Origin: Microbacterium ginsengiterrae | Lineage (GTDB): Bacteria; Actinomycetota; Actinomycetes; Actinomycetales; Microbacteriaceae | Direction of reading: 5' to 3' | NCBI RefSeq assembly: GCF_014205075.1 | Contig: NZ_JACHMU010000001.1 | Coordinates: forward strand, 2,790,001-2,854,000 | DNA length: 64,000 nucleotides | In this document: in pieces, positions 1 to 64,000 of the stretch | How positions within the stretch are numbered: the stretch's first letter is position 1 | Layout: every line of letters starts with the position of its first letter | Notes under the pieces: model-generated | What the model was told of the DNA's origin: nothing | Seen by the model: the letters and a program-made list of their open reading frames with translations, nothing else | Databases searched by the model: none | Translations under genes and position numbers: made by a program

Positions 1-840
1 CGCGACGAGGCCCGCCACTGCACCGGAGGCCGCACCCACGGAGGTCGGCTTTCCGTCCTTGATGCGCTCGACGAGGATCCAGCCGAGGATCGCGGCAGCC
101 GTGGCACCCAGGGTGTTGATGCCGATGAGTCCGACGCCGCCCATGTCCTCGGCGTTCCACTCTGCTCCGGCGTTGAAGCCGAACCATCCGAACCAGAGGA
201 TTGCGGCGCCGAGCAGCGTCAGCGGCACGTTGTGCGGCTTGAGGATGCCCTTCTGGAAGCCGACGCGCTTGCCGAGAACCAGCGCGAGGGCGAGGGCTGC
301 GGCACCGGCGGTGATGTGCACGGCGGTACCGCCGGCGTAGTCGATCACTTCGATGCCGCTGTCGGCGCCGAAGAGGGTCGTGCCGAGCTCCATCACCCAG
401 CCGCCACCCCAGACCCACGCGGAGATCGGGAAGTAGCCGACCGTCGCGAACACACCGGCGAAGATGAGCCAGCTGCCGAACTTCGCCCTGTCGGCGATGG
501 CACCCGAGATCAGCGCGACGGTGATGATGGCGAACGTGGCGCCGTACGCGACGCCCAGTAGGGCGACGTTCGAGCCCTCGCCCTCGGCGAGCGAGACGAG
601 GCCGAGGTCCGCGAACGGGTTGCCGGCGAAAGCCGTCGGGCTGTCGACTGCGCTCATCGAGTAACCGAACAGGATCCAGAGAACCGCGACGAGGCCGATC
701 GAACCGAAGCTCATCATCATCATGCTGACGACGCTCTTGGCCTTGACCAGGCCGCCGTAGAAGAACGCGACACCTGGCGTCATGAGCAGCACGAGCGCCG
801 TGGCGGTAATACCCCAGGAGATGTTGCCGGGAGCATCCAT
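1..840 (-). CDS. amt: Ammonium transporter Amt (C-terminus cut by window edge)
   Basis: An open frame of 280 codons begins with ATG at 840 and runs off the left edge. It encodes a hydrophobic membrane protein that matches the Amt/MEP/Rh ammonium channels. Signature segments visible are WFGFNAGAEWN and AGGTAVHITAGAA, the latter holding the first pore histidine of the twin-His motif. The start is followed at once by the first membrane helix, so there is no cleavable signal peptide. The product imports NH4+/NH3 across the cytoplasmic membrane. The upstream region holds a GlnR-like box (see 914-929), consistent with induction on nitrogen limitation. Amt proteins are usually about 400-450 residues, so about one third is missing here. 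Whether a PII gene follows cannot be seen. Confidence 0.95.
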   Translation of the reverse strand, partial: MDAPGNISWGITATALVLLMTPGVAFFYGGLVKAKSVVSMMMMSFGSIGLVAVLWILFGYSMSAVDSPTAFAGNPFADLGLVSLAEGEGSNVALLGVAYGATFAIITVALISGAIADRAKFGSWLIFAGVFATVGYFPISAWVWGGGWVMELGTTLFGADSGIEVIDYAGGTAVHITAGAAALALALVLGKRVGFQKGILKPHNVPLTLLGAAILWFGWFGFNAGAEWNAEDMGGVGLIGINTLGATAAAILGWILVERIKDGKPTSVGAASGAVAGLVA

Positions 841-913
841 AGGAAAACCTCACATCCGAAGTAATTGAGAACTTCAGTGTGACGAGGCCCGGTTACCGGA
901 ATGCGCGTCCGTT

Positions 914-929
914 GTTTCGAGTGCGTTAC
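914..929 (-). promoter_or_regulatory. GlnR-type box upstream of amt
   Basis: Read on the minus strand this is GTAAC-n6-GAAAC, a full match to the actinobacterial GlnR half-site pair gTnAC-n6-GaAAC. It ends about 75 bp before the amt start. Two further GTAAC words lie at 956-960 and 892-896, about one helical-turn multiple away; the first is followed after six bases by TTCAC. The same box architecture is present in perfect tandem form at glnA (43175-43212). Binding by GlnR is inferred. Confidence 0.6.
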
Positions 930-956
930 ACCGCCCCGCGCAGTGTGAACATCGCG

Positions 957-2003
957 TTACAGCGCGCTTTGCACCTGCGCAGAATGGGTGAGGGCGTTGA
1001 GGCGGGATATGGCGCGCAGGTACTTCTTGCGGTATCCACCACCCAGCATCTCGTCCGCGAACACCTGCTCCAGACTCACCCCGGTGGCGATGATCGGCAC
1101 CTGCGCGTCGTACACGCGGTCGACGAAGGCGACGAACCGCAGCGCCTCCGACTGATCGGTGAGGACGTGGACGTCCTGCAGCCCGACGGTCGAGATGCCG
1201 TCGATCAACCGGATGTAACGGGACGGATGCACCTTCGCCAGATGACGGATGACGTCGTGGAAGCTGTCGTCGGATGCCGTGCCCTCCACGGCATCCAGGG
1301 CGTCACGGTATTCGGAGTCCGAGAGGACGACGGCCTTGCCGTCGAGGGCGCGCTGCCGGAAGTCGACGCCGTCGATGCGGATCGTCTCGAAGCTGTCCGA
1401 CATGGCGTGGATCTCACGGAGGAAGTCCTGAGCCGCGAACCGCCCCTCGCCCAGCGCGTTCGGCGGGGTGTTCGAGGTGGCGGCCAGCTTGGTCCCGGAG
1501 GAGACGAGTTCGCCGAGCAGCCGCGTCATCACCATCGTGTCGCCCGGGTCGTCGAGCTCGAACTCGTCGATGCACAGGAGGTCGGCCCCTCGGAGCAGGT
1601 CGACGGTGTTCTTGTAACCCAGCGCGCCGACGAGGGCGGTGTACTCGATGAAAGATCCGAAGTACTTCCGGCGGGCAGGCATCGCGTGGTAGATCGCCGC
1701 GAGCAGGTGCGTCTTGCCCACCCCGAATCCGCCGTCGAGATAGACACCGGGTTTGGTCTGCGGCTCCTTCTTCGCCCTGCTGAACAGGCCACCGCGCTTG
1801 ACCGGTGCGCCGCGCCCCGCGAAGCGCTGGAGGAGCTCCTTGGCCTCGGCCTGAGACGGGTAGGCATCATCGGAGCGATACGACTCGAAGGTGGCTCCGT
1901 CGAACTGGGGCGGCGGGACCAGGCTGGCGAGCATCTCGGGACCGCTCACCACGGGTTCGCGCTCGATCAGATGAGCGGTGTTCGCGCTGGGGGTGTCGGG
2001 CAT
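957..2003 (-). CDS. zapE: Cell division protein ZapE / AFG1-like P-loop ATPase
   Basis: The protein is 348 residues from ATG at 2003, which has an AGGA ribosome-binding motif about seven bases upstream. An in-frame extension further upstream has no family support. It has a Walker A motif GGFGVGKTH (residues 91-99) and a Walker B LLCIDEFE (142-149), followed by the [12 protein letters not shown] and [14 protein letters not shown] segments typical of the AFG1/ZapE family of AAA+-like ATPases. In proteobacteria ZapE acts at the Z-ring; in actinobacteria the role is not established, so the name reflects family membership only. It is transcribed alone, divergent from the rhodanese gene and apparently not in an operon with amt. 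Confidence 0.85.
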
Positions 2004-2124
2004 GCGATTCCTGTGTCGAAGTCTTACGGATCCGGCGCCGGGCGCACCGAACGGCTCTAGTGTCGAAGGGGACGGGTACACACTACGCCGTCCGCCGCAC
2101 AGCCCAGCATTCGAGGAGCGCCAG

Positions 2125-3021
2125 ATGACCATCGAGTTCGACACGTCCGTCCCGAAGTTCGCGGAGTACTCCGAGCCGGGTCGCCTTGTCAGCACCGAAT
2201 GGCTCGCCGCCCGCCTCGGTGAACCGGGGCTGGTGGTCGTCGAGTCCGACGAGGACGTGCTGCTGTACGAGACCGGCCACATTCCCGGTGCGGTCAAGGT
2301 CGACTGGCACACCGAGCTCAACGATCCGGTCGTCCGCGACTACGTCGATGGCGCGGGGTTCGCGGAGCTGCTCAGCCGCAAGGGCATCTCCCGCGACGAC
2401 ACCGTCGTCATCTACGGCGACAAGAACAACTGGTGGGCGGCGTACGCGCTGTGGGTGTTCTCCTTGTTCGGGCACGAGGACGTCCGCCTGCTCGACGGCG
2501 GCCGTGACCGGTGGATCTCCGAGGGGCGCGAGATCACGACCGAGCGGTCCGACCGCCCGAGGACGGACTATCCGGTCGTCGAACGGGACGACTCCGCACT
2601 CCGCGCGTACAAGGACGACGTCCTCGACTTCCTCGGTTCCGGTCCACTGATCGACGTGCGCTCCCCCGAGGAGTACAGCGGGGAGCGCACGAGCGCCCCC
2701 GCGTACCCGGAGGAAGGCGCGCTGCGTGCCGGGCACATCCCGACGGCGAAGAGCGTGCCCTGGGCGAAGGCCGTGGCCGAGGACGGTGGGTTCCGGCCGC
2801 GCGCGGAGCTCGAGGCGATCTACCGCGACGGCGCCGGCATCTCCGACGGGGATCCGGTCGTGGCGTACTGCCGCATCGGAGAGCGCTCCAGCCACACCTG
2901 GTTCGTACTGAAGCACCTGCTCGGCTTCGAGGACGTGCGCAACTACGACGGCTCCTGGACGGAATGGGGCAGCGCCGTCCGCGTGCCGATCGTCACAGGC
3001 AGCGAGCCCGGCTCCCTCTGA
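2125..3021 (+). CDS. sseA: Thiosulfate/3-mercaptopyruvate sulfurtransferase (two-domain rhodanese)
   Basis: The protein has 298 residues and starts at ATG 2125, preceded by GAGGAG about eight bases upstream. Two rhodanese domains are visible. The N-terminal one (about 20-140) has lost its catalytic Cys (YGDKNNWWA). The C-terminal one (about 165-290) carries the active-site loop CRIGERSS with Cys249. Such enzymes move sulfane sulfur from thiosulfate or 3-mercaptopyruvate to an acceptor through a Cys persulfide. The next gene, 40 bp downstream on the same strand, is a SufE homologue, which is a natural sulfur acceptor, so the two probably function as a relay. Substrate choice cannot be read from sequence. 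Confidence 0.9.
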
Positions 3022-3061
3022 GCAGGGCCGGCGCAGCCGTGAGCGTGGGAGAATTGCGGGA

Positions 3062-3493
3062 ATGAGCACCACGCACGTTCCCGACGCCCTCGCAGAGATC
3101 CGCGAGGACTTCCTCGCGCTCCCGGAGGCCGAGCGTCTCCAGCTGCTGCTGGAGTTCTCGGGCGAGCTGCCGGCGGTCTCCGACGAGGTCGCCGACCACC
3201 CCGAGATGTACGAGCGTGTCGCAGAGTGCCAGTCGCCCGTGTACATCTTCGTGGAGATCGAGGACGACGTCGTGACGATGCACGCCACGGCACCACCGGA
3301 GGCACCGACCACGCGCGGATTCGCGAGCATCCTCGTCCAGGGGATCTCTGGCCTCTCCGCCGATGAGGTGCTCGCCATCCCCGACGACTATCCTCAGTCG
3401 ATCGGCCTCACCAGGGCGGTCTCTCCGCTGCGGATCGCCGGGATGACGGGCATGCTGATGCGCGTCAAGCGTCAGGTCACGCAGAAGCGCTGA
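3062..3493 (+). CDS. sufE: SufE-family sulfur acceptor protein
   Basis: This 143-residue protein has the SufE fold signature. A conserved Cys lies at residue 56 in ERVAECQSPVY, followed by the beta-rich segment VYIFVEIEDD and a C-terminal helix with LSPLR-like spacing (AVSPLRIAGMTGML). In the family this Cys accepts persulfide sulfur from a cysteine desulfurase and hands it to the Suf scaffold for Fe-S cluster assembly. The neighbouring rhodanese suggests an alternative sulfur donor. Its 3' end overlaps the convergent hydrolase gene by 17 bp (3477-3493), which leaves no space for a terminator between them. Confidence 0.88.
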   Translation: MSTTHVPDALAEIREDFLALPEAERLQLLLEFSGELPAVSDEVADHPEMYERVAECQSPVYIFVEIEDDVVTMHATAPPEAPTTRGFASILVQGISGLSADEVLAIPDDYPQSIGLTRAVSPLRIAGMTGMLMRVKRQVTQKR

Positions 3494-4631
3494 AGCCGTT
3501 CGCCCGCGACCACTCCTCGATCGCGGCCGTCCAGCCGGTCTGGTCGTAGTTCCAGATCTTCGTGTGGCGGGCGCCGGTGAATCTCGGCATCGTCACGAGA
3601 TCGGGGCGTGCTTCCGCCAGTGCGTGCGAGGCGTCGGCGGGGACGAAGCCATCGTCCTCGCTGTGCAGGAGCAGGATCGGGACGGACAGTTCATCGGCGC
3701 GAGCCACCATGTCCAGCCGATCGAACGGGATGGCCGTCTCCGAGCCGCTGAGGCGCGCCGTCAGCCGCGACGACAGCGCGTTCATCGCGAGAGCAGGCAG
3801 CGGGTCCACGATGCCCGACTGACGCGCTTGGAACTTCAGGACGGACCGCCAGTCCACCACGGGAGAGTCCAGCACGAGACCCGCGATCGCGTCACGATGC
3901 CCTGACGAGACAGCCGTCTGCAGAGCGATGGCGCCGCCCATCGACCATCCCATGAGGAGGACGCGCTCGGCCCCGTGACGCAGGGCGTACGCGATCGCCG
4001 CGTCCACGTCTCGCCATTCGGACGCCCCGAGCGCGTACGAGCCTCCCCTGCTGCGGGGGGCCTCGCCGTCGTTCCGATAGGAGACGACGAGCGCGGGAAG
4101 CCCGAGCGCGTGGAACACCGGCACGGCGCGCAGGCATTCCGCCCGCGTGACGCCGCGTCCGTGTACCTGGATCACCCAGGTCGAGCATTCCGCGGGGAAC
4201 AGCCAGGCGGGACACGGACCGGCCGGCGCTCCGATGAGGACCGGCTCCCACGGCAGGTGCAGTTCGGATGGCGAGGTGTAGTACCAGCCGCTGAAACCCG
4301 CAGCCCTGTCGATCTTCGCGCCGGGCTCGATCTTCGTGAGCAGCTTGCGACGGACCCGCCCGGCATCGGCGCTCAGCACGGCGCCGAGCTTCACGTACCC
4401 GTACGTCCCGGTGGTGAACAGCCCGTAGCGGCCAGGGAGCTCGGTGTCGAGGTTGCGCGTCAGCTCGACGGTCTGCGCTCCGGTGTCGACGGCGAGGATC
4501 TCGGTGTCCGCGACGCGTCCCCTCGGGGTGACGACGCGACGGCCGATCGAGAACACCAACAGCGCCGCTCCCGCGGCGAACGCCAGCAGCGCGGGTAGGA
4601 GCAGAGCAACGGCGTGCCTGAGACTCTTCAT
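3477..4631 (-). CDS. Alpha/beta hydrolase, membrane-anchored
   Basis: The protein has 384 residues from ATG at 4631, with a strong AGGAGG close upstream. The N-terminus is an uncleaved signal anchor (about residues 8-28, LLLPALLAFAAGAALLVF), so the enzyme is probably exposed outside the membrane or attached to it. The catalytic domain occupies about 150-375 with nucleophile Ser230 in GWSMGG, acid Asp326 or Asp327 in LLHSEDDGF, and His356 in GARHTK. The substrate is unknown. It resembles the serine aminopeptidase S33/esterase type of actinobacterial hydrolases. It is convergent with sufE (17 bp overlap) and divergent from DUF3000. Confidence 0.82.
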   Translation of the reverse strand: MKSLRHAVALLLPALLAFAAGAALLVFSIGRRVVTPRGRVADTEILAVDTGAQTVELTRNLDTELPGRYGLFTTGTYGYVKLGAVLSADAGRVRRKLLTKIEPGAKIDRAAGFSGWYYTSPSELHLPWEPVLIGAPAGPCPAWLFPAECSTWVIQVHGRGVTRAECLRAVPVFHALGLPALVVSYRNDGEAPRSRGGSYALGASEWRDVDAAIAYALRHGAERVLLMGWSMGGAIALQTAVSSGHRDAIAGLVLDSPVVDWRSVLKFQARQSGIVDPLPALAMNALSSRLTARLSGSETAIPFDRLDMVARADELSVPILLLHSEDDGFVPADASHALAEARPDLVTMPRFTGARHTKIWNYDQTGWTAAIEEWSRANGFSASA

Positions 4632-4644
4632 CGCCTCCTGACTC

Positions 4645-4650
4645 TAGCCT
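4645..4650 (+). promoter_or_regulatory. -10 element (TAGCCT), leaderless start of the DUF3000 gene
   Basis: TAGCCT sits six bases before the GTG at 4657, and no ribosome-binding motif is present, so transcription would begin at or next to the start codon. No -35 consensus is visible. Confidence 0.5.
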
Positions 4651-4656
4651 GTCACC

Positions 4657-5238
4657 GTGAGCGCACACCCCGATGCCGGTACGCAATTCGCGCGCGTCGC
4701 CGACGAGTTGCGGGCGACGACGTTCCGAAAGGACATCGTGGTGCGCGAGATCACATCCCCGGCAGGGCTCGCGCCGTTCTCGATCGCGCTCGCCGCGGAC
4801 GTCCGCCCGGATGAGAACGGCGACTCCGTGTACGGCACGGGACGATTCGTACTCCTGCACGACCCGGAGGAGCCACAGGCGTGGGGAGGCGCATGGCGCA
4901 TCGTCGTCTTCGCGCAGGCGCCGCTCGAACCGGAGATCGGCACGGACCCGTTGCTCGCCGATGTGACGTGGTCGTGGCTCATCGACGCGCTCGATTCGCG
5001 CGACGCCGGTTACCACTCGGCATCCGGCACCTCCACGAAGACGATCTCGAAGGGGTTCGGATCCCTCGCCGCGGAAGGCGACGGCGCCCAGATCGAACTA
5101 CGATCTTCTTGGACGCCGGACGAGCCGTTCCGGCCGCACGTGGAAGCATGGGCCGAACTCGTGGGCATGCTTGCCGGTCTCCCGCCCGGCTCCGAGAACA
5201 TCGCCGTGTTCGGCGCGCGAAAGGCAGGTCGTGACTGA
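4657..5238 (+). CDS. DUF3000 domain-containing protein
   Basis: The protein is 193 residues from GTG at 4657. That start is favoured by the -10 element six bases upstream and by the conserved N-terminal sequence SAHPDAGTQFARVADELR. It matches the actinobacterial DUF3000 family, with the recognisable segment VLLHDPEEPQAWGGAWRIVVFAQAPLE and a C-terminal part ending near SENIAVFGARKA. Function is unknown; it is a small soluble protein without membrane segments. It overlaps the following RNase D gene by 8 bp (5231-5238), and that pairing is widespread in actinobacteria, which suggests a shared RNA-related or housekeeping role (inference). Confidence 0.88.
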   Translation: MSAHPDAGTQFARVADELRATTFRKDIVVREITSPAGLAPFSIALAADVRPDENGDSVYGTGRFVLLHDPEEPQAWGGAWRIVVFAQAPLEPEIGTDPLLADVTWSWLIDALDSRDAGYHSASGTSTKTISKGFGSLAAEGDGAQIELRSSWTPDEPFRPHVEAWAELVGMLAGLPPGSENIAVFGARKAGRD

Positions 5239-6424
5239 GTATTCCGTCATCGACGATTTTCCCCGGTTCGAAGCAGCGTGTGACGCCCTCGCGGCAGGCA
5301 CCGGTCCGGTCGCGGTGGACGTCGAGCGCGCCTCCGGGTTCCGGTACTCGCAGCGCGCCTACCTCGTGCAGGTGTTCCGCCGCGACGCCGGTGTGTTCCT
5401 CTTCGACCCGCCGGCACTGAAGGACTTCTCCCCGCTGCAGGCTGCGATCGGGGACGTCGAGTGGGTGTTCCACGCGGCGAGCCAGGATCTTCCCTCCCTC
5501 CGGGAGCTCGACCTCGAGCCGAAGGTCCTCTTCGACACCGAGCTCGCCGCGCGGCTGCTCGGGCACGCGCGCGTCGGACTCGCCGCGGTCGTCGAGGACA
5601 CCATCGGTGTGACCCTGAAGAAGGAGCACTCCGCCGCGGACTGGTCGGTGCGTCCCCTGCCGGACGCCTGGCTGGAGTACGCGGCCCTCGATGTCCTGCA
5701 CCTCGTCGACGTCCGGGACAAGATCGCCGAGGAGCTCGAAGAGCAGGGCAAGTCCGACTTCGCGGCCCAGGAGTTCGCCGCGACCCTCGCCCAACCGCCC
5801 CGTCCGCCGCGGGAGGATCCGTGGCGCCGCCTCAGCGGCCTGCACCAGGTGAAGGGCGCTCGCAACCTCGCCATCGCCCGGTCGCTGTGGGAGGCGCGTG
5901 AGGAGTACGCCCAGCAGCAGGACACCTCCCCCGGACGCCTCGTGCCCGACCGTTCGCTGGTCGCCGCTGTCATGGCGAATCCGGCATCCAAACAGGCCCT
6001 CGCGGGCGTCCAGGCCTTCAACGGGCGCGCGAGCCGCGCCGAACTCGACCGCTGGTGGGCCGCGATCGTGCGCGGTCGCGAGACCAAGGATCTCCCGAAG
6101 ACGCGTGTGCCGAGCGACTCCCTCCCTCCGCCCCGTGCGTGGTCGGAGCGCAACCCCGAGGCCGACGCGCGGCTGAAGCGCGCCCGCCCGGCGGTGGAGG
6201 AGCTGGCCGAGGCGTTGAACATGCCGACGGAGAATCTCCTCAAGCCCGAGACCCTGCGACGTCTCGCATGGATGCCGCCCGCTCTGACGACGGAGGCGAT
6301 CGCAGAAGCGCTCGCATCGCTCGGCGCGCGGCCCTGGCAGATTGAGCAGACCGCACAGAAGATCTTGGATGCCTTTGTAGAAGCCGGGCAATCGCTCGAC
6401 ACGGCCGAGGCTGCCGGATCGTAG
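5231..6424 (+). CDS. rnd: Ribonuclease D-like 3'-5' exonuclease with HRDC domain
   Basis: The protein is 397 residues. I start it at GTG 5231, which overlaps the DUF3000 stop, because the family N-terminus begins just before YSVIDDFPRFEAAC. A DEDDy exonuclease domain covers about 20-200: Asp30 and Glu32 (VDVERASG), Asp86 (HAASQDL), Tyr150 and Asp154 (LEYAALDVLHL). An HRDC domain follows (about 205-290, WRRLSGLHQVKGARNLAIARS). The family trims tRNA 3' ends and other structured RNAs. The C-terminal 100 residues form a second helical, HRDC-like region. All catalytic carboxylates are present, so activity is likely. Confidence 0.9.
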   Translation: MTEYSVIDDFPRFEAACDALAAGTGPVAVDVERASGFRYSQRAYLVQVFRRDAGVFLFDPPALKDFSPLQAAIGDVEWVFHAASQDLPSLRELDLEPKVLFDTELAARLLGHARVGLAAVVEDTIGVTLKKEHSAADWSVRPLPDAWLEYAALDVLHLVDVRDKIAEELEEQGKSDFAAQEFAATLAQPPRPPREDPWRRLSGLHQVKGARNLAIARSLWEAREEYAQQQDTSPGRLVPDRSLVAAVMANPASKQALAGVQAFNGRASRAELDRWWAAIVRGRETKDLPKTRVPSDSLPPPRAWSERNPEADARLKRARPAVEELAEALNMPTENLLKPETLRRLAWMPPALTTEAIAEALASLGARPWQIEQTAQKILDAFVEAGQSLDTAEAAGS

Positions 6425-6439
6425 GTTCGACCCAACCGA

Positions 6440-6469
6440 TTCACGACGCCTCAGCGGGCCTCATAGGCT
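6440..6469 (+). promoter_or_regulatory. Promoter of the fadA-fadB operon
   Basis: TTCACG (6440-6445) and TAGGCT (6464-6469) are 18 bp apart and give a predicted transcript start near 6476, about 22 bases before the fadA GTG. The leader then carries a GGAGG-like ribosome-binding site at 6489-6494. Confidence 0.45.
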
Positions 6470-6497
6470 GAACGCATACCCAACCTTTGGAGGCAGA

Positions 6498-7703
6498 GTG
6501 GCCGAGATCTCGGACGTCTACTTCGTCGATGGAATGCGCACCCCGTTCGGGCGCGCCGGCGAAAAAGGCATGTACTGGAACACCCGCGCGGACGACCTCG
6601 CCGTCAAGGCGACCATCGGTCTGATGGAGCGCAATGCCGCCGTCCCCGCCGACCGCATCGACGACGTCGCCATCGCAGCGACGTCGCAGACCGGCGACCA
6701 GGGCCTCACGCTCGGCCGTTCGGTCGCCATCCTCGCCGGGCTCCCCAACACGGTTCCCGGCCTTGCCGTCGAGCGCATGTGCGCCGGCGCGATGACCAGC
6801 GTCACGACCATGGCCGCCTCGATCGGCATCGGGATGTACGACTTCGCCCTCGCCGGCGGCGTCGAGCACATGGGCCACCACCCGATCGGCGCCAACGCCG
6901 ACCCGAACCCGCGCTTCGTCGCGGAGAAGATGGTCGACCCCGGCGCGCTGAACATGGGCGTCACCGCAGAACGCATCTTCGACCGTTTCCCGCACCTCAC
7001 CAAGGAGCGCTCGGATCGGTTCGGGATGCTCAGCCAGCACAAGGTGCAGGCGGCGTACGACGCGGGCAAGATCCAGCCGGACCTCGTGTCCGTCGCGATC
7101 AAGGATGCCGAGGGCGCCTGGGGCCTCGCGACCGAGGATGAAGGCCGCCGCCCGCAGACCACGATGGCCGACCTCGCGGGTCTCAAGACCCCGTTCCGCC
7201 CGCACGGACGGGTCACGGCAGGCACCTCCTCCCCTCTCACCGACGGCGCGACGATGTCGCTTCTCGCCGGTGGCCGGGCGGTGAAGGAGTTCGGTCTCAC
7301 GCCGAAGATGAAGCTCGTCTCGTTCGCCTTCGCCGGCGTCCAGCCCGAGATCATGGGCATCGGCCCGATCCCGTCGACCGAGAAGGCGCTGAAGAAGGCC
7401 GGACTCACGATCGATGACATCGGGCTGTTCGAGCTGAACGAGGCGTTCGCGATCCAGGTGATCTCGCTCCTCGACCACTTCGGCATCGCCGACGACGACC
7501 CCCGCGTGAACCAGTGGGGTGGCGCCATCGCCCTCGGACATCCGCTGGCCGCGTCCGGTGTGCGTCTGATGATCCAGCTCGCCGCGCAGTTCGCAGAGCG
7601 CCCGGACGTCCGCTACGGCCTGACCGCCATGTGCGTCGGTCTCGGCCAGGGCGGATCGGTCATCTGGGAGAACCCGTTCTACGACGGCAAGAAGCGGAAG
7701 TGA
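6498..7703 (+). CDS. fadA: Acetyl-CoA C-acyltransferase (thiolase)
   Basis: The protein has 401 residues from GTG 6498, with TTTGGAGGC four bases upstream. It is a thiolase with nucleophilic Cys95 (ERMCAGAM), the catalytic His348 (IALGHPLAAS) and the second Cys379 (TAMCVGLGQG). It cleaves 3-ketoacyl-CoA with CoA to acetyl-CoA and a shortened acyl-CoA. The next gene, which overlaps or abuts its stop codon, is the large trifunctional-type alpha subunit. Together they form the classical fatty-acid oxidation complex, and the thiolase would be the beta subunit. Confidence 0.94.
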   Translation: MAEISDVYFVDGMRTPFGRAGEKGMYWNTRADDLAVKATIGLMERNAAVPADRIDDVAIAATSQTGDQGLTLGRSVAILAGLPNTVPGLAVERMCAGAMTSVTTMAASIGIGMYDFALAGGVEHMGHHPIGANADPNPRFVAEKMVDPGALNMGVTAERIFDRFPHLTKERSDRFGMLSQHKVQAAYDAGKIQPDLVSVAIKDAEGAWGLATEDEGRRPQTTMADLAGLKTPFRPHGRVTAGTSSPLTDGATMSLLAGGRAVKEFGLTPKMKLVSFAFAGVQPEIMGIGPIPSTEKALKKAGLTIDDIGLFELNEAFAIQVISLLDHFGIADDDPRVNQWGGAIALGHPLAASGVRLMIQLAAQFAERPDVRYGLTAMCVGLGQGGSVIWENPFYDGKKRK

Positions 7704-9859
7704 GTGCAGCTGTGACCGACTACGAAAAGATCGACTTCTCCCCCATCCTCGCTCTCGCCGACGACGAGGTCGTGACACGGTCGACCGTTCGCGACGTGCG
7801 TCTGCCCTCGGGCAAGGTGCTGGCGCTGATCACCCTGGACAACGGTCGGGACCACACCCGCCCCAATACCCTGGGACCGGCGACCCTGGTGGAGCTCGGC
7901 AAGACCCTCGACAGTGTGAAGGCTCGCGCCGCCGCCGGCGAGATCCAGGCGGTCGGCATCACCGGCAAGCAGTACATCCTCGCCGCCGGTGCCGACCTGT
8001 CCGACATCTCCAAGGTGACCTCGCAGGATCACGCGCGTCTGATCGCGCAGCTCGGGCACAAGGTGATCGGCTCGCTCTCCGACCTCGGCGTGCCCTCGTT
8101 CGCGTTCGTGAACGGGCTCGCCCTCGGCGGCGGGCTCGAGATCGCCCTGAACTCGACCTACCGCACGGTGGACGCGTCCGCTGCGGCTGTGGCGCTTCCC
8201 GAGGTGTTCCTCGGTCTCATTCCCGGCTGGGGCGGCGCGTACCTGCTGCCGAACCTCATCGGCATCGAGAACGCCCTCGAGGTCGTCATCTCGAACCCGC
8301 TCAAGCAGAATCGGATGCTCAAGCCCAAGCAGGCGTTCGAGCTCGGCATCATGGATGCGATCTTCCCCGCTGCGAACTATCTCGAGGACTCGCTCGCGTG
8401 GGCGGACCGTGTCCTGTCGGGCGCCGTCAAGGTCGACCGGAAGAACGAGCCGGGCAAGATCGAGCGCCTGACGAAGTGGCCGATCGCCATCAAGATGGCG
8501 CGCGGGATGCTGGAGTCGAAGATCGGCACGGTGCCCCGTTCGCCCTACCTGGCACTCGACCTGCTCGACAAGGCACGCAGCGGAACCAAGGCCGACGGGT
8601 TCGCCCGCGAGGACGAGGCTCTCGCGGAGCTCGTCGCCGGTGATCAGTTCGCGGCGTCCATGTACGCCTTCGACCTCGTCCAGAAGCGCGCGAAGCGCCC
8701 TGTGGGCGCACCGGACAAGGCTCTGGCCAAGAAGGTGACGAAGGTCGGGATCATCGGCGCCGGCCTCATGGCCAGCCAGTTCGCCCTGCTCTTCGTGCGC
8801 AAGCTCCAGGTCCCCGTCCTCATCACGGATCTCGACCAGGCGCGCGTCGACAAGGGCGTGGCGTACATCCACGAGGAGATCGGCAAGCTCGAGCAGAAGG
8901 GTCGGCTCGATGCCGACACGGCCAACAAACTGCGCGGCCTCGTCACCGGGACGACCGACAAGTCGCTCTACGCCGACTGCGACTTCGTGATCGAGGCCGT
9001 CTTCGAGGAGGTCGGGGTCAAGCAGTCCGTCTTCGGCGAGATCGAGCAGATCGTCGCACCCGACGCGATCCTGGCGACCAACACATCCTCGCTGTCGGTC
9101 GAGGAGATCGGCGCGAAGCTCTCCAACCCGGAGCGACTCGTCGGTTTCCACTTCTTCAACCCGGTCGCCGTCATGCCTCTCATCGAGGTGGTCAAGACGC
9201 CGTCCACCGACGAGCAGACCCTGTCCACGGCGTTCGTCGTGGCCAAGGGCCTCGGCAAGAACGCCGTGCTCACCGCAGACGCCCCCGGCTTCGTGGTCAA
9301 CCGGCTGCTGGCCAAGGTCATGGGTGAGGCCGCGCGCGCCGTCTATGAGGGCACTCCGATCGCGGAGGTCGAGAAGGCGTTCGCCCCGCTCGGTCTGCCG
9401 ATGGGGCCGTTCCAGCTCATCGACCTCGTCGGCTGGAAGGTCGCCGCGCATGTGCAGGACACGATGGTGCGGCACTTCCCCGACCGGTTCTACGCGAACG
9501 AGAACTTCCACGCGCTGGCGGAGCTCGACCAGGTCGTGGAGAAGGACAAGGGCGGCCGAGTGACCGGCTGGACCAAGGCCGCCGAGAAGACCCTCAAGGG
9601 GGCCGTCGGCTCGTCACCGTCCAGCGCTGCGACCATCCTCACCCGTGTGCAGGACGGTCTCGCGCAGGAGATCAGGCTCATGCTCGACGAGGGGGTCGTC
9701 CCCGAGGTCGAGGACATCGACCTCTGCCTCATCCTCGGTGCCGGGTGGCCGTTCATCGACGGCGGCGCGTCACCGTACCTCGACCGCGAGGGAGCATCCG
9801 AGCGCGTGTTCGGCGGGACGTTCCACACGCCGCCGATCCGCGGCATCGCTGCTCGCTGA
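7700..9859 (+). CDS. fadB: 3-hydroxyacyl-CoA dehydrogenase / enoyl-CoA hydratase (beta-oxidation alpha subunit)
   Basis: The protein is about 719 residues. GTG at 7700 overlaps the fadA stop (GTGA); GTG at 7712 is an equally plausible start, with GGAAGTGAG seven bases before it. Domains in order are an enoyl-CoA hydratase/isomerase fold (about 20-230; AAGADLSDI and FVNGLALGGGLEIAL form the oxyanion region), an NAD-binding domain (about 350-530; VGIIGAGLM), then two 3-hydroxyacyl-CoA dehydrogenase C-terminal domains (GFHFFNPV and DAPGFVVNRLL). It performs the hydration and dehydrogenation steps of beta-oxidation and feeds FadA. The gene ends 5 bp before a strong terminator. Confidence 0.93.
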   Translation: MSAAVTDYEKIDFSPILALADDEVVTRSTVRDVRLPSGKVLALITLDNGRDHTRPNTLGPATLVELGKTLDSVKARAAAGEIQAVGITGKQYILAAGADLSDISKVTSQDHARLIAQLGHKVIGSLSDLGVPSFAFVNGLALGGGLEIALNSTYRTVDASAAAVALPEVFLGLIPGWGGAYLLPNLIGIENALEVVISNPLKQNRMLKPKQAFELGIMDAIFPAANYLEDSLAWADRVLSGAVKVDRKNEPGKIERLTKWPIAIKMARGMLESKIGTVPRSPYLALDLLDKARSGTKADGFAREDEALAELVAGDQFAASMYAFDLVQKRAKRPVGAPDKALAKKVTKVGIIGAGLMASQFALLFVRKLQVPVLITDLDQARVDKGVAYIHEEIGKLEQKGRLDADTANKLRGLVTGTTDKSLYADCDFVIEAVFEEVGVKQSVFGEIEQIVAPDAILATNTSSLSVEEIGAKLSNPERLVGFHFFNPVAVMPLIEVVKTPSTDEQTLSTAFVVAKGLGKNAVLTADAPGFVVNRLLAKVMGEAARAVYEGTPIAEVEKAFAPLGLPMGPFQLIDLVGWKVAAHVQDTMVRHFPDRFYANENFHALAELDQVVEKDKGGRVTGWTKAAEKTLKGAVGSSPSSAATILTRVQDGLAQEIRLMLDEGVVPEVEDIDLCLILGAGWPFIDGGASPYLDREGASERVFGGTFHTPPIRGIAAR

Positions 9860-9864
9860 GACAC

Positions 9865-9909
9865 ACGAAGAGGCGGGGTCGGGCATCGCGCCCGGCCCCG
9901 CCTCTTCGT
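9865..9909. terminator. Bidirectional terminator between fadB and dxs
   Basis: A 20-bp stem (9865-9884 with 9890-9909, one G-T wobble) closes a 5-base loop between the convergent fadB and dxs stop codons. It is very GC-rich near the loop, with no long T-tract. Confidence 0.85.
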
Positions 9910-9930
9910 CCTGTCAGCGAAGTGGTGCTG

Positions 9931-11871
9931 TCAGCGGCGTTCGTGGAGGGGGATGTCGACCGCCTCCGTCTCCCCTGTCTGCCGGGCGACCGGGATGCGG
10001 GTGCCCAGCACCTGCGCGACGATGTCCTGCGCGATCTTCGATGCTGTGAGGCCGGCGTCGGCGAGGATCTGATCACGCGAGGCGTGGTCGATGAACTCGT
10101 CGGGAAGGCCCAGCTCGTCCACGGCGGTGTCGATGCCCGCCTCGCGCAGCACCTGACGGACACGCGTACCGATGCCGCCGACACGGATGCCGTCCTCCAT
10201 CGTGATGACGAGACGGTGACGTGCCGCCAGCTCGACGACCGACGGCTGCACCGGGATCGCCCAGCGGGGGTCGATCACCGTCGCCCCGATCCCCTGCGCA
10301 CGCAGTCGCGTGGCGACATCCTTGGCCATGGCGGCGAACGGGCCGACGCTGACGATCAGGACATCCTCCGTCTCGCCGCGGGAGAGCACGTCCACACCGT
10401 CCGCCATGCGCTCGACGGCCTCGATGTCCTCGCTCACAGCCCCCTTGGGGAACCGGATCACGGTGGGTGCGTCATCCACGGCGACCGCCTCGTCGAGCGC
10501 CTCAGCGACCCGAGCGCCGTCGCGCGGCGCCGCGATGCGGATGTGCGGGACGATCTGCAGCATCGCGAGATCCCACATGCCGTGGTGACTCGGCCCGTCG
10601 GGGCCGGTGACACCGGCGCGGTCGAGGACGAAGGTCACCCCGGCCTTGTGCAGCGCGACATCCATGAGCACCTGGTCGAAGGCCCGCCCCATGAAGGTGG
10701 CGTAGAGGGCGACCACGGGGTGCAGACCGCCGTAGGCCAGGCCCGCCGCGGAGGTCACCGCATGCTGCTCGGCGATGCCGACGTCGTACACGCGCTCGGG
10801 GAAGCGTTCGGCGAAGGGCGCGAGTCCTGTCGGCCGCAGCATCGCCGCTGTGATCGCGATCACCCGGGGGTCTCGTTCGCCCACGCGCACGAGCGACTCG
10901 GAGAACACGTCGGTCCATCCCTTGCTGCTCGAGCCGAGCGGCTCCCCGGTGGCGGGGTCGATGCGGTTGACGGCGTGGAACTGGTCGGCCTTGTCGTCCA
11001 GAGCGGGCTGATAGCCGCGCCCCTTCTCCGTGATCGCGTGGACGATGACGGGAGCACCATACGACTTCGCGAGCTCGAAGGTCTCGATGAGGGCGCGGAT
11101 GTCGTGCCCGTCGACGGGGCCGAGGTACTTGATGTCGAGGTTGGAATACAGCGCCTCGTTGTTCGTGAACCGGGAGAGGAAGCCGTGAGTCCCGCCGCGC
11201 ACGCCGCGGAACAGCGCGCGGCCGAGCGGGCCGAAGGCGCGGAACAGGCGGTCTGACCGGTGGTGGAGCTGCTTGTACGTCGCTGCGGTGCGCACGCGGT
11301 TCAGATACCGCGACATCCCGCCGATCGTCGGCGCGTAGGAGCGACCGTTGTCGTTGACGACGATGATGAGGTTCCGGTCGTTGTCATCCGAGATGTTGTT
11401 GAGCGCTTCCCAGGTCATCCCACCGGTGAGCGCACCGTCACCGACGACCGCGACCACGTGCCGGTCGTCGCGCCCCGTGGCCGCCAGCGCGCGGGAGATG
11501 CCGTCGGCCCAGCTCAGCGAGCTCGAGGCGTGCGAGGACTCAACGACGTCGTGCGGGCTCTCGCTGCGCTGGGGGTAGCCGGCGAGGCCGCCGCGGACGC
11601 GCAGCCCAGAGAAGTCCTGCCTGCCCGTGAGGAGCTTGTGCACGTACGACTGGTGCCCGGTGTCGAACACGAACGGGTCGTCAGGCGATTCGAACGCCCT
11701 GTGCAGCGCGATCGTGAGTTCCACGACACCGAGATTCGGGCCGAGGTGTCCCCCGGTCCGCGAGACGTTCTCGACGAGGAATCGCCGGATCTCGTCAGCG
11801 AGTTCGTTCAGCTCCGCCGTGCTGAGCTGATCGAGATCGCGCGGTCCGTTGATGCCGGGAAGAATGGGCAT
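9931..11871 (-). CDS. dxs: 1-deoxy-D-xylulose-5-phosphate synthase
   Basis: The protein is 646 residues. ATG 11871 is preferred over GTG 11877 because AGGAGG lies five bases upstream of the ATG. It is a transketolase-like TPP enzyme: SRTGGHLGPNLGVVELT near the N-terminus, the TPP/Mg motif GDGALTGGMTWEALNN (144-159), the central pyrimidine-binding domain (PERVYDVGIAEQHAV) and a C-terminal transketolase domain. It condenses pyruvate and glyceraldehyde 3-phosphate, the first step of the MEP isoprenoid pathway. A TACGAT -10 candidate is at 11929-11934 on the minus strand. It is a single gene between two terminators. Confidence 0.96.
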   Translation of the reverse strand: MPILPGINGPRDLDQLSTAELNELADEIRRFLVENVSRTGGHLGPNLGVVELTIALHRAFESPDDPFVFDTGHQSYVHKLLTGRQDFSGLRVRGGLAGYPQRSESPHDVVESSHASSSLSWADGISRALAATGRDDRHVVAVVGDGALTGGMTWEALNNISDDNDRNLIIVVNDNGRSYAPTIGGMSRYLNRVRTAATYKQLHHRSDRLFRAFGPLGRALFRGVRGGTHGFLSRFTNNEALYSNLDIKYLGPVDGHDIRALIETFELAKSYGAPVIVHAITEKGRGYQPALDDKADQFHAVNRIDPATGEPLGSSSKGWTDVFSESLVRVGERDPRVIAITAAMLRPTGLAPFAERFPERVYDVGIAEQHAVTSAAGLAYGGLHPVVALYATFMGRAFDQVLMDVALHKAGVTFVLDRAGVTGPDGPSHHGMWDLAMLQIVPHIRIAAPRDGARVAEALDEAVAVDDAPTVIRFPKGAVSEDIEAVERMADGVDVLSRGETEDVLIVSVGPFAAMAKDVATRLRAQGIGATVIDPRWAIPVQPSVVELAARHRLVITMEDGIRVGGIGTRVRQVLREAGIDTAVDELGLPDEFIDHASRDQILADAGLTASKIAQDIVAQVLGTRIPVARQTGETEAVDIPLHERR

Positions 11872-11970
11872 CAGCACCTCCTGAACATCTTGTCCGACGT
11901 GTCCCCCTGGCGGGGACGCGGTGTCTCGATCGTACCGCCGCGACCCGGGGAAACCCCCGAGCGCCGAGCA

Positions 11971-12008
11971 CGAAGGGGTCCGGATGCCGCAGCATCCGGA
12001 CCCCTTCG
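11971..12008 (-). terminator. Terminator of acnA
   Basis: A perfect 17-bp stem (11971-11987 with 11992-12008) and a 4-base loop start seven bases after the aconitase stop codon on the minus strand. Confidence 0.85.
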
Positions 12009-12015
12009 CATACCG

Positions 12016-14880
<2,865 letters not shown>

Positions 14881-14956
14881 GAATCCGTCTCCTTCTAGTC
14901 TGATGGGAGCGACAGGCGCTCTCCATATTGGTCGCCCGCGCCTTCGGCTGCCAGCA

Positions 14957-14980
14957 AGGCGCACCTAACAGTGTGCGCCT
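14957..14980 (-). promoter_or_regulatory. Inverted repeat in the acnA leader
   Basis: The arms AGGCGCAC and GTGCGCCT are perfect 8-bp complements with an 8-bp spacer, 77-100 bp upstream of the acnA start. It could be an operator or a leader hairpin; nothing decides between them. Confidence 0.4.
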
Positions 14981-15005
14981 CGTGAGCTCTCGGCGAAAGA
15001 CGTCA

Positions 15006-15029
15006 ATTTATCTTGATGTCAAGATAAAT
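15006..15029 (-). promoter_or_regulatory. Perfect 24-bp palindrome upstream of acnA, probable operator
   Basis: The 11-bp arms ATTTATCTTGA and TCAAGATAAAT flank the two central bases TG. It is by far the most AT-rich element in this 150-bp intergenic region, lies about 130 bp upstream of the acnA start, and contains TTGACA on the minus strand. The shape is that of a site for a dimeric repressor or activator. The regulator is not encoded nearby. Confidence 0.65.
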
Positions 15030-15032
15030 CTA

Positions 15033-15779
15033 TCACGCCGCCGAGGCCTCATCCTCCCGCGACTCGCGCGGATACAGGGCTCGGACGACGAGCCAGGTGA
15101 CGGCGATGAGCGGCGCGAACAGCGGCAGACCCATGATGAGCTTCAGCGTGCCGAGCGCCGTCACCTGATCGGTCAGGTACAGCGGCAGCTGCACGGCCAA
15201 CCGCGCGAAGAACAGCAGCGCCCAGGCGATGCCCAACCAGCGGAACGCCCGCCTCTTGCGCTTGTCAGCGCGCCACGCTGTCGCATCCCCCATGAGGAAG
15301 CCCGCTGCGACCCCGATCAGCGACCAGCCGATCAGCGCCGAGACGAGAAGGACCGTCCCGTATGCCGCGTTCGTGATGAGTCCGGGGACGAAGTTGTCGG
15401 CCCCTCTGCCCGTCCACAGCGCGAGGGCGGCGGCAGCCGCAGCCGCGATCAGGCCGCCGAGGGCCGCCGCAGGAGGGGACTTCTGAACGAGCCGCACGAC
15501 GGTGAAGACCGCGGCGAGCCCGACGGAGACCCCGAGCGCGAGGATCAGAGGATCGGGGCGGATCGTGAAGAGGATGACGAAGGCGAGGCTGGGGAGGACC
15601 GATTCCAGGATGCCGCGCCAGCCGCCCATCGCCGACCAGACGACCTTCTGGGTGCTGGCGTCCTTCGCCGGGTCGAGGCCCGCTCGACGCGCGGCTCCAC
15701 CCAGGGCAGCCCCGAGGAGGTCGGGCGCACTGACGGATTCGGGCTCGGTACGCGCCTCCTGCGGACCTTCCGCGCTCAC
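15033..15779 (-). CDS. DUF3159 family membrane protein
   Basis: The protein is 248 residues from GTG 15779. It has a polar N-terminus (about 55 residues), then five or six hydrophobic helices from ESVLPSLAFVILFTI to LIAVTWLVVRALY. The charged loop TAWRADKRKRRAFRWLG between helices is typical of the actinobacterial DUF3159 family. Function is unknown; membership in the dut-DUF3710-DUF3159 gene group and the distant resemblance to intracellular septation-type membrane proteins are the only clues. It overlaps DUF3710 by four bases, so the two are translationally coupled. Confidence 0.88.
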   Translation of the reverse strand: MSAEGPQEARTEPESVSAPDLLGAALGGAARRAGLDPAKDASTQKVVWSAMGGWRGILESVLPSLAFVILFTIRPDPLILALGVSVGLAAVFTVVRLVQKSPPAAALGGLIAAAAAAALALWTGRGADNFVPGLITNAAYGTVLLVSALIGWSLIGVAAGFLMGDATAWRADKRKRRAFRWLGIAWALLFFARLAVQLPLYLTDQVTALGTLKLIMGLPLFAPLIAVTWLVVRALYPRESREDEASAA

Positions 15780-16369
15780 GCCGATCCTGGCGTGGCGGGC
15801 ATCTTCAGCGGGATCAGATCGCGCGGCGGCATGGGAGAGCCGCCACGCACCACGACGATCGAGCGGAAGAGGTCCTCGACCTTGGCGGCCGCCTCAGGGT
15901 CGGACGCCGCCGCGCCGCCGATCACTCCGCGGAGGAACCAGCGCGGTCCGTCGACGCCGATGAATCGGGCCAGGTGCAGCGCTGAGCCCTCGGACGCCGG
16001 TCCCGGCACCTCGGCGAGCAGCTCCTTGCCGAGCGGCCCTTCGCGCTCCTCGACGCGACCGCCCTGCTGGCGGACCTGGTCGACGAGCTGCATCCGCGTC
16101 TCGTGCCACAGGCCGAGGCTGCGCGGAGCGGCGAACGGCTGGACCTGCAACGAGGAATCGGCGTAGTCGAGCCCGACCGCCACGATCCGCTTGGTCTGCT
16201 CCTCCACCTCGAGGCGGAGGTTCAGCCCTTCGCGCGGAAGGATCTTGATGCCACCGAGATCGATGTACGGGCGGACCGGGTTGGCCTCGGCCTCGTCGAA
16301 CGGTCCATCGGTCGCACGGTTCGCCGGTGCGGACTTCGACGTCGGCTGCGTGGTCTCTTCTTCAGTCAT
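15776..16369 (-). CDS. DUF3710 family protein
   Basis: The protein is 197 residues from ATG 16369, in a four-base overlap with dut. It matches actinobacterial DUF3710. After an acidic, low-complexity N-terminus comes the segment [26 protein letters not shown], then [18 protein letters not shown] and [17 protein letters not shown]. It is soluble and has no catalytic motif that I can recognise. The dut-DUF3710-DUF3159 order is conserved across actinobacteria. Function is unknown. Confidence 0.88.
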
Positions 16370-16833
16370 CGTGCACTTCCTGCCTGCTCGGCGCTCTGCG
16401 CCTGGTACCCCGTCGAACCGAACCCGCCGGCGCCGCGCGCGCTGTCTTCGAGTTCGTCCACGGGGATGAAGTTCGCTCGGGTGACCGGCATGATGATGAG
16501 CTGCGCGATCCGATCCCCGACCGCCACATCGTACGCGCTCGAGCTGTCCGTGTTCAGCAGGCTCACCTTGATCTCACCCCGGTAGCCGGCATCCACCGTG
16601 CCTGGTGAGTTGACGATCGTGATCCCGTGCTTGGCGGCGAGGCCGCTGCGGGGCACGACGAAGGCGGCGTAGCCGTCCGGCAGCGCGATGCGCACACCGG
16701 TGGGGACCAGCGCCCTCTCCCCCGGCTCGAGGCGCACGGCCTCCGCGGCGACGAGGTCGGCGCCCGCGTCGCCCGGGTGGGCGTACGAGGGGACGGCTGA
16801 CGCGATAATGGGAAGATCGACGGAATCGCTCAC
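16366..16833 (-). CDS. dut: dUTP diphosphatase (dUTPase)
   Basis: The protein is 155 residues from GTG 16833. All five trimeric-dUTPase motifs are visible: [43 protein letters not shown] and the C-terminal P-loop-like [10 protein letters not shown] that closes over the substrate. It hydrolyses dUTP to dUMP and PPi, which limits uracil incorporation and supplies thymidylate synthesis. It is the first gene of the dut-DUF3710-DUF3159 operon. A -10 element TAGCCT six bases upstream suggests a leaderless message. Confidence 0.96.
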
Positions 16834-16836
16834 CCC

Positions 16837-17322
16837 ATGAGGCTAATGCAGAACGACATGACCGACACGCGCACCGCCCGCTATCGCGAGCGTCTCTCGC
16901 CGAGCCTGTGGATGCTGGTCACGGCGGCGGTCGCCGCACCGATGCTCAGCCTCACGCTCACGCCGCTCGGTTCGCTGCCCGCCCTCCTCATCGGGATCAC
17001 GGCCGCGGTCGCGCTGATCGTCCTCATGCTGGCGGCTTCACCATCGATCCGTGTCGACGGCACGGTGCTGCGCGCCGGTCGTGCGCACATCGACGCCCGG
17101 TGGCTGGGCGAGGTCACCGAGCTCAGCGGCGAGCAGGCGCATGCTGCCCGCGGCGCCCAGCTCCCGGCCCGCGGGTGGCATCTCATCCGCGGCGGCATCG
17201 ACGGCATCGTCGTGGTGCAGAACACCGACCCGGCGGATCCCGTCACGAGCTGGACGATCTCGACGCGCACACCCGATCGGCTCGCGGCGGCCATCCGTGC
17301 CGCGGAGGCCGAAGCGGTCTGA
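16837..17322 (+). CDS. DUF3093 family membrane protein
   Basis: The protein is up to 161 residues. ATG codons at 16837, 16846 and 16858 are all possible; the conserved part begins at [17 protein letters not shown], so the last is the minimal start. Two adjacent hydrophobic helices (about 28-70, with the short turn LTPLGSLP) precede a cytoplasmic beta-rich domain typical of DUF3093 ([35 protein letters not shown]). Function is unknown. It is divergent from dut with only a few bases between the starts, an arrangement common in actinobacteria. A GATAAT -10 candidate at 16804-16809 lies inside the 5' end of dut. Confidence 0.85.
16840..16845 (-). promoter_or_regulatory. -10 element of the dut operon, leaderless
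   Basis: TAGCCT on the minus strand is six bases before the dut GTG at 16833. It lies inside the first codons of the divergent DUF3093 gene if that begins at 16837. Confidence 0.5.
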
Positions 17323-17361
17323 TCCGGGAAGAGTCGCCCGCAGGGCCCCCGGATACGACGA

Positions 17362-17390
17362 TGCGCCCCTGCCGAAACGGCCGGGGCGCA
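17362..17390. terminator. Hairpin between DUF3093 and DUF4193
   Basis: An inverted repeat of about 12-13 bp with a single mismatch and a 3-base loop lies midway between two convergent stop codons. Confidence 0.6.
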
Positions 17391-17415
17391 CACGAGCGTC
17401 GGAAGAGTGCTGCGG

Positions 17416-17709
17416 TCAGGCAGCGCACTCCTTGCAGATGGGACCATCTGCGCCCTCGTGGTCGAGCTGCGAGCGGTGCTTCACGAGGAAGCAGCTCATG
17501 CAGGTGAACTCATCCTGCTGTGCGGGGAGCACGACGACGTCGAGCTCCAGGTCCGACAGGTCTGCGCCGGGGAGGTCGAAACTCGAGGGGTTGTCCGAGT
17601 CCTCATCCCCGGTCGTGCCGGACAGCTTGTCCGGCACACGCTCCTTCAGGGCTTCGATCGACTCGGAGTCGTCTTCGCTCTTTCGGGGGGCGTCGTAATC
17701 GGTTGCCAT
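17416..17709 (-). CDS. DUF4193 family small zinc-ribbon protein
   Basis: The protein is 97 residues from ATG 17709 (GTGGAG lies upstream; a longer start at 17730 is possible but not conserved). The start MATDYDAPR is the hallmark of DUF4193. An acidic middle part leads to a C-terminal zinc-binding knuckle with CMSCFLV and CKECAA. Function is unknown. It is highly conserved in actinobacteria beside dut and sepH, which suggests a core role. It is convergent with DUF3093. Confidence 0.9.
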   Translation of the reverse strand: MATDYDAPRKSEDDSESIEALKERVPDKLSGTTGDEDSDNPSSFDLPGADLSDLELDVVVLPAQQDEFTCMSCFLVKHRSQLDHEGADGPICKECAA

Positions 17710-17906
17710 GCGGTAAGTCTCCACTTTCATGGTGCTAGTGGGCGGTGCGCCGTCGGGTAAGCGGCGGGCATAGTTTGCACGATGCCGACGTGATTAGCAA
17801 ATGCCGGTCCGTGTCCCTGACGAAACTCACGGCGCGCCCGTTGTATTCCCCGTTCTGCCGACACCGCGTGACACCATGAACGGACAGCCATCAGAGGGGC
17901 ATTCGC

Positions 17907-18947
17907 ATGGAAAACGTCACGATCGTCGGCACGGAAGACGACCTGCTGATCCTCGCCACCGGTTCGGGCGAGCGGTTCGCGCTCGCCATCGACGATGTGC
18001 TGCACCGAGAGATCCGTCGGGCTCGCCGACGTGACGAGGGCGACAAGCCCCGCGTCACGGTCAGCCCGCGTGAGATCCAGGCGCACATCCGCTCCGGACT
18101 CTCCGCGGCCGAGACCGCCGAGCTCCTTGGTGTCGATGTCGAGCACGTCACGCGCTTCGAGGGACCGGTGCTCGCCGAGCGCGAGCACATCGTCGGCCAG
18201 GCCCTGGCCGTCCCCGTCCTCATCGGCAGCGAGGTCGAGCCCGACGCGCAGCCCACTTTCGGCGCCGCCGTACGCGCGAAGCTCGCCGACGTCGGGGCGA
18301 GCGATGAGCGCTGGGCCAGCTGGAAGGACGACAGCGGCTGGGTCGTGAAGCTCGAGTTCACCGCCGCCGAGGTCTCCCACGACGCGCGCTGGAGTTTCGA
18401 CCCGCGCCGCAGCGCTCTGTCCCCGTTGAACTCCGACGCCAGTCAGTTGTCGCGGCAGGGTTCGCTCCCTGACGGACTGATCCCGCGTCTGCGCGCTGTC
18501 GAAGGCGCCAGGCACGAATCGCCGTACAAGGACGACAGCAGGTTCGACTCCGGCGCGTTCGGTCCCCGCCTGCTGCCGGCTCCGGAGGCAGAGGTCGACG
18601 AACCACTGATGCCGGAGCGTTCGGACCCGGCCGCGCAGGCCGCGGCGATCAACCGCGCGCCGAACGAGTCGAACACGAGCGCCGAGACGGCGGATCTTCT
18701 CGAGGCGCTGCGCCGTCGGCGAGGTCAGCGCGAGAGCGCCCCTGCCGTGTCGGACGCGGACGAGCGGGAGACGCCGGAACCGGCAGTGAGCCCGATCGCC
18801 CTGTTCGACTCCCTGGAGTCCGAAGAGGCACCGGCCGAGAAGCCCGCACCTCAGGAGTCGCCTCAGGATGCCGGTGGACGGCGGCGCCGTCGCAACGCGA
18901 TGCCGTCCTGGGACGAGATCGTCTTCGGAGCACGCACGGACGACTGA
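17907..18947 (+). CDS. sepH: Septation protein SepH
   Basis: The protein is 346 residues from ATG 17907, with AGAGGGG seven bases upstream. The N-terminal DUF3071 domain (about 1-165) contains the helix-turn-helix VTVSPREIQAHIRSGLSAAE..LLGV, followed by VTRFEGPVLAEREHIVGQA. The C-terminal half is long, acidic and disordered, and ends in a basic patch (GGRRRRRNAMPSWDEIVFG). In Streptomyces SepH binds FtsZ and stimulates its assembly, and the family is actinobacteria-specific. I infer the same role here. The stop is two bases from the convergent phosphodiesterase stop. Confidence 0.9.
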   Translation: MENVTIVGTEDDLLILATGSGERFALAIDDVLHREIRRARRRDEGDKPRVTVSPREIQAHIRSGLSAAETAELLGVDVEHVTRFEGPVLAEREHIVGQALAVPVLIGSEVEPDAQPTFGAAVRAKLADVGASDERWASWKDDSGWVVKLEFTAAEVSHDARWSFDPRRSALSPLNSDASQLSRQGSLPDGLIPRLRAVEGARHESPYKDDSRFDSGAFGPRLLPAPEAEVDEPLMPERSDPAAQAAAINRAPNESNTSAETADLLEALRRRRGQRESAPAVSDADERETPEPAVSPIALFDSLESEEAPAEKPAPQESPQDAGGRRRRRNAMPSWDEIVFGARTDD

Positions 18948-18949
18948 CG

Positions 18950-20077
18950 TCAGCCGGCGAACGCCCCGCGGCGGATGTACGGAACGATGCGCTCCTCCGG
19001 GGTGAGGGCTCCGTGCTGCCCGACCATGCCCCTGGAGCGCTGGTCGTCTGCCGTCCCGTCGTAGAAGGCCCGGTTCCCGCGGGCGACGACGACGAGATCC
19101 CCGATCCGGTCGGTGGCATCCGCTGTCACCTCACCTCCGTACAGGCCTGACGCGATCACCTCATCCCTGCTGAGGACATCGGCCTCTCCCTCGCTGAAGC
19201 GCCGCCAGATGTCCAGGTGCGCGGCCGCATCGGCGCCCGGTTCGAGGTAGACGTGCAGCATCCGCGGTTCACCGCCGAAGTGACGGACGGCTCCGAGGCG
19301 AGCATCCCCCTCTGCGAGGACCACGTGGCGGTGTGCGGGCACGTCGACCATGCCGTGGTCCGCCGTGATGAGCACTCCGACGCCCCGCGGCGGCGCAGGC
19401 GCGAGGGCATGATCGATGTCCTCGAGGGCGGCGATCCATGCCTGCGAGTCGATCCCGTGCTGGTGCCCCGCCTTGTCGACCTCCGGCAGGTAGCAGTACA
19501 CCAGCGCACCCGGTTCGTCGGAGGCGAGCTGGTAGGCCAGCGCCACGCGTTCGGCCGGTGTCCTCGCCGAGACGAACGTCGCTCCGCGGAGGGTCGCGTT
19601 CGTGAACCCGCTGCGGGCGTAACTGGCGATGCCGACGGCGTATGCCGGGCGCCCCGCAGAGACCGCGCGCTCGAACACCGTCGGCTGCGGCTGCCATCGG
19701 TGCGGATCGATGCCATCCGATTCCCAGCCGGACAGGAGGTTGACCAGGCGGTCTCTGCTCCGGTCGAGCACGCGGTAGCCGACCAGGCCGTGTCGGCCCG
19801 GCTCGACGCCGGTGAGGATCGAGGTGAGCGCCGCAGCCGTGGTGGTCGGGAAGGCCGAGTACGCGACGTCCTTCTTGCCCACGCCGGCGGAGAGGTGCCG
19901 AGCGTGCCCCGCATGGGCGCGAAGCTGGATCGCGCCCAGACCGTCCACGATGACCACGACGACCGAGCGTGCCGGGGCGAGCCCACCCGTTCCGCCCTCG
20001 AGCGAGGCGAGGAGGTCCCCCGCCACCCCGTGGATGTTCCGGGCTGTCGCAGGCGTGGTCGGTAGAATCGGTGACAC
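18950..20077 (-). CDS. Alkaline phosphatase superfamily protein (nucleotide pyrophosphatase/phosphodiesterase type)
   Basis: The protein is 375 residues from GTG 20077. The fold signature is visible: metal ligand in VVVVIVDGLGAIQL, nucleophile Thr region SAFPTTTAAALTSILTG, then PEVDKAGHQHGIDS and ITADHGMVDVPAHRH, which provide the metal-binding Asp and His residues. Related enzymes hydrolyse phosphodiester or pyrophosphate bonds. There is no signal peptide, so it probably acts in the cytoplasm. The gene is often found between sepH and the topoisomerase genes in actinobacteria. Substrate is unknown. Confidence 0.85.
   Translation of the reverse strand: MSPILPTTPATARNIHGVAGDLLASLEGGTGGLAPARSVVVVIVDGLGAIQLRAHAGHARHLSAGVGKKDVAYSAFPTTTAAALTSILTGVEPGRHGLVGYRVLDRSRDRLVNLLSGWESDGIDPHRWQPQPTVFERAVSAGRPAYAVGIASYARSGFTNATLRGATFVSARTPAERVALAYQLASDEPGALVYCYLPEVDKAGHQHGIDSQAWIAALEDIDHALAPAPPRGVGVLITADHGMVDVPAHRHVVLAEGDARLGAVRHFGGEPRMLHVYLEPGADAAAHLDIWRRFSEGEADVLSRDEVIASGLYGGEVTADATDRIGDLVVVARGNRAFYDGTADDQRSRGMVGQHGALTPEERIVPYIRRGAFAG
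20063..20068 (+). promoter_or_regulatory. -10 element (TAGAAT) for parC
   Basis: TAGAAT predicts a transcript start near 20075 and a leader of about 46 bases with CAGGAAG before the parC ATG. The element lies within the 5' end of the divergent phosphodiesterase gene. Confidence 0.4.
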
Positions 20078-20120
20078 CCGAGCCAGTCTTCCACAGGCTC
20101 AGCTACGTCCCAGGAAGTCC

Positions 20121-22565
20121 ATGCCCCGCACTGAACCCGCCGAGCCCGTCGAGGAGCGCATCCAGGACATCGACCTGTCCAATGAGATGCAGGGTTCGTT
20201 CCTCGAGTACGCCTACTCGGTGATCTACTCCCGCGCACTGCCCGATGCTCGCGACGGTCTGAAGCCCGTTCAGCGACGCATCCTCTACCAGATGGCGGAG
20301 ATGGGCCTGCGGCCGGAGCGCGGACACGTCAAGAGCGCCCGCGTCGTCGGCGAGGTCATGGGCAAGCTCCATCCGCACGGCGACTCGGCGATCTACGACG
20401 CCCTCGTGCGGCTGTCGCAGGACTTCGCCCTGCGCGTCCCGCTCGTGGACGGCCACGGCAACTTCGGCTCCCTCGACGACGGCCCAGCCGCGTCCCGGTA
20501 CACCGAGGCTCGGCTCGCTCCGCCCTCGCTCGCCCTGACCGAGAGCCTCGATGAGGACGTCGTCGACTTCGTCCCCAACTACGACGGCCAGTTCCAGCAG
20601 CCCTCCGTGCTGCCGGCGGCCTTCCCGAACCTGCTCGTGAACGGTGCGAGCGGGATCGCGGTCGGCATGGCGACGAACATGGCCCCGCACAACCTCATCG
20701 AGGTCGTCGCCGCCGCGACGCACCTGCTCGAGAATCCGGACGCCACGGTCGAGCAACTCATGGAGTACGTCCCCGGCCCGGACTTCCCGTCCGGCGGGAT
20801 CCTCATGGGTCTCGACGGCGTCCGTGACGCCTACACCAACGGCCGCGGCGCCCTACGGGTGCGCGGCAAGGTGTCCGTCGAACCGCTCGGTCCCCGCCGG
20901 ACCGGCATCATCGTCACCGAGCTGCCGTACATGGTGGGCCCGGAGCGACTGATCGAGAAGATCAGGGATGCCGTGCAGGCGAAGAAGCTGCAGGGCATCA
21001 GCGACGTCAACGACCTCACCGACCGCGCGCACGGCCTCCGTGTCGCGATCGGCATCAAGACGGGCTTCGATCCGAACGCCGTGCTCGAGCAGCTGTACCG
21101 CCTGACCCCGCTCGAGGACTCGTTCAGCATCAACAACGTCGCCCTCGTGGACGGCCAGCCGCGCACGCTCGGCCTCAAGGAGATGCTCAGCGTCTACGTC
21201 GGGCACCGCCTCGAGGTGGTCACACGCCGCAGCCGCTTCCGTCTCGCCCGTCGGGAGGAGCGTCTCCACCTCGTCGAGGGGCTGCTCGTCGCGATCCTCG
21301 ACATCGACGAGGTCATTCAGGTCATCCGCTCCTCGGACGACTCGGAACAGGCGCGCGGACGCCTTCGCCAGGTCTTCGATCTCTCGGACGCGCAGGCCGA
21401 ATACATCCTCGAGTTGCGTCTTCGCCGCCTCACCAAGTTCTCCCGCATCGAGCTCGAGGCGGAGCGCGAAAAGTTGCTCGCCGAGATCGCCGAGCTGCGC
21501 GAACTGCTCGGCAGCGAACAGCTTCTGCGCGCACAGGTCGCCTCCGAGCTGGACGCCGTCGCCGAGGCGTACGGCACTCCGCGTCGCACCCTGCTCCTCA
21601 ACGCCTCGCCGCCCAAGCCCCGCAGCTCGAAGGCGCCGGTGGACCTCCAGATCGCCGACAGCCCCACGGTCGTCGTGCTCTCCACGACCGGGAAGGCGGT
21701 CCGAGTCGACCTCGCTGACGGACAGCTGCTGCAGCGCGCACCACGACGCAGCAAGCACGATGCCGTCCTGGCATCGCTGACCACCACCACGCGCAGCGAG
21801 ATCGGCGCGGTGACCACGGCGGGCCGTGTCCTTCGGTTCTCCCCGGTGGATCTTCCATCGGTGCCGTCATCCTCCGTCCACCTCTCCGCCGGTGTGGCTC
21901 TGCGCGATTACATCGGGCTGCTCGACAAGAGCGAACGCGTCGTCGCCCTGATCCGCTTCGACGACGACACGCCACTCGCGCTGGGCACCCGTGGCGGCGT
22001 CGTCAAGCGCGTCGTCCCGTCGGCGTTGCCCGTGCGTCCGGAGACCGAGGTCATCGGCCTGAAGGCCGGCGACGCCGTCGTCGGCGCGGCAAGTGCTCCG
22101 GACGACGCCGAGCTCGTCTTCGTCACCTCTGACGCCCAGTTGCTGCACTACCCGGCATCCGCCGTCCGCCCGCAGGGTGGTCCGGCAGGCGGTATGGCCG
22201 GCGTGAAGGTCTCCACGAAGGCCGAGGTCGTCGCCTTCGCCGTGGTCACCGCACCGGAGGACGCGATCGTGGTCACCGTGTCCGGAGCGGATGGCACCAT
22301 CGCTGGTACGGATGCCGGCCGCGCGAAGGCATCGATGTTCACGGAGTTCCCCTCCAAGGGACGGGCGACCGGCGGTGTCCGGGCCCACTCGTTCCTCAAG
22401 GGCGAGGACCGGCTGCGTCTGGCGTGGGTCGGTCCGCAGGTCGCGGTCGCCGTCGGCACGGACGGCTCGGCACGGACACTTCCGGAACCGGTCTCCAAGC
22501 GGGATGCCTCGGGACAGGTCCTGGACGCCGTCATCGGCTCCGTCGGTACCGTCCTCGGCGCCTGA
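20121..22565 (+). CDS. parC: DNA topoisomerase IV subunit A
   Basis: The protein is 814 residues from ATG 20121, with CAGGAAG upstream. It is a type IIA topoisomerase A subunit. The winged-helix and tower region has catalytic Tyr127 (AASRYTEARL) and the quinolone-determining segment HPHGDSAIYDAL (84-95). The coiled coil spans about 440-490 and a beta-pinwheel C-terminal domain follows from about 520. It breaks and rejoins DNA for decatenation of daughter chromosomes. The partner ParE is encoded convergently just downstream. Assignment to topo IV rather than gyrase rests on this location away from dnaA/gyrB and on the ParE sequence; gyrA itself would be elsewhere. Confidence 0.88.
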   Translation: MPRTEPAEPVEERIQDIDLSNEMQGSFLEYAYSVIYSRALPDARDGLKPVQRRILYQMAEMGLRPERGHVKSARVVGEVMGKLHPHGDSAIYDALVRLSQDFALRVPLVDGHGNFGSLDDGPAASRYTEARLAPPSLALTESLDEDVVDFVPNYDGQFQQPSVLPAAFPNLLVNGASGIAVGMATNMAPHNLIEVVAAATHLLENPDATVEQLMEYVPGPDFPSGGILMGLDGVRDAYTNGRGALRVRGKVSVEPLGPRRTGIIVTELPYMVGPERLIEKIRDAVQAKKLQGISDVNDLTDRAHGLRVAIGIKTGFDPNAVLEQLYRLTPLEDSFSINNVALVDGQPRTLGLKEMLSVYVGHRLEVVTRRSRFRLARREERLHLVEGLLVAILDIDEVIQVIRSSDDSEQARGRLRQVFDLSDAQAEYILELRLRRLTKFSRIELEAEREKLLAEIAELRELLGSEQLLRAQVASELDAVAEAYGTPRRTLLLNASPPKPRSSKAPVDLQIADSPTVVVLSTTGKAVRVDLADGQLLQRAPRRSKHDAVLASLTTTTRSEIGAVTTAGRVLRFSPVDLPSVPSSSVHLSAGVALRDYIGLLDKSERVVALIRFDDDTPLALGTRGGVVKRVVPSALPVRPETEVIGLKAGDAVVGAASAPDDAELVFVTSDAQLLHYPASAVRPQGGPAGGMAGVKVSTKAEVVAFAVVTAPEDAIVVTVSGADGTIAGTDAGRAKASMFTEFPSKGRATGGVRAHSFLKGEDRLRLAWVGPQVAVAVGTDGSARTLPEPVSKRDASGQVLDAVIGSVGTVLGA

Positions 22566-22652
22566 CATCCGCGCACCGGCGCGCTCGAGGCTGCGCCTCA
22601 CCGCCGCCGAGCTCGCACGGCGACGCCGGACGGCCCCGCGGCGCGGGTGGCG

Positions 22653-24731
22653 TCAGGCGTCGATGGACTCGCGCGAGAGCTGGTCGGACGACTCGACGAT
22701 GAACTCGCGGCGAGGGGCGACCTCATTGCCCATGAGGAGCTCGAAGACGCGACCGGCGGCCTCGGCATCCTCCATCCGCACGCGGCGGAGAAGACGACCC
22801 GACTTGTCCATCGTCGTGTTCGCGAGCTGATCCGCGTCCATCTCGCCGAGACCTTTGTACCGCTGGATCGGTTCGTGCCAGCGCTTGTTCTGCTTGCGCA
22901 GCTTGGCCAGCAGGGTGTGGAGCTCCTGCTCGGAGTACGTGTAGATCGTCTCGTTCGGCTTCGAGCCCGGATTGATGACGATGACGCGATGCAGCGGCGG
23001 TACGGCCGCGAACACGCGTCCCTCTTCGATGAGCGGCCGCATGTACCGGAAGAACAGCGTGAGCAGCAGCGTCCGGATGTGCGCGCCGTCGACGTCGGCG
23101 TCGCTCATGAGGATGATCTTGCCGTAGCGTGCCTGGTCGATGTCGAACGTGCGCCCCGAACCCGCACCGATCACCTGGATGATCGCCGCGCATTCGGCGT
23201 TGGACAGCATGTCGCCGATGGAGGCGCGCTGGACGTTGAGGATCTTGCCCCGGATGGGCAGCAGAGCCTGGAACTCACTGTTGCGGGCACGGCGCGCCGT
23301 ACCAAGAGCCGAGTCCCCCTCGACGATGAACAGCTCGCTGCGGGTGACGTCGTTGGATCGGCAGTCGACGAGCTTCGCCGGCAGGGACGACGACTCCAGT
23401 GCGTTCTTGCGGCGCTGGGTCTCCTTGTGCGCACGGGCGGACACGCGCGCCTTCATCTCCGAGACGACCTTGTCCAGGAGCTGGCTGGCCTGGTTCTTGT
23501 CGTCGCGCTTGGTGGAGGAGAACCGGGCGCCGAGCTCCTTGCGGAGCACCTGAGCGACGATCTGTCGGACGGCCGGAGTGCCGAGGACCTCCTTGGTCTG
23601 GCCCTCGAACTGCGGCTCCGGCACTTCGACCGTGAGCACCGCGGTGAGGCCGGCGAGGACGTCGTCCTTCTCCACCTTGTCGTTTCCGACCTTCAGCCGG
23701 CGGGCGTTCTGCTCGACCTGCGCTCGCAGGACCTTCAGCAACTCCTGCTCGAAGCCCTGCTGGTGCGTGCCGCCCTTGGGAGTCGCGATGATGTTGACGA
23801 ACGACCGCGTGACGGTGTCGTACCCGGTACCCCATCGCATGGCGAGATCGACCCGGCACTCCCGCTCGACCTCCGTGGAGGCCATGTGTCCGTCCGGCTG
23901 CAGGACGGGCACGGTCTCCTTGAACGTGCCCGACCCCTGGATCCGCCAGGTGTCGGTGATCGGCGGATCGACCGCGAGGTAGTCGACGAACTCCGAGATC
24001 CCACCCTCGTAGTGGAACGAGGTCTCCTTGACCTCCTCCTCGCGTTCGTCCCGGATCACCAGTTCGAGGCCGGGGACGAGGAACGCCGTCTGACGCGCGC
24101 GCATCTCGAGCTCGCCGACCTTGAACTCGGCATCCTTCGTGAAGATCTGACGGTCGGCCCAGTAGCGCACGCGCGTTCCCGTGACGCCTCGAGGAGCCTT
24201 GCCGATGACCCGCAACTCGCTGCTCTTCTCGAACGGCGTGAACTTCGCATCCGGTCGCTTCTCGCCGGAATCCGCGAAGATCCCCGGCTCGCCGCGGTGG
24301 AACGACATCGCGTAGGTCTTGCCGCCGCGGTCGACCTCGACGTCGAGCCGCTCGGAGAGCGCGTTGACGACGGAGGCGCCGACGCCGTGGAGGCCACCGG
24401 ATGCGGCGTACGAACCCCCGCCGAACTTGCCGCCGGCGTGGAGTTTCGTGAAGACCACTTCGACACCCGTCAGGCCGGTGCGGGGCTCGACGTCGACGGG
24501 GATACCGCGTCCGCGGTCATGCACCTCGACGCTGCCATCGGGGTGGAGGATGGTCTCGATCCTGGTGCCGTTGCCGGCGACGGCCTCGTCGACGGCGTTG
24601 TCGATGATCTCCCAGAGGCAGTGCATGAGCCCGGGCGAACCGTTCGACCCGATGTACATGCCTGGTCGTTTACGGACTGCTTCGAGTCCTTCGAGCACCT
24701 GGAGATGATGGGCGGAATACTCGGCGGTCAC
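22653..24731 (-). CDS. parE: DNA topoisomerase IV subunit B
   Basis: The protein is 692 residues from GTG 24731, chosen because TAGACT lies eight bases upstream and the family begins TAEYSAHHLQVLEGLEAVRKRPGMY. The GHKL ATPase domain has Asn45 (EIIDNAVDEA), DRGRGIPVD and GLHGVGASVVNAL. The transducer follows. The Toprim domain carries FIVEGDSALGTARRARN and DADVDGAHIRTLL, and the C-terminus has QRYKGLGEMDADQL. EGDSALG in place of gyrase's EGDSAGG supports topo IV. It provides the ATP-driven strand gate for ParC. It is convergent with parC, with 87 bp between the stops. Confidence 0.88.
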   Translation of the reverse strand: MTAEYSAHHLQVLEGLEAVRKRPGMYIGSNGSPGLMHCLWEIIDNAVDEAVAGNGTRIETILHPDGSVEVHDRGRGIPVDVEPRTGLTGVEVVFTKLHAGGKFGGGSYAASGGLHGVGASVVNALSERLDVEVDRGGKTYAMSFHRGEPGIFADSGEKRPDAKFTPFEKSSELRVIGKAPRGVTGTRVRYWADRQIFTKDAEFKVGELEMRARQTAFLVPGLELVIRDEREEEVKETSFHYEGGISEFVDYLAVDPPITDTWRIQGSGTFKETVPVLQPDGHMASTEVERECRVDLAMRWGTGYDTVTRSFVNIIATPKGGTHQQGFEQELLKVLRAQVEQNARRLKVGNDKVEKDDVLAGLTAVLTVEVPEPQFEGQTKEVLGTPAVRQIVAQVLRKELGARFSSTKRDDKNQASQLLDKVVSEMKARVSARAHKETQRRKNALESSSLPAKLVDCRSNDVTRSELFIVEGDSALGTARRARNSEFQALLPIRGKILNVQRASIGDMLSNAECAAIIQVIGAGSGRTFDIDQARYGKIILMSDADVDGAHIRTLLLTLFFRYMRPLIEEGRVFAAVPPLHRVIVINPGSKPNETIYTYSEQELHTLLAKLRKQNKRWHEPIQRYKGLGEMDADQLANTTMDKSGRLLRRVRMEDAEAAGRVFELLMGNEVAPRREFIVESSDQLSRESIDA

Positions 24732-24739
24732 AAGGATCA

Positions 24740-24745
24740 AGTCTA
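24740..24745 (-). promoter_or_regulatory. -10 element (TAGACT) for parE
   Basis: TAGACT on the minus strand is eight bases from the GTG at 24731. There is no ribosome-binding motif, so the message is probably leaderless. This decides the start. Confidence 0.45.
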
Positions 24746-24912
24746 TTCGCCGCCTCGCCACGAGGCCTGCAGACACTCCCCGATCGTGCCGCCCGGCCGC
24801 ACGCGCGTACGCGCTGAGCGAAACACGCCGCCTTCCGGGTATGACTCACAGCAGACCGTGGTTGTATTGAGCACATTCGAAAACGGACGCCGATACCCGA
24901 GGAGGCACCGAG

Positions 24913-25131
24913 ATGAACGCTACAACCGAACGTGACACCTCCATGGTCGAGTACCGCTTGACGGCGATGGACCGCTGTGACTCCTGTGGAGCGCAGGCGT
25001 ACATCGCCGCAGAGGTCAACGGCTCCGAGCTGCTGTTCTGCGCACACCACGGACGCAAGTACGAAGAGAAGCTGCGCAGCATCGCCACGTCGTGGCACGA
25101 CGAGACGGCTCGTCTCGTCGACGCCGTCTGA
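24913..25131 (+). CDS. Small zinc-ribbon protein of the DUF7455 type
   Basis: The protein is 72 residues from ATG 24913, preceded by GAGGAGG. Conserved features are TAMDRCDSCGAQAYI followed by LLFCAHHGRKYE, which together form a probable Cys/His zinc site, then a C-terminal helix. Homologues of this length sit beside topoisomerase and sigma-factor genes throughout actinobacteria. Function is unknown. It is followed after 18 bp by a hairpin shared with the convergent racemase gene. Confidence 0.85.
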   Translation: MNATTERDTSMVEYRLTAMDRCDSCGAQAYIAAEVNGSELLFCAHHGRKYEEKLRSIATSWHDETARLVDAV

Positions 25132-25149
25132 CGCCGACCAGGACATCCC

Positions 25150-25184
25150 GAATCGCGATCCGCTGACTCAGCGGGTCGCGATTC
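25150..25184. terminator. Hairpin between DUF7455 and the alr gene
   Basis: A 17-bp stem (25150-25166 with 25168-25184, one G-T wobble) has almost no loop, so the inner pairs must open. It is followed by TTCT on the plus strand and overlaps the last codons of the convergent alr gene. Confidence 0.7.
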
Positions 25185-26205
25185 TTCTGACCGCGGGTGT
25201 CAGTCTTGTCACGATCTCCTCGCCGACCGTGTCGATCCGCTCCGCCAGAGCCGTGGCGTCGGGCTCGCCGTGATCACCCGGGCCGAAGATGGTGACCGCA
25301 TCGCCTCGCGAGGCGCCGCTCCACGCGTCGACCGTCATACGGGTGTCACCGATGGCGCGGATCGCTCGCGGCCCCGCTGGGGTGCCGACGGGCGCGCCGA
25401 CGAGGTTCGACGGGAAGCCGTGCAGGGCCCCGATACCGACGTCGACGGTGTCCGCGCGTGCGTCGATCACAGGTGCGCTGAGCGTCGCGACCGGGCCGAT
25501 CCCGGGGATCTCCGGGCCGTCGGCTGACCGGATGCCGTAGCAGAACGCTCCGATGCGGCACACGCTCGCCCGCAGCTCCGGACGCCACCATGACGCCGCG
25601 GATGCCGTGAGGTGCGTGTCGGCCGGGTCGATACCTGCCGCACGGAGCACTTCGAGTGCATGGCGGAACACACCGGCTGCCGCGTCGTCCTCGGCATCGC
25701 TGGCTTCGGCGAGGTGGCTCCAGAGCCCGACCACCCGGAGCAGTCCGGCGCGCTGAGCGCCATCGACCTCCGCGACGAACGCCGGCCAGCGCTCGGGGCG
25801 CACGCCGTTGCGGTGCAGACCCGTGTCGATCTTCAGGTGCACGGCAGCGGTGCGCTCCCGGTCCCGGGCGACGGCGAGCACACGGCGCAGGTAGTCCTCG
25901 TCTCCGATACCGAGCTCGAGGCCGGCGTCCAGCGCCCGCGCGATCTCCCCATCGGTGGACGTCGCCCATGCGAACACACGGGCGTGCGGACGCCGCGCGC
26001 GCACACGCTCCCCCGTCTCGACGTCGAAGCTGCCGAAGCGGTCCAGCGCCGGATCCGCGGACAGTGCGTCCAGCACCCACTCGACGCCGTGGCCGTACGC
26101 ATCGTCCTTCATCGCCAGCATGAGAACCGACGGCGCGATGCGGCGTCGCACCGCCGCGACGTTGCGCACGAGCCGTCCGGTGGAGAGCTCGAGGACCGGT
26201 GTCAT
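25168..26205 (-). CDS. Alanine racemase homologue, barrel subunit (PLP Lys present, catalytic Tyr region missing)
   Basis: The protein is 345 residues from ATG 26205 (TGATG overlap with the previous stop); ATG 26217 would give a 13-bp overlap. It is a fold-III PLP enzyme with an apparently complete TIM barrel: Lys33 in MLAMKDDAYGHG, the HLKIDTGLHRNG strand (Arg132), His164 in WSHLAEASD, and Arg217 in CRIGAFCYG. The C-terminal beta domain is degenerate. The VSYG motif that carries catalytic Tyr265 in Geobacillus Alr is absent, GYADG is replaced by GALHG, and GRxxMDQ is replaced by GDTRMTVDA. On its own it should be a poor racemase. The missing pieces are all present in the upstream-coupled gene 26205-26894, so I infer a heterodimer. 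D-alanine supply by a second, normal alr elsewhere is possible. Confidence 0.8.
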   Translation of the reverse strand: MTPVLELSTGRLVRNVAAVRRRIAPSVLMLAMKDDAYGHGVEWVLDALSADPALDRFGSFDVETGERVRARRPHARVFAWATSTDGEIARALDAGLELGIGDEDYLRRVLAVARDRERTAAVHLKIDTGLHRNGVRPERWPAFVAEVDGAQRAGLLRVVGLWSHLAEASDAEDDAAAGVFRHALEVLRAAGIDPADTHLTASAASWWRPELRASVCRIGAFCYGIRSADGPEIPGIGPVATLSAPVIDARADTVDVGIGALHGFPSNLVGAPVGTPAGPRAIRAIGDTRMTVDAWSGASRGDAVTIFGPGDHGEPDATALAERIDTVGEEIVTRLTPAVRRIATR

Positions 26206-26894
26206 CAGTCCGTCCATTCACGCACCGCCTTCGCACCGACGACCGCGACGAGTTCCGTCGCCCGCAGGCCGGTCACCTGCGTCCACGTCTGCAGCTCGTC
26301 GACGGCGGGGCCGGCGCCGAAGTACACGACCTCGCCGCCGAGTCCGCCGGCGGCATCCGTCGTCTGCAGATCGATCACGCACACGTCCATCGCGACCCGT
26401 CCCACGATGGGCCTCAGCTGCGCGCCGACGGCCACCTGCGCGTGGTTGCCCAACGCGCGCACGATGCCCTGCGCGTACCCACCGGTGACGAGCGCGATGG
26501 TGGTGTCGTGTTCTGCCGTGAAGGTGTATCCGTAGGAGACCGACTCGCCTGCGCGCAGTGGCTTGTGCGACAGCATCCGCCCCGTGAGGGTCATCGCGGG
26601 GCGACGGCCCGAGCCCGGCAGCCCGTACAGCATCGCGCTGTCGATGTCCGGCTCCGCATCGGTCAGTACCTCGACGCCGTCTTCGGCGAGAGAGGCCGCG
26701 AGCTGCGGGTCCTCCACGACGATGCGGCGGATGCCCGCATCGCGAACCGCGAGAGCCGTCTGCCGAACACCGTGGCCGAACGCGTCAGCACGCAGGTCGG
26801 CGGTCTCGCCTCCGGCCTCGGCCGCGACGCGTGCCGATTCGCGCAGCGCACTCAGCGAGATCACCGCGCGCGGAAGACTGCCGGACGCGGTCAC
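26205..26894 (-). CDS. Alanine racemase homologue, tyrosine-donor subunit (barrel truncated, PLP Lys replaced by Arg)
   Basis: The protein is 229 residues from GTG 26894, a GTGA overlap with the ATP-grasp stop. Alanine racemases have about 360-380 residues. The first strand and helix remain (RAVISLSALRESARV), and the PLP motif reads LRADAFGHG, with Arg35 where the Schiff-base Lys should be. The frame then passes directly to SAMLYGLPGSG, so about five of the eight barrel units, with the equivalents of Arg136, His166 and Arg219, are missing. The C-terminal beta domain is complete: Tyr121 in SVSYGYTFTAE, Tyr140 in GGYAQG, and Met169 in GRVAMD. In the Alr dimer this Tyr acts in the partner's active site, so this protein can complete the barrel protein encoded next door. 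Confidence 0.8.
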   Translation of the reverse strand: MTASGSLPRAVISLSALRESARVAAEAGGETADLRADAFGHGVRQTALAVRDAGIRRIVVEDPQLAASLAEDGVEVLTDAEPDIDSAMLYGLPGSGRRPAMTLTGRMLSHKPLRAGESVSYGYTFTAEHDTTIALVTGGYAQGIVRALGNHAQVAVGAQLRPIVGRVAMDVCVIDLQTTDAAGGLGGEVVYFGAGPAVDELQTWTQVTGLRATELVAVVGAKAVREWTD

Positions 26895-27922
26895 TTCCTG
26901 CTGGCCTCGATCACCGGACGGTGCCGCGCTCGGCTGCCGGTACGGATGCCGGTCGCACTGACCCGCGTCTCATACAGGCCGGGCGTCCAGTTGCCCTCGA
27001 TGAGCACGGGTCCGTCGGGCGTGACGGCGACGTCCCAGCCCACGTACGGCACGGTGGGGACCTCCTGAGCCGCGCGGGTGACGAGGTCGACGACCTGATC
27101 CCACATCGGCACCTCGAAGTCGACGATCGAGCGTCCGGAGTCGGGGTGCGTCTCGTAGCGGGACTTGTGCTTCCCGGTGTGGCCGGGACCGAACGACTTG
27201 CCGCTCTCGTCGATCATGGTGAAGAAGCCGCCCCAGGTGAACTGGTCGCTCACCGCTCCACGGCCGAACTTCTGGGCCGCCATCAGCACGTGGACCTTCT
27301 CGCCGTCGAAGAAGGTCGCCACGCGCGTGGTGTTGACCGTCCCCTCGCAGTACTCGGCGAGGTACGGGTGCTGGACGATGCGCTGCTCGATGAGGCGCTG
27401 CCCCTTGTCGCGGAGCTCGTCGCGGAACGCGTTCCAATCCGTGACCTCTGCGGCGTCGTACCGGAAGACGCCCTTGCCCTCTCGCCCGACCGGGGTCTTG
27501 GCGATGAACACCGGATTCTTCTCGGCGAACGCGCGGAAGCCGTCGGCATCCACCTCGTCGAGGTCGATCCAGTCGCGCCCGAGGTACTCGGAGAAGCGCC
27601 TGTTGAAGGTGAGCTTGTTCTCAAACTGCAGCACGTCCGTGCGGTCATTCAGCGCCTGCGCCACGTGATGCTGGACGAGCGAGGTCATGAACGTCTTCCG
27701 CTCCGCCTTGGTCAACAGCGCGAAGTCCGCCTCGTAGTAGTCGATGTAGGCCGTGTCGTGGAAGGCGGCCCACACGAGCATGTCGACGAAGATGCGCGGG
27801 GCCCACTTGTCCTGCTCCTTCGCGATCTGGGTGGCGAACGACCACACCCTGCCGACGTCGAACGATCGCAGTCGCTTCAGGATGTATTTCAGGCGCGCTG
27901 TGAGCGCGACGTCTCGAGACAA
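26891..27922 (-). CDS. Sugar-transfer-associated ATP-grasp ligase, paralogue 1
   Basis: The protein is 343 residues from TTG 27922. I prefer this start because CGAAAGGG lies five bases upstream and the length then equals that of the divergent paralogue; an in-frame ATG further up lacks support. A helical N-terminus (about 1-100) precedes an ATP-grasp domain of the ATPgrasp_ST type: VFIAKTPVGREGKG (ATP-binding Lys and Gly-rich loop), RLIEQRIVQHP, NTTRVATF, and the metal-binding end YVGWDVAVTPDG..LIEGN. ATP-grasp enzymes ligate a carboxylate to an amine through acyl phosphate. It overlaps the racemase-like gene by four bases, so it leads the ligase-racemase-racemase operon. Substrates are unknown. 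Confidence 0.82.
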   Translation of the reverse strand: MSRDVALTARLKYILKRLRSFDVGRVWSFATQIAKEQDKWAPRIFVDMLVWAAFHDTAYIDYYEADFALLTKAERKTFMTSLVQHHVAQALNDRTDVLQFENKLTFNRRFSEYLGRDWIDLDEVDADGFRAFAEKNPVFIAKTPVGREGKGVFRYDAAEVTDWNAFRDELRDKGQRLIEQRIVQHPYLAEYCEGTVNTTRVATFFDGEKVHVLMAAQKFGRGAVSDQFTWGGFFTMIDESGKSFGPGHTGKHKSRYETHPDSGRSIVDFEVPMWDQVVDLVTRAAQEVPTVPYVGWDVAVTPDGPVLIEGNWTPGLYETRVSATGIRTGSRARHRPVIEASRK

Positions 27923-27956
27923 AACGACCCTTTCGAGATGGACGGTCCGACATCCC

Positions 27957-27962
27957 ATCGTA
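27957..27962 (-). promoter_or_regulatory. -10 element (TACGAT) for the ATP-grasp/racemase operon
   Basis: The predicted transcript start is near 27950, which gives a leader of about 28 bases with CGAAAGGG before the TTG. It is back to back with the promoter of the paralogue at 28001-28006. Confidence 0.4.
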
Positions 27963-28000
27963 GTCACTCCGCCCGTCGGGGCCCTGGGACCGCAGCGTGT

Positions 28001-28006
28001 TAGCCT
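28001..28006 (+). promoter_or_regulatory. -10 element (TAGCCT), leaderless start of ATP-grasp paralogue 2
   Basis: TAGCCT is six bases before GTG 28013, with no ribosome-binding motif. Confidence 0.5.
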
Positions 28007-28012
28007 GGCCTG

Positions 28013-29047
28013 GTGGACCAGAAGCGCTTACGCGTTCGGTATCTCTTCGACCGGGCACGGCGACTGAATCCGACGCAGTTGATTGAACTCGCCCGTCAGG
28101 TCAAGCGGGTCTCGAAGGCACCTCTCCCCGTGATCATCGGAGACATGCTGTGGTGCTCCGTCCGCTACGAGATGGGGTTCCGCGACTACGTCGTGTGGGA
28201 CATCCGCATCCTGAAGGCGCGCGAACGTGCCACGTGGATGACGCATCCCAAGGCGTTCCGTCTGAACAAGACGCTCAACGGCCCGGATTCGAAGGTCATC
28301 CTCGGCGACAAGGCCCGCTTCCTCACCGACTTCGCCGATCTCGTGCGGCGGGAGTGGCTCGACGCCGCTGCCGTCTCCGACGACGAGCTCGCCGCGTTCC
28401 TCGGTCGGCACGCTCGTGTGATCGCCAAGCCGGCTGCCGGTGAAGGCGGCGCGGGGATCGCGATCTTCGACACCGCCGACATCTCCGACGTCGCAGCCTG
28501 GCGCGCCGAGCGCATCGAGAAGGACCAGACGCTTCTCGAGCAGGTGCTCACCCAGCACGACGATCTCAACGCCGTGTACCCGGACAGTGTCAACACCGTG
28601 CGCATGATCACGTACCGCGACCCGCAGGGCGAGCTGCACGTCATCGCATCCGTGCTGCGCATCGGAAACGGCGCCGTGATCGACAACTTCGCCTCCGGCG
28701 GGATGTTCACGATGCTCGATGACGACGGCGTCGCTCTGTATCCGGGCGTCGACAAGCAGTCGAACATCTACCGGGAGCACCCCGTCACCGGCACGACGAT
28801 CGCGGGCACCCGGGTGCCGTTCTACCCGGAAGTCGTCTCGATGATCGCCGAGGCGGCGAAGCTCCTCCCCACGGTGCCGTACGTCGGTTGGGACATCGCG
28901 ATCACACCGGAGGGCCCTGCCCTCATCGAGGCGAACCACAACTCCAGCGTGTTCCAGATGAAGCCGTCGGCGTCCGGGATCCGCACCGGCCTGCTGTACC
29001 GCTACCGCGACGCCATCGGCGCCGACATCGTCGACAACCGACGCTGA
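28013..29047 (+). CDS. Sugar-transfer-associated ATP-grasp ligase, paralogue 2
   Basis: The protein is 344 residues from GTG 28013. It is a clear paralogue of the divergent neighbour, with the same layout: a helical N-terminus, then VIAKPAAGEGGAGI, TLLEQVLTQHD, SVNTVRMITY, LLPTVPYVGWDIAIT and LIEANHNSS with the metal-binding Glu and Asn. All residues expected for ATP and Mg binding are present in both copies. Family members occur in capsule and cell-surface gene clusters and join amino acids or other carboxylates to acceptors. The 90-bp shared promoter region suggests that both ligases are made together. Its 3' end faces murJ across a repeat-rich 230-bp gap. Confidence 0.82.
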   Translation: MDQKRLRVRYLFDRARRLNPTQLIELARQVKRVSKAPLPVIIGDMLWCSVRYEMGFRDYVVWDIRILKARERATWMTHPKAFRLNKTLNGPDSKVILGDKARFLTDFADLVRREWLDAAAVSDDELAAFLGRHARVIAKPAAGEGGAGIAIFDTADISDVAAWRAERIEKDQTLLEQVLTQHDDLNAVYPDSVNTVRMITYRDPQGELHVIASVLRIGNGAVIDNFASGGMFTMLDDDGVALYPGVDKQSNIYREHPVTGTTIAGTRVPFYPEVVSMIAEAAKLLPTVPYVGWDIAITPEGPALIEANHNSSVFQMKPSASGIRTGLLYRYRDAIGADIVDNRR

Positions 29048-29064
29048 GTCTCTGTCGCGGGAGA

Positions 29065-29275
29065 CGGCTTCGACTCGTCGCTGCGCTCCTCGCTCAGCCC
29101 CTTTCGTCTGCGGGCTCCGCCCTCCGCTCAACGCCCCGCATATCCCCCACCGCGGGACGTTGAGCGAGCGCAGCGAGACGAAACGGGGTGAGCGAGCGGA
29201 CGCCCACATCGCGGGACGTTGAGCGAGCGCAGCGAGACGAAACGGGGTGAGCGAGCCGCAGGCGAGTCGAAGCCG
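29065..29275. repeat. REP-like intergenic repeat cluster between ATP-grasp 2 and murJ
   Basis: A 47-bp direct repeat occurs at 29151-29197 and 29210-29256; each contains TTGAGCGAGCGCAGCGAGAC. A diverged inverted copy of the flanking unit lies at 29065-29109 and pairs with 29235-29275. The region between the convergent stop codons at 29047 and 29279 contains only these repeats. It could form a long stem and act as a bidirectional terminator. Such GAGCGAGC words recur in intergenic regions of this family (knowledge, not shown here). Confidence 0.75.
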
Positions 29276-29278
29276 GCC

Positions 29279-30871
29279 TCAACCCCGGCGACGGCGGACC
29301 GTGTCCATCGCGACCTTGAGCTCGGGAGCACGGAACACGAACAGCAGCAGCAGGTAGACGGCGCCCGCGACGGCAGCGATCACCGCGGCGCCGAGCGCAC
29401 CCCAGAGCTTGTCCTGGAGCATCCAGCCGTCCGCTCCCCCGCTCAGCAGGTACACACCGTAACCGGCGGCGCCGGCCGGGAGCGCCATGATGATGAACCT
29501 CACAAGGGCAGCCCAGGTGCTGCCGAGCCCGAGCGGTCCGATCTTCCGGCGCAGCAGGATCGTGGCGAGCACCGTCTGCACGATTCCCGCACACGCCTGC
29601 ACCAGGGCCACCGACGCCGCACGCCATTCGACCGGCACCGAGAACGCCACCACGAGTGTGAACACGAGGACCAGTGAGGCCTGGACCACGGTGAAGAAGA
29701 ACGGCGTTCGTGCGTCGCCATACGCGTAGAACGTGCGCTGCACGATGAAGAGCACCGCCATGGGCAGCAGACTGACCAGGAACGCGAGCAGCACCGGAGC
29801 GATCAGTGTCGCCTCCAGCGCCCCGTTGCTGAAGACGCGCGACGCGGGGACGGCGGCGGCGGCCACGGCAGCGGTGGCGATCACGACGAACAATCCCAGC
29901 ACGCGGATCGACTGCGCGATGTCCCCGCGCAGTTCGGCGTCGCGCTTGGCTGCAGCGTGCTCGCTGATCCGTGTGAAGTACGGTGTCCCGATCGCGAGGA
30001 TGATCATCGAGTAGGGGACCATGTACACGAGCCAGGCGTTCTGCGATGCGAACACCGACGGATGATCGCCCGATGCGACCGAGAGCGTCTGCGTCTGTAC
30101 GATGCCGACGGCCTGACCGATGAGGGTGGTCAGCAACGTCCACTTGGCCAGCGTACGCATGTGGCCCAGGCCCATCCCCCGCCAGCGGAAGTCGAACCGG
30201 AGCGGGATGCCCGCCCGGCGCCAGAAGAACACCAGCACCACCGTCTGCCCGACGATCCCGAGCGTCGCGGTCCCCGCGAGCACGGCGACCATGAGCGGGT
30301 TCCATTCGGCGACGTCGGTGAGGTTCGAGCCGAACAGCATCATGAAGACGAGGAAACCCGCGATCGACACGATGTTGTTGACGATCGGCGCCCAGGCGTA
30401 AGGGGCGAAGATCCGGCGGGCGTTGAGGATCTCGCCCAGCAGCGCGAACATGCCGTAGAAGAACAGCTGCGGGATGCACCAGTAGGCGAACTGCGTCGCC
30501 AGCGCGTGCTGCTCCGGGGAGTACCCCGCGGAGGCGTACAGGCTGACGAGCAGAGGTGCACAGAAGAACGCCACGACGGTGATGCCGCCCACGAGAACGG
30601 CTCCGAGTGTGAGCAGCTTCGCGAGGAAGGCGTGTCCGCTGTCCTTCTGTGCCGTGGCGCGGACGACCTGCGGCACGATGACTCCGGTGAGCACACCCGC
30701 CGAGATCACCTGGTAGATGCTGTTGGGCAGCATGTTGGCGGTCGCGAAGGCGTCGCCGGCCTGACCGATCGCGCCGACGGCGGAGATCAGCACGACCGTG
30801 CGCAGCAACCCCGTGATGCGGGACGTGAGCGTACCCGCTGCGATCATTGCGCTGGCGCGACCGAGTCCCAT
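29279..30871 (-). CDS. murJ: Lipid II flippase MurJ
   Basis: The protein is 530 residues from ATG 30871. It is a polytopic membrane protein of the MOP superfamily with about 14 hydrophobic helices. The N-terminus SAMIAAGTLTSRITGLLRTVVL is typical of MurJ/MviN, with further signatures YQVISAGVLTGVIVPQVV and LIGQAVGIVQTQTLSV. It flips the peptidoglycan precursor lipid II across the membrane. Actinobacterial MurJ often carries a long cytoplasmic extension; this copy does not, and it ends soon after the last helix (DTVRRRRG). Its location beside racemase and ligase genes supports an envelope role for the whole block. A second murJ near the chromosome origin would be usual in this group and cannot be checked here. 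Confidence 0.9.
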   Translation of the reverse strand: MGLGRASAMIAAGTLTSRITGLLRTVVLISAVGAIGQAGDAFATANMLPNSIYQVISAGVLTGVIVPQVVRATAQKDSGHAFLAKLLTLGAVLVGGITVVAFFCAPLLVSLYASAGYSPEQHALATQFAYWCIPQLFFYGMFALLGEILNARRIFAPYAWAPIVNNIVSIAGFLVFMMLFGSNLTDVAEWNPLMVAVLAGTATLGIVGQTVVLVFFWRRAGIPLRFDFRWRGMGLGHMRTLAKWTLLTTLIGQAVGIVQTQTLSVASGDHPSVFASQNAWLVYMVPYSMIILAIGTPYFTRISEHAAAKRDAELRGDIAQSIRVLGLFVVIATAAVAAAAVPASRVFSNGALEATLIAPVLLAFLVSLLPMAVLFIVQRTFYAYGDARTPFFFTVVQASLVLVFTLVVAFSVPVEWRAASVALVQACAGIVQTVLATILLRRKIGPLGLGSTWAALVRFIIMALPAGAAGYGVYLLSGGADGWMLQDKLWGALGAAVIAAVAGAVYLLLLFVFRAPELKVAMDTVRRRRG

Positions 30872-30927
30872 ACCTGGTGCTTTCCCTCCGCGTCCGTCGT
30901 CCGCGATCCGCGTCGGACGGAGCGATC

Positions 30928-31620
30928 TCAGACGGTGCGGATGATGCCCATCGGCGTGGACTCGCGTCCCTGGCCGAGGGGGTTGTCCTTGAGGATGCGC
31001 AGCAGGCGCTGCTCGCCGGCCTTGTCGAGGGTCGACCCGAGGATGTTCCCGCCGAGGTCGTTGATGTCCACGACGGCGACGTCGGCGGTACCGCCGATGA
31101 GTGCCTTGACGTGCGCGGCGACCTGGCGCGGGTTCTTCGGACCGAGCACGACCGCCTCGTTGTAGGGAGGGATGGTGTGCTTGGTCGGACCGTCGATCGC
31201 GCGGGCCTTGTCACCGGCGATGCGGTAGAAGTCGCCCTTACGTCCGAAGGCCTTCGTCACCGCCGAGACGGCGGCCGCGAACAGGATGCGCGGAGTACCG
31301 CATTCGCGAAGGGCCATCTCCATCGTCTCGGGCATGCCGAGTCCGATGCCGTACGGCGTGCGCGTGACGTACTTCGACAGGAACAAGGCGAGCTTGCGCG
31401 GCGTGATCTCGTCGAGTCGGTAGGAACGCCCCTGCGTGATCGCCACGATCTTCTCCGTGACGAACAGCAGGTCCCCCGGCTGCACGGCCTCGGCCGCATA
31501 CTCGGTGATGATGGCGTCGAGGTCGTCCTCGGGCATCACGACACGGGTGCGCAACGGGATACGGGCGTAGTTGCGACCGTCGACGCTCGTCTCGAGCGCC
31601 TTGCCCTCGTTCGCCTGCAT
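30928..31620 (-). CDS. CofE-like (F420-0:gamma-glutamyl ligase family) protein
   Basis: The protein is 230 residues from ATG 31620, whose A is shared with the sigA stop (TGATG); GTG 31623 is also possible. Family hallmarks are RTRVVMPEDDLDAII, GDLLFVTEKIVAITQGRSY near the N-terminus, NEAVVLGPKNPRQVAAHV, and VAVVDINDLGGNILGST, which holds acidic metal ligands. CofE adds glutamates to coenzyme F420, but this is a stand-alone short form, and nothing in the window suggests F420 synthesis. An amide-forming ligase acting on another substrate, possibly peptidoglycan, fits the location between sigA and murJ. It is co-transcribed with sigA. Confidence 0.75.
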   Translation of the reverse strand: MQANEGKALETSVDGRNYARIPLRTRVVMPEDDLDAIITEYAAEAVQPGDLLFVTEKIVAITQGRSYRLDEITPRKLALFLSKYVTRTPYGIGLGMPETMEMALRECGTPRILFAAAVSAVTKAFGRKGDFYRIAGDKARAIDGPTKHTIPPYNEAVVLGPKNPRQVAAHVKALIGGTADVAVVDINDLGGNILGSTLDKAGEQRLLRILKDNPLGQGRESTPMGIIRTV

Positions 31621-32858
31621 CACTCGAGGTAGTCCCGCAGCGACTGCGAGCGGCTCGGGTGGCGCAGCTTGGCCATGGTCTTGGACTCGATCTGGCGGAT
31701 GCGCTCACGCGTGACACCGAAGGTGTCGCCGATCTGGTCGAGCGTCTTGGGCTGTCCGTCGCCGAGACCGAAGCGCATGCGGATCACTCCCGCTTCGCGC
31801 TCGGAGAGCGAGTCCAGCAGCTGCTCGAGCTGACGCTGGAGCATCGTGAATCCGACGGCGTCCGCCGGGACGACGGCCTCGGTGTCCTCGATGAGGTCAC
31901 CGAATTCGCTGTCGCCGTCCTCACCGAGAGGTGTGTGCAGCGAGATCGGCTCGCGGCCGTACTTCTGCACCTCGACGACCTTCTCCGGCGTCATGTCCAG
32001 CTCGCGGCTGAGCTCTTCCGGAGTGGGTTCGCGCCCGAGGTCCTGGAGCATCTGACGCTGCACGCGGGCGAGCTTGTTGATGACCTCGACCATGTGGACG
32101 GGGATACGGATCGTACGGGCCTGGTCGGCCATGGCACGCGTGATCGCCTGCCGGATCCACCAGGTGGCGTAGGTCGAGAACTTGAAGCCCTTGGTGTAGT
32201 CGAACTTCTCGACCGCACGGATCAGGCCGAGGTTGCCCTCCTGGATCAGGTCGAGGAACTGCATTCCGCGGCCCGTGTAGCGCTTCGCGAGGGAGACGAC
32301 CAGACGAAGGTTAGCGCCGAGCAGGTGGCTCTTCGCACGCTGTCCGTCACGGGCGACCCACTGCAGGTCGAGTCCGAGCTGGCTCGTCTTCTCGGCCGCC
32401 GACATGTTCGACAGCTTCTCCTCGGCGAACAGACCGGCCTCGATGCGCATCGCGAGCTCGACCTCTTCGGCCGCGTTCAGCAGGGCGACCTTACCGATCT
32501 GCTTGAGGTAATCCTTGACGGGGTCGGCCGTCGCGCCGGTGATCTGCGTCGAGTAGACGGGGACATCGTCCTCGTCCTTCGTCGTCAGGACGATGGCGCC
32601 GGTGGGAAGCGGCTCGGTGAACACCGGCTTCTTCTCTTCCTCTTCGGCCTCCTCGGCCACGGGCTCGCCGCCGTCCTCGACGACGTCGTCCTCGTCGGCC
32701 TTCTTGCGCTTGGCCGGCGCCTTCTTGGCGGCGGCCTTCTTGGCAGCAGGCTTCTTCGCCGCCGGCTTCTTCGCGGCAGCGGTGTCTTCGACCTCGACGG
32801 CTTCGGCGTCGGGGTCGGTCTTCTTCGTCCGGGTGTTCTTGGTCGCGGCAGGAGTCAC
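31620..32858 (-). CDS. sigA: Principal RNA polymerase sigma factor
   Basis: The protein is 412 residues from GTG 32858, with GAAAGGCG five bases upstream. The N-terminal 90 residues are a Lys/Ala-rich tail followed by an acidic stretch, as in other actinobacterial primary sigma factors. Region 1.2 is at [16 protein letters not shown]. Region 2 contains [30 protein letters not shown] and [15 protein letters not shown] (core binding, -10 recognition and melting). Regions 3 and 4 end in the helix-turn-helix [20 protein letters not shown]. It directs housekeeping transcription. Sigma factors of this type recognise TANNNT -10 elements with weak -35 sequences, which is the pattern seen throughout this window. 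Confidence 0.96.
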
Positions 32859-33017
32859 GTTTCGCCTTTCACGGGGCGGCGCGACCACCCCGGGACATTT
32901 CGGACACTAGTAAGACCCTTGTCAAGTCCTGAGCCTGGGCACGGGACATTGACAACGGGTCGGATTACCAGTATCGCACACGATTGCGCAAGGGGTCGCA
33001 TCCGCAGGGAAGTCGTT

Positions 33018-33962
33018 TCAGGAGCGTGATCTCTTGTCGTCGTCCCCCGGCGGGCGGGTGGCGAGGTAGCGCTCGAGTTCCGCGGCGAGTTCATCGGCGC
33101 TCGGCAGATCGCGCTCGTCGAAACCGCCCTCGTCGTACGGATCCATGTCGTCAGGATCGCGGCCGGCCATATAGGCGTCGTACCTGTTCTCGAGCGTCTG
33201 CACCATCTGGCGGAGCTCATCATTGCCCTGCACCTGGTCGTCGACCTTGGTGAGGTACTCCTCGCGCGCCGCCCGGAGTTCGTCGAGGCCGAGGACGATC
33301 CCCGTCGCCCCCATGACGCGATCCGCCGCCGTGATGACCGCTTCCGGGTACTCCGTCTCTGCCAGGTAATGAGGCACGAGCAGGACGAAGCCCACCACGC
33401 GATCGCCGCGCTCCGCGAACCGGTACTCGAGCAGGTGCCCCGCAGTACCGGGAACCTGCGTGCGCGGCCGCCAGACGGAGAGGCTCGCCGTGATCTCCTT
33501 GCGGTTGCCACTCACCGTCGTACTGATCGGCCGGGTGTGCGGCACAGGCATCGCGATGGCGTGCACCCAGGTCACACCGGACACGCCGAACTCCTCGGCG
33601 AAGTCGAGGACGCTCTGCGAGAAGGCGTTCCAGGCGAAGTCCGGCTCGTACCCCGACAGGAGGAGGAACTGCTGCCCGAGGGCATCGTGCGCGATGGACA
33701 GCTCGAGCCGCGCCGGCCGCATCTCCGTGAGGTGGTCCTGTTCGAAGACGAACAGAGGGCGGCGTGCGCGATAGTCCAACAGCAGATCGTTGTCGTAGAC
33801 GGCGACCGGCTGCGGGTCGGAGACATCGCGCAGATGATCGATGAGACCGGAGACGGCGCTTCCGGCATCCGTGAATCCTGTCAGCAGGATGACCAGCGGC
33901 AGACCCTGCGGGACGGCGGGTGCATTCGCGACACGTTCGTACAGCTCTCCGGAGACGGGCAT
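33018..33962 (-). CDS. PAC2 family protein
   Basis: The protein is 314 residues from ATG 33962. The PAC2 fold covers about 20-230: LPLVILLTGFTDAGSAVSGL, RPLFVFEQDH, FLLLSGYEPDFAW and GVTWVHAIAMPVPHTRP are recognisable. The C-terminal 80 residues are acidic and helical and probably disordered. Archaeal and eukaryotic relatives are proteasome assembly chaperones; in actinobacteria the function is undetermined, and no proteasome genes are in this window. The gene reads toward sigA, but about 160 bp separate them. Confidence 0.88.
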   Translation of the reverse strand: MPVSGELYERVANAPAVPQGLPLVILLTGFTDAGSAVSGLIDHLRDVSDPQPVAVYDNDLLLDYRARRPLFVFEQDHLTEMRPARLELSIAHDALGQQFLLLSGYEPDFAWNAFSQSVLDFAEEFGVSGVTWVHAIAMPVPHTRPISTTVSGNRKEITASLSVWRPRTQVPGTAGHLLEYRFAERGDRVVGFVLLVPHYLAETEYPEAVITAADRVMGATGIVLGLDELRAAREEYLTKVDDQVQGNDELRQMVQTLENRYDAYMAGRDPDDMDPYDEGGFDERDLPSADELAAELERYLATRPPGDDDKRSRS

Positions 33963-33968
33963 GTCTCC

Positions 33969-33974
33969 ATGCTA
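33969..33974 (-). promoter_or_regulatory. -10 element (TAGCAT) of the PAC2 gene
   Basis: TAGCAT on the minus strand is six bases before the ATG. The six bases include GGAGA, but that is too close to serve as a ribosome-binding site, so a leaderless start is likely. Confidence 0.45.
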
Positions 33975-34052
33975 CGAGCCCCGCGGTGCACCGGGGGCGC
34001 CGCGGTCATGCTCACAGCGAACAAGGTTCGGGCGCCCAGGGGGTCCGGTGCC

Positions 34053-34058
34053 TAGGAT
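34053..34058 (+). promoter_or_regulatory. -10 element (TAGGAT) of pepA-lpd, leaderless
   Basis: TAGGAT is six bases before ATG 34065, with no ribosome-binding motif between. Confidence 0.5.
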
Positions 34059-34064
34059 GGATGC

Positions 34065-35540
34065 ATGACGCTTCCTGCGCTCTCGCACACCGCCGAACCA
34101 TTTCCCGGAAGCGCTGCCGACGCCGCAGTGCTCATCGTCCCCGAACTCGAGGCGTTCCCCGATTCTCTGGAGCCCTATCCGGGCCTGAAGGACGTGTTGA
34201 CGGCGATCGGATTCACCGGTGGCGCATCATCCTTCGCCCGGGTGCACGCCCCTGAGATCACCTCCCTGCCCTTCGCGGTCGTCGGTGCAGGCAAGGCCGC
34301 GGATGCCGCATCCGTCCGCGAGGCCGCGGGAACCGCCCTGCGATCGCTCACCGGATTCGACAGCGTCGCGCTGGCGATCGCCGGCCCGCTCGACGAGTTC
34401 GCCGCCGCGGCCGCCGAGGGTGCGGCGTACGGCGGCTACCGCTTCGAGGGCTACCGTTCGAAGGCCGGCAAGACCCGTGCGACGTCCGTGACGCTGCACA
34501 GCTCCCACGTGTCCGATGAGCAGATCGAGCGGGCGCGCGTGCTCGGCGAGGCCCTCGCGCTGGTGAAGGACCTCGTGTCCGTTCCCGCGGAATGGCAGAG
34601 CCCCGCCGGCCTGGCCCAGAGCGCGGTGGATGCCGTGGCCGACCTCGATGTCTCCGTCGAGGTGCTCGATGAGAAGGCCCTCGCCGACCAGGGCTTCGGC
34701 GGCGTCCTCGGTGTCGCCCAGGGCTCGGCCCGTCCGCCGCGCGTCGTCCGGCTCGACTACGCGCCGGCGGAAGCCGTCTCCCACATCGCCCTCGTGGGCA
34801 AGGGCATCACGTTCGACACCGGTGGCCTCTCACTCAAGCCCGCGGCATCCATGGTGGGCATGAAGTTCGACATGGCCGGGTCGGCGACGGTTCTCGCGAC
34901 CCTGCGCGCCATCGCCGCGCTCCGTCTGCCCGTCCGTGTCACGGCGTGGATGTGCATCACCGACAACATGCCCTCCGGCAGCGCCACCCGCCCCGGCGAC
35001 GTTCTGCGCATGCTGGACGGTCAGACCGTCGAGGTCCTCAACACGGATGCCGAGGGGCGCCTGGTCCTCGCCGACGGACTCGTCGCGGCCAGCCGTGAGA
35101 AGCCGGACGTGATCTTCGACGTGGCAACTCTCACCGGCGCGATCCTCGTCGCCCTCGGGCACCGGCACACCGGTGTGATGGGCGAGGACGAGGCCGTCGC
35201 CGAGTACCTCACCGCGGCCGAGACCGCCGATGAGCTCGCGTGGCCGCTTCCGCTTCCGGAATACATGGAGGACTCTCTCGACTCCCCCATCGCTGACATG
35301 ATCAACGCCAACATGGGTGATCGTGCCGGCGGGTCGATGTTCGCCGGGCTCTTCCTGCAGCGATTCGTCGGCCGTACCGCCGGAGACGATTCGCCGCGCA
35401 TCCCCTGGGTGCACCTGGACATCGCCGGCTCGTCCGAGAACGGCAGCGCGCCGTACGGGTTCACCGACAAGGGCGCCACGGGGGCGACGGTACGTTCCCT
35501 CGTCGCGTTCGCCGAAGCACGCGCCGAGGAGGCCCGATGA
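34065..35540 (+). CDS. pepA: Leucyl aminopeptidase (M17)
   Basis: The protein is 491 residues from ATG 34065. The N-terminal macro-like domain covers about 1-170. The catalytic domain carries the two-metal site: VGKGITFDTGGLSLKP, MKFDMAGSATV and the family signature NTDAEGRLVLADGL. M17 enzymes are hexameric zinc or manganese aminopeptidases that release N-terminal residues from cytosolic peptides. It is coupled to lpd by a four-base ATGA overlap, a pairing common in Micrococcales. Confidence 0.95.
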   Translation: MTLPALSHTAEPFPGSAADAAVLIVPELEAFPDSLEPYPGLKDVLTAIGFTGGASSFARVHAPEITSLPFAVVGAGKAADAASVREAAGTALRSLTGFDSVALAIAGPLDEFAAAAAEGAAYGGYRFEGYRSKAGKTRATSVTLHSSHVSDEQIERARVLGEALALVKDLVSVPAEWQSPAGLAQSAVDAVADLDVSVEVLDEKALADQGFGGVLGVAQGSARPPRVVRLDYAPAEAVSHIALVGKGITFDTGGLSLKPAASMVGMKFDMAGSATVLATLRAIAALRLPVRVTAWMCITDNMPSGSATRPGDVLRMLDGQTVEVLNTDAEGRLVLADGLVAASREKPDVIFDVATLTGAILVALGHRHTGVMGEDEAVAEYLTAAETADELAWPLPLPEYMEDSLDSPIADMINANMGDRAGGSMFAGLFLQRFVGRTAGDDSPRIPWVHLDIAGSSENGSAPYGFTDKGATGATVRSLVAFAEARAEEAR

Positions 35541-36910
35541 CCACGCACACCTTCGACGTCGTCGTCCTCGGAGGTGGCAGTGGAGGCTACGCGGCAGCGC
35601 TGCGCGCCGCGGAGCTCGGCAAGACCGTCGCCCTGATCGAGAAGGACAAGGTCGGCGGCACCTGCCTGCACCGCGGCTGCATCCCGACGAAGGCCCTCCT
35701 GCACGCGGCGGAGGTCGCCGACCACGTGCGAGATGCGGCGGACGTCGGTGTGGGCGCGACGTTCGAGGGGATCGACCCTTCCGGTGTGACGGCGTACCGG
35801 GAGAACATCGTCGCGAAGAAGTACAAGGGCCTCGAGGGCCTCGTCAAGGCGCGGGGCATCACCACCGTCGCGGGGACGGGTCGCCTCAACGCGGACCGCA
35901 CCGTGTCCGTGGGAGACGATGTGTACGCCGGCACCGACGTCGTGCTCGCGACAGGGTCGTACAGCCGCACCCTCCCGGGGCTCGAGATCGGCGGTCGCAT
36001 CCTCACCAGTGAGCAGGCTCTCGCACTCGACGTCGTCCCTGAGCGCGTCCTCGTGCTCGGCGGCGGCGTGATCGGTGTGGAGTTCGCCAGCGTCTGGCGT
36101 TCGTTCGGCGCCGAAGTGACGATCATCGAGGCACTTCCGCATCTCGTCCCCAACGAGGATGAGACCCTCAGCAAGGGACTGGAGCGGGCGTTCCGTCGTC
36201 GCGGCATCCAGTACTCCCTCGGAACGCGCTTCCAATCGGCCGCGCAGGACGATGCCGGCGTCACGGTGACGCTCGAGGACGGCAAGACGTTCACGGGCGA
36301 CTATCTCCTCGTCGCCGTCGGGCGCGGCCCCGTCACCGCCGATCTCGGCTTCGAGGAGGCCGGGATCACCCTCGATCGCGGGTTCGTGACCGTCGACGAC
36401 GAGTTGCGCACCGGCGTCCCCCATGTCTGGGCCGTCGGCGACATCGTGCCGGGACTGCAGCTCGCCCACCGCGGGTTCCTGCAGGGCATCGCCGTCGCAG
36501 AGCGCATCGCGGGCCTCTCCCCCGCTCCGGTCCCCGAATCCCAGATCCCCAAGATCACCTACAGCAACCCTGAGGTCGCCTCCGTCGGGGTGTCGGAGGC
36601 CGCGGCCGTCGACTCCCACGGCGCCGATGCCGTCGTCTCCTACGAGTACAGCCTGGCGGGCAACGGCAAGAGCGAGATCATCGGCACGACCGGCGTCGTC
36701 AAGGTCGTCCGGCTGAAGGATGGGCCCGTCATCGGCGTGCACCTGCTCGGCGATCGGGTCGGCGAGCTGATCACCGAGGGGCAGTTCGCCGTGGCATGGG
36801 AGGCGCACCCGGAAGACATCGCGCCGCTCATCCACGCCCACCCCACCCAGAGCGAGGCACTCGGCGAGGCGTTCCTCGCCCTCGCCGGAAAACCCCTGCA
36901 CGCCCTCTGA
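35537..36910 (+). CDS. lpdA: Dihydrolipoyl dehydrogenase (E3)
   Basis: The protein is 457 residues from ATG 35537. The FAD-binding N-terminus VVLGGGSGGYAAALRAAELG is followed by the redox disulfide GGTCLHRGCIPTKA (Cys43, Cys48). The NAD-binding fold has VLVLGGGVIGVEFASVW, and the C-terminal interface HAHPTQSEALGEA carries the catalytic His/Glu pair. It reoxidises dihydrolipoamide on the E2 component and produces NADH. The E2 gene sucB follows after 66 bp, so E3 serves the pyruvate and 2-oxoglutarate complexes. Confidence 0.96.
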   Translation: MTTHTFDVVVLGGGSGGYAAALRAAELGKTVALIEKDKVGGTCLHRGCIPTKALLHAAEVADHVRDAADVGVGATFEGIDPSGVTAYRENIVAKKYKGLEGLVKARGITTVAGTGRLNADRTVSVGDDVYAGTDVVLATGSYSRTLPGLEIGGRILTSEQALALDVVPERVLVLGGGVIGVEFASVWRSFGAEVTIIEALPHLVPNEDETLSKGLERAFRRRGIQYSLGTRFQSAAQDDAGVTVTLEDGKTFTGDYLLVAVGRGPVTADLGFEEAGITLDRGFVTVDDELRTGVPHVWAVGDIVPGLQLAHRGFLQGIAVAERIAGLSPAPVPESQIPKITYSNPEVASVGVSEAAAVDSHGADAVVSYEYSLAGNGKSEIIGTTGVVKVVRLKDGPVIGVHLLGDRVGELITEGQFAVAWEAHPEDIAPLIHAHPTQSEALGEAFLALAGKPLHAL

Positions 36911-36940
36911 ACACCAACCGGTGTTCAGTGTCACTAAGCT
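36908..36940 (+). promoter_or_regulatory. Palindrome plus -10 element upstream of sucB
   Basis: TGAACACC and GGTGTTCA (36908-36915 and 36920-36927) form an 8-bp dyad that begins in the lpd stop codon. TAAGCT (36935-36940) follows as a -10 element, with a predicted start near 36947 and AAGGAG before the sucB ATG. The dyad may be an operator. Confidence 0.4.
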
Positions 36941-36976
36941 TGAACTGTCACACACATTCTTGAAGGAGACTCCGTC

Positions 36977-38719
36977 ATGAGCACATCCGTGGTCCTCCCC
37001 GCTCTCGGTGAGAGCGTCACCGAGGGTACGGTCACCCGCTGGCTGAAGCAGGTCGGAGACACCGTTCAGGCGGACGAAGGCCTGCTCGAGATCTCGACCG
37101 ACAAGGTCGACACCGAGATCCCGTCGCCGGTCAGCGGCGTCATCGAGGAGATCCTCGTGGCCGAGGACGAGACCGTCGAGGTGGGCGCGCTCCTGGCCCG
37201 TATCGGCGACGGCAGCGCCGCTGCCCCCGAGTCCGACGCTCCCGCCGCGGCAGAGCCCGCCGCCGAAGAGGCCCCCGAGGCCGCACCGGCCGAACAGGCT
37301 CCCGCCCAGGCCGAGGAGGCTCCCGCTGAGGAGACTCCCGCCGCATCGTCCGCGCCCGCAGCGTCCGGTGACGCCACCGAGGTGCGTCTGCCGGAGCTCG
37401 GCGAGAGCGTCACCGAAGGCACCGTCACCCGCTGGCTGAAGCAGGTCGGCGAGGACGTGGCCGTCGACGAGCCGCTGCTGGAGATCTCGACCGACAAGGT
37501 CGACACCGAGATCCCCTCGCCGGTCGCCGGCGTGCTGCAGGAGATCGTGGCCGGAGAGGACGAGACCGTCGAGGTCGGCGGAGTCCTCGCCCGCATCGGC
37601 TCGGGTGCCGCTCCGGCCGCCGAGCCCGCCGCGCCCGCTGAGCCCGAGGCAACGCCCGCAGAGGCCCCCGCGAAGACAGAGGCGCCGGCGCAGCCGGAGG
37701 CCACGACCGAAGCACCCGCCGCCCCCGCCGCACCGGCGAAGGAAGAGGCACCTGCGCAGGCGCAGGCTCCGGCCAAGGCCGAGGCTCCCGCCGCAGCCCC
37801 TGAGAGCGACGAGAAGAGCTCGCTCTACGTGACCCCGCTCGTGCGGCGCCTCGCATCCCAGCAGGGCGTCGATCTTTCGACCGTCACCGGTTCGGGTGTG
37901 GGAGGACGGATCCGCAAGGAAGACGTCCTGAAGGCTGCCGAGGCGAAGGATGCCGCTCCCGCAGCGGCCGCCGCTCCCAAGGCCGCTCCGCTGGAGGTCT
38001 CGCCGCTGCGCGGCACGACCCAGCAGATGTCCCGTCTGCGCAAGGTCGTCGCCAAGCGCGCCGTCGAGTCGATGCAGCAGACCGCACAGCTCACCACTGT
38101 CGTCGAGGTCGATGTGACCAACATCGCGACGTTCCGCGACAGCGTGAAGGTCGACTTCCAGAAGAAGACCGGCGACAAGCTGTCGTTCCTGCCGTTCTTC
38201 GCCCTGGCTGCCGCCGAGGCTCTCCGTGCCTTCCCGATCATCAACTCGACGGTCGAGGGCGAGAACATCGTCTACCCCGACTCCGAGAACGTCTCGATCG
38301 CGGTCGACACGGAGCGCGGCCTGCTCACCCCGGTGATGCGCGACGCCGCGTCGAAGAACCTCGCGGAGATCGCCCACGAGATCGCTGACCTCGCCGCGCG
38401 TGCCCGCGACAACAAGCTCAAGCCCGATGAGCTCGCCGGTGGAACGTTCACGCTGACCAACACGGGTTCGCGCGGTGCGCTGTTCGACACCCCTGTGGTG
38501 TTCCTGCCGCAGTCCGCGATCCTCGGAACCGGCGTCGTCGTGAAGCGTCCGGGAATCGTGAAGGTCGACGGCGCGGAGGCCATCGCGGTCCGCTCGTACG
38601 TGTACCTCGCTCTGTCGTACGATCACCGCATCATCGACGGTGCCGATGCCGCCCGCTTCCTCGGAGCGGTCAAGCAGCGCCTGGAGGCCGCGGAGTTCGC
38701 CGGAGACCTGGGCATCTGA
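36977..38719 (+). CDS. sucB: 2-oxoacid dehydrogenase E2 (dihydrolipoamide acyltransferase) with two lipoyl domains
   Basis: The protein is 580 residues from ATG 36977, with AAGGAG nine bases upstream. Two lipoyl domains (about 1-80 and 135-210) have lipoylated Lys43 and Lys174, each in [12 protein letters not shown]. Long Ala/Pro/Glu linkers follow each. The peripheral subunit-binding domain is at [18 protein letters not shown]. The catalytic domain ends with [17 protein letters not shown] (His550, Asp554). Actinobacteria use this E2 as the core of the mixed pyruvate/2-oxoglutarate dehydrogenase complex; E1 for pyruvate is aceE at 59992. The strong repeat between the lipoyl domains suggests an internal duplication. 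Confidence 0.93.
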
Positions 38720-38732
38720 GTCCAGCAGTCAC

Positions 38733-40148
38733 CTAGCCTGGCTGGTGCGCGACGTCATACACGTCGCGCACCAGCCATTCGCTTTCCGGGCGTTCCAGCA
38801 CGACCATCTGCTCCGGCTGCGCGAACTCGGCGTCGAGAGGGCTCAGCCTCATGACCGTGACGTCCCCGTAGTCGTCGACGAGGGACACCTCGCTTCCCTG
38901 CGCACCCTGGATGATGAGTCCGTCGGTCGGTGTGATCATCTCGGCGACGATCGCGTCGGGGCATGTCTCAGACCCATCGTGCACGCAGCCGGCGATCGCT
39001 TCGAGCAGACGCGGCAGCGCCGACACCGCGTCCTCCGTCGCTCCCGGGGACGGCTCCGGTGACTCCGACGGTTCGTCCGACGGCGCCGGTTCCGGAACGG
39101 TCGAAGAAGGAGCGACCTCCGACGGATCGCCGTCGACGATCGCCGAGTCGGCGCGCACGGCCCGCCCGGCGTCCACGGTCTGCGCGGCCTCCTCCGCATG
39201 GCCTTCCGGCCACATCAGACCGACGCCGAGGACGACGGCCGCCACCGTTGCAGCGAGCACGAGCGATCGACGGTGCGGATGCCGTACCGATCGCTCAGCC
39301 CCGATCGGGCCCGTGGGGCGGTCAGCCGCGCGCGTCCGAGCGAAACGTTCCAGCGAAGACCTCGCCCGTTCGCGCATGACGGTCATCGCCGCGAGCAGGC
39401 CCTCTCGAACGCCGCGTCGTTCAGTGCTGCGCGAACGCGGGCGGGAGACGCCCTCGGTGGGAACGCGCACCGTCTTGCGCGTCGCCACGCTCGCTGCACG
39501 CTCCGGCGCGAACACGTCGGTGCGCAGCGGACGCGGTGCGGCCGACGACAGCAGCTCGTGCTCCCACCTCGCGTCGTCGTCGCGGTGGTGACGAGGTTCA
39601 CGCAGGGCGGCACCGATCTCCGTCAGGATCCTGGCCGTCGCGCGATCCGCCGCATGCGGGATGACGCGATCGATGAGGGCGGCGGTCCGTACACGCGCGG
39701 CGCCTCCGTCCTCACCGTGCACGAAGAGCGGCCGCCCGTCTCCGGTGAGCCACCAGTCGCCCTGCGCTGCGACGTCATCGCCGAGCTCGCCGACGCCCCG
39801 CAGCAGGCTCGCCACGAGAGTGGTGACCTCTCCCGGCGCAAGCAGGACGTCCGCCGTCCTGCGGCGACCGAGGAAGGCCTCCACGCGCTGCGTGCACCAT
39901 GGCAGCAGCATGTCGTGCCCGTCGCTGCGACGACGGACATCCAGCACGCCGCACACGTGTTCGCAGCCGGAGTACCTCCACCCTCCCCAGCCCGCCAGAT
40001 CCGCGGCATCCACACACACAGCCACGTCATCACCGTGACTCACCAGCGCACCGGTGAACGGACCATCGCCGCTCTCCACGGCACGGATGAGTCGGTGCGC
40101 GCCGGGAACGAGCACGCCGGGAGCCGTGGGAGTGTCGGTCGACGTCAT
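38733..40148 (-). CDS. Uncharacterised single-span membrane protein with pseudokinase-like N-terminus
   Basis: The protein is 471 residues from ATG 40148; a longer in-frame N-terminus is possible but starts in a region with no translation signal. Residues about 1-190 form a soluble domain with several Cys/His residues (YSGCEHVCGVLD, MLLPWCTQRVE). The segment LVASLLRGVGELG..GDWWLTGDGRPLFVHGEDG faintly recalls the catalytic-loop region of bacterial protein kinases but lacks the HxD..N and DFG residues. A basic linker is followed by one membrane helix (VLAATVAAVVLGVGLMW, near 305), a Ser/Pro/Glu-rich stalk and an external domain of about 110 residues. I do not recognise the family with confidence. 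Its 3' end overlaps the sucB terminator hairpin. Confidence 0.7.
   Translation of the reverse strand: MTSTDTPTAPGVLVPGAHRLIRAVESGDGPFTGALVSHGDDVAVCVDAADLAGWGGWRYSGCEHVCGVLDVRRRSDGHDMLLPWCTQRVEAFLGRRRTADVLLAPGEVTTLVASLLRGVGELGDDVAAQGDWWLTGDGRPLFVHGEDGGAARVRTAALIDRVIPHAADRATARILTEIGAALREPRHHRDDDARWEHELLSSAAPRPLRTDVFAPERAASVATRKTVRVPTEGVSRPRSRSTERRGVREGLLAAMTVMRERARSSLERFARTRAADRPTGPIGAERSVRHPHRRSLVLAATVAAVVLGVGLMWPEGHAEEAAQTVDAGRAVRADSAIVDGDPSEVAPSSTVPEPAPSDEPSESPEPSPGATEDAVSALPRLLEAIAGCVHDGSETCPDAIVAEMITPTDGLIIQGAQGSEVSLVDDYGDVTVMRLSPLDAEFAQPEQMVVLERPESEWLVRDVYDVAHQPG
38741..38775 (+). terminator. Terminator of sucB, inside the 3' end of the convergent gene
   Basis: A perfect 15-bp stem (38741-38755 with 38761-38775) and a 5-base loop begin 21 bases after the sucB stop. 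The same bases encode the last dozen residues of the convergent membrane protein. Confidence 0.75.
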
Positions 40149-40278
40149 GCACCCAGCACACCGGACCGGAATGACTCGCAGGCGGGCTCCACCGGGTGAG
40201 GAGGATGAGATCTGTTCTTCCCTGACTGTGGAGGACGAGAGCGCGACGCGCGCGAACACGCGCATGAGGACATGCCGG

Positions 40279-40284
40279 TATCCT
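40279..40284 (+). promoter_or_regulatory. -10 element (TATCCT) of the DUF4191 gene, leaderless
   Basis: TATCCT is seven bases before ATG 40292, which favours that ATG over the GTG at 40286. Confidence 0.45.
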
Positions 40285-40291
40285 GGTGAGT

Positions 40292-41002
40292 ATGGCTAAG
40301 CGTGCTCCCGACCCCGAAAAGCGTCCTGGGTTCTTCTCCCAGATCAAATCCCTCTTCCGGTTCACGCGCGAGGTCTACCCGTGGCTGCCGTGGGCGCAGA
40401 TCGCGATCCTCATCGGCGGCATCCTGCTCGGCCTCGTCGTCGGCTACCTCATCCCGCCGCTGCAGATCTGGTCGCTCATCCTCTGGGGCGTCACCGGTCT
40501 CATGGTCGGCGTGTTCGGCGCGATGTTCCTCATGACGCGACTTTCGACCTCGGCGATGTACAAGAAGATCGACGGGATGCCCGGCGCGACCGGACACGTG
40601 CTCAGCACGAGCCTCGGCCGCAAGTGGCAGGCCTCGGACACCCCGGTCGGGATCAACCCCAAGACCCAGGAAGCGGTCTACCGCGCGATCGGCCGCGGCG
40701 GAATCGTCGTCGTGGGTGAGGGCACCCGCGGCCGGCTCACCCGTCTCATCAACGAGGAGCGCACCAAGGCGCAGCGCGTCGCCCACGGTGTTCCCGTGAA
40801 CGTCTACTACGTCGGACACGGCGAGGACGACATCGCGATCGGCGACCTGGCCAAGACGATCAAGAAGCTGCCGAAGGCCATCGACAAGACGACGATGGCC
40901 GCCGTCATCCGACGCGTCGACTCCGTCTCGCAGTCCGCGACGTCCCTGCCCATCCCGAAGGGCATCGACCCGACCAAGGTCCGCGCTCAGCGTCCGCGCT
41001 GA
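40292..41002 (+). CDS. DUF4191 family membrane protein
   Basis: The protein is 236 residues from ATG 40292. It begins with a polar, basic stretch and RFTREVYPWLPW, followed by two membrane helices (about 30-75, a hairpin). The conserved cytosolic part contains MYKKIDGMPGATGHVLSTSLGRKWQ, FRAIGR-like VYRAIGRGGIVVVGEG, and IKKLPKAIDKTTMAAVIRRVDSV. This is the actinobacterial DUF4191 family, usually found close to lipoate and glutamine synthetase genes as here. Function is unknown. Confidence 0.88.
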   Translation: MAKRAPDPEKRPGFFSQIKSLFRFTREVYPWLPWAQIAILIGGILLGLVVGYLIPPLQIWSLILWGVTGLMVGVFGAMFLMTRLSTSAMYKKIDGMPGATGHVLSTSLGRKWQASDTPVGINPKTQEAVYRAIGRGGIVVVGEGTRGRLTRLINEERTKAQRVAHGVPVNVYYVGHGEDDIAIGDLAKTIKKLPKAIDKTTMAAVIRRVDSVSQSATSLPIPKGIDPTKVRAQRPR

Positions 41003-41036
41003 GTCACGACCGCAGGCTCAGCCTCAACCTCGCCGC

Positions 41037-41056
41037 ACGGCCCGGACCGGGGCCGT
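41037..41056 (-). terminator. Short hairpin after the RimK-like gene
   Basis: A 7-bp GC stem (ACGGCCC/GGGCCGT) with a 6-base loop lies directly after the stop at 41057 on the minus strand. It is a weak candidate. Confidence 0.35.
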
Positions 41057-42241
41057 TCAGTTCAGGGGCTGCTTGGGGAGCTTGCGCACGCGTGCCCGCC
41101 GACGGCGGCGCTCGGGGATCATCGACCGCATCTCGTCGAGCTTCCCGAAGCAGAGGAGCCGGTCGTCGGCCTCGAGGACCACGTGCTTACGGGGGTTCGG
41201 GATGACGTTCACCCCGCGGTGCAGCGTCAGCACGGTGATGTCGCGCTCCCACAGCCCCGACTCGCCCAGCGTCTTGCCGACGAGCTCCGCGGCGCTGTGC
41301 ACGCTGAGCTCGGCGACGCCGTAGCCCGTCGACACCGTCAGACGCTGACGCACATCGATCTCCGGGAACGCCACCTGCCCGGCGATGTAGTCGATGATGG
41401 CACCGGCCACGTCGAGCTTCGTCGCCGCTTCGATCCCCTGCAGGCCCGGTGAGGAGTTGACCTCCATCACGAGCGGTCCGTCATCCCCCTCGAGCATGTC
41501 CACACCGGCGACGCGCAGACCCATGATCTGCGCCGATCGCACCGCCGCCTGCTCGTACACGGGGTCGAGCTGCACGGCTTCGACGCTGCCGCCGCGGTGG
41601 ACGTTGGACCGGAACTCATCGCCTGCCGCGACGCGCCGCATCGCCGCGACGACGCGGTCGCCGACCACGAGCGCGCGGATGTCTCGTCCCCTGCTCTCGG
41701 AGATGAACTTCTGGATGAGGACGTTCTGATTCGTCGAATGCAGCGTCTCGATGATCGCCTCGGCGACCTTCACCTGCGGTGCGAGGATGACACCGATCCC
41801 CTGGGTCCCCTCGAGCAGCTTGATGACGACGGGAGCACCGCCGACGCGCTCGATCGCCGGGCGGACATCCGCACGGTTGCGCACGAACGCCGTGGCGGGC
41901 ATGGCGATGTTGTGCCGAGACAGGATCTGGCTCGCGCGCAGTTTGTCCCTCGCGCTGGAGATGCCGTTGGCGGTGTTGGGCGTGTAGACGTCCATCTGCT
42001 CGAACTGACGCACCACGGCGGTGCCGAAATAGGTGATCGAGCTGCCGATCCTCGGGAGGATCGCGTCGTAGTCGCTCAGCGGCTTGCCTCGGAAATGGAG
42101 GTCGGGCTCGTCAGCGGTCAGATCTATGGCGAACTTGAGGGTGTTGAGCACCTTCACGTCGTGCCCGCGCTGCTGCGCTGCCGCGCGCAGACGCTGTGTG
42201 GAGTACGCGTGCGGTGCGCGGGAGAGGACGGCGAGCTTCAC
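41057..42241 (-). CDS. RimK-family alpha-L-glutamate ligase fused to a TrkA-C (RCK_C) domain
   Basis: The protein is 394 residues from GTG 42241, preceded by AGGAAAA. The N-terminal and central part (about 1-300) is a RimK-type ATP-grasp ligase: LAVLSRAPHAYSTQRL, ARDKLRASQILSRHNIAMP, VVIKLLEGTQGIGVILA, FISESRGRDIRALVVGD, and the metal-binding MEVNSSPGLQGIE. Residues about 310-380 form a TrkA-C domain (LTVSTGYGVAELSV, GKTLGESGLWERDITVLTLHRG, LEADDRLLCFGKLDEM) of the kind that senses ligands in K+ channels. RimK adds glutamates to the C-terminus of ribosomal protein S6 or related acceptors. It is divergent from a RimB-type protease, a classical functional pair. Confidence 0.88.
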   Translation of the reverse strand: MKLAVLSRAPHAYSTQRLRAAAQQRGHDVKVLNTLKFAIDLTADEPDLHFRGKPLSDYDAILPRIGSSITYFGTAVVRQFEQMDVYTPNTANGISSARDKLRASQILSRHNIAMPATAFVRNRADVRPAIERVGGAPVVIKLLEGTQGIGVILAPQVKVAEAIIETLHSTNQNVLIQKFISESRGRDIRALVVGDRVVAAMRRVAAGDEFRSNVHRGGSVEAVQLDPVYEQAAVRSAQIMGLRVAGVDMLEGDDGPLVMEVNSSPGLQGIEAATKLDVAGAIIDYIAGQVAFPEIDVRQRLTVSTGYGVAELSVHSAAELVGKTLGESGLWERDITVLTLHRGVNVIPNPRKHVVLEADDRLLCFGKLDEMRSMIPERRRRRARVRKLPKQPLN

Positions 42242-42258
42242 GTGTTTTTCCTGCCAAG

Positions 42259-42747
42259 ATGTATCGCGTGGGTAAGACATCTCATTCAAACACTCTTATC
42301 GGGTGGCGTGAATGGGTGAGCCTCCCCGACGCGGGTGTGGATTGGATCAAGGCCAAGATCGACACCGGCGCACGCACCTCGTCGCTGCACGCGTTCGACA
42401 TCGTCGAGTTCGACCGCGAGGGCGAGGACTGGGTGCGTTTCCGCGTCAATCCGTGGCAGGACACGGATGCGGATGCGACGATCGTCGAGTGTCCCGTGCA
42501 CGATCGCCGCGCGGTGCGCAGTTCGTCCGGCCATGCCCAGGAGAGACTCGTGGTCCTTCTCGCGATCCGTCTGGTCGATCGGCTCGTCGTGTCCGAGGTG
42601 ACCTTGAGCAATCGTGACGAGATGGGATTCCGGATGCTGATCGGAAGAGAGGCTCTGCGCCGCGGCTTCATCGTCGACCCCGCCCGGTCCTTCATCGGCG
42701 GGCGCGCCCCGAAGGAGGCTCGTCGCCGCAACCGGGGACGCGTCTGA
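42259..42747 (+). CDS. RimK/LysX-family retropepsin-like ATP-dependent zinc protease (RimB type)
   Basis: The protein is 162 residues from ATG 42259; GTG 42268 is an alternative start and neither has a ribosome-binding motif. It matches PF05618: GWREWVSLPDAGVDWIKAKIDTGARTSSLHA, where DTGA corresponds to the retropepsin-like active-site motif, then RRAVRSSSGHAQERLVV and RMLIGREALRRGF. In Pseudomonas the RimB protease removes or trims the glutamates added by RimK to S6. Only 17 bp separate it from the RimK-like start, so the two are probably controlled together. Confidence 0.85.
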   Translation: MYRVGKTSHSNTLIGWREWVSLPDAGVDWIKAKIDTGARTSSLHAFDIVEFDREGEDWVRFRVNPWQDTDADATIVECPVHDRRAVRSSSGHAQERLVVLLAIRLVDRLVVSEVTLSNRDEMGFRMLIGREALRRGFIVDPARSFIGGRAPKEARRRNRGRV

Positions 42748-42756
42748 GGAGCGCGA

Positions 42757-43152
42757 TCAGGCGCGGATGAGTACGGCGCCGACGCTCTTGTCGTGGAGCC
42801 CGCGCTGATCGGGGTCCCAGATGACCGCGGGGATGACGAGGACGAGCAGGAGTGTCCTCACGATCGGACGCCACATACCGATCCAGGCACCGTTGAGCAG
42901 GACCACCCGCATTCCGAGGATCCGGTGCCCAGGGCTGCCGCCCAGCGTGGGGATGAACAGGATCTGAACGACGGCGAAGACGCTGAGAGTCGCAAGCGAG
43001 TCGTACTCGAAGAACGCGATCGAGATGACGACGGCAGCGGCCCAGTCGATCGCGAGGGCGGCGATGCGACGCCCGACCCGAGCGATGCTCCCCGGTCCGG
43101 TGGAGGGGAAGCCGAGGCGCTCTCCCGGGTATGAGTTCGCCGCGTCTGTCAC
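42757..43152 (-). CDS. RDD family membrane protein
   Basis: The protein is 131 residues from GTG 43152. It has the RDD features: Arg followed by Asp in the first helix (RRIAALAIDWAAAVVISIAFF), a short loop, a second helix (LSVFAVVQILFI), and PTLGGSPGHRILGMRVV followed by a third helix. RDD proteins are small membrane proteins of varied role, some linked to Na+/H+ transport. It reads away from glnA and ends near the RimB-type gene (convergent). Its promoter lies next to the glnA control region. Confidence 0.85.
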   Translation of the reverse strand: MTDAANSYPGERLGFPSTGPGSIARVGRRIAALAIDWAAAVVISIAFFEYDSLATLSVFAVVQILFIPTLGGSPGHRILGMRVVLLNGAWIGMWRPIVRTLLLVLVIPAVIWDPDQRGLHDKSVGAVLIRA

Positions 43153-43158
43153 ATGTCC

Positions 43159-43164
43159 ATCCTA
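43159..43164 (-). promoter_or_regulatory. -10 element (TAGGAT) of the RDD gene, leaderless
   Basis: TAGGAT on the minus strand is six bases before the GTG at 43152. It is only 10 bp from the GlnR tandem box, so GlnR could affect both directions. Confidence 0.45.
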
Positions 43165-43174
43165 TCGAGGCTCT

Positions 43175-43212
43175 GTAACATGGCCGAAACAAAGAGGACA
43201 CGGCTGGGAAAC
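43175..43212 (+). promoter_or_regulatory. Tandem GlnR box of glnA
   Basis: The sequence reads GTAAC-n6-GAAAC-n6-GACAC-n6-GAAAC, the full GlnR arrangement of two gTnAC-n6-GaAAC sites with a 22-bp period. It ends 10 bp upstream of a TAATCT -10 element (43223-43228), which predicts a transcript start near 43235 and a leader of about 40 bases. The site therefore covers the -35 region. Nitrogen control of glnA by the OmpR-type regulator GlnR is the expected consequence. Confidence 0.85.
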
Positions 43213-43274
43213 CCCCTCGCCCTAATCTTCACGAAGGCCTGAAAGCCCCGACCCGCGTCATCCAGGAGTGATAC

Positions 43275-44699
43275 ATGTTCACCGATTCATCCGAGGTGCT
43301 GAGCTACATCAAGGAGAACGATGTCAAATTCCTTGACATCCGTTTCACCGATCTGCCCGGCGTGCAGCAGCACTTCAACATCCCCGCGTCGACTGTCGAC
43401 GAAGCCTTCTTCACGGACGGACAGCTCTTCGACGGCTCGTCGATCCGCGGCTTCGCCAGCATCCACGAATCGGACATGCAGCTCATCCCCGACGTGACGA
43501 CGGCGTACCTCGACCCGTTCCGCGAGGAGAAGACCCTGATCATGGTCTTCGACATCTACAACCCGCGCACCGGCGAGATCTACACGAAGGACCCCCGCCA
43601 GGTCGCCAAGAACGCCGAGAAGTACCTCGCGTCGACCGGCATCGCCGACACCGCGTTCTTCGCCCCTGAGGCCGAGTTCTACGTCTTCGACGACGTCCGC
43701 TACGAGGTCACCGCCGGCAAGAGCTTCTACAGCGTCGACTCCGAGGAGGCAGCCTGGAACACCGGCCGCAAGGAAGAGGGCGGCAACCTCGGCAACAAGA
43801 CCCCGTACAAGGGCGGCTACTTCCCCGTCTCCCCCGTCGACAAGCAGGCGGACCTCCGCGACGACATCGTGCTCAAGCTCATGGAGGCGGGCCTCGAGGT
43901 CGAGCGCTCGCACCACGAGGTCGGCACGGCCGGTCAGGCCGAGATCAACTACAAGTTCGACACGATGGTCCACGCGGCCGACGACATCCTGAAGTTCAAG
44001 TACATCGTCAAGAACACCGCAGAGCAGTGGGGCAAGACGGCGACGTTCATGCCCAAGCCGCTCTACGGTGACAACGGCTCCGGCATGCACACCCACCAGT
44101 CGCTGTGGAGCGAGGGCAAGCCCCTGTTCTACGACGAGGCCGGCTACGGCCAGCTCAGCGACATCGCGCGCTGGTACATCGGTGGCATCCTCGCCCACGC
44201 TCCCGCGCTGCTCGCCTTCACGAACCCGACCCTCAACAGCTACCACCGTCTGGTGAAGGGCTTCGAGGCGCCGGTGAACCTGGTGTACTCCGCCGGCAAC
44301 CGCTCCGCGGCGATCCGCATCCCGATCACCGGCTCGAACCCGAAGGCCAAGCGCATCGAGTTCCGCGCTCCCGACGCGTCCGGAAACCCGTACCTGGCCT
44401 TCGCCGCGCAGCTGATGGCGGGCCTCGACGGCATCAAGAACCGCATCGAGCCGCACGAGCCCGTCGACAAGGACCTCTACGAGCTCCCGCCGGAGGAGGC
44501 CAAGAACATCCCGCAGGTGCCCAACTCCCTGCTGGACTCGCTGGAGGCGCTGCGCGCCGACCACCGCTTCCTGCTCGAGGGCGGTGTCTTCACCGAGGAG
44601 CTCATCGAGACCTGGATCTCCTACAAGATCGAGAACGAGATCCTGCCGATCGCGCAGCGTCCGCACCCGTTCGAGTTCGAGCTGTACTACGGCGTCTGA
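43275..44699 (+). CDS. glnA: Glutamine synthetase type I (GSI-beta, adenylylatable)
   Basis: The protein is 474 residues from ATG 43275, with CAGGAG upstream. The beta-Grasp N-terminus ([19 protein letters not shown]) is followed by the catalytic barrel: [44 protein letters not shown] and [10 protein letters not shown]. Tyr402 in DLYELPPEE is the adenylylation site. It makes glutamine from glutamate, NH4+ and ATP. GlnE, which adenylylates that tyrosine, is encoded 1.4 kb downstream on the other strand, and the ammonium transporter gene shares the GlnR box. Confidence 0.97.
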
Positions 44700-44714
44700 C
44701 ACTTCCGCGCTGAC

Positions 44715-44753
44715 GAGAAGAGGTCGCCCCGCACCGCGGGGTGGCCTCTTCTC
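44715..44753 (+). terminator. Terminator of glnA
   Basis: An 18-bp stem (44715-44732 with 44736-44753, two wobble pairs) and a 3-base loop are followed by GCTTTCT. Confidence 0.8.
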
Positions 44754-44771
44754 GCTTTCTCCGGCGGGCGC

Positions 44772-44777
44772 TAGCGT
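44772..44777 (+). promoter_or_regulatory. -10 element (TAGCGT) of the 102-residue gene, leaderless
   Basis: TAGCGT is five bases before ATG 44783, directly after the glnA terminator. Confidence 0.45.
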
Positions 44778-44782
44778 GCAGT

Positions 44783-45091
44783 ATGGGCAGATTCAAGTAC
44801 GACAGCACCGCACCGCCGATCCACATCGAGGACGCGACGCTCGCTCACCTGAAGGTCGTGATCGGCGTCAAACTGCGCCGCCAGGAGAGCTTCATGATGA
44901 CCTGGCAACCCGTGGACGGCAGCGGAGACGGCCGCATGACCGCATGGATCCATCCGTGCGTCCCGTTGCTGTTCGTCTTCGACGACGCCGACGTGCCGCC
45001 CATCGACCCGAAACGGCTCGAAGCCATCATGCAGGCGACCAACGCGACTGGCGAGCTCATCCTCGACCATCTGATCCCGCCGCCGACCTGA
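44783..45091 (+). CDS. Small conserved protein (DUF7882-like)
   Basis: The protein is 102 residues from ATG 44783, a start supported by the -10 element five bases before it. It begins MGRFKYDSTAPPIHIEDATLAHL, followed by VVIGVKLRRQESFMMTW and WIHPCVPLLFVFDD. Proteins with this layout are numerous in Microbacteriaceae, often as several paralogues per genome and sometimes mislabelled as ATP-dependent DNA ligase fragments. It has no ligase motifs. Function is unknown; it is probably a small soluble alpha/beta protein. Confidence 0.75.
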   Translation: MGRFKYDSTAPPIHIEDATLAHLKVVIGVKLRRQESFMMTWQPVDGSGDGRMTAWIHPCVPLLFVFDDADVPPIDPKRLEAIMQATNATGELILDHLIPPPT

Positions 45092-45109
45092 GACGGCTCT
45101 GAGGATCGG

Positions 45110-46021
45110 TCAGAGGACGTTCACCGCACCTGCCTGCACCCGCACCTCGAACGACGACACCTCGCCGACCTCTTCGCCGTCGATCTCGAACATGGACGGC
45201 TGCGCCAGCCGCACGACGACACGCTCCGCCGTCAGGTGCTGGGTCGAGTCCGTGCTCACGGCCTCGTCGTCCTTGGTGAGCAGGCGACGGATGCCGTTGT
45301 CCCAGACGACCGATCGCACGGTCTCCATCCACTGCAGGGCACCGTCAGCGCTCACCATCAGCAGGTCGAGGCGCCCGTCGTCGATCTTCGCATCGGGAAG
45401 CAGACGCAGACCGCCCTGGAGCATGCCGCAGTTCCCGATGAGCATCGTGTGGGCGCTCACCTCCTGCGGCTCGCCGTCGTCGACCGTGAGCGTGATCGCG
45501 GTCATCTCGGCCCCTGCCACCGCCCGGCCCATCGCCTCGACATACGCGAGCCATCCGGCCTTGTCCTTGAGGTCGTCGTCCGTCTCGACGAGCATCTGCG
45601 CGTCGATGCCAAACCCGACCATGACGGCGAACGCGTGCTCCTCCTCGTCGAGCAGAACCCAGCCGAGGTCGATCGGACGCGACTCGCCCGCGCTGATGCG
45701 TCGCAGCGCGCCGGGGATGTCGTCGAGCGGGACGTCGAGGTTGCGCGCGAGCAGGTTCCCCGTCCCTTGAGGCACGATCCCGAGGAGCGCGTCCGTCCCG
45801 GCCAGAGCCTCGGCCACCGCGCGCACTGTGCCGTCCCCGCCGACGGCGATCACGGTCGAGCAGCCCGCAGCGAGTGCCTCCTGCGCCATGCCGCGCCCCG
45901 GGTCTTCCACGCTGGTCTCCCACCACTGCACGTCGTCGCCGATGTGCTCGGCCACCGCCGAGCGCAGCGTGTCCTCGTCGATCTTCGAGGGGTTCCAGAT
46001 GAGGGCGGTCTTCGTCGTCAT
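45110..46021 (-). CDS. Diacylglycerol/lipid kinase family protein
   Basis: The protein is 303 residues from ATG 46021; upstream in-frame codons read through glnE sequence and are rejected. The DAGK catalytic motif is present as TVIAVGGDGTVRAVAEAL, with PQGTGNLLARNLDVP completing the nucleotide site, then FAVMVGFGIDAQML and LLPDAKIDDGRLDLLMV. It phosphorylates diacylglycerol or a related lipid or sphingoid alcohol with ATP at the inner membrane face. It reads in the same direction as glnE, 47 bp downstream, so it may be the last gene of that operon. Confidence 0.88.
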   Translation of the reverse strand: MTTKTALIWNPSKIDEDTLRSAVAEHIGDDVQWWETSVEDPGRGMAQEALAAGCSTVIAVGGDGTVRAVAEALAGTDALLGIVPQGTGNLLARNLDVPLDDIPGALRRISAGESRPIDLGWVLLDEEEHAFAVMVGFGIDAQMLVETDDDLKDKAGWLAYVEAMGRAVAGAEMTAITLTVDDGEPQEVSAHTMLIGNCGMLQGGLRLLPDAKIDDGRLDLLMVSADGALQWMETVRSVVWDNGIRRLLTKDDEAVSTDSTQHLTAERVVVRLAQPSMFEIDGEEVGEVSSFEVRVQAGAVNVL

Positions 46022-46068
46022 GTGCTCAGCCTGAGCCAGCAGGGCGCTTCGCGCAACTCGACGCACGC

Positions 46069-49044
46069 TCACCCGTAGAACAGCTGCTCGAAGACGCGGC
46101 GTGCACGTCGTGTCGTGCCGAGATAATCCTCTTCGATCTCGTTGGCCGATCGCTCCGGATAGCCCAGCAGGCGCCCGATCGCGTCGAGCTCGCGACGGTC
46201 CCACGGCAGCAGATCACTCGTCTGTCCGGTGCGAAGGGTGATGGCCGACCGCAGACGGCTGGCCAGCAGCCAGGCCTCGCGCAGAAGCTCGGCGTCCTCC
46301 CGCTCGATGAGGCCGGCGTCGACGGCGACCTGGAGCGCGTCGAGCGTGGAGGTCGTCCGAAGACCGGGGACGGCATGGGCGTGCTGCAGCTGGATCAGCT
46401 GGACGAGCCACTCCACATCGCTGAGGCCGCCGGGGCCGAGCTTGAGGTGACGATGCGGGTCAGCGCCCTGAGGCAGGCGCTCGCCCTCGATGCGTGCCTT
46501 GATCCGCTTGATCTCGCGCAAGGAGTTCTCGTCGACGGCTTCCGGGTAACGGATGCTGTCGGCCATCGCCATGAACCGCGTCAGCAGGTCAGGATCACCG
46601 GCCACTCCTCTGGCGCGCAGGAGCGCCTGCGCCTCCCACGACAGGGACCAGCGCCGGTAGTACTCCGAGTAGGCGGTGAGGGACCGCACGAGCGGCCCGC
46701 TGCGGCCCTCTGGGCGCAGATCCGCGTCGAGGTCCAGCGGTACCTTGGCGTCGCGGAGATGCTCGCGCAGGCCGGCCACCAGCTGGCCGGCGAGCTTCTG
46801 CGCGCGCTCCGGTTCCACGTCGCCCGGCTCGTAGACGTAGAGGATGTCGGCGTCGGAGCCGAAGCCGAGCTCCGCGCCGCCGAACCGGCCCATGCCGATG
46901 ATGGCGAACTGGAAGGACGCGTCCTCCACGGGGACGACCTCGCGTCGCACCGCGCGCAGCGCGGCCTGGATCGTCGTGTCGGTGATCGCCGTCAGCGCGG
47001 CGGCCAGTTCCTCGATCGTGAGCACGTCGAGGACGGCGCCCATGGCGGTGCGGAGCAACTCGCGACGCCGCAGGGCCCGGACGGCCTTCAGGGCCGAGGA
47101 CACCGACGCATGCCGGGTCTGGATGGCCCTGGCCTCTTCCTCGAGCTTGTCGGCGCCGCGCGGCCGCAGCCGGTCGGCACGCTCGAGCCAGGCGACGGAC
47201 TCCGGGATCCATTCCAGCAGTTCTCCGACGTAGCGCGAGGAGGACAGCAGGATCGTCAGGTTCTCCGCCGCGCCGGAGGAATCGCGCAGCATCCGAAGGA
47301 ACCACGAGGTGTCGCCGAGGCGCTCGCTGATGCGCCGGAATGCGAGAAGTCCGTAGTCGGGGTCGCTTCCGTCCGCGAACCAGCGCACCATGACGGGCAT
47401 GAGGTGGCGCTGGATGGTGACCTTGCGGCTGATGCCGGAGGTGAGCGCACCGATGTGTCGCAGCGCGCCGGCGGGATCGCGGAACCCGATGGCGGCCAGA
47501 CGATCGCGCGCCTGCTCCGTCGACAGCGTGCGTTCCTCCTCCGGCAGCGCCGCGACCGCGCTCAGCAACGGACGGTAGAACAGACGCGTGTGGATGTCGC
47601 GCACCTCCCGGCGCACCTGCTCCCACACCTTCCAGATCGCATCCCCCGTCTCCGCGAGACCCGACGCCCGGGCCAGGATGCGCCGCTCCTCGCTCGTCCT
47701 CGGCATGAGATGCGTGCGGGTGAGGTCTCGGAGCTGCAGACGGTGCTCGAGAAGGCGGAGGGTGCGGTAGTCGGAGGCGAACGCGGCAGCGTCGGTACGG
47801 CCGATGTAGCCGCCGGCGACGAGCGCATCCAGGCTCTCCAGCGTGCCGCGCGTGCGCAGACCCGGGTCGGTGAGGCCGTGCACGAGTTGCAGCAGTTGCA
47901 CGGTGAACTCGATGTCGCGCAGGCCACCCACGCCGAGCTTGAGCTGGTACGGGGCATCGTCGGCATCCACGTGCTCGGTCACACGTTCGCGCATCCGCTG
48001 GACGCTGTCGACGAAGTCCTCCCTCGCCGCGCTCGACCAGATCTTCGGCTGCACGGCCTCGATGTACGCCTGTCCGAGGTCGTCGTCGCCGGCGAGCGGC
48101 CGCGCCTTGAGCAGCGCCTGGAACTCCCAGCTCTTGGCCCAGCGGTCGTAGTAGGCCAGATGCGACCCCAGCGACCGGACCAGCGCGCCCTGTTTGCCCT
48201 CGGGCCGCAGGTTCGCGTCGACCTCCCACAGGGGCGGCTCGACCTCGATCCCGGAGATCCCCTTGATCGTCTCCCGCGCGAGGCGCGTCGCGATGTCGAT
48301 CGCGCGCGCCTCCTCGAGCACACTGTCGTCGGCGGTGCCTCCGACGAAGATGACATCGACGTCACTGACGTAGTTGAGCTCTCGCGCGCCCGCCTTGCCC
48401 ATGCCGATGATCGCCAGCTGGGTCTGTGCGACCTGCTCCGCGGGGATACTCGTCGCCACGCGTGCACGTGCCACCGCGAGGGATGCTTCGAGCGCAGCTC
48501 CTGCCGCGTCGGCGAGGGCTGCGGAGATCGCCGCGATACGGGACGCGGGCTCGGGCGTCATGACGTCGATCGCTGCGATCTCCGCCAGGGATCGACGATA
48601 GGCGACGCGCAGCGCCACCCAGGCGCTCTCGTCGCCGGAGGCGGCCACGCCGTCCGTCGCGTCGACGGCAGCCAGCATCCGCTCGCGCAGCATCATCGCA
48701 TTGGGAACGAGTGGGCCGGCCTCCGCCAGCACCGAGAGTTCCTGAGGATGCCGCTGGAAGAAGTCCGCCAGCCCCGTCGACGCCCCGAACAGACGCCAGA
48801 CCGTCTCGCGCGCGTCGTCGTCCTCGATCAGCGGACGAAGCGCATCGACGTCGCGTCTGGCGACGCGCAGCATCCCCTCGGCCGCCACATCGGGGTCCGC
48901 CGCGACGGCGCCGTCGAGCAGCCGCGCACCGTCGATGCCCAGCAGCAGGGAGAGCTCATCCACCGCCTCGGCGCCGGCGCTCAGGTCGGTGAACCCGAGA
49001 CGCGCCAGCGCCGAGCGCGAAAGAGCGGACTGTGACCGCGCCAT
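46069..49044 (-). CDS. glnE: Bifunctional glutamine synthetase adenylyltransferase/deadenylylase
   Basis: The protein is 991 residues from ATG 49044, three bases after the glnA2 stop. Two nucleotidyltransferase domains are visible, each with a paired-Asp motif: IGMGKAGARELNYVSDVDVIFVG (N-terminal, deadenylylating) and IGMGRFGGAELGFGSDADILYVYE (C-terminal, adenylylating). Each is followed by a GlnD/PII-uridylyltransferase-type helical domain (LGVGGLRDIEF and LGPGGLSDVEWLVQL). It attaches AMP to Tyr402 of GlnA when nitrogen is plentiful. Co-transcription with glnA2 and proximity to glnA are typical for actinobacteria. Confidence 0.96.
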   Translation of the reverse strand: MARSQSALSRSALARLGFTDLSAGAEAVDELSLLLGIDGARLLDGAVAADPDVAAEGMLRVARRDVDALRPLIEDDDARETVWRLFGASTGLADFFQRHPQELSVLAEAGPLVPNAMMLRERMLAAVDATDGVAASGDESAWVALRVAYRRSLAEIAAIDVMTPEPASRIAAISAALADAAGAALEASLAVARARVATSIPAEQVAQTQLAIIGMGKAGARELNYVSDVDVIFVGGTADDSVLEEARAIDIATRLARETIKGISGIEVEPPLWEVDANLRPEGKQGALVRSLGSHLAYYDRWAKSWEFQALLKARPLAGDDDLGQAYIEAVQPKIWSSAAREDFVDSVQRMRERVTEHVDADDAPYQLKLGVGGLRDIEFTVQLLQLVHGLTDPGLRTRGTLESLDALVAGGYIGRTDAAAFASDYRTLRLLEHRLQLRDLTRTHLMPRTSEERRILARASGLAETGDAIWKVWEQVRREVRDIHTRLFYRPLLSAVAALPEEERTLSTEQARDRLAAIGFRDPAGALRHIGALTSGISRKVTIQRHLMPVMVRWFADGSDPDYGLLAFRRISERLGDTSWFLRMLRDSSGAAENLTILLSSSRYVGELLEWIPESVAWLERADRLRPRGADKLEEEARAIQTRHASVSSALKAVRALRRRELLRTAMGAVLDVLTIEELAAALTAITDTTIQAALRAVRREVVPVEDASFQFAIIGMGRFGGAELGFGSDADILYVYEPGDVEPERAQKLAGQLVAGLREHLRDAKVPLDLDADLRPEGRSGPLVRSLTAYSEYYRRWSLSWEAQALLRARGVAGDPDLLTRFMAMADSIRYPEAVDENSLREIKRIKARIEGERLPQGADPHRHLKLGPGGLSDVEWLVQLIQLQHAHAVPGLRTTSTLDALQVAVDAGLIEREDAELLREAWLLASRLRSAITLRTGQTSDLLPWDRRELDAIGRLLGYPERSANEIEEDYLGTTRRARRVFEQLFYG

Positions 49045-49047
49045 CAC

Positions 49048-50391
49048 TCAGAGCAGTTCGAGGTTGCTCTTCAACTCGAAGGGCGTGACCTGACCGCGGT
49101 ACGCCTCCCACTCCTTGCGCTTGTTGAGGAGCACGTAGTTGAACACCTGCTCGCCGAGCGTCTCGGCGACGAGCTCGGAGTCCTGCATGAGCTCGAGCGC
49201 ATGGTCGAGGCTCGCCGGCAGCGAGGAGTAGCCCAGCGCACGACGCTCCGCGTCCGTCAGCGACCAGACGTTGTTCTCCGCCTCCGGAGGCAGCTCGTAC
49301 TCGTTCTCGATGCCCTTGAGGCCGGCGGCCAGCATCAATGCGTAGGCGAGGTACGGGTTGGCGGCCGAGTCGATGCCGCGGTACTCGACCCGCGAGGACT
49401 GGCTCTTGTTCGGCTTGTACATCGGCACCCGGACGAGCGCGGAGCGGTTCGCGTGACCCCAGGTGACGAAGCTGGGCGCCTCGTCGCCGCCCCAGAGCCG
49501 CTTGTAGGAGTTGACGAACTGGTTGGTGACGGCCGCGATCTCGTTGGCGTGCTTGAGGAGACCGGCGATGAAGTGGCGGCCGGTGCGCGAGAGCTGGTAC
49601 TTCGCCCCCTCCTCCCAGAACGCGTTCTGGTCCCCCTCGAACAACGACATGTGCGTGTGCATGCCGCTGCCCGGCTGGTCGCTCATGGGCTTGGGCATGA
49701 ACGTGGCGTACACGCCCTGTTCGATCGCGACTTCCTTGACCACCGTGCGGAAGGTCATGACGTTGTCGGCCGTGGTCAGGGCGTCCGCGTAGCGCAGGTC
49801 GATCTCGTTCTGCCCCGGGCCACCCTCGTGGTGGCTGTACTCGACCGAGATGCCGAGGTCCTCCAGCATCCGCACCGAGCGACGACGGAAGTCGTGCGCC
49901 GTGCCACCTGGCACGTTGTCGAAGTAACCCGCGGAGTCGACCGGGACGGGCCCGTCCGGGCCGATCACGGAGGACTTCAGCAGGTAGAACTCGATCTCGG
50001 GGTGCGTGTAGAAGGTGAAGCCGGCGTCGGCGGCCTTGGCCAGCGTGCGCTTGAGGACGTTGCGCGGGTCGGCGACCGCCGGCTCGCCGTCGGGCATGGT
50101 GAGGTCGCAGAACATGCGAGCCGTCGGGTCGATCTCACCGCGCCACGGGAGGATCTGGAACGTCGTCGGGTCGGGCTGCGCGAGCAGGTCGGACTCGTGC
50201 GTGCGCGTGAGCCCCTCGATCGCCGAACCGTCGAAACCGATCCCCTCGGCGAACGCTCCTTCGACCTCCGCCGGCGCGATCGCCACGGACTTCAGGGTGC
50301 CGATGACATCCGTGAACCACAGGCGCACGAACTTGACGCCGCGCTCCTCGATCGTCCGCAGGACGAAGTCCCGCTGCTTGTCCATGCTCAT
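49048..50391 (-). CDS. glnA2: Glutamine synthetase type I, GSI-alpha (GlnA2)
   Basis: The protein is 447 residues from ATG 50391. Catalytic segments are FYTHPEIEFYLLKS, VEYSHHEGGPGQNEIDLRY, GSGMHTHMSLFEGD, THESDLLAQPDP near the N-terminus, and ANRSALVRVP. It is shorter than GlnA and lacks the insertion and the LYELPPEE adenylylation loop at the aligned position, so it should not be controlled by GlnE. In mycobacteria and Streptomyces GlnA2-type enzymes are not essential for bulk glutamine; some act on other amines. It lies between a small SPOR-like gene and glnE in one operon. Confidence 0.92.
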   Translation of the reverse strand: MSMDKQRDFVLRTIEERGVKFVRLWFTDVIGTLKSVAIAPAEVEGAFAEGIGFDGSAIEGLTRTHESDLLAQPDPTTFQILPWRGEIDPTARMFCDLTMPDGEPAVADPRNVLKRTLAKAADAGFTFYTHPEIEFYLLKSSVIGPDGPVPVDSAGYFDNVPGGTAHDFRRRSVRMLEDLGISVEYSHHEGGPGQNEIDLRYADALTTADNVMTFRTVVKEVAIEQGVYATFMPKPMSDQPGSGMHTHMSLFEGDQNAFWEEGAKYQLSRTGRHFIAGLLKHANEIAAVTNQFVNSYKRLWGGDEAPSFVTWGHANRSALVRVPMYKPNKSQSSRVEYRGIDSAANPYLAYALMLAAGLKGIENEYELPPEAENNVWSLTDAERRALGYSSLPASLDHALELMQDSELVAETLGEQVFNYVLLNKRKEWEAYRGQVTPFELKSNLELL

Positions 50392-50399
50392 ACGCCCCG

Positions 50400-50615
50400 C
50401 TACTTCCCGTCCACGTCGGAGGCCTTGCGCCAGTCCTCGTCGATGGCCTCTTCTGCAGCCCAGGCCTCGGAGCGCGCACGGAGGGTCTCCATCGCGTTCG
50501 CAGCGGCCTCCTTCGTGTCGAAGGGTCCGACGCGATCGACAGCAGGCGACAGCAGGCCGTACTCGACCTCGCCGGAGGAGGTGTTGTACCAGTACTTGTG
50601 CTCACCACTGGACAT
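50400..50615 (-). CDS. Small conserved protein upstream of glnA2 (SPOR-like)
   Basis: The protein is 71 residues from ATG 50615, preceded by GAGGAGA; ATG 50639 would add eight residues that are encoded by that same ribosome-binding sequence, so I reject it. It begins MSSGEHKYWYNTSSGEVEYG, then RVGPFDTKEAAANAMETLRARSEAW. It is widely conserved beside glnA2 in actinobacteria. The WYNTSSGEVE/GPFDTKEAA pattern recalls SPOR-type beta-alpha units. Function is unknown. It is eight bases upstream of glnA2 and probably the first gene of the operon. A minus-strand TAGGAT is at 50671-50676. Confidence 0.8.
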   Translation of the reverse strand: MSSGEHKYWYNTSSGEVEYGLLSPAVDRVGPFDTKEAAANAMETLRARSEAWAAEEAIDEDWRKASDVDGK

Positions 50616-50696
50616 GTATGAATCTTCTCCTCGAGACATGGCGTCATCCCTTCGTGAATGCTCTGTCACGATCCTAGTGGCGCGCCCAGGTCTGGC

Positions 50697-50702
50697 TAGG
50701 CT
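50697..50702 (+). promoter_or_regulatory. -10 element (TAGGCT) of ppgK, leaderless
   Basis: TAGGCT is seven bases before ATG 50710, with no ribosome-binding motif. Confidence 0.45.
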
Positions 50703-50709
50703 ATTGCGC

Positions 50710-51468
50710 ATGGCAAAAGCGATCGGCGTCGACATCGGCGGCACAGGTATCAAAGCAGGCATCGTCGACCTCTCGGCGGGCACTCTGGAATCGGACCGCA
50801 TCCGGGTCGACACCCCCAAGGGCGCGTCTCCCGAGGACGTCCTCTCCGCCGTCAACGAGGTGCTCGACACACTCGGTGTGCGCGAGTCCGACCTACCGCT
50901 TGGCGTCGCCTTCCCGGCCATCGTGAAGCGCGGCAAGACGCTGTCCGCCGCGAACGTGTCGAAGGAGTGGATCGGCTTCGAGGCCGAGAAGTTCTTCGAA
51001 GACGGCCTCGGTCGCTCCATCACCTTCGTCAACGATGCGGATGCCGCCGGCGTCGCCGAGGTCCGCCATGGCGCCGCGCGTGACGTCGAGGGTCTGACGA
51101 TCCTCGCCACCCTCGGCACCGGCATCGGTTCCGCATTCCTGTACGACGGCGTCCTGCTCCCCAACACCGAGCTCGGCCACCTGCTGTACAACGGCACGAC
51201 CGTCGGCGAGGCATCCATCGAGCGATGGACGGCGTACTCGGCCATGGAGCGCGAGAAGCTCTCCTGGCAGGAGTGGTCGGCGCGCCTTCAGGTGTTCTTC
51301 TCGCACGTCGAGTTCCTGTTCACCCCCGACCTGTTCGTCGTCGGCGGAGGCGTCTCCAAGCACCCGGAGAAGTTCCTCCCGCGATTGGAACTCAACACGC
51401 CGATCGTCCCGGCGATCCACCGCAACTCGTCCGGCATCATCGGCGCAGCATCCCTCGCCGCCGACTGA
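50710..51468 (+). CDS. ppgK: Polyphosphate glucokinase
   Basis: The protein is 252 residues from ATG 50710. ROK-type sugar kinase motifs are AIGVDIGGTGIKAGIVDL (phosphate binding), FVNDADAAGVAEVRHG, TILATLGTGIGSAF and NTELGHLLYNG. The length and the LFTPDLFVVGGGVSKH end segment match actinobacterial PpgK, which phosphorylates glucose with polyphosphate or ATP. It starts glycolysis where no PTS route exists. It is divergent from the small SPOR-like gene and ends in a perfect hairpin. Confidence 0.93.
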   Translation: MAKAIGVDIGGTGIKAGIVDLSAGTLESDRIRVDTPKGASPEDVLSAVNEVLDTLGVRESDLPLGVAFPAIVKRGKTLSAANVSKEWIGFEAEKFFEDGLGRSITFVNDADAAGVAEVRHGAARDVEGLTILATLGTGIGSAFLYDGVLLPNTELGHLLYNGTTVGEASIERWTAYSAMEREKLSWQEWSARLQVFFSHVEFLFTPDLFVVGGGVSKHPEKFLPRLELNTPIVPAIHRNSSGIIGAASLAAD

Positions 51469-51502
51469 CATTGACTGGGTCGTCCAGGAGGCGACCGAAG
51501 AC

Positions 51503-51542
51503 ACGAAGCGGGGCGCACGAGAGATCGTGCGCCCCGCTTCGT
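51503..51542. terminator. Bidirectional terminator between ppgK and the MpaB-family gene
   Basis: A perfect 18-bp stem (51503-51520 with 51525-51542) and a 4-base loop lie between convergent stop codons. Confidence 0.9.
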
Positions 51543-51549
51543 CGTCCGG

Positions 51550-52422
51550 TCAGCCCTTGCGGACCCTGACCTTCTGGTACGGCTTGGCGATCGAGTCGCC
51601 GATCGCCTGAGCGATGAGATCCTCAGCGGTCTGGTTCTTGCGGGCGAGCTTCGCGACCCACTTGGTGAATCGTGCACCCTTTGCGAGTTCCTTCGCACTC
51701 CGGTCCTCGAGCGCGTAGAAGTACAGTGCGGCCTCCGGCAGCAGCGAGAGCACGCCGTTGAGCACGCGCCGCGTCGCCCACTTCGCGATCGGGCCCTTCA
51801 CATCGGGATGCCGGAGCGAATGCCCCGCGAGCGCGGCGAAGATCGTCAGCGCCTTGGAGTTCAGCTCCTCGCGGATGTATGCGTCGAGCTCCGCGAAGGT
51901 GTCGAAGTACGGACCGGGAACGTGCAGCATCTGCGCACCCTGACGTGATTCGACCACGACGCGATCGGAGTCCGCGACGGACAGGCCGGGGCCGAACTCC
52001 TGGTAACCGCGCACAGCGGACCAGATGTACGTCCACCATGTCCACCGCTGCCAGGTCGGCTGCTTCGCCGTGACGACCTCGCCGGTCTCCGGATCGGTCC
52101 AGGTCGCACGCTCGTGCAGACGGTCGACGTGCGCTGCTGCGGCATCCGCGTGCGCCTTGTCGGCGAAGACGGCATCCCGCAGATAGGCAGAGGTGCGGTC
52201 GAAGCGCGCCGCCATCGCCTCGGGCCCCTCCGTGGTCAAGGACACGCGTTCGAAGTGCGTCATCATGCCCGGCTCCAGCATCTGCAGGAACACGGCGTTC
52301 TTCGCACCGAGCATCGAACCGGGGTCCGAGAACACGCGCCACGAGACGCTGTCAGGGCCGTAGTAGCCGTCGTCCGCGCGTGGCGCGTCGCCGAGCGTAC
52401 GACTCGGGTGTACGTCCGTCAT
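51550..52422 (-). CDS. Oxygenase MpaB family protein (DUF2236)
   Basis: The protein is 290 residues from ATG 52422, with GAGGGGAAG seven bases upstream. DUF2236 features are visible: VFSDPGSMLGAKNAVFLQMLEP near the N-terminus, FDRTSAYLRDAVFAD, AHVDRLHERATW, and WTWWTYIWSAVRGYQEFG. Fungal MpaB and bacterial Lcp-type relatives are haem b oxygenases of the ER-bound/latex-clearing superfamily. A haem His and a conserved Arg are plausible in the AAHVDRLHER helix but cannot be proven from sequence. The substrate is unknown. Confidence 0.82.
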   Translation of the reverse strand: MTDVHPSRTLGDAPRADDGYYGPDSVSWRVFSDPGSMLGAKNAVFLQMLEPGMMTHFERVSLTTEGPEAMAARFDRTSAYLRDAVFADKAHADAAAAHVDRLHERATWTDPETGEVVTAKQPTWQRWTWWTYIWSAVRGYQEFGPGLSVADSDRVVVESRQGAQMLHVPGPYFDTFAELDAYIREELNSKALTIFAALAGHSLRHPDVKGPIAKWATRRVLNGVLSLLPEAALYFYALEDRSAKELAKGARFTKWVAKLARKNQTAEDLIAQAIGDSIAKPYQKVRVRKG

Positions 52423-52575
52423 GAATAGTCTTCCCCTCTCGAAGGGCACCGCGAACGGCAACAGCGCCGTGCCGGCTCGAATCGGGTTGCGCGTGCGCGC
52501 TGGGAGCCGTGTCGGTGCGTTCGATCAGAGCCTAGCGATCGCGCGGGCGACGCCGAGACCATATGTCGACGGACG

Positions 52576-52581
52576 TAGGCT
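52576..52581 (+). promoter_or_regulatory. -10 element (TAGGCT) of the 90-residue gene, leaderless
   Basis: TAGGCT is seven bases before ATG 52589 and only one base before the alternative GTG 52583, so it favours the ATG. Confidence 0.45.
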
Positions 52582-52588
52582 TGTGAGC

Positions 52589-52861
52589 ATGCTCGTCGCC
52601 CTGATCCGTCCTGTCGAAGTCCGCACCGTCTCCGTGGAGGGCGAGCACATCCCGGACATGCGCAACGAGGTCATCACGCAGATGCCGGAGGGCTGGGATC
52701 TGATCAACGCGCCCGTCTCGATGGCGCGGGGCGGGGCCAGGAAGATGGAGGCCACCTTTCAGCGCTTCGACGAGCTGCGCGAGATCGAGGCCGAGGACAT
52801 GGATGCGCTCATCGCCAAGGTCCCGGAGGGGTGGATGATGCTCTCGGTCCGCCGGGCCTAG
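52589..52861 (+). CDS. Hypothetical protein, 90 residues
   Basis: The start is ATG 52589. The protein begins LVALIRPVEVRTVSVEGEHIP and continues MRNEVITQMPEGWDLINAPVSM and MDALIAKVPEGWMMLSVRRA. It contains two copies of a short motif, MPEGWDLI and VPEGWMML, about 45 residues apart, which suggests a small pseudo-repeat. There are no membrane segments and no Cys. I do not recognise the family. It faces rnpB, which is on the opposite strand 10 bp beyond its stop. Confidence 0.65.
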   Translation: MLVALIRPVEVRTVSVEGEHIPDMRNEVITQMPEGWDLINAPVSMARGGARKMEATFQRFDELREIEAEDMDALIAKVPEGWMMLSVRRA

Positions 52862-52871
52862 TTCCCGGAGT

Positions 52872-53253
52872 GCGAATGGGGCGGCCTGTACGCCGGGTTC
52901 TGTTCCGGGGCCTCTCTCGAGGGTTCCCTTCGACGGCCATCTCTCTCGGCGACACGTTGCCGTGCCGCTCCAGCGGTCTACCCGAGGACTCGGCGAGCCG
53001 CGTCATCATCCTCTGTCTGACCTTGCTCCGGACGAGGTTTACCTGGCGGGTCATGTCACCATGACCCCCGGTGGTCTCTTACTCCACCCTTTCACCCTTA
53101 CCTTCCGGACCGGAGTCCGGAGGGCGGTCTGCTCTCTGTGGCACTGTCTCGCGGATTGCTCCGGGTGGGTGTTACCCACCGTCCTGCCCTGTGGAGCCCG
53201 GACGTTCCTCGGTGCGGTCTCCCGCAACGCGACCGTCCAGCCGCCCCATTCGC
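52872..53253 (-). ncRNA. rnpB: RNase P RNA (bacterial type A)
   Basis: On the minus strand the RNA carries the universal core: GAGGAACGTCCGGGCTCCAC (within 53182-53210) with AGGGCAGGA directly after it, and near the 3' end AGAACCCGGCGTACAGGCCG (52882-52901). The ends pair over 14 bp (53240-53253 with 52872-52885) to form helix P1, which fixes the limits at about 382 nt. It is the ribozyme that matures tRNA 5' ends. The 5' end lies 10 bases after the stop codon of the upstream polymerase gene. Confidence 0.95.
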
Positions 53254-53259
53254 TCGACC

Positions 53260-53265
53260 AGTCTA
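53260..53265 (-). promoter_or_regulatory. -10 element (TAGACT) of rnpB, sharing bases with a stop codon
   Basis: TAGACT on the minus strand is six bases from the G at 53253 that opens helix P1, the spacing expected for a transcript start there. Its first three bases are the TAG stop codon of the family-A polymerase gene. Confidence 0.55.
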
Positions 53266-54954
53266 CTTCTCCGCGCTCTGCACCACACGGAGGTCCAGTG
53301 GCACATCGATCGGGAACGACCCGAACATCCGGGCTGTGGCCACAGCGGCTGCCTCGCGGACGGCCTCTGCCGCGGCATCCGCGTGTTCGGCCGGCACGTG
53401 CAGGATGACCTCGTCGTGCAGGAAGAACGCGAGATGGGCATGGTGCGCGAAGGGGCCGGATGCCGTCGCCGGCGTCTCGGCGACGGGAAGCATGCGCAGC
53501 CGATGGCGGATCTCCGCCAGCCAGATCAGGGCCCACTCCGCGGCTGTGCCCTGGACGACGAAGTTGCGGGTGAAGCGACCTCGCTCGCGGGCCCTGGCCC
53601 GCGCGCGCTTCACCGCGGCAGGCTCCGCATCCGCCCCTGACGCCGCCGCCTGCTCCGCATCCCAGTCAGGGCCGGGGCGGGGCGATGAGCGTCCGAGCCA
53701 GGTCGAGACGACACCACCGTCTTCGCCAGTGCGCGCGGCCGCGTCGACGAGATGCATGGCGCGCGGGTAGACCCTCCGCAGACGCGGCACCAGCCTGCCG
53801 CTGTCGCCGGTGGTCGCGCCGTACATGGCGCCGAGGACGGCGTACTTCGCCTCCTCCCTTGTGGCCACCGCGCCCGAGGACACGACTCCGGCGTACAGGT
53901 CCTGGCCCCGGGCGGCCTGTGCCATGGCGGTGTCGGAGGACATCGCCGCGAGCATGCGCGGTTCGAGCTGCGCCACATCGGCGACCACCAGCGTCCATCC
54001 CGGATCGGCGCGCACAGCCGGACGCAGCATCCGAGGCAACTGCAGCGCTCCCCCGCCGGCCGATGCCCAGCGCCCCGTCACCACGCCTCCGGGGATGTAG
54101 ACCGGCCGGAAGCGCCCATCCCGCACCCACTCCGCAAGCCACGCCCATCCGTTCGCGCTCATGAGCCGGGAAAGCTTCTTGTACGCCAGGAGCGGAGCGA
54201 TGACGGGGTGCGAGATCGCGGAGAGCTCCCACTGACTGGTCGACTCCACGTTCACACCCACCCGGTGCAGGGCACGCAGCAGCTTGACGTGACTGTCCAG
54301 GTGCAGGTGCGGGTCACCGAGATGGAATCTCACCGCATCCGCCGCCGCTGCCATCTTGGCGGGAAGCCCTCCGCCCGCAGGGCGAGCCCCGAGGACCTCG
54401 GTGAGGATGCCGTCGTGCACCTCGGCGTCCCACGGCAGGCCCGCGGCGCGCATCTCCTCGGCGATGAGCCCGCCCGCGGACTCTGCGGCGCACAGGAGAG
54501 CGAGCCGGCCCCTGCGGTCTGCGGCGATGACCCGGAACTGCTCCTGCGTCTGTGCCAGCAGATCATCGACGGACTCCGCATGCGGCGAATCGACAGCCGC
54601 GAAGAGCCCCGGTTCCCCGACGTCCGGTTCCCGGGGCATCCAATCGGCCGACGGTGCCAGCGGGCGAGCGACGGCGTCGGTGTCCCGGAGGATCGCATGG
54701 CACAGGAGCAGATCGTGCGTCCGGGTGAGATGCACACCCGCAGCCAGCAGCGGGGCGTACACGGTTCTCGCACTGCGGATGATCCAGCGGGGTCGTTCTT
54801 CCGCCTCGACCCGTCGCACCCAGTCAGCGAGGTCGGCAGGCCGGAGTTCGTGGCGCTGCACCTCCACACCCGCCGCATCGACACGGACGGCGAGGATCTC
54901 GCCCTCGGCGACGGCCAGCAGAATCCGCGAATCGGCTGCCGGCCGCGTCGTCAC
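53263..54954 (-). CDS. Short family-A DNA polymerase (annotated type: bifunctional 3'-5' exonuclease/DNA polymerase)
   Basis: The protein is 563 residues from GTG 54954, a GTGA overlap with the zinc-ribbon gene. PolA proteins are about 850-900 residues. The palm and fingers are intact: motif A VVADVAQLEPRML (catalytic Asp), motif B REEAKYAVLGAMYGAT, and motif C FFLHDEVILHV (second catalytic Asp). The N-terminal third (about 1-200) takes the place of the exonuclease domain, but I see no DxE or YxxxD exonuclease motif, so proofreading is doubtful. There is no 5'-nuclease domain. Motif A is atypical (DVAQLEPR versus DYSQIELR), which hints at unusual nucleotide selection. The role is probably repair; it is not known. 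Confidence 0.85.
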   Translation of the reverse strand: MTTRPAADSRILLAVAEGEILAVRVDAAGVEVQRHELRPADLADWVRRVEAEERPRWIIRSARTVYAPLLAAGVHLTRTHDLLLCHAILRDTDAVARPLAPSADWMPREPDVGEPGLFAAVDSPHAESVDDLLAQTQEQFRVIAADRRGRLALLCAAESAGGLIAEEMRAAGLPWDAEVHDGILTEVLGARPAGGGLPAKMAAAADAVRFHLGDPHLHLDSHVKLLRALHRVGVNVESTSQWELSAISHPVIAPLLAYKKLSRLMSANGWAWLAEWVRDGRFRPVYIPGGVVTGRWASAGGGALQLPRMLRPAVRADPGWTLVVADVAQLEPRMLAAMSSDTAMAQAARGQDLYAGVVSSGAVATREEAKYAVLGAMYGATTGDSGRLVPRLRRVYPRAMHLVDAAARTGEDGGVVSTWLGRSSPRPGPDWDAEQAAASGADAEPAAVKRARARARERGRFTRNFVVQGTAAEWALIWLAEIRHRLRMLPVAETPATASGPFAHHAHLAFFLHDEVILHVPAEHADAAAEAVREAAAVATARMFGSFPIDVPLDLRVVQSAEK

Positions 54955-55682
54955 AGTCCTGATTCGTCGGTGCGAACCAGGATGGCACCGCACTCCGGGC
55001 ACGAGACGACGTCGTCCGCAGCCGCGCGGCGGATCTCATTCAGGTGCGTTCCGGAGAGCATCATCCGGCATCCCTCGCACGTACCTCGTCGAAGAAGCCC
55101 GACTCCGATTCCCCGGGAAGCGCGACGCGTGTACTCGGCGAGCAGATCCGCCGGGATCTCTGCGGCGATCGCCTCGCGGTCACGGGTGAGCTGCTCGATC
55201 TCGGTGGCGGCGGCGGCGACCTGCGCCTTCGCCTGCGCGGTGAGATCGGTCCCCTCGGCGGTGGTCGTGTCGATGAGCGCCTGCTGCGCGGCGACAGCGG
55301 CCTCGGCCTCTTCGAGGCGTGCCATGACTCCCAGCTGCGTGTCCTCGAGATCGCTCACCCGTCGGGCCAGGCTCGCGAGCTCGTGCTCGAGCGCCTGTGC
55401 GTCCTTCGGGTTGGTCGCGGCCGCGAGGCGGTCGGTGTCACGGGTGCGACGCTGCTCGGTCACGCGGACATCGGACTCGAGACGGGTGAGCTCGGTGCGG
55501 ATGTCGTCGCGCGTACCGGTCAGCACGGTCAGATCACGCAACTGCTCCTGGCGCGCCTTGGCGAGCTCGTTGATCCGGGGCCCCTGCGGGGGCGTCGACC
55601 GACGATGCTCGGCCTGCTGCAGGCGCCGATCGAGGTCGGCCACGTCGAGAAGGATGCGCTGGTGCTCGGGGCTGGCGTTCAC
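54951..55682 (-). CDS. Coiled-coil protein with C4-type zinc ribbon
   Basis: The protein is 243 residues from GTG 55682. Residues about 5-175 form a long antiparallel coiled-coil hairpin rich in Arg, Glu, Leu and Ala (for example QHRILLDVADLDRRLQQAE and ALEHELASLARRVSDLED). The C-terminus is a zinc ribbon with GTCEGCRMML and CPECGAILVR. This is the widespread CT398-like family; some members are proposed to link to RNA polymerase or secretion, but no clear function is known. It is coupled to the polymerase gene by a four-base overlap, so both are made from one message. Confidence 0.88.
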   Translation of the reverse strand: MNASPEHQRILLDVADLDRRLQQAEHRRSTPPQGPRINELAKARQEQLRDLTVLTGTRDDIRTELTRLESDVRVTEQRRTRDTDRLAAATNPKDAQALEHELASLARRVSDLEDTQLGVMARLEEAEAAVAAQQALIDTTTAEGTDLTAQAKAQVAAAATEIEQLTRDREAIAAEIPADLLAEYTRRASRGIGVGLLRRGTCEGCRMMLSGTHLNEIRRAAADDVVSCPECGAILVRTDESGL

Positions 55683-55688
55683 ATGACC

Positions 55689-55694
55689 AACTTA
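55689..55694 (-). promoter_or_regulatory. -10 element (TAAGTT) of the zinc-ribbon/polymerase operon
   Basis: TAAGTT on the minus strand is six bases before GTG 55682 and there is no ribosome-binding motif. The match to TANNNT is acceptable, but the element is weaker than the others. Confidence 0.35.
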
Positions 55695-55714
55695 CCCGCG
55701 ACAGTGGACGCTCG

Positions 55715-56089
55715 TCAGACGCCTCGTCCGTCGAGGTACGTCCACGACCGGTCCTCCCGCACGAATCGGCTGCGCTCGCGCATGGATCCCGGCGCACCGG
55801 CCTCCCGGAAGAACGCCTCGAACTCGACGACCCCGTCGGAGTCGAACGGCCCGCCGCCGACGACGTCGAGGATGTCGAGCCTGGTCCAGCGGACGTCGGG
55901 GTCCAGGTCCAGCCGGGCGGGCCGAGTGGACGGATGCCACGACGTGAGGAGATAGGGCGCGTCCCCCAGCGCGAACGCCGTGAACCGCGACCTCATCAGT
56001 CGCTCTGCCGTCGGGGCCTTCGTCGTACCGGCGAGCACAGGTCCGCAGCATGAGTCGTAGACGTCACCGGAGGTGCAGGGGCAGCGCAT
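55715..56089 (-). CDS. YchJ family protein with N-terminal SEC-C motif
   Basis: The protein is 124 residues from ATG 56089. The SEC-C type zinc motif MRCPCTSGDVYDSCCGP occupies residues 1-16. The YchJ core follows: TAERLMRSRFTAFALGDAPYLLTSWHPSTRP, an NTF2-like fold that continues to VVEFEAFFREAGAPGSMRERSRF and DRSWTYLDG. SEC-C motifs often bind ribosomal or SecB-type partners; the function of YchJ is unknown. It is divergent from the aldo/keto reductase gene, 49 bp apart. Confidence 0.87.
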   Translation of the reverse strand: MRCPCTSGDVYDSCCGPVLAGTTKAPTAERLMRSRFTAFALGDAPYLLTSWHPSTRPARLDLDPDVRWTRLDILDVVGGGPFDSDGVVEFEAFFREAGAPGSMRERSRFVREDRSWTYLDGRGV

Positions 56090-56138
56090 GTGACCATCAT
56101 GCCGCGTACGCTGAGACCAGACCTGAGAGGGAGGCCTC

Positions 56139-56978
56139 ATGACTTCTGTTCCCGTCCGCACCGCGCACAACGGCTTCACGCTGCCCGCGATCGGCCTCGG
56201 CACATATCGCCTGAACGGCGACGCCGGAGCCGCCGCGATCGCCGCCGGCATCGACGCCGGATACCGTCTGGTGGATTCCGCGTTCAACTACGAGAACGAA
56301 GGCGCGGTGGGCCGCGGCGTCGCGGACGCCGCCACGGATCGTGCCGAGGTCATCGTCACGACGAAGCTCCCCGGTCGGCATCACCCCAGCGAGAAGGCGC
56401 GCCCGAGCATCGAGGAGAGCCGGTTCCGTCTCGGTCTCGATGTCACAGATCTCCACCTCATCCACTGGCCGAATCCGAGCCAGGACGAGTACGTGCAGGC
56501 GTGGGCCGCCCTCGTCGATGCGCAGGCGCGCGGAATCGTCCGTCAGATCGGCGTGTCGAACTTCCTGCCGGAGCACCTGGAGCGGATCGAGCGCGAGACC
56601 GGCGTCCGCCCTGTGGTCAACCAGATCGAGGTGCACCCCTACTTCCCGCAGAGCGAGCAGCTCGCCTACCACCGGGAGCACGGGATCATCACGGAGGCCT
56701 GGAGCCCGATCGGCCGCGCGAAGGAGATGCTCGACGAACCGGTCATTCAGGAAGTCGCAGCGGCGCACGGCATCTCCGCGGCACAGACAGTGCTCGCGTG
56801 GCATGTGGCCCGAGAGAGCGTCGCCATCCCGAAGGCGTCCTCCCTCGAGCACCAGGAGGCGAACCTCGCCGCGGCGACGGTCGTCCTCGACGCCGCCGAG
56901 GTCGAAGCGATCACGGCGCTCGGCCGTCCTGACGGCCGCATGTTCGACGGCGATCCGCGCACACACGAGGAGTCCTGA
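56139..56978 (+). CDS. Aldo/keto reductase
   Basis: The protein is 279 residues from ATG 56139, with GAGGGAGG upstream and a TACGCT -10 candidate at 56105-56110. The AKR catalytic tetrad is complete: Asp46 and Tyr51 (DSAFNYENEG), Lys76 (TTKLPGR) and His109 (LHLIHWPNP). The NADPH site is indicated by IPKASSLEHQEANL near the C-terminus. It resembles the 2,5-diketo-gluconate reductase-like AKRs, which reduce a range of aldehydes and ketones. Physiological substrate is unknown. It lies upstream of the efflux pump gene and may share stress responses with it. Confidence 0.92.
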   Translation: MTSVPVRTAHNGFTLPAIGLGTYRLNGDAGAAAIAAGIDAGYRLVDSAFNYENEGAVGRGVADAATDRAEVIVTTKLPGRHHPSEKARPSIEESRFRLGLDVTDLHLIHWPNPSQDEYVQAWAALVDAQARGIVRQIGVSNFLPEHLERIERETGVRPVVNQIEVHPYFPQSEQLAYHREHGIITEAWSPIGRAKEMLDEPVIQEVAAAHGISAAQTVLAWHVARESVAIPKASSLEHQEANLAAATVVLDAAEVEAITALGRPDGRMFDGDPRTHEES

Positions 56979-56996
56979 CCCCTCTTTTCGCGCACT

Positions 56997-57037
56997 CTCC
57001 TTTTTTGCCGACGGCCTGTCGGAAAAAGGAGTATGAT
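56997..57037 (+). promoter_or_regulatory. Inverted repeat and -10 element controlling the efflux pump gene
   Basis: CTCCTTTTT and AAAAAGGAG (outer arms) with CCGAC and GTCGG (inner arms) form a near-perfect dyad at 56997-57031, with a 2-base bulge on one side. TATGAT (57032-57037) follows immediately and is eight bases from GTG 57046. The dyad covers the region where RNA polymerase would bind, as expected for a TetR- or MarR-type repressor site. It could also end the aldo/keto reductase message. Confidence 0.6.
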
Positions 57038-57045
57038 CTCCATTC

Positions 57046-58656
57046 GTGACTCAGACATCCGACCGTTTCCACCGGCTCCGCTGGTGGGGTCTCGCCGCCA
57101 TCTCCTTCGCCGTGGCGCTCATCATCATGGACGCCACGATCGTTTCGGTCTCCATGCCGAGCATCATCTCCTCCATCGGCCTGTCCACGACGCAGGTCCA
57201 GTGGGTGCAGGAGGTGTACACGCTCGTGTTCGCCGCGCTCCTCATGGTGTGGGGAGTCATGAGCGACCGGATCGGTCGACGCCGACTGCTCGTCATCGGC
57301 CTCGTCGTCTTCGTCGGCGCGAGCATCCTGTGCGCGTTCGCGCCGACCGGTGGATGGCTGATCGCCGCGCGCGCCGTCCAGGGCGTCGGTGGATCGATGA
57401 TCCTGCCGACGACGCTCGCCCTCCTGAATGCGACCTTCACCGGGCGTGAGCGTGGGATCGCCTTCGCGGTATGGGGTTCGACCATCGGTTCCATGGCAGC
57501 CGTCGGCCCCGTCCTCGGCGGATGGCTGACCTCCGCCTTCTCCTGGCACTGGGCATTCTGGATCAACGTGCCGTTCGGCGTGGCCATCATCATCGGACTG
57601 CTGATGACCACCCCCGAGTCCCGCCAGCGCGACGCCGCACGTTTCACCGACTGGATCGGTGCGGGCGCGTCCGTCCTCGGGTTCGGAATGCTCGTCTTCG
57701 CGCTCATCGAAGGACGCGCGTACGGCTGGTGGACGGCGACAGAAGCCGCCCCCGTGCGTCTCGGGGACTTCAGCGTCATCCCTCTGCTGTTCCTCGGCGC
57801 AGTGATCGTCCTCTTCGCGCTCGTCATGCGCGAGCGTGCCCGCGTGAAGGCCGACAAGTCGGTGCTCCTCGACGTCTCCCTGTTCCGCATCCCGACGTTC
57901 AGCAACGGCAACGTGACGGCCCTGACGGTGTCGCTCGGCGAGTTCGGTCTGATCCTCTCGCTCCCCCTCTGGTTCCAGTACGCGCGCGGCATGGACGCCT
58001 TCCAGGCCGGCCTCGCACTCCTCCCGCTCGCGATCGGCTCGTTCCTCGCCAGCGGCGCGGTGTCGTCGCTCTCCAAGCGCATGACGCCGGTGCAGCTCGT
58101 GAGGCTCGGCATCGTCCTCGAGATCGTCTCCCTCGCGGCGATGGCGTTGCTCATCCGCTCCGACTCGACGCTCTGGGTCACCGGCGTGCCGTTGTTCTTC
58201 TACGGCATGGGCGTCGGTTTCGCCACGGCCCAGCTCACCCAGTTGATCCTCGTCGACGTGCCGGTCGACCGGTCGGGCCAGGCATCGTCCACCCAATCCA
58301 CGGCCCGGCAGGTGGGGTCTGCTCTCGGCATCGCCATCCTCGGCACCGCGCTGTTCACCACACTCCGCATGGGGACAGAGGCCCGGCTCGCCGACCAGAT
58401 CGCCGCCGATCCGAGTATCGGGAAACTCGTCGCCGGGGTCTCCGACTCCGCCGGTGGGCTCATCGCGAAGCTGGCCGCGGACCCGTCGACGGCGTTCATC
58501 GCCGATGCCGCCCGTGAGGCGCTCACGCAGGGCGTCTCCGTCGCGGCGTGGGTCGGCATCGCCGCGCTCGTAATCGGCCTGTTGACGACCATTCCCCTCG
58601 GCCGTCGCAGTGCCACCACGGCGCCGGGTCCGCAGGCACGTACTGTCGCGGACTGA
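57046..58656 (+). CDS. DHA2-family MFS multidrug efflux transporter
   Basis: The protein is 536 residues from GTG 57046, probably on a leaderless message. It has 14 predicted membrane helices, as expected for the EmrB/QacA (DHA2) group. Motifs are LIIMDATIVSVSMPSI in helix 1, WVQEVYTLVFAALLMVWGVMSDRIGRRR (helix 2 and the loop 2-3 motif A) and GSTIGSMAAVGPVLGGWLT (motif C of helix 5, an antiporter signature). It should export cationic or hydrophobic compounds using the proton gradient. No regulator gene lies beside it, but a clear operator-like dyad is upstream. Confidence 0.92.
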   Translation: MTQTSDRFHRLRWWGLAAISFAVALIIMDATIVSVSMPSIISSIGLSTTQVQWVQEVYTLVFAALLMVWGVMSDRIGRRRLLVIGLVVFVGASILCAFAPTGGWLIAARAVQGVGGSMILPTTLALLNATFTGRERGIAFAVWGSTIGSMAAVGPVLGGWLTSAFSWHWAFWINVPFGVAIIIGLLMTTPESRQRDAARFTDWIGAGASVLGFGMLVFALIEGRAYGWWTATEAAPVRLGDFSVIPLLFLGAVIVLFALVMRERARVKADKSVLLDVSLFRIPTFSNGNVTALTVSLGEFGLILSLPLWFQYARGMDAFQAGLALLPLAIGSFLASGAVSSLSKRMTPVQLVRLGIVLEIVSLAAMALLIRSDSTLWVTGVPLFFYGMGVGFATAQLTQLILVDVPVDRSGQASSTQSTARQVGSALGIAILGTALFTTLRMGTEARLADQIAADPSIGKLVAGVSDSAGGLIAKLAADPSTAFIADAAREALTQGVSVAAWVGIAALVIGLLTTIPLGRRSATTAPGPQARTVAD

Positions 58657-58711
58657 CTCCGGGTCGCACACGCGGCGGAATACCGCACAGCCCGTCGGGC
58701 TTGCACCCTGC

Positions 58712-59731
58712 ATGAGAGCAGTCACGTACACGCGCAAGGGAAGCTCCGACGTCCTCGAGATCGTCGACCGCGAGCCGGCGGCACCCGGTCGGGGCGAGGT
58801 GCGCGTTCGCATCCATGTCTCGGGAGTGAATCCGACCGACTGGAAGGCGCGCGCGAGGGAGGACTGGCCGATGCCGTTCCCCGACGTGGTGCCCAACCAG
58901 GACGGCGCCGGTGTCGTCGAGGCCGTGGGCGACGCCGTCGACGGGCTGGACGTGGGCGATCGCGTGTGGGTGTACCTCGCCGCGCATGAGCGCCCCACCG
59001 GCACCGCCCAGGAGTCGACCGTCCTCCCGGCCGCGCGGGTCGTCCGGCTGCCCGAGGGCGTCGGTTTCGACGTCGGAGCCAGCCTCGGCGTGCCGGCGAC
59101 GACCGCGCACAGGGCGCTCACCGTGCACGAGTTCGGACCGGCACGCCTCTCCCCCGGCAGTCTCGCCGGGCGCACCGTCCTCGTGCAGGGCGGTGCCGGC
59201 GCGGTCGGACACGCCGCGATCCAACTCGCCGCATGGGCGGGAGCCGTGGTGATCACCACCGTCAGCAGCGATGCGAAGGAACGCCTCGCCCGCCGCGCCG
59301 GGGCCCACCACGTGTTCCACTACCCGGACGAGAAGCTCGCCGACCGCATCCTCGAGACGGCCCCCGACGGCGTCGATCACATCGTGGAGGTGTCGCCCGC
59401 GACGAACGCCGGACTGGATGTGCGCGTCCTCGCGAACCACGGCGTCGTCGCCTACTACGCGACAGACAAGGGCGAGACATTCTCTCTGCCGGTCATGGCG
59501 AGCTTCGCGAAGAACGCCAGATGGCAGGGTGTTCTCCTCTACACCGTCGGGCAGGATGCCCTGACCGCGGCGGCCGAGGACATCACCGCCGCCCTGCGGG
59601 ACGGCGCGCTCCCGGTCGGCGAGGGCGCCGGGCTGCCGCTCATCTGGTATCCGCTCGACGAGACCGCGGAGGCGCACGACGCGGTCGAGAACGGCGCCGT
59701 GGGCAAGGTCCTCATCCGCGTCACCGAGTGA
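58712..59731 (+). CDS. NADPH:quinone reductase / zinc-free medium-chain dehydrogenase
   Basis: The protein is 339 residues from ATG 58712. It has an N-terminal GroES-like domain (VRIHVSGVNPTDWKAR, PNQDGAGVVEAVGDAVDG) and a Rossmann domain with VLVQGGAGAVGHAAIQLA. The Cys residues that bind zinc in alcohol dehydrogenases are absent, as in quinone oxidoreductases. It reduces quinones or enones with NADPH. It follows the efflux gene by 55 bp without an obvious terminator, so it may be co-transcribed. Confidence 0.9.
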   Translation: MRAVTYTRKGSSDVLEIVDREPAAPGRGEVRVRIHVSGVNPTDWKARAREDWPMPFPDVVPNQDGAGVVEAVGDAVDGLDVGDRVWVYLAAHERPTGTAQESTVLPAARVVRLPEGVGFDVGASLGVPATTAHRALTVHEFGPARLSPGSLAGRTVLVQGGAGAVGHAAIQLAAWAGAVVITTVSSDAKERLARRAGAHHVFHYPDEKLADRILETAPDGVDHIVEVSPATNAGLDVRVLANHGVVAYYATDKGETFSLPVMASFAKNARWQGVLLYTVGQDALTAAAEDITAALRDGALPVGEGAGLPLIWYPLDETAEAHDAVENGAVGKVLIRVTE

Positions 59732-59764
59732 CGATCGGTCCGGTCCGGGGCGGGAGATGCGAGG

Positions 59765-59837
59765 TGGGCCCTGCCGGGATCGAACCGACGACATCCACGG
59801 TGTAAACGTGGCGCTCTACCAGCTGAGCTAAAGGCCC
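59765..59837 (-). tRNA. tRNA-Val (anticodon TAC)
   Basis: The 73-nt cloverleaf on the minus strand has a 7-bp acceptor (GGGCCTT with AGGGCCC), D-arm GCTCAGCTGGTAGAGC, anticodon loop TTTACAC with TAC as the anticodon, a T-arm GTCGG-TTCGATC-CCGGC, and discriminator A. CCA is not encoded. A TAGAAT -10 element lies at 59848-59853 on the minus strand and would start the transcript about four bases before the mature end. Confidence 0.96.
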
Positions 59838-59892
59838 TGGTGCCTTCATTCTACGCAGTGGTCTCATGCGCGCCGTAACCGTGGAAGACTAC

Positions 59893-59898
59893 TAGGCT
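59893..59898 (+). promoter_or_regulatory. -10 element (TAGGCT) of aceE
   Basis: The predicted transcript start near 59905 gives a leader of about 87 bases with GACGAAAGG before the GTG. The leader shows no clear riboswitch fold. Confidence 0.4.
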
Positions 59899-59991
59899 GA
59901 ACACGGCGCGCGTTGTGCCGGGCCGACAAAGGCTCCCCGCGTCGCTTCCCGTTTCCTTGGCAAGACCTGCCAGCTTGACGAAAGGCTCCAC

Positions 59992-62718
59992 GTGACCGTC
60001 CACGATCAGGATCCGTACTCCCAGGGCCCGCTCGACAGCGACCCGGATGAGACCGGCGAATGGCAGCAGTCGCTCGACGAGCTCGTCGACACGAAGGGCC
60101 CAGGACGCGGGCGCGAGATCATGCTCAGCATGCTCAAGCGCTCGAAAGAGCTGCACCTCAACGTGCCGATGGTGCCGACCACCGACTACATCAACACGAT
60201 CGCCTCGGAGAACGAGCCCGAGTTCCCCGGTGACGAGGAGCTCGAGCGCCGCTACCGCCACTGGATCCGGTGGAACGCCGCGATCACCGTGCACCGCGCG
60301 CAGCGGCCCGGCATCGGGGTCGGCGGTCACATCTCGACGTACGCGTCCGCCGCGTCGCTCTACGAGGTGGGCCACAACCACTTCTTCCGCGGTCAGGACC
60401 ACCCGTCCGGCGGCGACCAGATCTTCTACCAGGGCCACGCCTCCCCCGGCATGTACGCCCGCGCATTCCTCGAGGGGCGCCTCTCCGAGGCTCAGCTCGA
60501 CGCGTTCCGGCAGGAGAAGTCCGGTGCCCCCAACGGCATCCCCTCCTACCCGCACCCGCGCATGATGCGGGACTTCTGGCAGTTCCCCACCGTCTCGATG
60601 GGTCTCGGCCCCATCAACGCCATCTACCAGGCGATGACGAACAAGTACCTCGCGAACCGCGGCATCAAGGACGTCGCCGACTCGCACGTCTGGGCGTACC
60701 TGGGCGACGGCGAGATGGACGAGGTCGAGTCGCGCGGTCAGCTTCAGGTGGCAGCGAACGAGGGGCTCGACAACCTCACCTTCGTCATCAACTGCAACCT
60801 CCAGCGACTGGACGGACCCGTCCGAGGCAACGGAAAGGTCATCCAGGAGCTGGAGTCCTACTTCCGCGGCGCCGGCTGGAACGTCATCAAGGTCGTCTGG
60901 GGCCGCGAGTGGGACGAGCTGCTCGCCCGCGACACCGACGGCGCGCTGCTGAACCTCATGAACGTCACCCCGGACGGCGACTACCAGACGTACAAGGCTG
61001 AGAGTGGCGCATTCGTCCGCGAGCACTTCTTCGGTCGCGACGAGCGCACCGCCGCCCTGGTCAAGGACTACACGGACGACCAGATCTGGAAGCTCCGCCG
61101 TGGTGGCCACGACTACCGCAAGGTCTACGCCGCGTACAAGGCCGCGATGGAGCACAAGGGCCAGCCGACGGTCATCCTCGCGAAGACGGTCAAGGGCTAC
61201 GGCCTCGGCCCCCACTTCGAGGGCCGCAACGCCACGCACCAGATGAAGAAGATGACGCTGGAGGACCTCAAGCTCTTCCGCGACACCATGCAGATCCCGA
61301 TCACGGACGCGCAGCTGGAGGAGGACCCCTACCAGCCGCCGTACTACCACCCCGGTGCGCAGGACGAGACGATCCAGTACATGCTGGAGCGCCGCCGCGA
61401 CCTCGGAGGCTTCCTCCCGGAGCGCCGCAGCACCCACGTCGGCCTGTCCATCCCGGAGGACAAGGACTACGCATTCCCCAAGAAGGGCTCGGGCAACCAG
61501 GAGGTCGCCACGACGATGGCGTTCGTCCGCATGCTCAAGGACCTGCTGCGGGTCAAGGGATTCGGTGAGCGGATCGTGCCGATCATCCCCGATGAGGCCC
61601 GCACGTTCGGCATGGATTCGTACTTCCCGTCCGCGAAGATCTACAACCCCAACGGTCAGAACTACACCGCCGTCGACCGCGAGCTGCTCCTTGCGTACAA
61701 GGAGAGCCCGCAGGGTCAGATCATGCACGTCGGCATCAACGAAGCCGGAGCCACCGCGGCGTTCACCGCGACGGGCACGGCGTACTCGACGCACGGCGAG
61801 CCGCTGATCCCGATCTACATCTTCTACTCGATGTTCGGCTACCAGCGCACCGGCGACGCCTTCTGGGCGGCCGCGGACCAGATGGCCCGCGGATTCGTGA
61901 TCGGCGCGACGGCGGGACGCACGACGTTGACCGGCGAGGGAACGCAGCACGCTGACGGCCACTCGCCGCTGCTCGCGTCGACCAACCCGGCGACGGTCAG
62001 CTACGACCCGGCCTACGGCTACGAGGTCGCCCACATCGTGCAGGCCGGTATCGAGCGCATGTACGGCGGCAACCACCCGGATCCCGACGTCATGTACTAC
62101 CTCACGGTCTACAACGAGCCCTTCAAGCAGCCCGCCGAGCCGGAGAACGTCGACGTCGAGGGCATCCTCAAGGGCATCCACCGCGTCTCCGAGGGCACCG
62201 GCGAGGGCCCGCGCGTCCAGCTGCTCGCTTCCGGCGTCGGCGTGCCGTGGGCCGTCGAGGCCCAGGAGCTGCTGTCGAAGGACTGGGGCGTCTCCGCCGA
62301 TGTCTGGTCCGTGACGAGCTGGAACGAGCTGCGCCGCGACGGCCTCGCCGCCGACGAGCACAACTTCCTGCACCCCGAGGAAGAGCCGCAGGTCGCGTAC
62401 CTCACGCAGAAGCTGCAGTCGGCCGAAGGGCCGTTCATCGCGACGAGCGACTACATGCACGCGGTCCAGGACCAGATCCGTCAGTGGGTCCCGGGCGACT
62501 ACTACACGCTCGGCGCCGACGGCTTCGGGTTCGCGGACACGCGTGCTGCGGCTCGCCGTTTCTTCAAGATCGACGGACCGTCCATGGTCGTTCGCGCGCT
62601 GCAGGCGCTGGCCGACAAGGGCGCGGTCGAGCGCTCCGTGGTGGCGGAGGCCATCGCGAAGTACGACCTGCACAACGTCAACGCCGGCACGAGCGGAAAC
62701 GCCGGCGGCGAGAGCTGA
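59992..62718 (+). CDS. aceE: Pyruvate dehydrogenase E1 component, homodimeric
   Basis: The protein is 908 residues from GTG 59992, with CGAAAGG seven bases upstream. It is the large single-chain E1: THDP motif [15 protein letters not shown], with [32 protein letters not shown] and [13 protein letters not shown] also typical. It decarboxylates pyruvate and transfers the acetyl group to the lipoyl arm of E2. The E2 and E3 genes are sucB (36977) and lpdA (35537), more than 20 kb away. The downstream PucR-type regulator gene starts seven bases after the stop, so it is in the same transcript. Confidence 0.97.
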
Positions 62719-62725
62719 GCTGCAT

Positions 62726-63943
62726 GTGACCGCCTCGTCTCCCGCGTCGATGGACAAGGCCGCGACGCTCGCCTGGCTGCGCCGCATCTCTGGTGATCTC
62801 GCGACCGCGACGATCCAACGGCTCGAGGAGACGCTGCCCTGGTACGCCGACATGCCACCGGCCCGCCGCTCTGCGGTCGGGCTGGTGGCACAGGCCGGCA
62901 TCACGTCGTTCATCCAGTGGTTCGACGATCCGACGTCCACCCCGTGGATCGCGGCGGATATCTTCGCGGCGGCTCCGCGAGAGCTGCTGCGCAGCGTCAG
63001 CCTCACTCAGACGTTGCAGTTGATCCGCGTCACGGTCGAGATCACCGAGGAGCGCATCGCAGGTAAGGGCGAGATGCTCCGCGAAGCGATCCTGCTGTAC
63101 TCCCGCGACGTCGCCTTCGCGGCCGCGGATGTGTACGCACGCGCCGCGGAGGCTCGTGGACTCTGGGACGCGCGTCTTGAGGCGCTCGTAGTGGACTCGA
63201 TCCTCACCGGCGAAGCCGACGAGGAGCTGCCGAGCCGAATCGCGGCCCTCGGTTGGCACGGCCATGGCGAGGTGTGCGTTCTGGTCGGCACCACACCGCC
63301 GCAGTTCGACGTCGACCACGTGCGGCGCACGGCCCGCAAGCTCGCCGTCGACGTGCTCATCGGCGTTCAGGGGTCGCGTCTCGTCCTCGTCCTCGGACGC
63401 GCACGGGTCGCCGGGAAGGATGAGGAGCAGGAAGAACTCGCCTTCGAAGAGATCGCCGCCCGCCTCGAGCCGTCGTTCGGCCCCGGCTACGTCGTTCTCG
63501 GCCCGCCGGTCACTGCCCTGGTCGACGCCGGCCAGAGCGCACGCGCGGCCCTCGCCGGTTTCGCCGTGGCGCGCGCCTGGCGCACGGCTCCCCGGCCCGT
63601 CGAAGCGGACGACCTCCTCCCCGAGCGTGCGCTGGCCGGCGATCCGCTGGCGAAGCAGACCCTCATCGACCGGATCTATCGCCCTCTGCAGGCCCACTCG
63701 ACGGACCTGGTGACGACCCTGTGGAGCTATCTCGACAACGGCCGCTCCCTTGAGGCGACGGCCCGGGAACTCTTCGTGCACCCCAACACCGTGCGCTACC
63801 GCCTCAAGCGCGTCAGCGAGGTCATCGGGTGGGATGCGACCGGGCCGCGCGAGGCGCTGATCCTGCAGACCGCGCTCATCCTCGGTTCCATCGGGACGGC
63901 GGAGAGCGTGCGCCGGCGGCCGTCCGCTCGTCGCACGCGCTGA
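62726..63943 (+). CDS. PucR-family helix-turn-helix regulator, probably FasR-type
   Basis: The protein is 405 residues from GTG 62726; ATG 62750 is an alternative. The N-terminal 170 residues are helical (ERLEET-like LEETLPWYADMPPARRSAVGLVAQAGI). A GGDEF-related PucR middle domain follows (about 180-290). The C-terminal helix-turn-helix is RSLEATARELFVHPNTVRYRLKRVSEVIGWD. In Streptomyces a protein of this type, encoded between aceE-like genes and fabD, is the fatty-acid synthesis activator FasR. The gene order here and the following 57 bases, which look like the start of a promoter region, fit that assignment, but fabD would lie beyond the window. Confidence 0.85.
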   Translation: MTASSPASMDKAATLAWLRRISGDLATATIQRLEETLPWYADMPPARRSAVGLVAQAGITSFIQWFDDPTSTPWIAADIFAAAPRELLRSVSLTQTLQLIRVTVEITEERIAGKGEMLREAILLYSRDVAFAAADVYARAAEARGLWDARLEALVVDSILTGEADEELPSRIAALGWHGHGEVCVLVGTTPPQFDVDHVRRTARKLAVDVLIGVQGSRLVLVLGRARVAGKDEEQEELAFEEIAARLEPSFGPGYVVLGPPVTALVDAGQSARAALAGFAVARAWRTAPRPVEADDLLPERALAGDPLAKQTLIDRIYRPLQAHSTDLVTTLWSYLDNGRSLEATARELFVHPNTVRYRLKRVSEVIGWDATGPREALILQTALILGSIGTAESVRRRPSARRTR

Positions 63944-64000
63944 CCACCCTTCTGTACGCCACGCACAAACGATCTCCGGAATCTTGTGAGGGTACGTCCA

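Follow-up and report, generated by a model that had tools for sequence, protein, structure and literature searches.

The window analysed here, a stretch of 64,000 nucleotides from the genome of Microbacterium ginsengiterrae, encodes two adjacent homologues of alanine racemase (Alr), denoted A and B, together with two ATP-grasp genes and a flippase gene. Residues of the reference enzyme are given in the alanine racemase numbering (Lys39, Tyr265', Tyr354). The features are:

25168..26205, minus strand: gene A, the catalytic half, with the racemase barrel and with the Tyr265 segment deleted (ORF, domain search)
25219..25221, minus strand: codon of Glu329 of A, the equivalent of Tyr354
26107..26109, minus strand: codon of Lys33 of A, the PLP lysine, equivalent to Lys39
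26203..26207, minus strand: TGATG, the overlap of the B stop and the A start (read from the sequence)
26205..26894, minus strand: gene B, the tyrosine-donor half, with the barrel mostly deleted and the C-terminal domain complete (ORF, domain search)
26532..26534, minus strand: codon of Tyr121 of B, the equivalent of Tyr265'
26790..26792, minus strand: codon of Arg35 of B, where Lys39 is lost
26891..27967, minus strand: AG1, a PF14397 ATP-grasp ligase-like gene that overlaps B in GTGA, giving the order AG1-B-A (domain search)
28013..29047, plus strand: AG2, a second, divergent PF14397 ATP-grasp gene (domain search)
29279..30871, minus strand: gene of a MurJ-family lipid II flippase, in the same rpoD-parE interval

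Both ORFs of the original prediction are present on the minus strand. The upstream gene B (26894..26205) encodes 229 amino acids from a GTG start, and the downstream gene A encodes 345 amino acids, or 349 if translation begins at the ATG at 26217. The B stop lies over the A start in TGATG, as had been read from the letters, and this overlap would couple the translation of the two genes. In the domain search, A matches PF01168 over the full length (139.8 bits), whereas only a 50-residue tail matches PF00842 (24 bits against the cut-off of 25). A still has a degenerate C-domain, a point that counts somewhat against the proposed division of labour. The catalytic set of A comprises the PLP lysine Lys33, Tyr37, Arg132, His164, Ser202 and Arg217, so the claim that the long gene combines an intact barrel (Lys33, Arg132, His164, Arg217) with the loss of the tyrosine-donor part holds; additionally, Glu329 occupies the position of Tyr354. 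The short gene is, as proposed, the mirror image: there is no PF01168 match in the domain search of B, PF00842 is matched over the full length (94.4 bits), Arg35 takes the place of Lys39, and Tyr121 (in an SYG motif), Tyr140, Arg146, Met169 and Asp170 are retained. The segment 98-177 of B matches residues 242-320 of 1bd0 with one gap somewhere, which is consistent with the placement of Tyr121 on residue 265. Both proteins fall below the 168-bit cut-off of TIGR00492 (106.3 and 99.4 bits). An ordinary alr gene is present elsewhere in the genome, at 1987378-1988439.

This reciprocal loss is conserved across the homologues, which were gathered with A and B profiles or with a DNA pattern that requires Arg at position 39. 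Among the 81 distinct homologues of A, 72 were judged and nine were left out as too short (six cut by the end of the sequence stretch and three pieces from two broken copies). According to the residue table, all 72 retain Lys39, Tyr43, Arg136, His166, Ser204 and Arg219, and none has Tyr265. Conversely, Tyr265, Arg290 and Met312 are retained in all 82 B proteins, with Asp (75) or Asn (7) at position 313, and Lys39 is found in none, B being a racemase-derived partner that is homologous to the Alr C-domain and has no active site of its own. Arg occupies position 39 in 66 of the 82, a share that is inflated because the DNA pattern demanded it; the B proteins found by the profile searches alone likewise never have Lys at this position, and Arg35 is invariant in the 33 aligned close B sequences. 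With no exception among the 72 judged A and the 82 B proteins, the pattern is not due to chance.

The expectation that the two genes co-occur is borne out as well. At 52 of the 54 split-pair loci read from the profile searches, A and B are adjacent, and the two exceptions lie at contig ends (L335 with A only and L403 with B only). In the scan with the DNA pattern, both genes are visible at 32 of 36 loci; in the remaining four, the 8-kb stretch stops shortly after B is reached. The genes overlap by 4 nt in 64 of 82 pairs and by 1 nt in four more (together 68 of 82).

The split form is derived, given that full-length homologues with Asp or Glu at position 354 (354D/E), found in other genera, carry Tyr265 (17 of 17, and one more found later). 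A single clade of all split A proteins is rejected (p-AU 0.0017), and the split arose by reciprocal loss from full-length racemase genes, more than once in this bacterial family. Full-length tandem 354D/E genes that seemed to be devoid of Tyr265 proved to be an alignment artefact; the protein sequences do carry this residue, and the idea that an intact Alr donates its tyrosine to these proteins was dropped.

The ordinary alanine racemase has been affected, too. In Agreia, it is split into two genes: three named genomes contain exactly four PF00842 matches each, that is, two split pairs, with no conventional alr (the alr locus itself was read in two of the three). In Gulosibacter and Pseudoclavibacter, it is one fused composite chain (42 proteins), in which a lysine half is joined to a tyrosine-donor half, with exactly one full catalytic set in all 42; in Gulosibacter chungangensis and Gulosibacter sp. 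10, this fusion and the A-B pair are the only PF00842 genes. These natural one-chain fusions of alanine-type halves support a composite A:B enzyme. The split looks like a working one-site enzyme because it recurs across the family and is sometimes re-fused.

Very probably, A and B depend on each other as an obligate heterodimer with the fold of alanine racemase, in which a single composite PLP site works. Gene A would provide the barrel, the PLP lysine Lys33, Arg132, His164 and Arg217, and B would provide the second catalytic base, Tyr121, along with the partner-side wall formed by Tyr140, Arg146, Met169 and Asp170. The mirror site, between the B barrel and the A C-domain, would be dead, and neither A:A nor B:B is predicted to make a full site. 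The pair is thus expected to associate physically and to act as a racemase.

The likely substrate is suggested by position 354, where the tyrosine of alanine racemase stands at the substrate entrance and which we take to be substrate-setting in this fold; in VanT, it is Asn. This position is acidic in all 72 judged A proteins (Glu in 37, Asp in 35) and in the 17 full-length relatives, as opposed to Tyr in 55 and Trp in two of 57 alanine-type rows. Because of the acidic residue and the ATP-grasp neighbours, A-B appears, on balance, to racemise a basic diamino acid, with D-Orn, D-Lys or D-Dab as the product that would end up in the group-B2 peptidoglycan cross-bridge, attached in some species by the neighbouring ATP-grasp ligases. 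The species evidence for this role is mixed. M. maritypicum, M. galbinum and M. oxydans are reported as D-ornithine species (PMC10757982), and members of the pair are found in each (A in L221 and L266, B in P0074, respectively). A Frigoribacterium (L183) also carries the pair, and this genus is given as D-Lys, type B2beta, in a published table (PMC7033078); the pair is present as well in Gulosibacter (L169 and L203), for which DAB or D-Orn is reported (PMC6113628). The three Microbacterium species fit the proposed role. Of the species assigned to the A-less side through their ATP-grasp type, M. invictum (lysine) fits, and M. radiodurans does not, having the ATP-grasp type otherwise seen in A-less genomes and yet being reported with D-ornithine. 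No obvious correlation between Asp or Glu at position 354 and the reported diamino acid is seen in the named genera, and for M. dauci and M. oleivorans no statement on the diamino acid was found in the literature.

The A-B locus lies between rpoD and parE, with parE found at all 40 loci and rpoD at 35. The MurJ-family gene, matched at only one of 40 other loci, is not a constant neighbour. Neither are the ATP-grasp genes: the cluster that includes those of the window covers only six (window plus 40 loci), so that a constant partnership was rejected, and an ATP-grasp match is detected in the available stretch at 24 of 86 loci with B, two of them weak. Within Microbacterium, the linkage is tighter. 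Of the 95 genomes where A and an ATP-grasp gene are both listed, 93 have the two no more than 3 kb apart; such a neighbour accompanies A in 93 of the 124 A-bearing genomes, and no related ATP-grasp gene is present in 29. All 23 complete A-less genomes do have a related gene (from 26 candidates, G539 was removed because A was found there, G540 because A is in pieces, and G497, 81% complete, as undecided). Both counts, the 29 and the 23, weigh against the proposed substrate.

The strongest of the alternatives, itself unlikely, accepts the heterodimer but sees in it no more than another alanine racemase, whose kinetics or regulation, rather than choice of substrate, would depend on the acidic residue at 354. 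The fold is that of alanine racemase, and in the inventoried Gulosibacter and Agreia genomes no candidate alanine racemase was found other than split or fused forms with Tyr354 (D-Ala transaminase was outside the search). However, M. ginsengiterrae itself and each of the 16 named genomes with the pair encode a further PF00842 gene, be it split, fused or whole, in addition to A-B, and both the divide between acidic and Tyr/Trp rows and the presumed substrate-setting role of position 354 argue for a different substrate.

It is improbable that A is self-sufficient, with another base in place of Tyr265 and with B as a regulatory or structural partner, even though A keeps the whole PLP-binding set and prozyme-like activators are described in trypanosomatids (PMC5201418, PMC3663545). 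B keeps exactly the residues that extend into the partner site, none of which a regulator would need, and the same residues are invariant in the 42 fusions. A different PLP reaction of the pair on a diamino acid or a peptide, such as decarboxylation, transamination or one-way epimerisation, would be compatible with the altered pocket residue and with the inclusion of decarboxylases in fold-type III; it is nonetheless rather improbable, given that A and B between them retain both racemase bases, which proton transfer on two sides requires.

Selection on both genes looks purifying (median dN/dS of 0.32 for A and 0.27 for B, 55 pairs each). That a duplicated racemase is decaying into pseudogenes, or that a frameshift arose in sequencing, could be read from the large deletions in both genes and from the A copies broken by a frame change at two Microbacterium loci (L223 and L275) or in pieces in a third genome (G540, 68% complete), but the broken copies number three, and most other strains of the genus have A as an open frame. 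The retention of the same locus across many genera, the dN/dS values well below 1, the preserved overlaps, the invariant catalytic residues and the constant Arg35 of the close B proteins contradict decay for the family as a whole, as originally argued, and leave it a negligible probability.

Returning to the one-site heterodimer, all these observations can be combined in a broader reading that we advance tentatively, at a little short of an even chance. Within one bacterial family, a symmetric racemase with two sites would repeatedly have become an obligate heterodimer with one. This would have happened two or more times among the 354D/E proteins and, separately, in alanine racemase (split in Agreia, re-fused into a single chain in Gulosibacter and Pseudoclavibacter), the losses running in opposite directions although the starting point, a tandem alr-alr(D/E) order, was the same. 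The 354D/E proteins would then be the enzymes that supply group-B2 peptidoglycan with its D-diamino acid. Their genes would sit with those of ATP-grasp bridge ligases in an exchangeable cassette between rpoD and parE, and this cassette would set the cross-link type. More generally, a homodimer with composite active sites would be open to a ratchet whereby duplicate subunits lose complementary halves. What appear to be the intermediates, tandem genes of full length, occur in one bacterial family together with both directions of loss and the re-fused products, and therefore the ratchet is directly testable. The group-B2 cross-bridge has long been in taxonomic use, and literature searches found no biosynthetic genes for its D-Orn, D-Lys or D-Dab; if the substrate is as proposed, the racemase is supplied and the ligases are suggested. 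Alanine racemase is an antibiotic target, and a heterodimeric (Agreia) or single-chain (Gulosibacter) version would be a new form of it.

Among the known systems, A-B shares with Alr (PF01168 and PF00842; TIGR00492) the fold, the PLP lysine, the two-base residues and the partner-donated tyrosine. Unlike Alr, a symmetric homodimer with two composite sites, A-B has its domains distributed over two genes with reciprocal loss and presumably only one site, along with the acidic residue at 354 of A and the scores below the TIGR00492 cut-off. An impaired or autoinhibited subunit paired with a catalytically dead paralogue is described for the deoxyhypusine synthase and AdoMetDC of trypanosomatids (PMC3663545, PMC5201418); those pairs, as reported, are eukaryotic and of other folds, whereas A and B have lost complementary catalytic parts and have fused forms. 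The racD-aslA operon of Lactococcus lactis, reported to encode a D-Asp racemase and an ATP-grasp ligase that places the D-amino acid in the peptidoglycan bridge (PMC4155827), similarly has a racemase gene beside a ligase gene, but its racemase is a different one; here, the ATP-grasp genes are of the PF14397 type, the linkage is frequent rather than constant, and the function is a predicted one. Finally, PddB is described as producing D-Dab in an actinobacterium, for A-B only a candidate function, and differs in being a PLP-independent, cofactor-free, DapF-like diaminobutyrate racemase that serves a secondary metabolite (PMC8225329).

The coordinates given to the two racemase-like genes in the original prediction stand, with the correction that both genes lie on the minus strand:

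26894..26205, minus strand: gene B, the short racemase-like gene with the tyrosine (Tyr121), GTG start, 229 aa
26205..25168, minus strand: gene A, the long alanine-racemase-like gene with the PLP lysine (Lys33), 345 aa (349 aa if read from the upstream ATG)

As originally described, the stop codon of B and the start codon of A overlap (TGATG); the GTG start of B is itself overlapped by the stop codon of AG1, an ATP-grasp gene (PF14397), and AG1, B and A look like one closely coupled operon. In A, the whole N (barrel) domain of alanine racemase (PF01168) is matched with 139.8 bits, and the C domain (PF00842) by a 50-residue tail only (24 bits, cut-off 25). In B, the whole C domain is matched (94.4 bits), and the domain search of the window proteins gave no N-domain match; the NCBI alanine-racemase cut-off is reached by neither protein. 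Residue positions are given in the Geobacillus numbering, assigned by motif; residues 98–177 of B align with residues 242–320 of the alanine racemase structure 1bd0 with one gap, consistent with Tyr121 falling on residue 265. The reciprocal loss of catalytic residues claimed earlier was recovered: A keeps the catalytic lysine side (Lys39, Tyr43, Arg136, His166, Ser204, Arg219) and has lost the Tyr265 segment, and B keeps Tyr265, Tyr284, Arg290, Met312 and Asp313, with Arg35 in place of Lys39 and most of the barrel gone. The separate, ordinary alr that was to be looked for elsewhere in the genome is present.

The expectation that the two genes always co-occur was borne out in a family-wide search of 199 genomes, with split pairs in many genera among the matches listed: in the 54 loci read in detail (51, and 3 from a later search), A and B adjoin in 52, and the two exceptions (A alone in L335, B alone in L403) are at contig ends. 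A DNA-pattern scan of named genomes, with Arg required at position 39, gave at least 118 stretches; 36 of the 118 listed contain A or B, 32 of them both genes, and the other four have B close to the end of the 8-kb stretch. The profile-search loci and pattern-scan stretches, which share some genomes, together yield 81 different A proteins and 82 different B proteins. Nine A were not long enough for a judgement (six truncated at a stretch end, three being pieces of two broken copies). The six lysine-side residues are kept in all 72 judged A, and Tyr265 is found in none of them (70 gaps, 2 Gly), the SYG-type motif being likewise absent. Conversely, Tyr265, Arg290 and Met312 are kept in all 82 B, with Asp (75) or Asn (7) at position 313, and Lys39 is found in none. 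Position 39 is Arg in 66 of the 82 B, a share inflated by the pattern scan having demanded it; B proteins from the profile searches alone also have Ala, Ser, Thr and other residues there, never Lys, and Arg35 is invariant in the 33 aligned close B. The overlap of B and A is 4 nt in 64 of the 82 pairs and 1 nt in 4, with another arrangement in 14, some of these cut by stretch ends. In 11 Microbacterium loci, dN/dS has a median of 0.32 in A and of 0.27 in B, each over 55 pairs.

The size of B varies: at some loci it is only about 180 aa long, barely exceeding the C domain, and at two others (L143, 9096–10292; L147, 9290–10324) its open frame retains more of the barrel than elsewhere, with Lys39 missing, possibly as an intermediate of barrel loss. 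In Microbacterium, A is frame-broken at two loci (L223, 1204–2258; L275, 2726–3843) and in pieces in an assembly that is 68% complete (G540:C1:3554342-3555271), which may reflect sequencing errors or real losses. These three broken copies among more than 100 do not outweigh the conservation; the earlier view that the arrangement is not decay holds over the family.

In alanine racemase, each active site takes the lysine from one chain and Tyr265 from the other. The distribution of residues, their conservation, the gene overlap and the fusions described below point to an A:B complex that would be catalytic; the full catalytic set would be assembled by A:B only, once per dimer.

The pair sits between rpoD (35 of 40 loci) and a parE/gyrB-like gene (40 of 40), in opposite orientations in two sets of loci that mostly match the two halves of the barrel tree. 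In other genera, a full-length, Tyr265-bearing homologue lies in tandem behind the ordinary alr (L099–L115, L398), with Asp (11) or Glu (6) at the Tyr354 position in 17 of 17; one more was found later. In the barrel tree (125 rows), A and these full-length 354D/E proteins separate with 95% SH-aLRT from 57 alanine-type rows, which have Tyr (55) or Trp (2) at that position, and the split and full-length proteins are interleaved within their part of the tree. A single clade of all split A was rejected (p-AU 0.0017, 75 rows), and a split gene is unlikely to have reverted to full length, so that the split arose at least twice in the 354D/E line.

In Agreia and relatives, the ordinary alr locus also consists of two overlapping genes (L324 and L325 from named Agreia genomes; also L116–L118). 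The first (370 aa) has Lys39 and Tyr354 and lacks the Tyr265 segment; the second (258 aa; open frame of 648 aa in L324) has Tyr265, with Thr for Lys39. Each of three named Agreia genomes (for the third, A. bicolorata, only the coordinates were used) has exactly four PF00842 matches, all taken by the alr-locus pair and the A–B pair, and thus no conventional Alr. The C-domain tree places the second gene among the full-length 354D/E proteins (SH-aLRT 81 and 92), which suggests, with moderate support, that in the same tandem of alr and its 354D/E homologue the first gene lost its Tyr and the second its Lys; to give B and A, the losses would have had to run the other way round.

In Gulosibacter, Pseudoclavibacter and three further genomes (L317–L323), the alr locus holds one ORF of 602–659 aa, with the Lys half followed by the Tyr-donor half. 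Such long homologues, 44 in number, head the best 120 matches of a protein search and include G. chungangensis, G. molinativorax, P. alba, P. chungangensis, P. helvolus and P. endophyticus; the fused proteins P0122–P0165 are about 595–680 aa long and, where the source names them, are mostly just ‘alanine racemase’. Across 42 aligned fusions, Lys39, Arg136, His166, Arg219 and Tyr354 are invariant in the first half, and Tyr265, Tyr284, Arg290, Met312 and Asp313 in the second, where position 39 is Ser in 38 proteins, Thr in 3 and Gly in 1. In contrast to the split and fused cases, no departure from the standard residues was seen in the 20 single-Alr genomes read. The fused group and the Agreia group each form one clade in the barrel tree and are not sisters. 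When two halves are found fused, this classically indicates that they work together; here, the fused halves are of the alanine type and are not A and B. The fusion and the A–B pair are the only PF00842 genes in G. chungangensis and Gulosibacter sp. 10, and two Pseudoclavibacter genomes have one further match. Extra PF00842 matches, beyond those of the alr locus and of the pair, occur in Pseudoclavibacter, Microbacterium resistens and Leifsonia aquatica (G445:C7:391661-392038, G451:C9:30933-31310, G439:C96:353-721, G442:C4:168496-168873).

In a sample of 248 genomes from the order, matches at E ≤ 1e-90 occur in 96; the best matches outside Microbacteriaceae reach ~360 bits, about what ordinary Alr scores, so that A seems to be confined to the family in this sample. 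Among 149 Microbacterium genomes, A is present in 124, in pieces in G540 and absent in 23, with G497 counted as neither A-bearing nor A-less. An AG1-like ATP-grasp gene lies within 3 kb of A in 93 of the 124 A-bearing genomes, elsewhere in 2, and is missing in 29; such genes are present in all 23 genomes without A. In 18 of the 20 A-less genomes read, rpoD and parE flank the ATP-grasp gene or genes; in L377 the gene is beside parE with rpoD not seen, and in L378 neither flank was found. A tandem ATP-grasp type occurs in 13 A-less genomes (L367–L379) and was not seen in A-bearing ones. Overall, the rpoD–parE interval (window 26891–32888; L367–L386) varies between species of one genus: it contains the racemase pair, PF14397 ATP-grasp genes (one or two), or the pair together with such genes, and in the window also MurJ. 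Adjoining rpoD (window 30928–31623) is a short F420_ligase (PF01996)-like gene (27.9 bits versus the CofE cut-off of 180.65), also matched at 19 of the 20 A-less regions.

All 72 judged A carry an acid at position 354, Glu in 37 and Asp in 35; this residue is located at the substrate entrance on the lysine chain, and the VanT serine racemase has Asn there. An acid at this position would suit a second amino group, and a diamino-acid substrate is somewhat favored, a reading on which only five named species bear. The peptidoglycan of Microbacteriaceae belongs to group B, some types having a D-diamino acid in the bridge. The diamino acid is D-Dab in the bridge of Clavibacter michiganensis (PMC9603630), D-Lys in Frigoribacterium (PMC7033078) and either DAB or D-Orn in Gulosibacter (PMC6113628); D-Ala-D-Dab is found in Rhodoluna (PMC4156110), and Microbacterium has D-Orn or L-Lys (PMC10757982). 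The A–B pair is present in Frigoribacterium (L183) and Gulosibacter (L169, L203), and pair genes are carried by three species listed with D-ornithine (PMC10757982): A by M. maritypicum (L221) and M. galbinum (L266), B by M. oxydans (P0074). M. invictum, a lysine species (PMC10978784), was assigned to the A-less type through its ATP-grasp protein, which shares 79% identity with the first gene of that tandem type. Against the diamino-acid reading, M. radiodurans has the tandem type (77%) and is reported with D-ornithine, its two cluster mates having L-lysine (PMC10757982). In Lactococcus lactis, an operon with a racemase gene and an ATP-grasp ligase gene is responsible for the D-Asp bridge (PMC4155827); given this precedent and its variable contents, the rpoD–parE slot appears to be an interchangeable module by which the bridge could be determined.

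What makes this system interesting is that one can find the change at its various steps, in its different directions and with its products. In a literature collection with few subscription journals, no account turned up of an alanine racemase that is split, reciprocal or fused. Trypanosomatids are known to have heteromers in which an enzyme is joined by a dead paralogue (PMC3663545, PMC5201418), and it is in this pairing that they resemble the proposed A:B.
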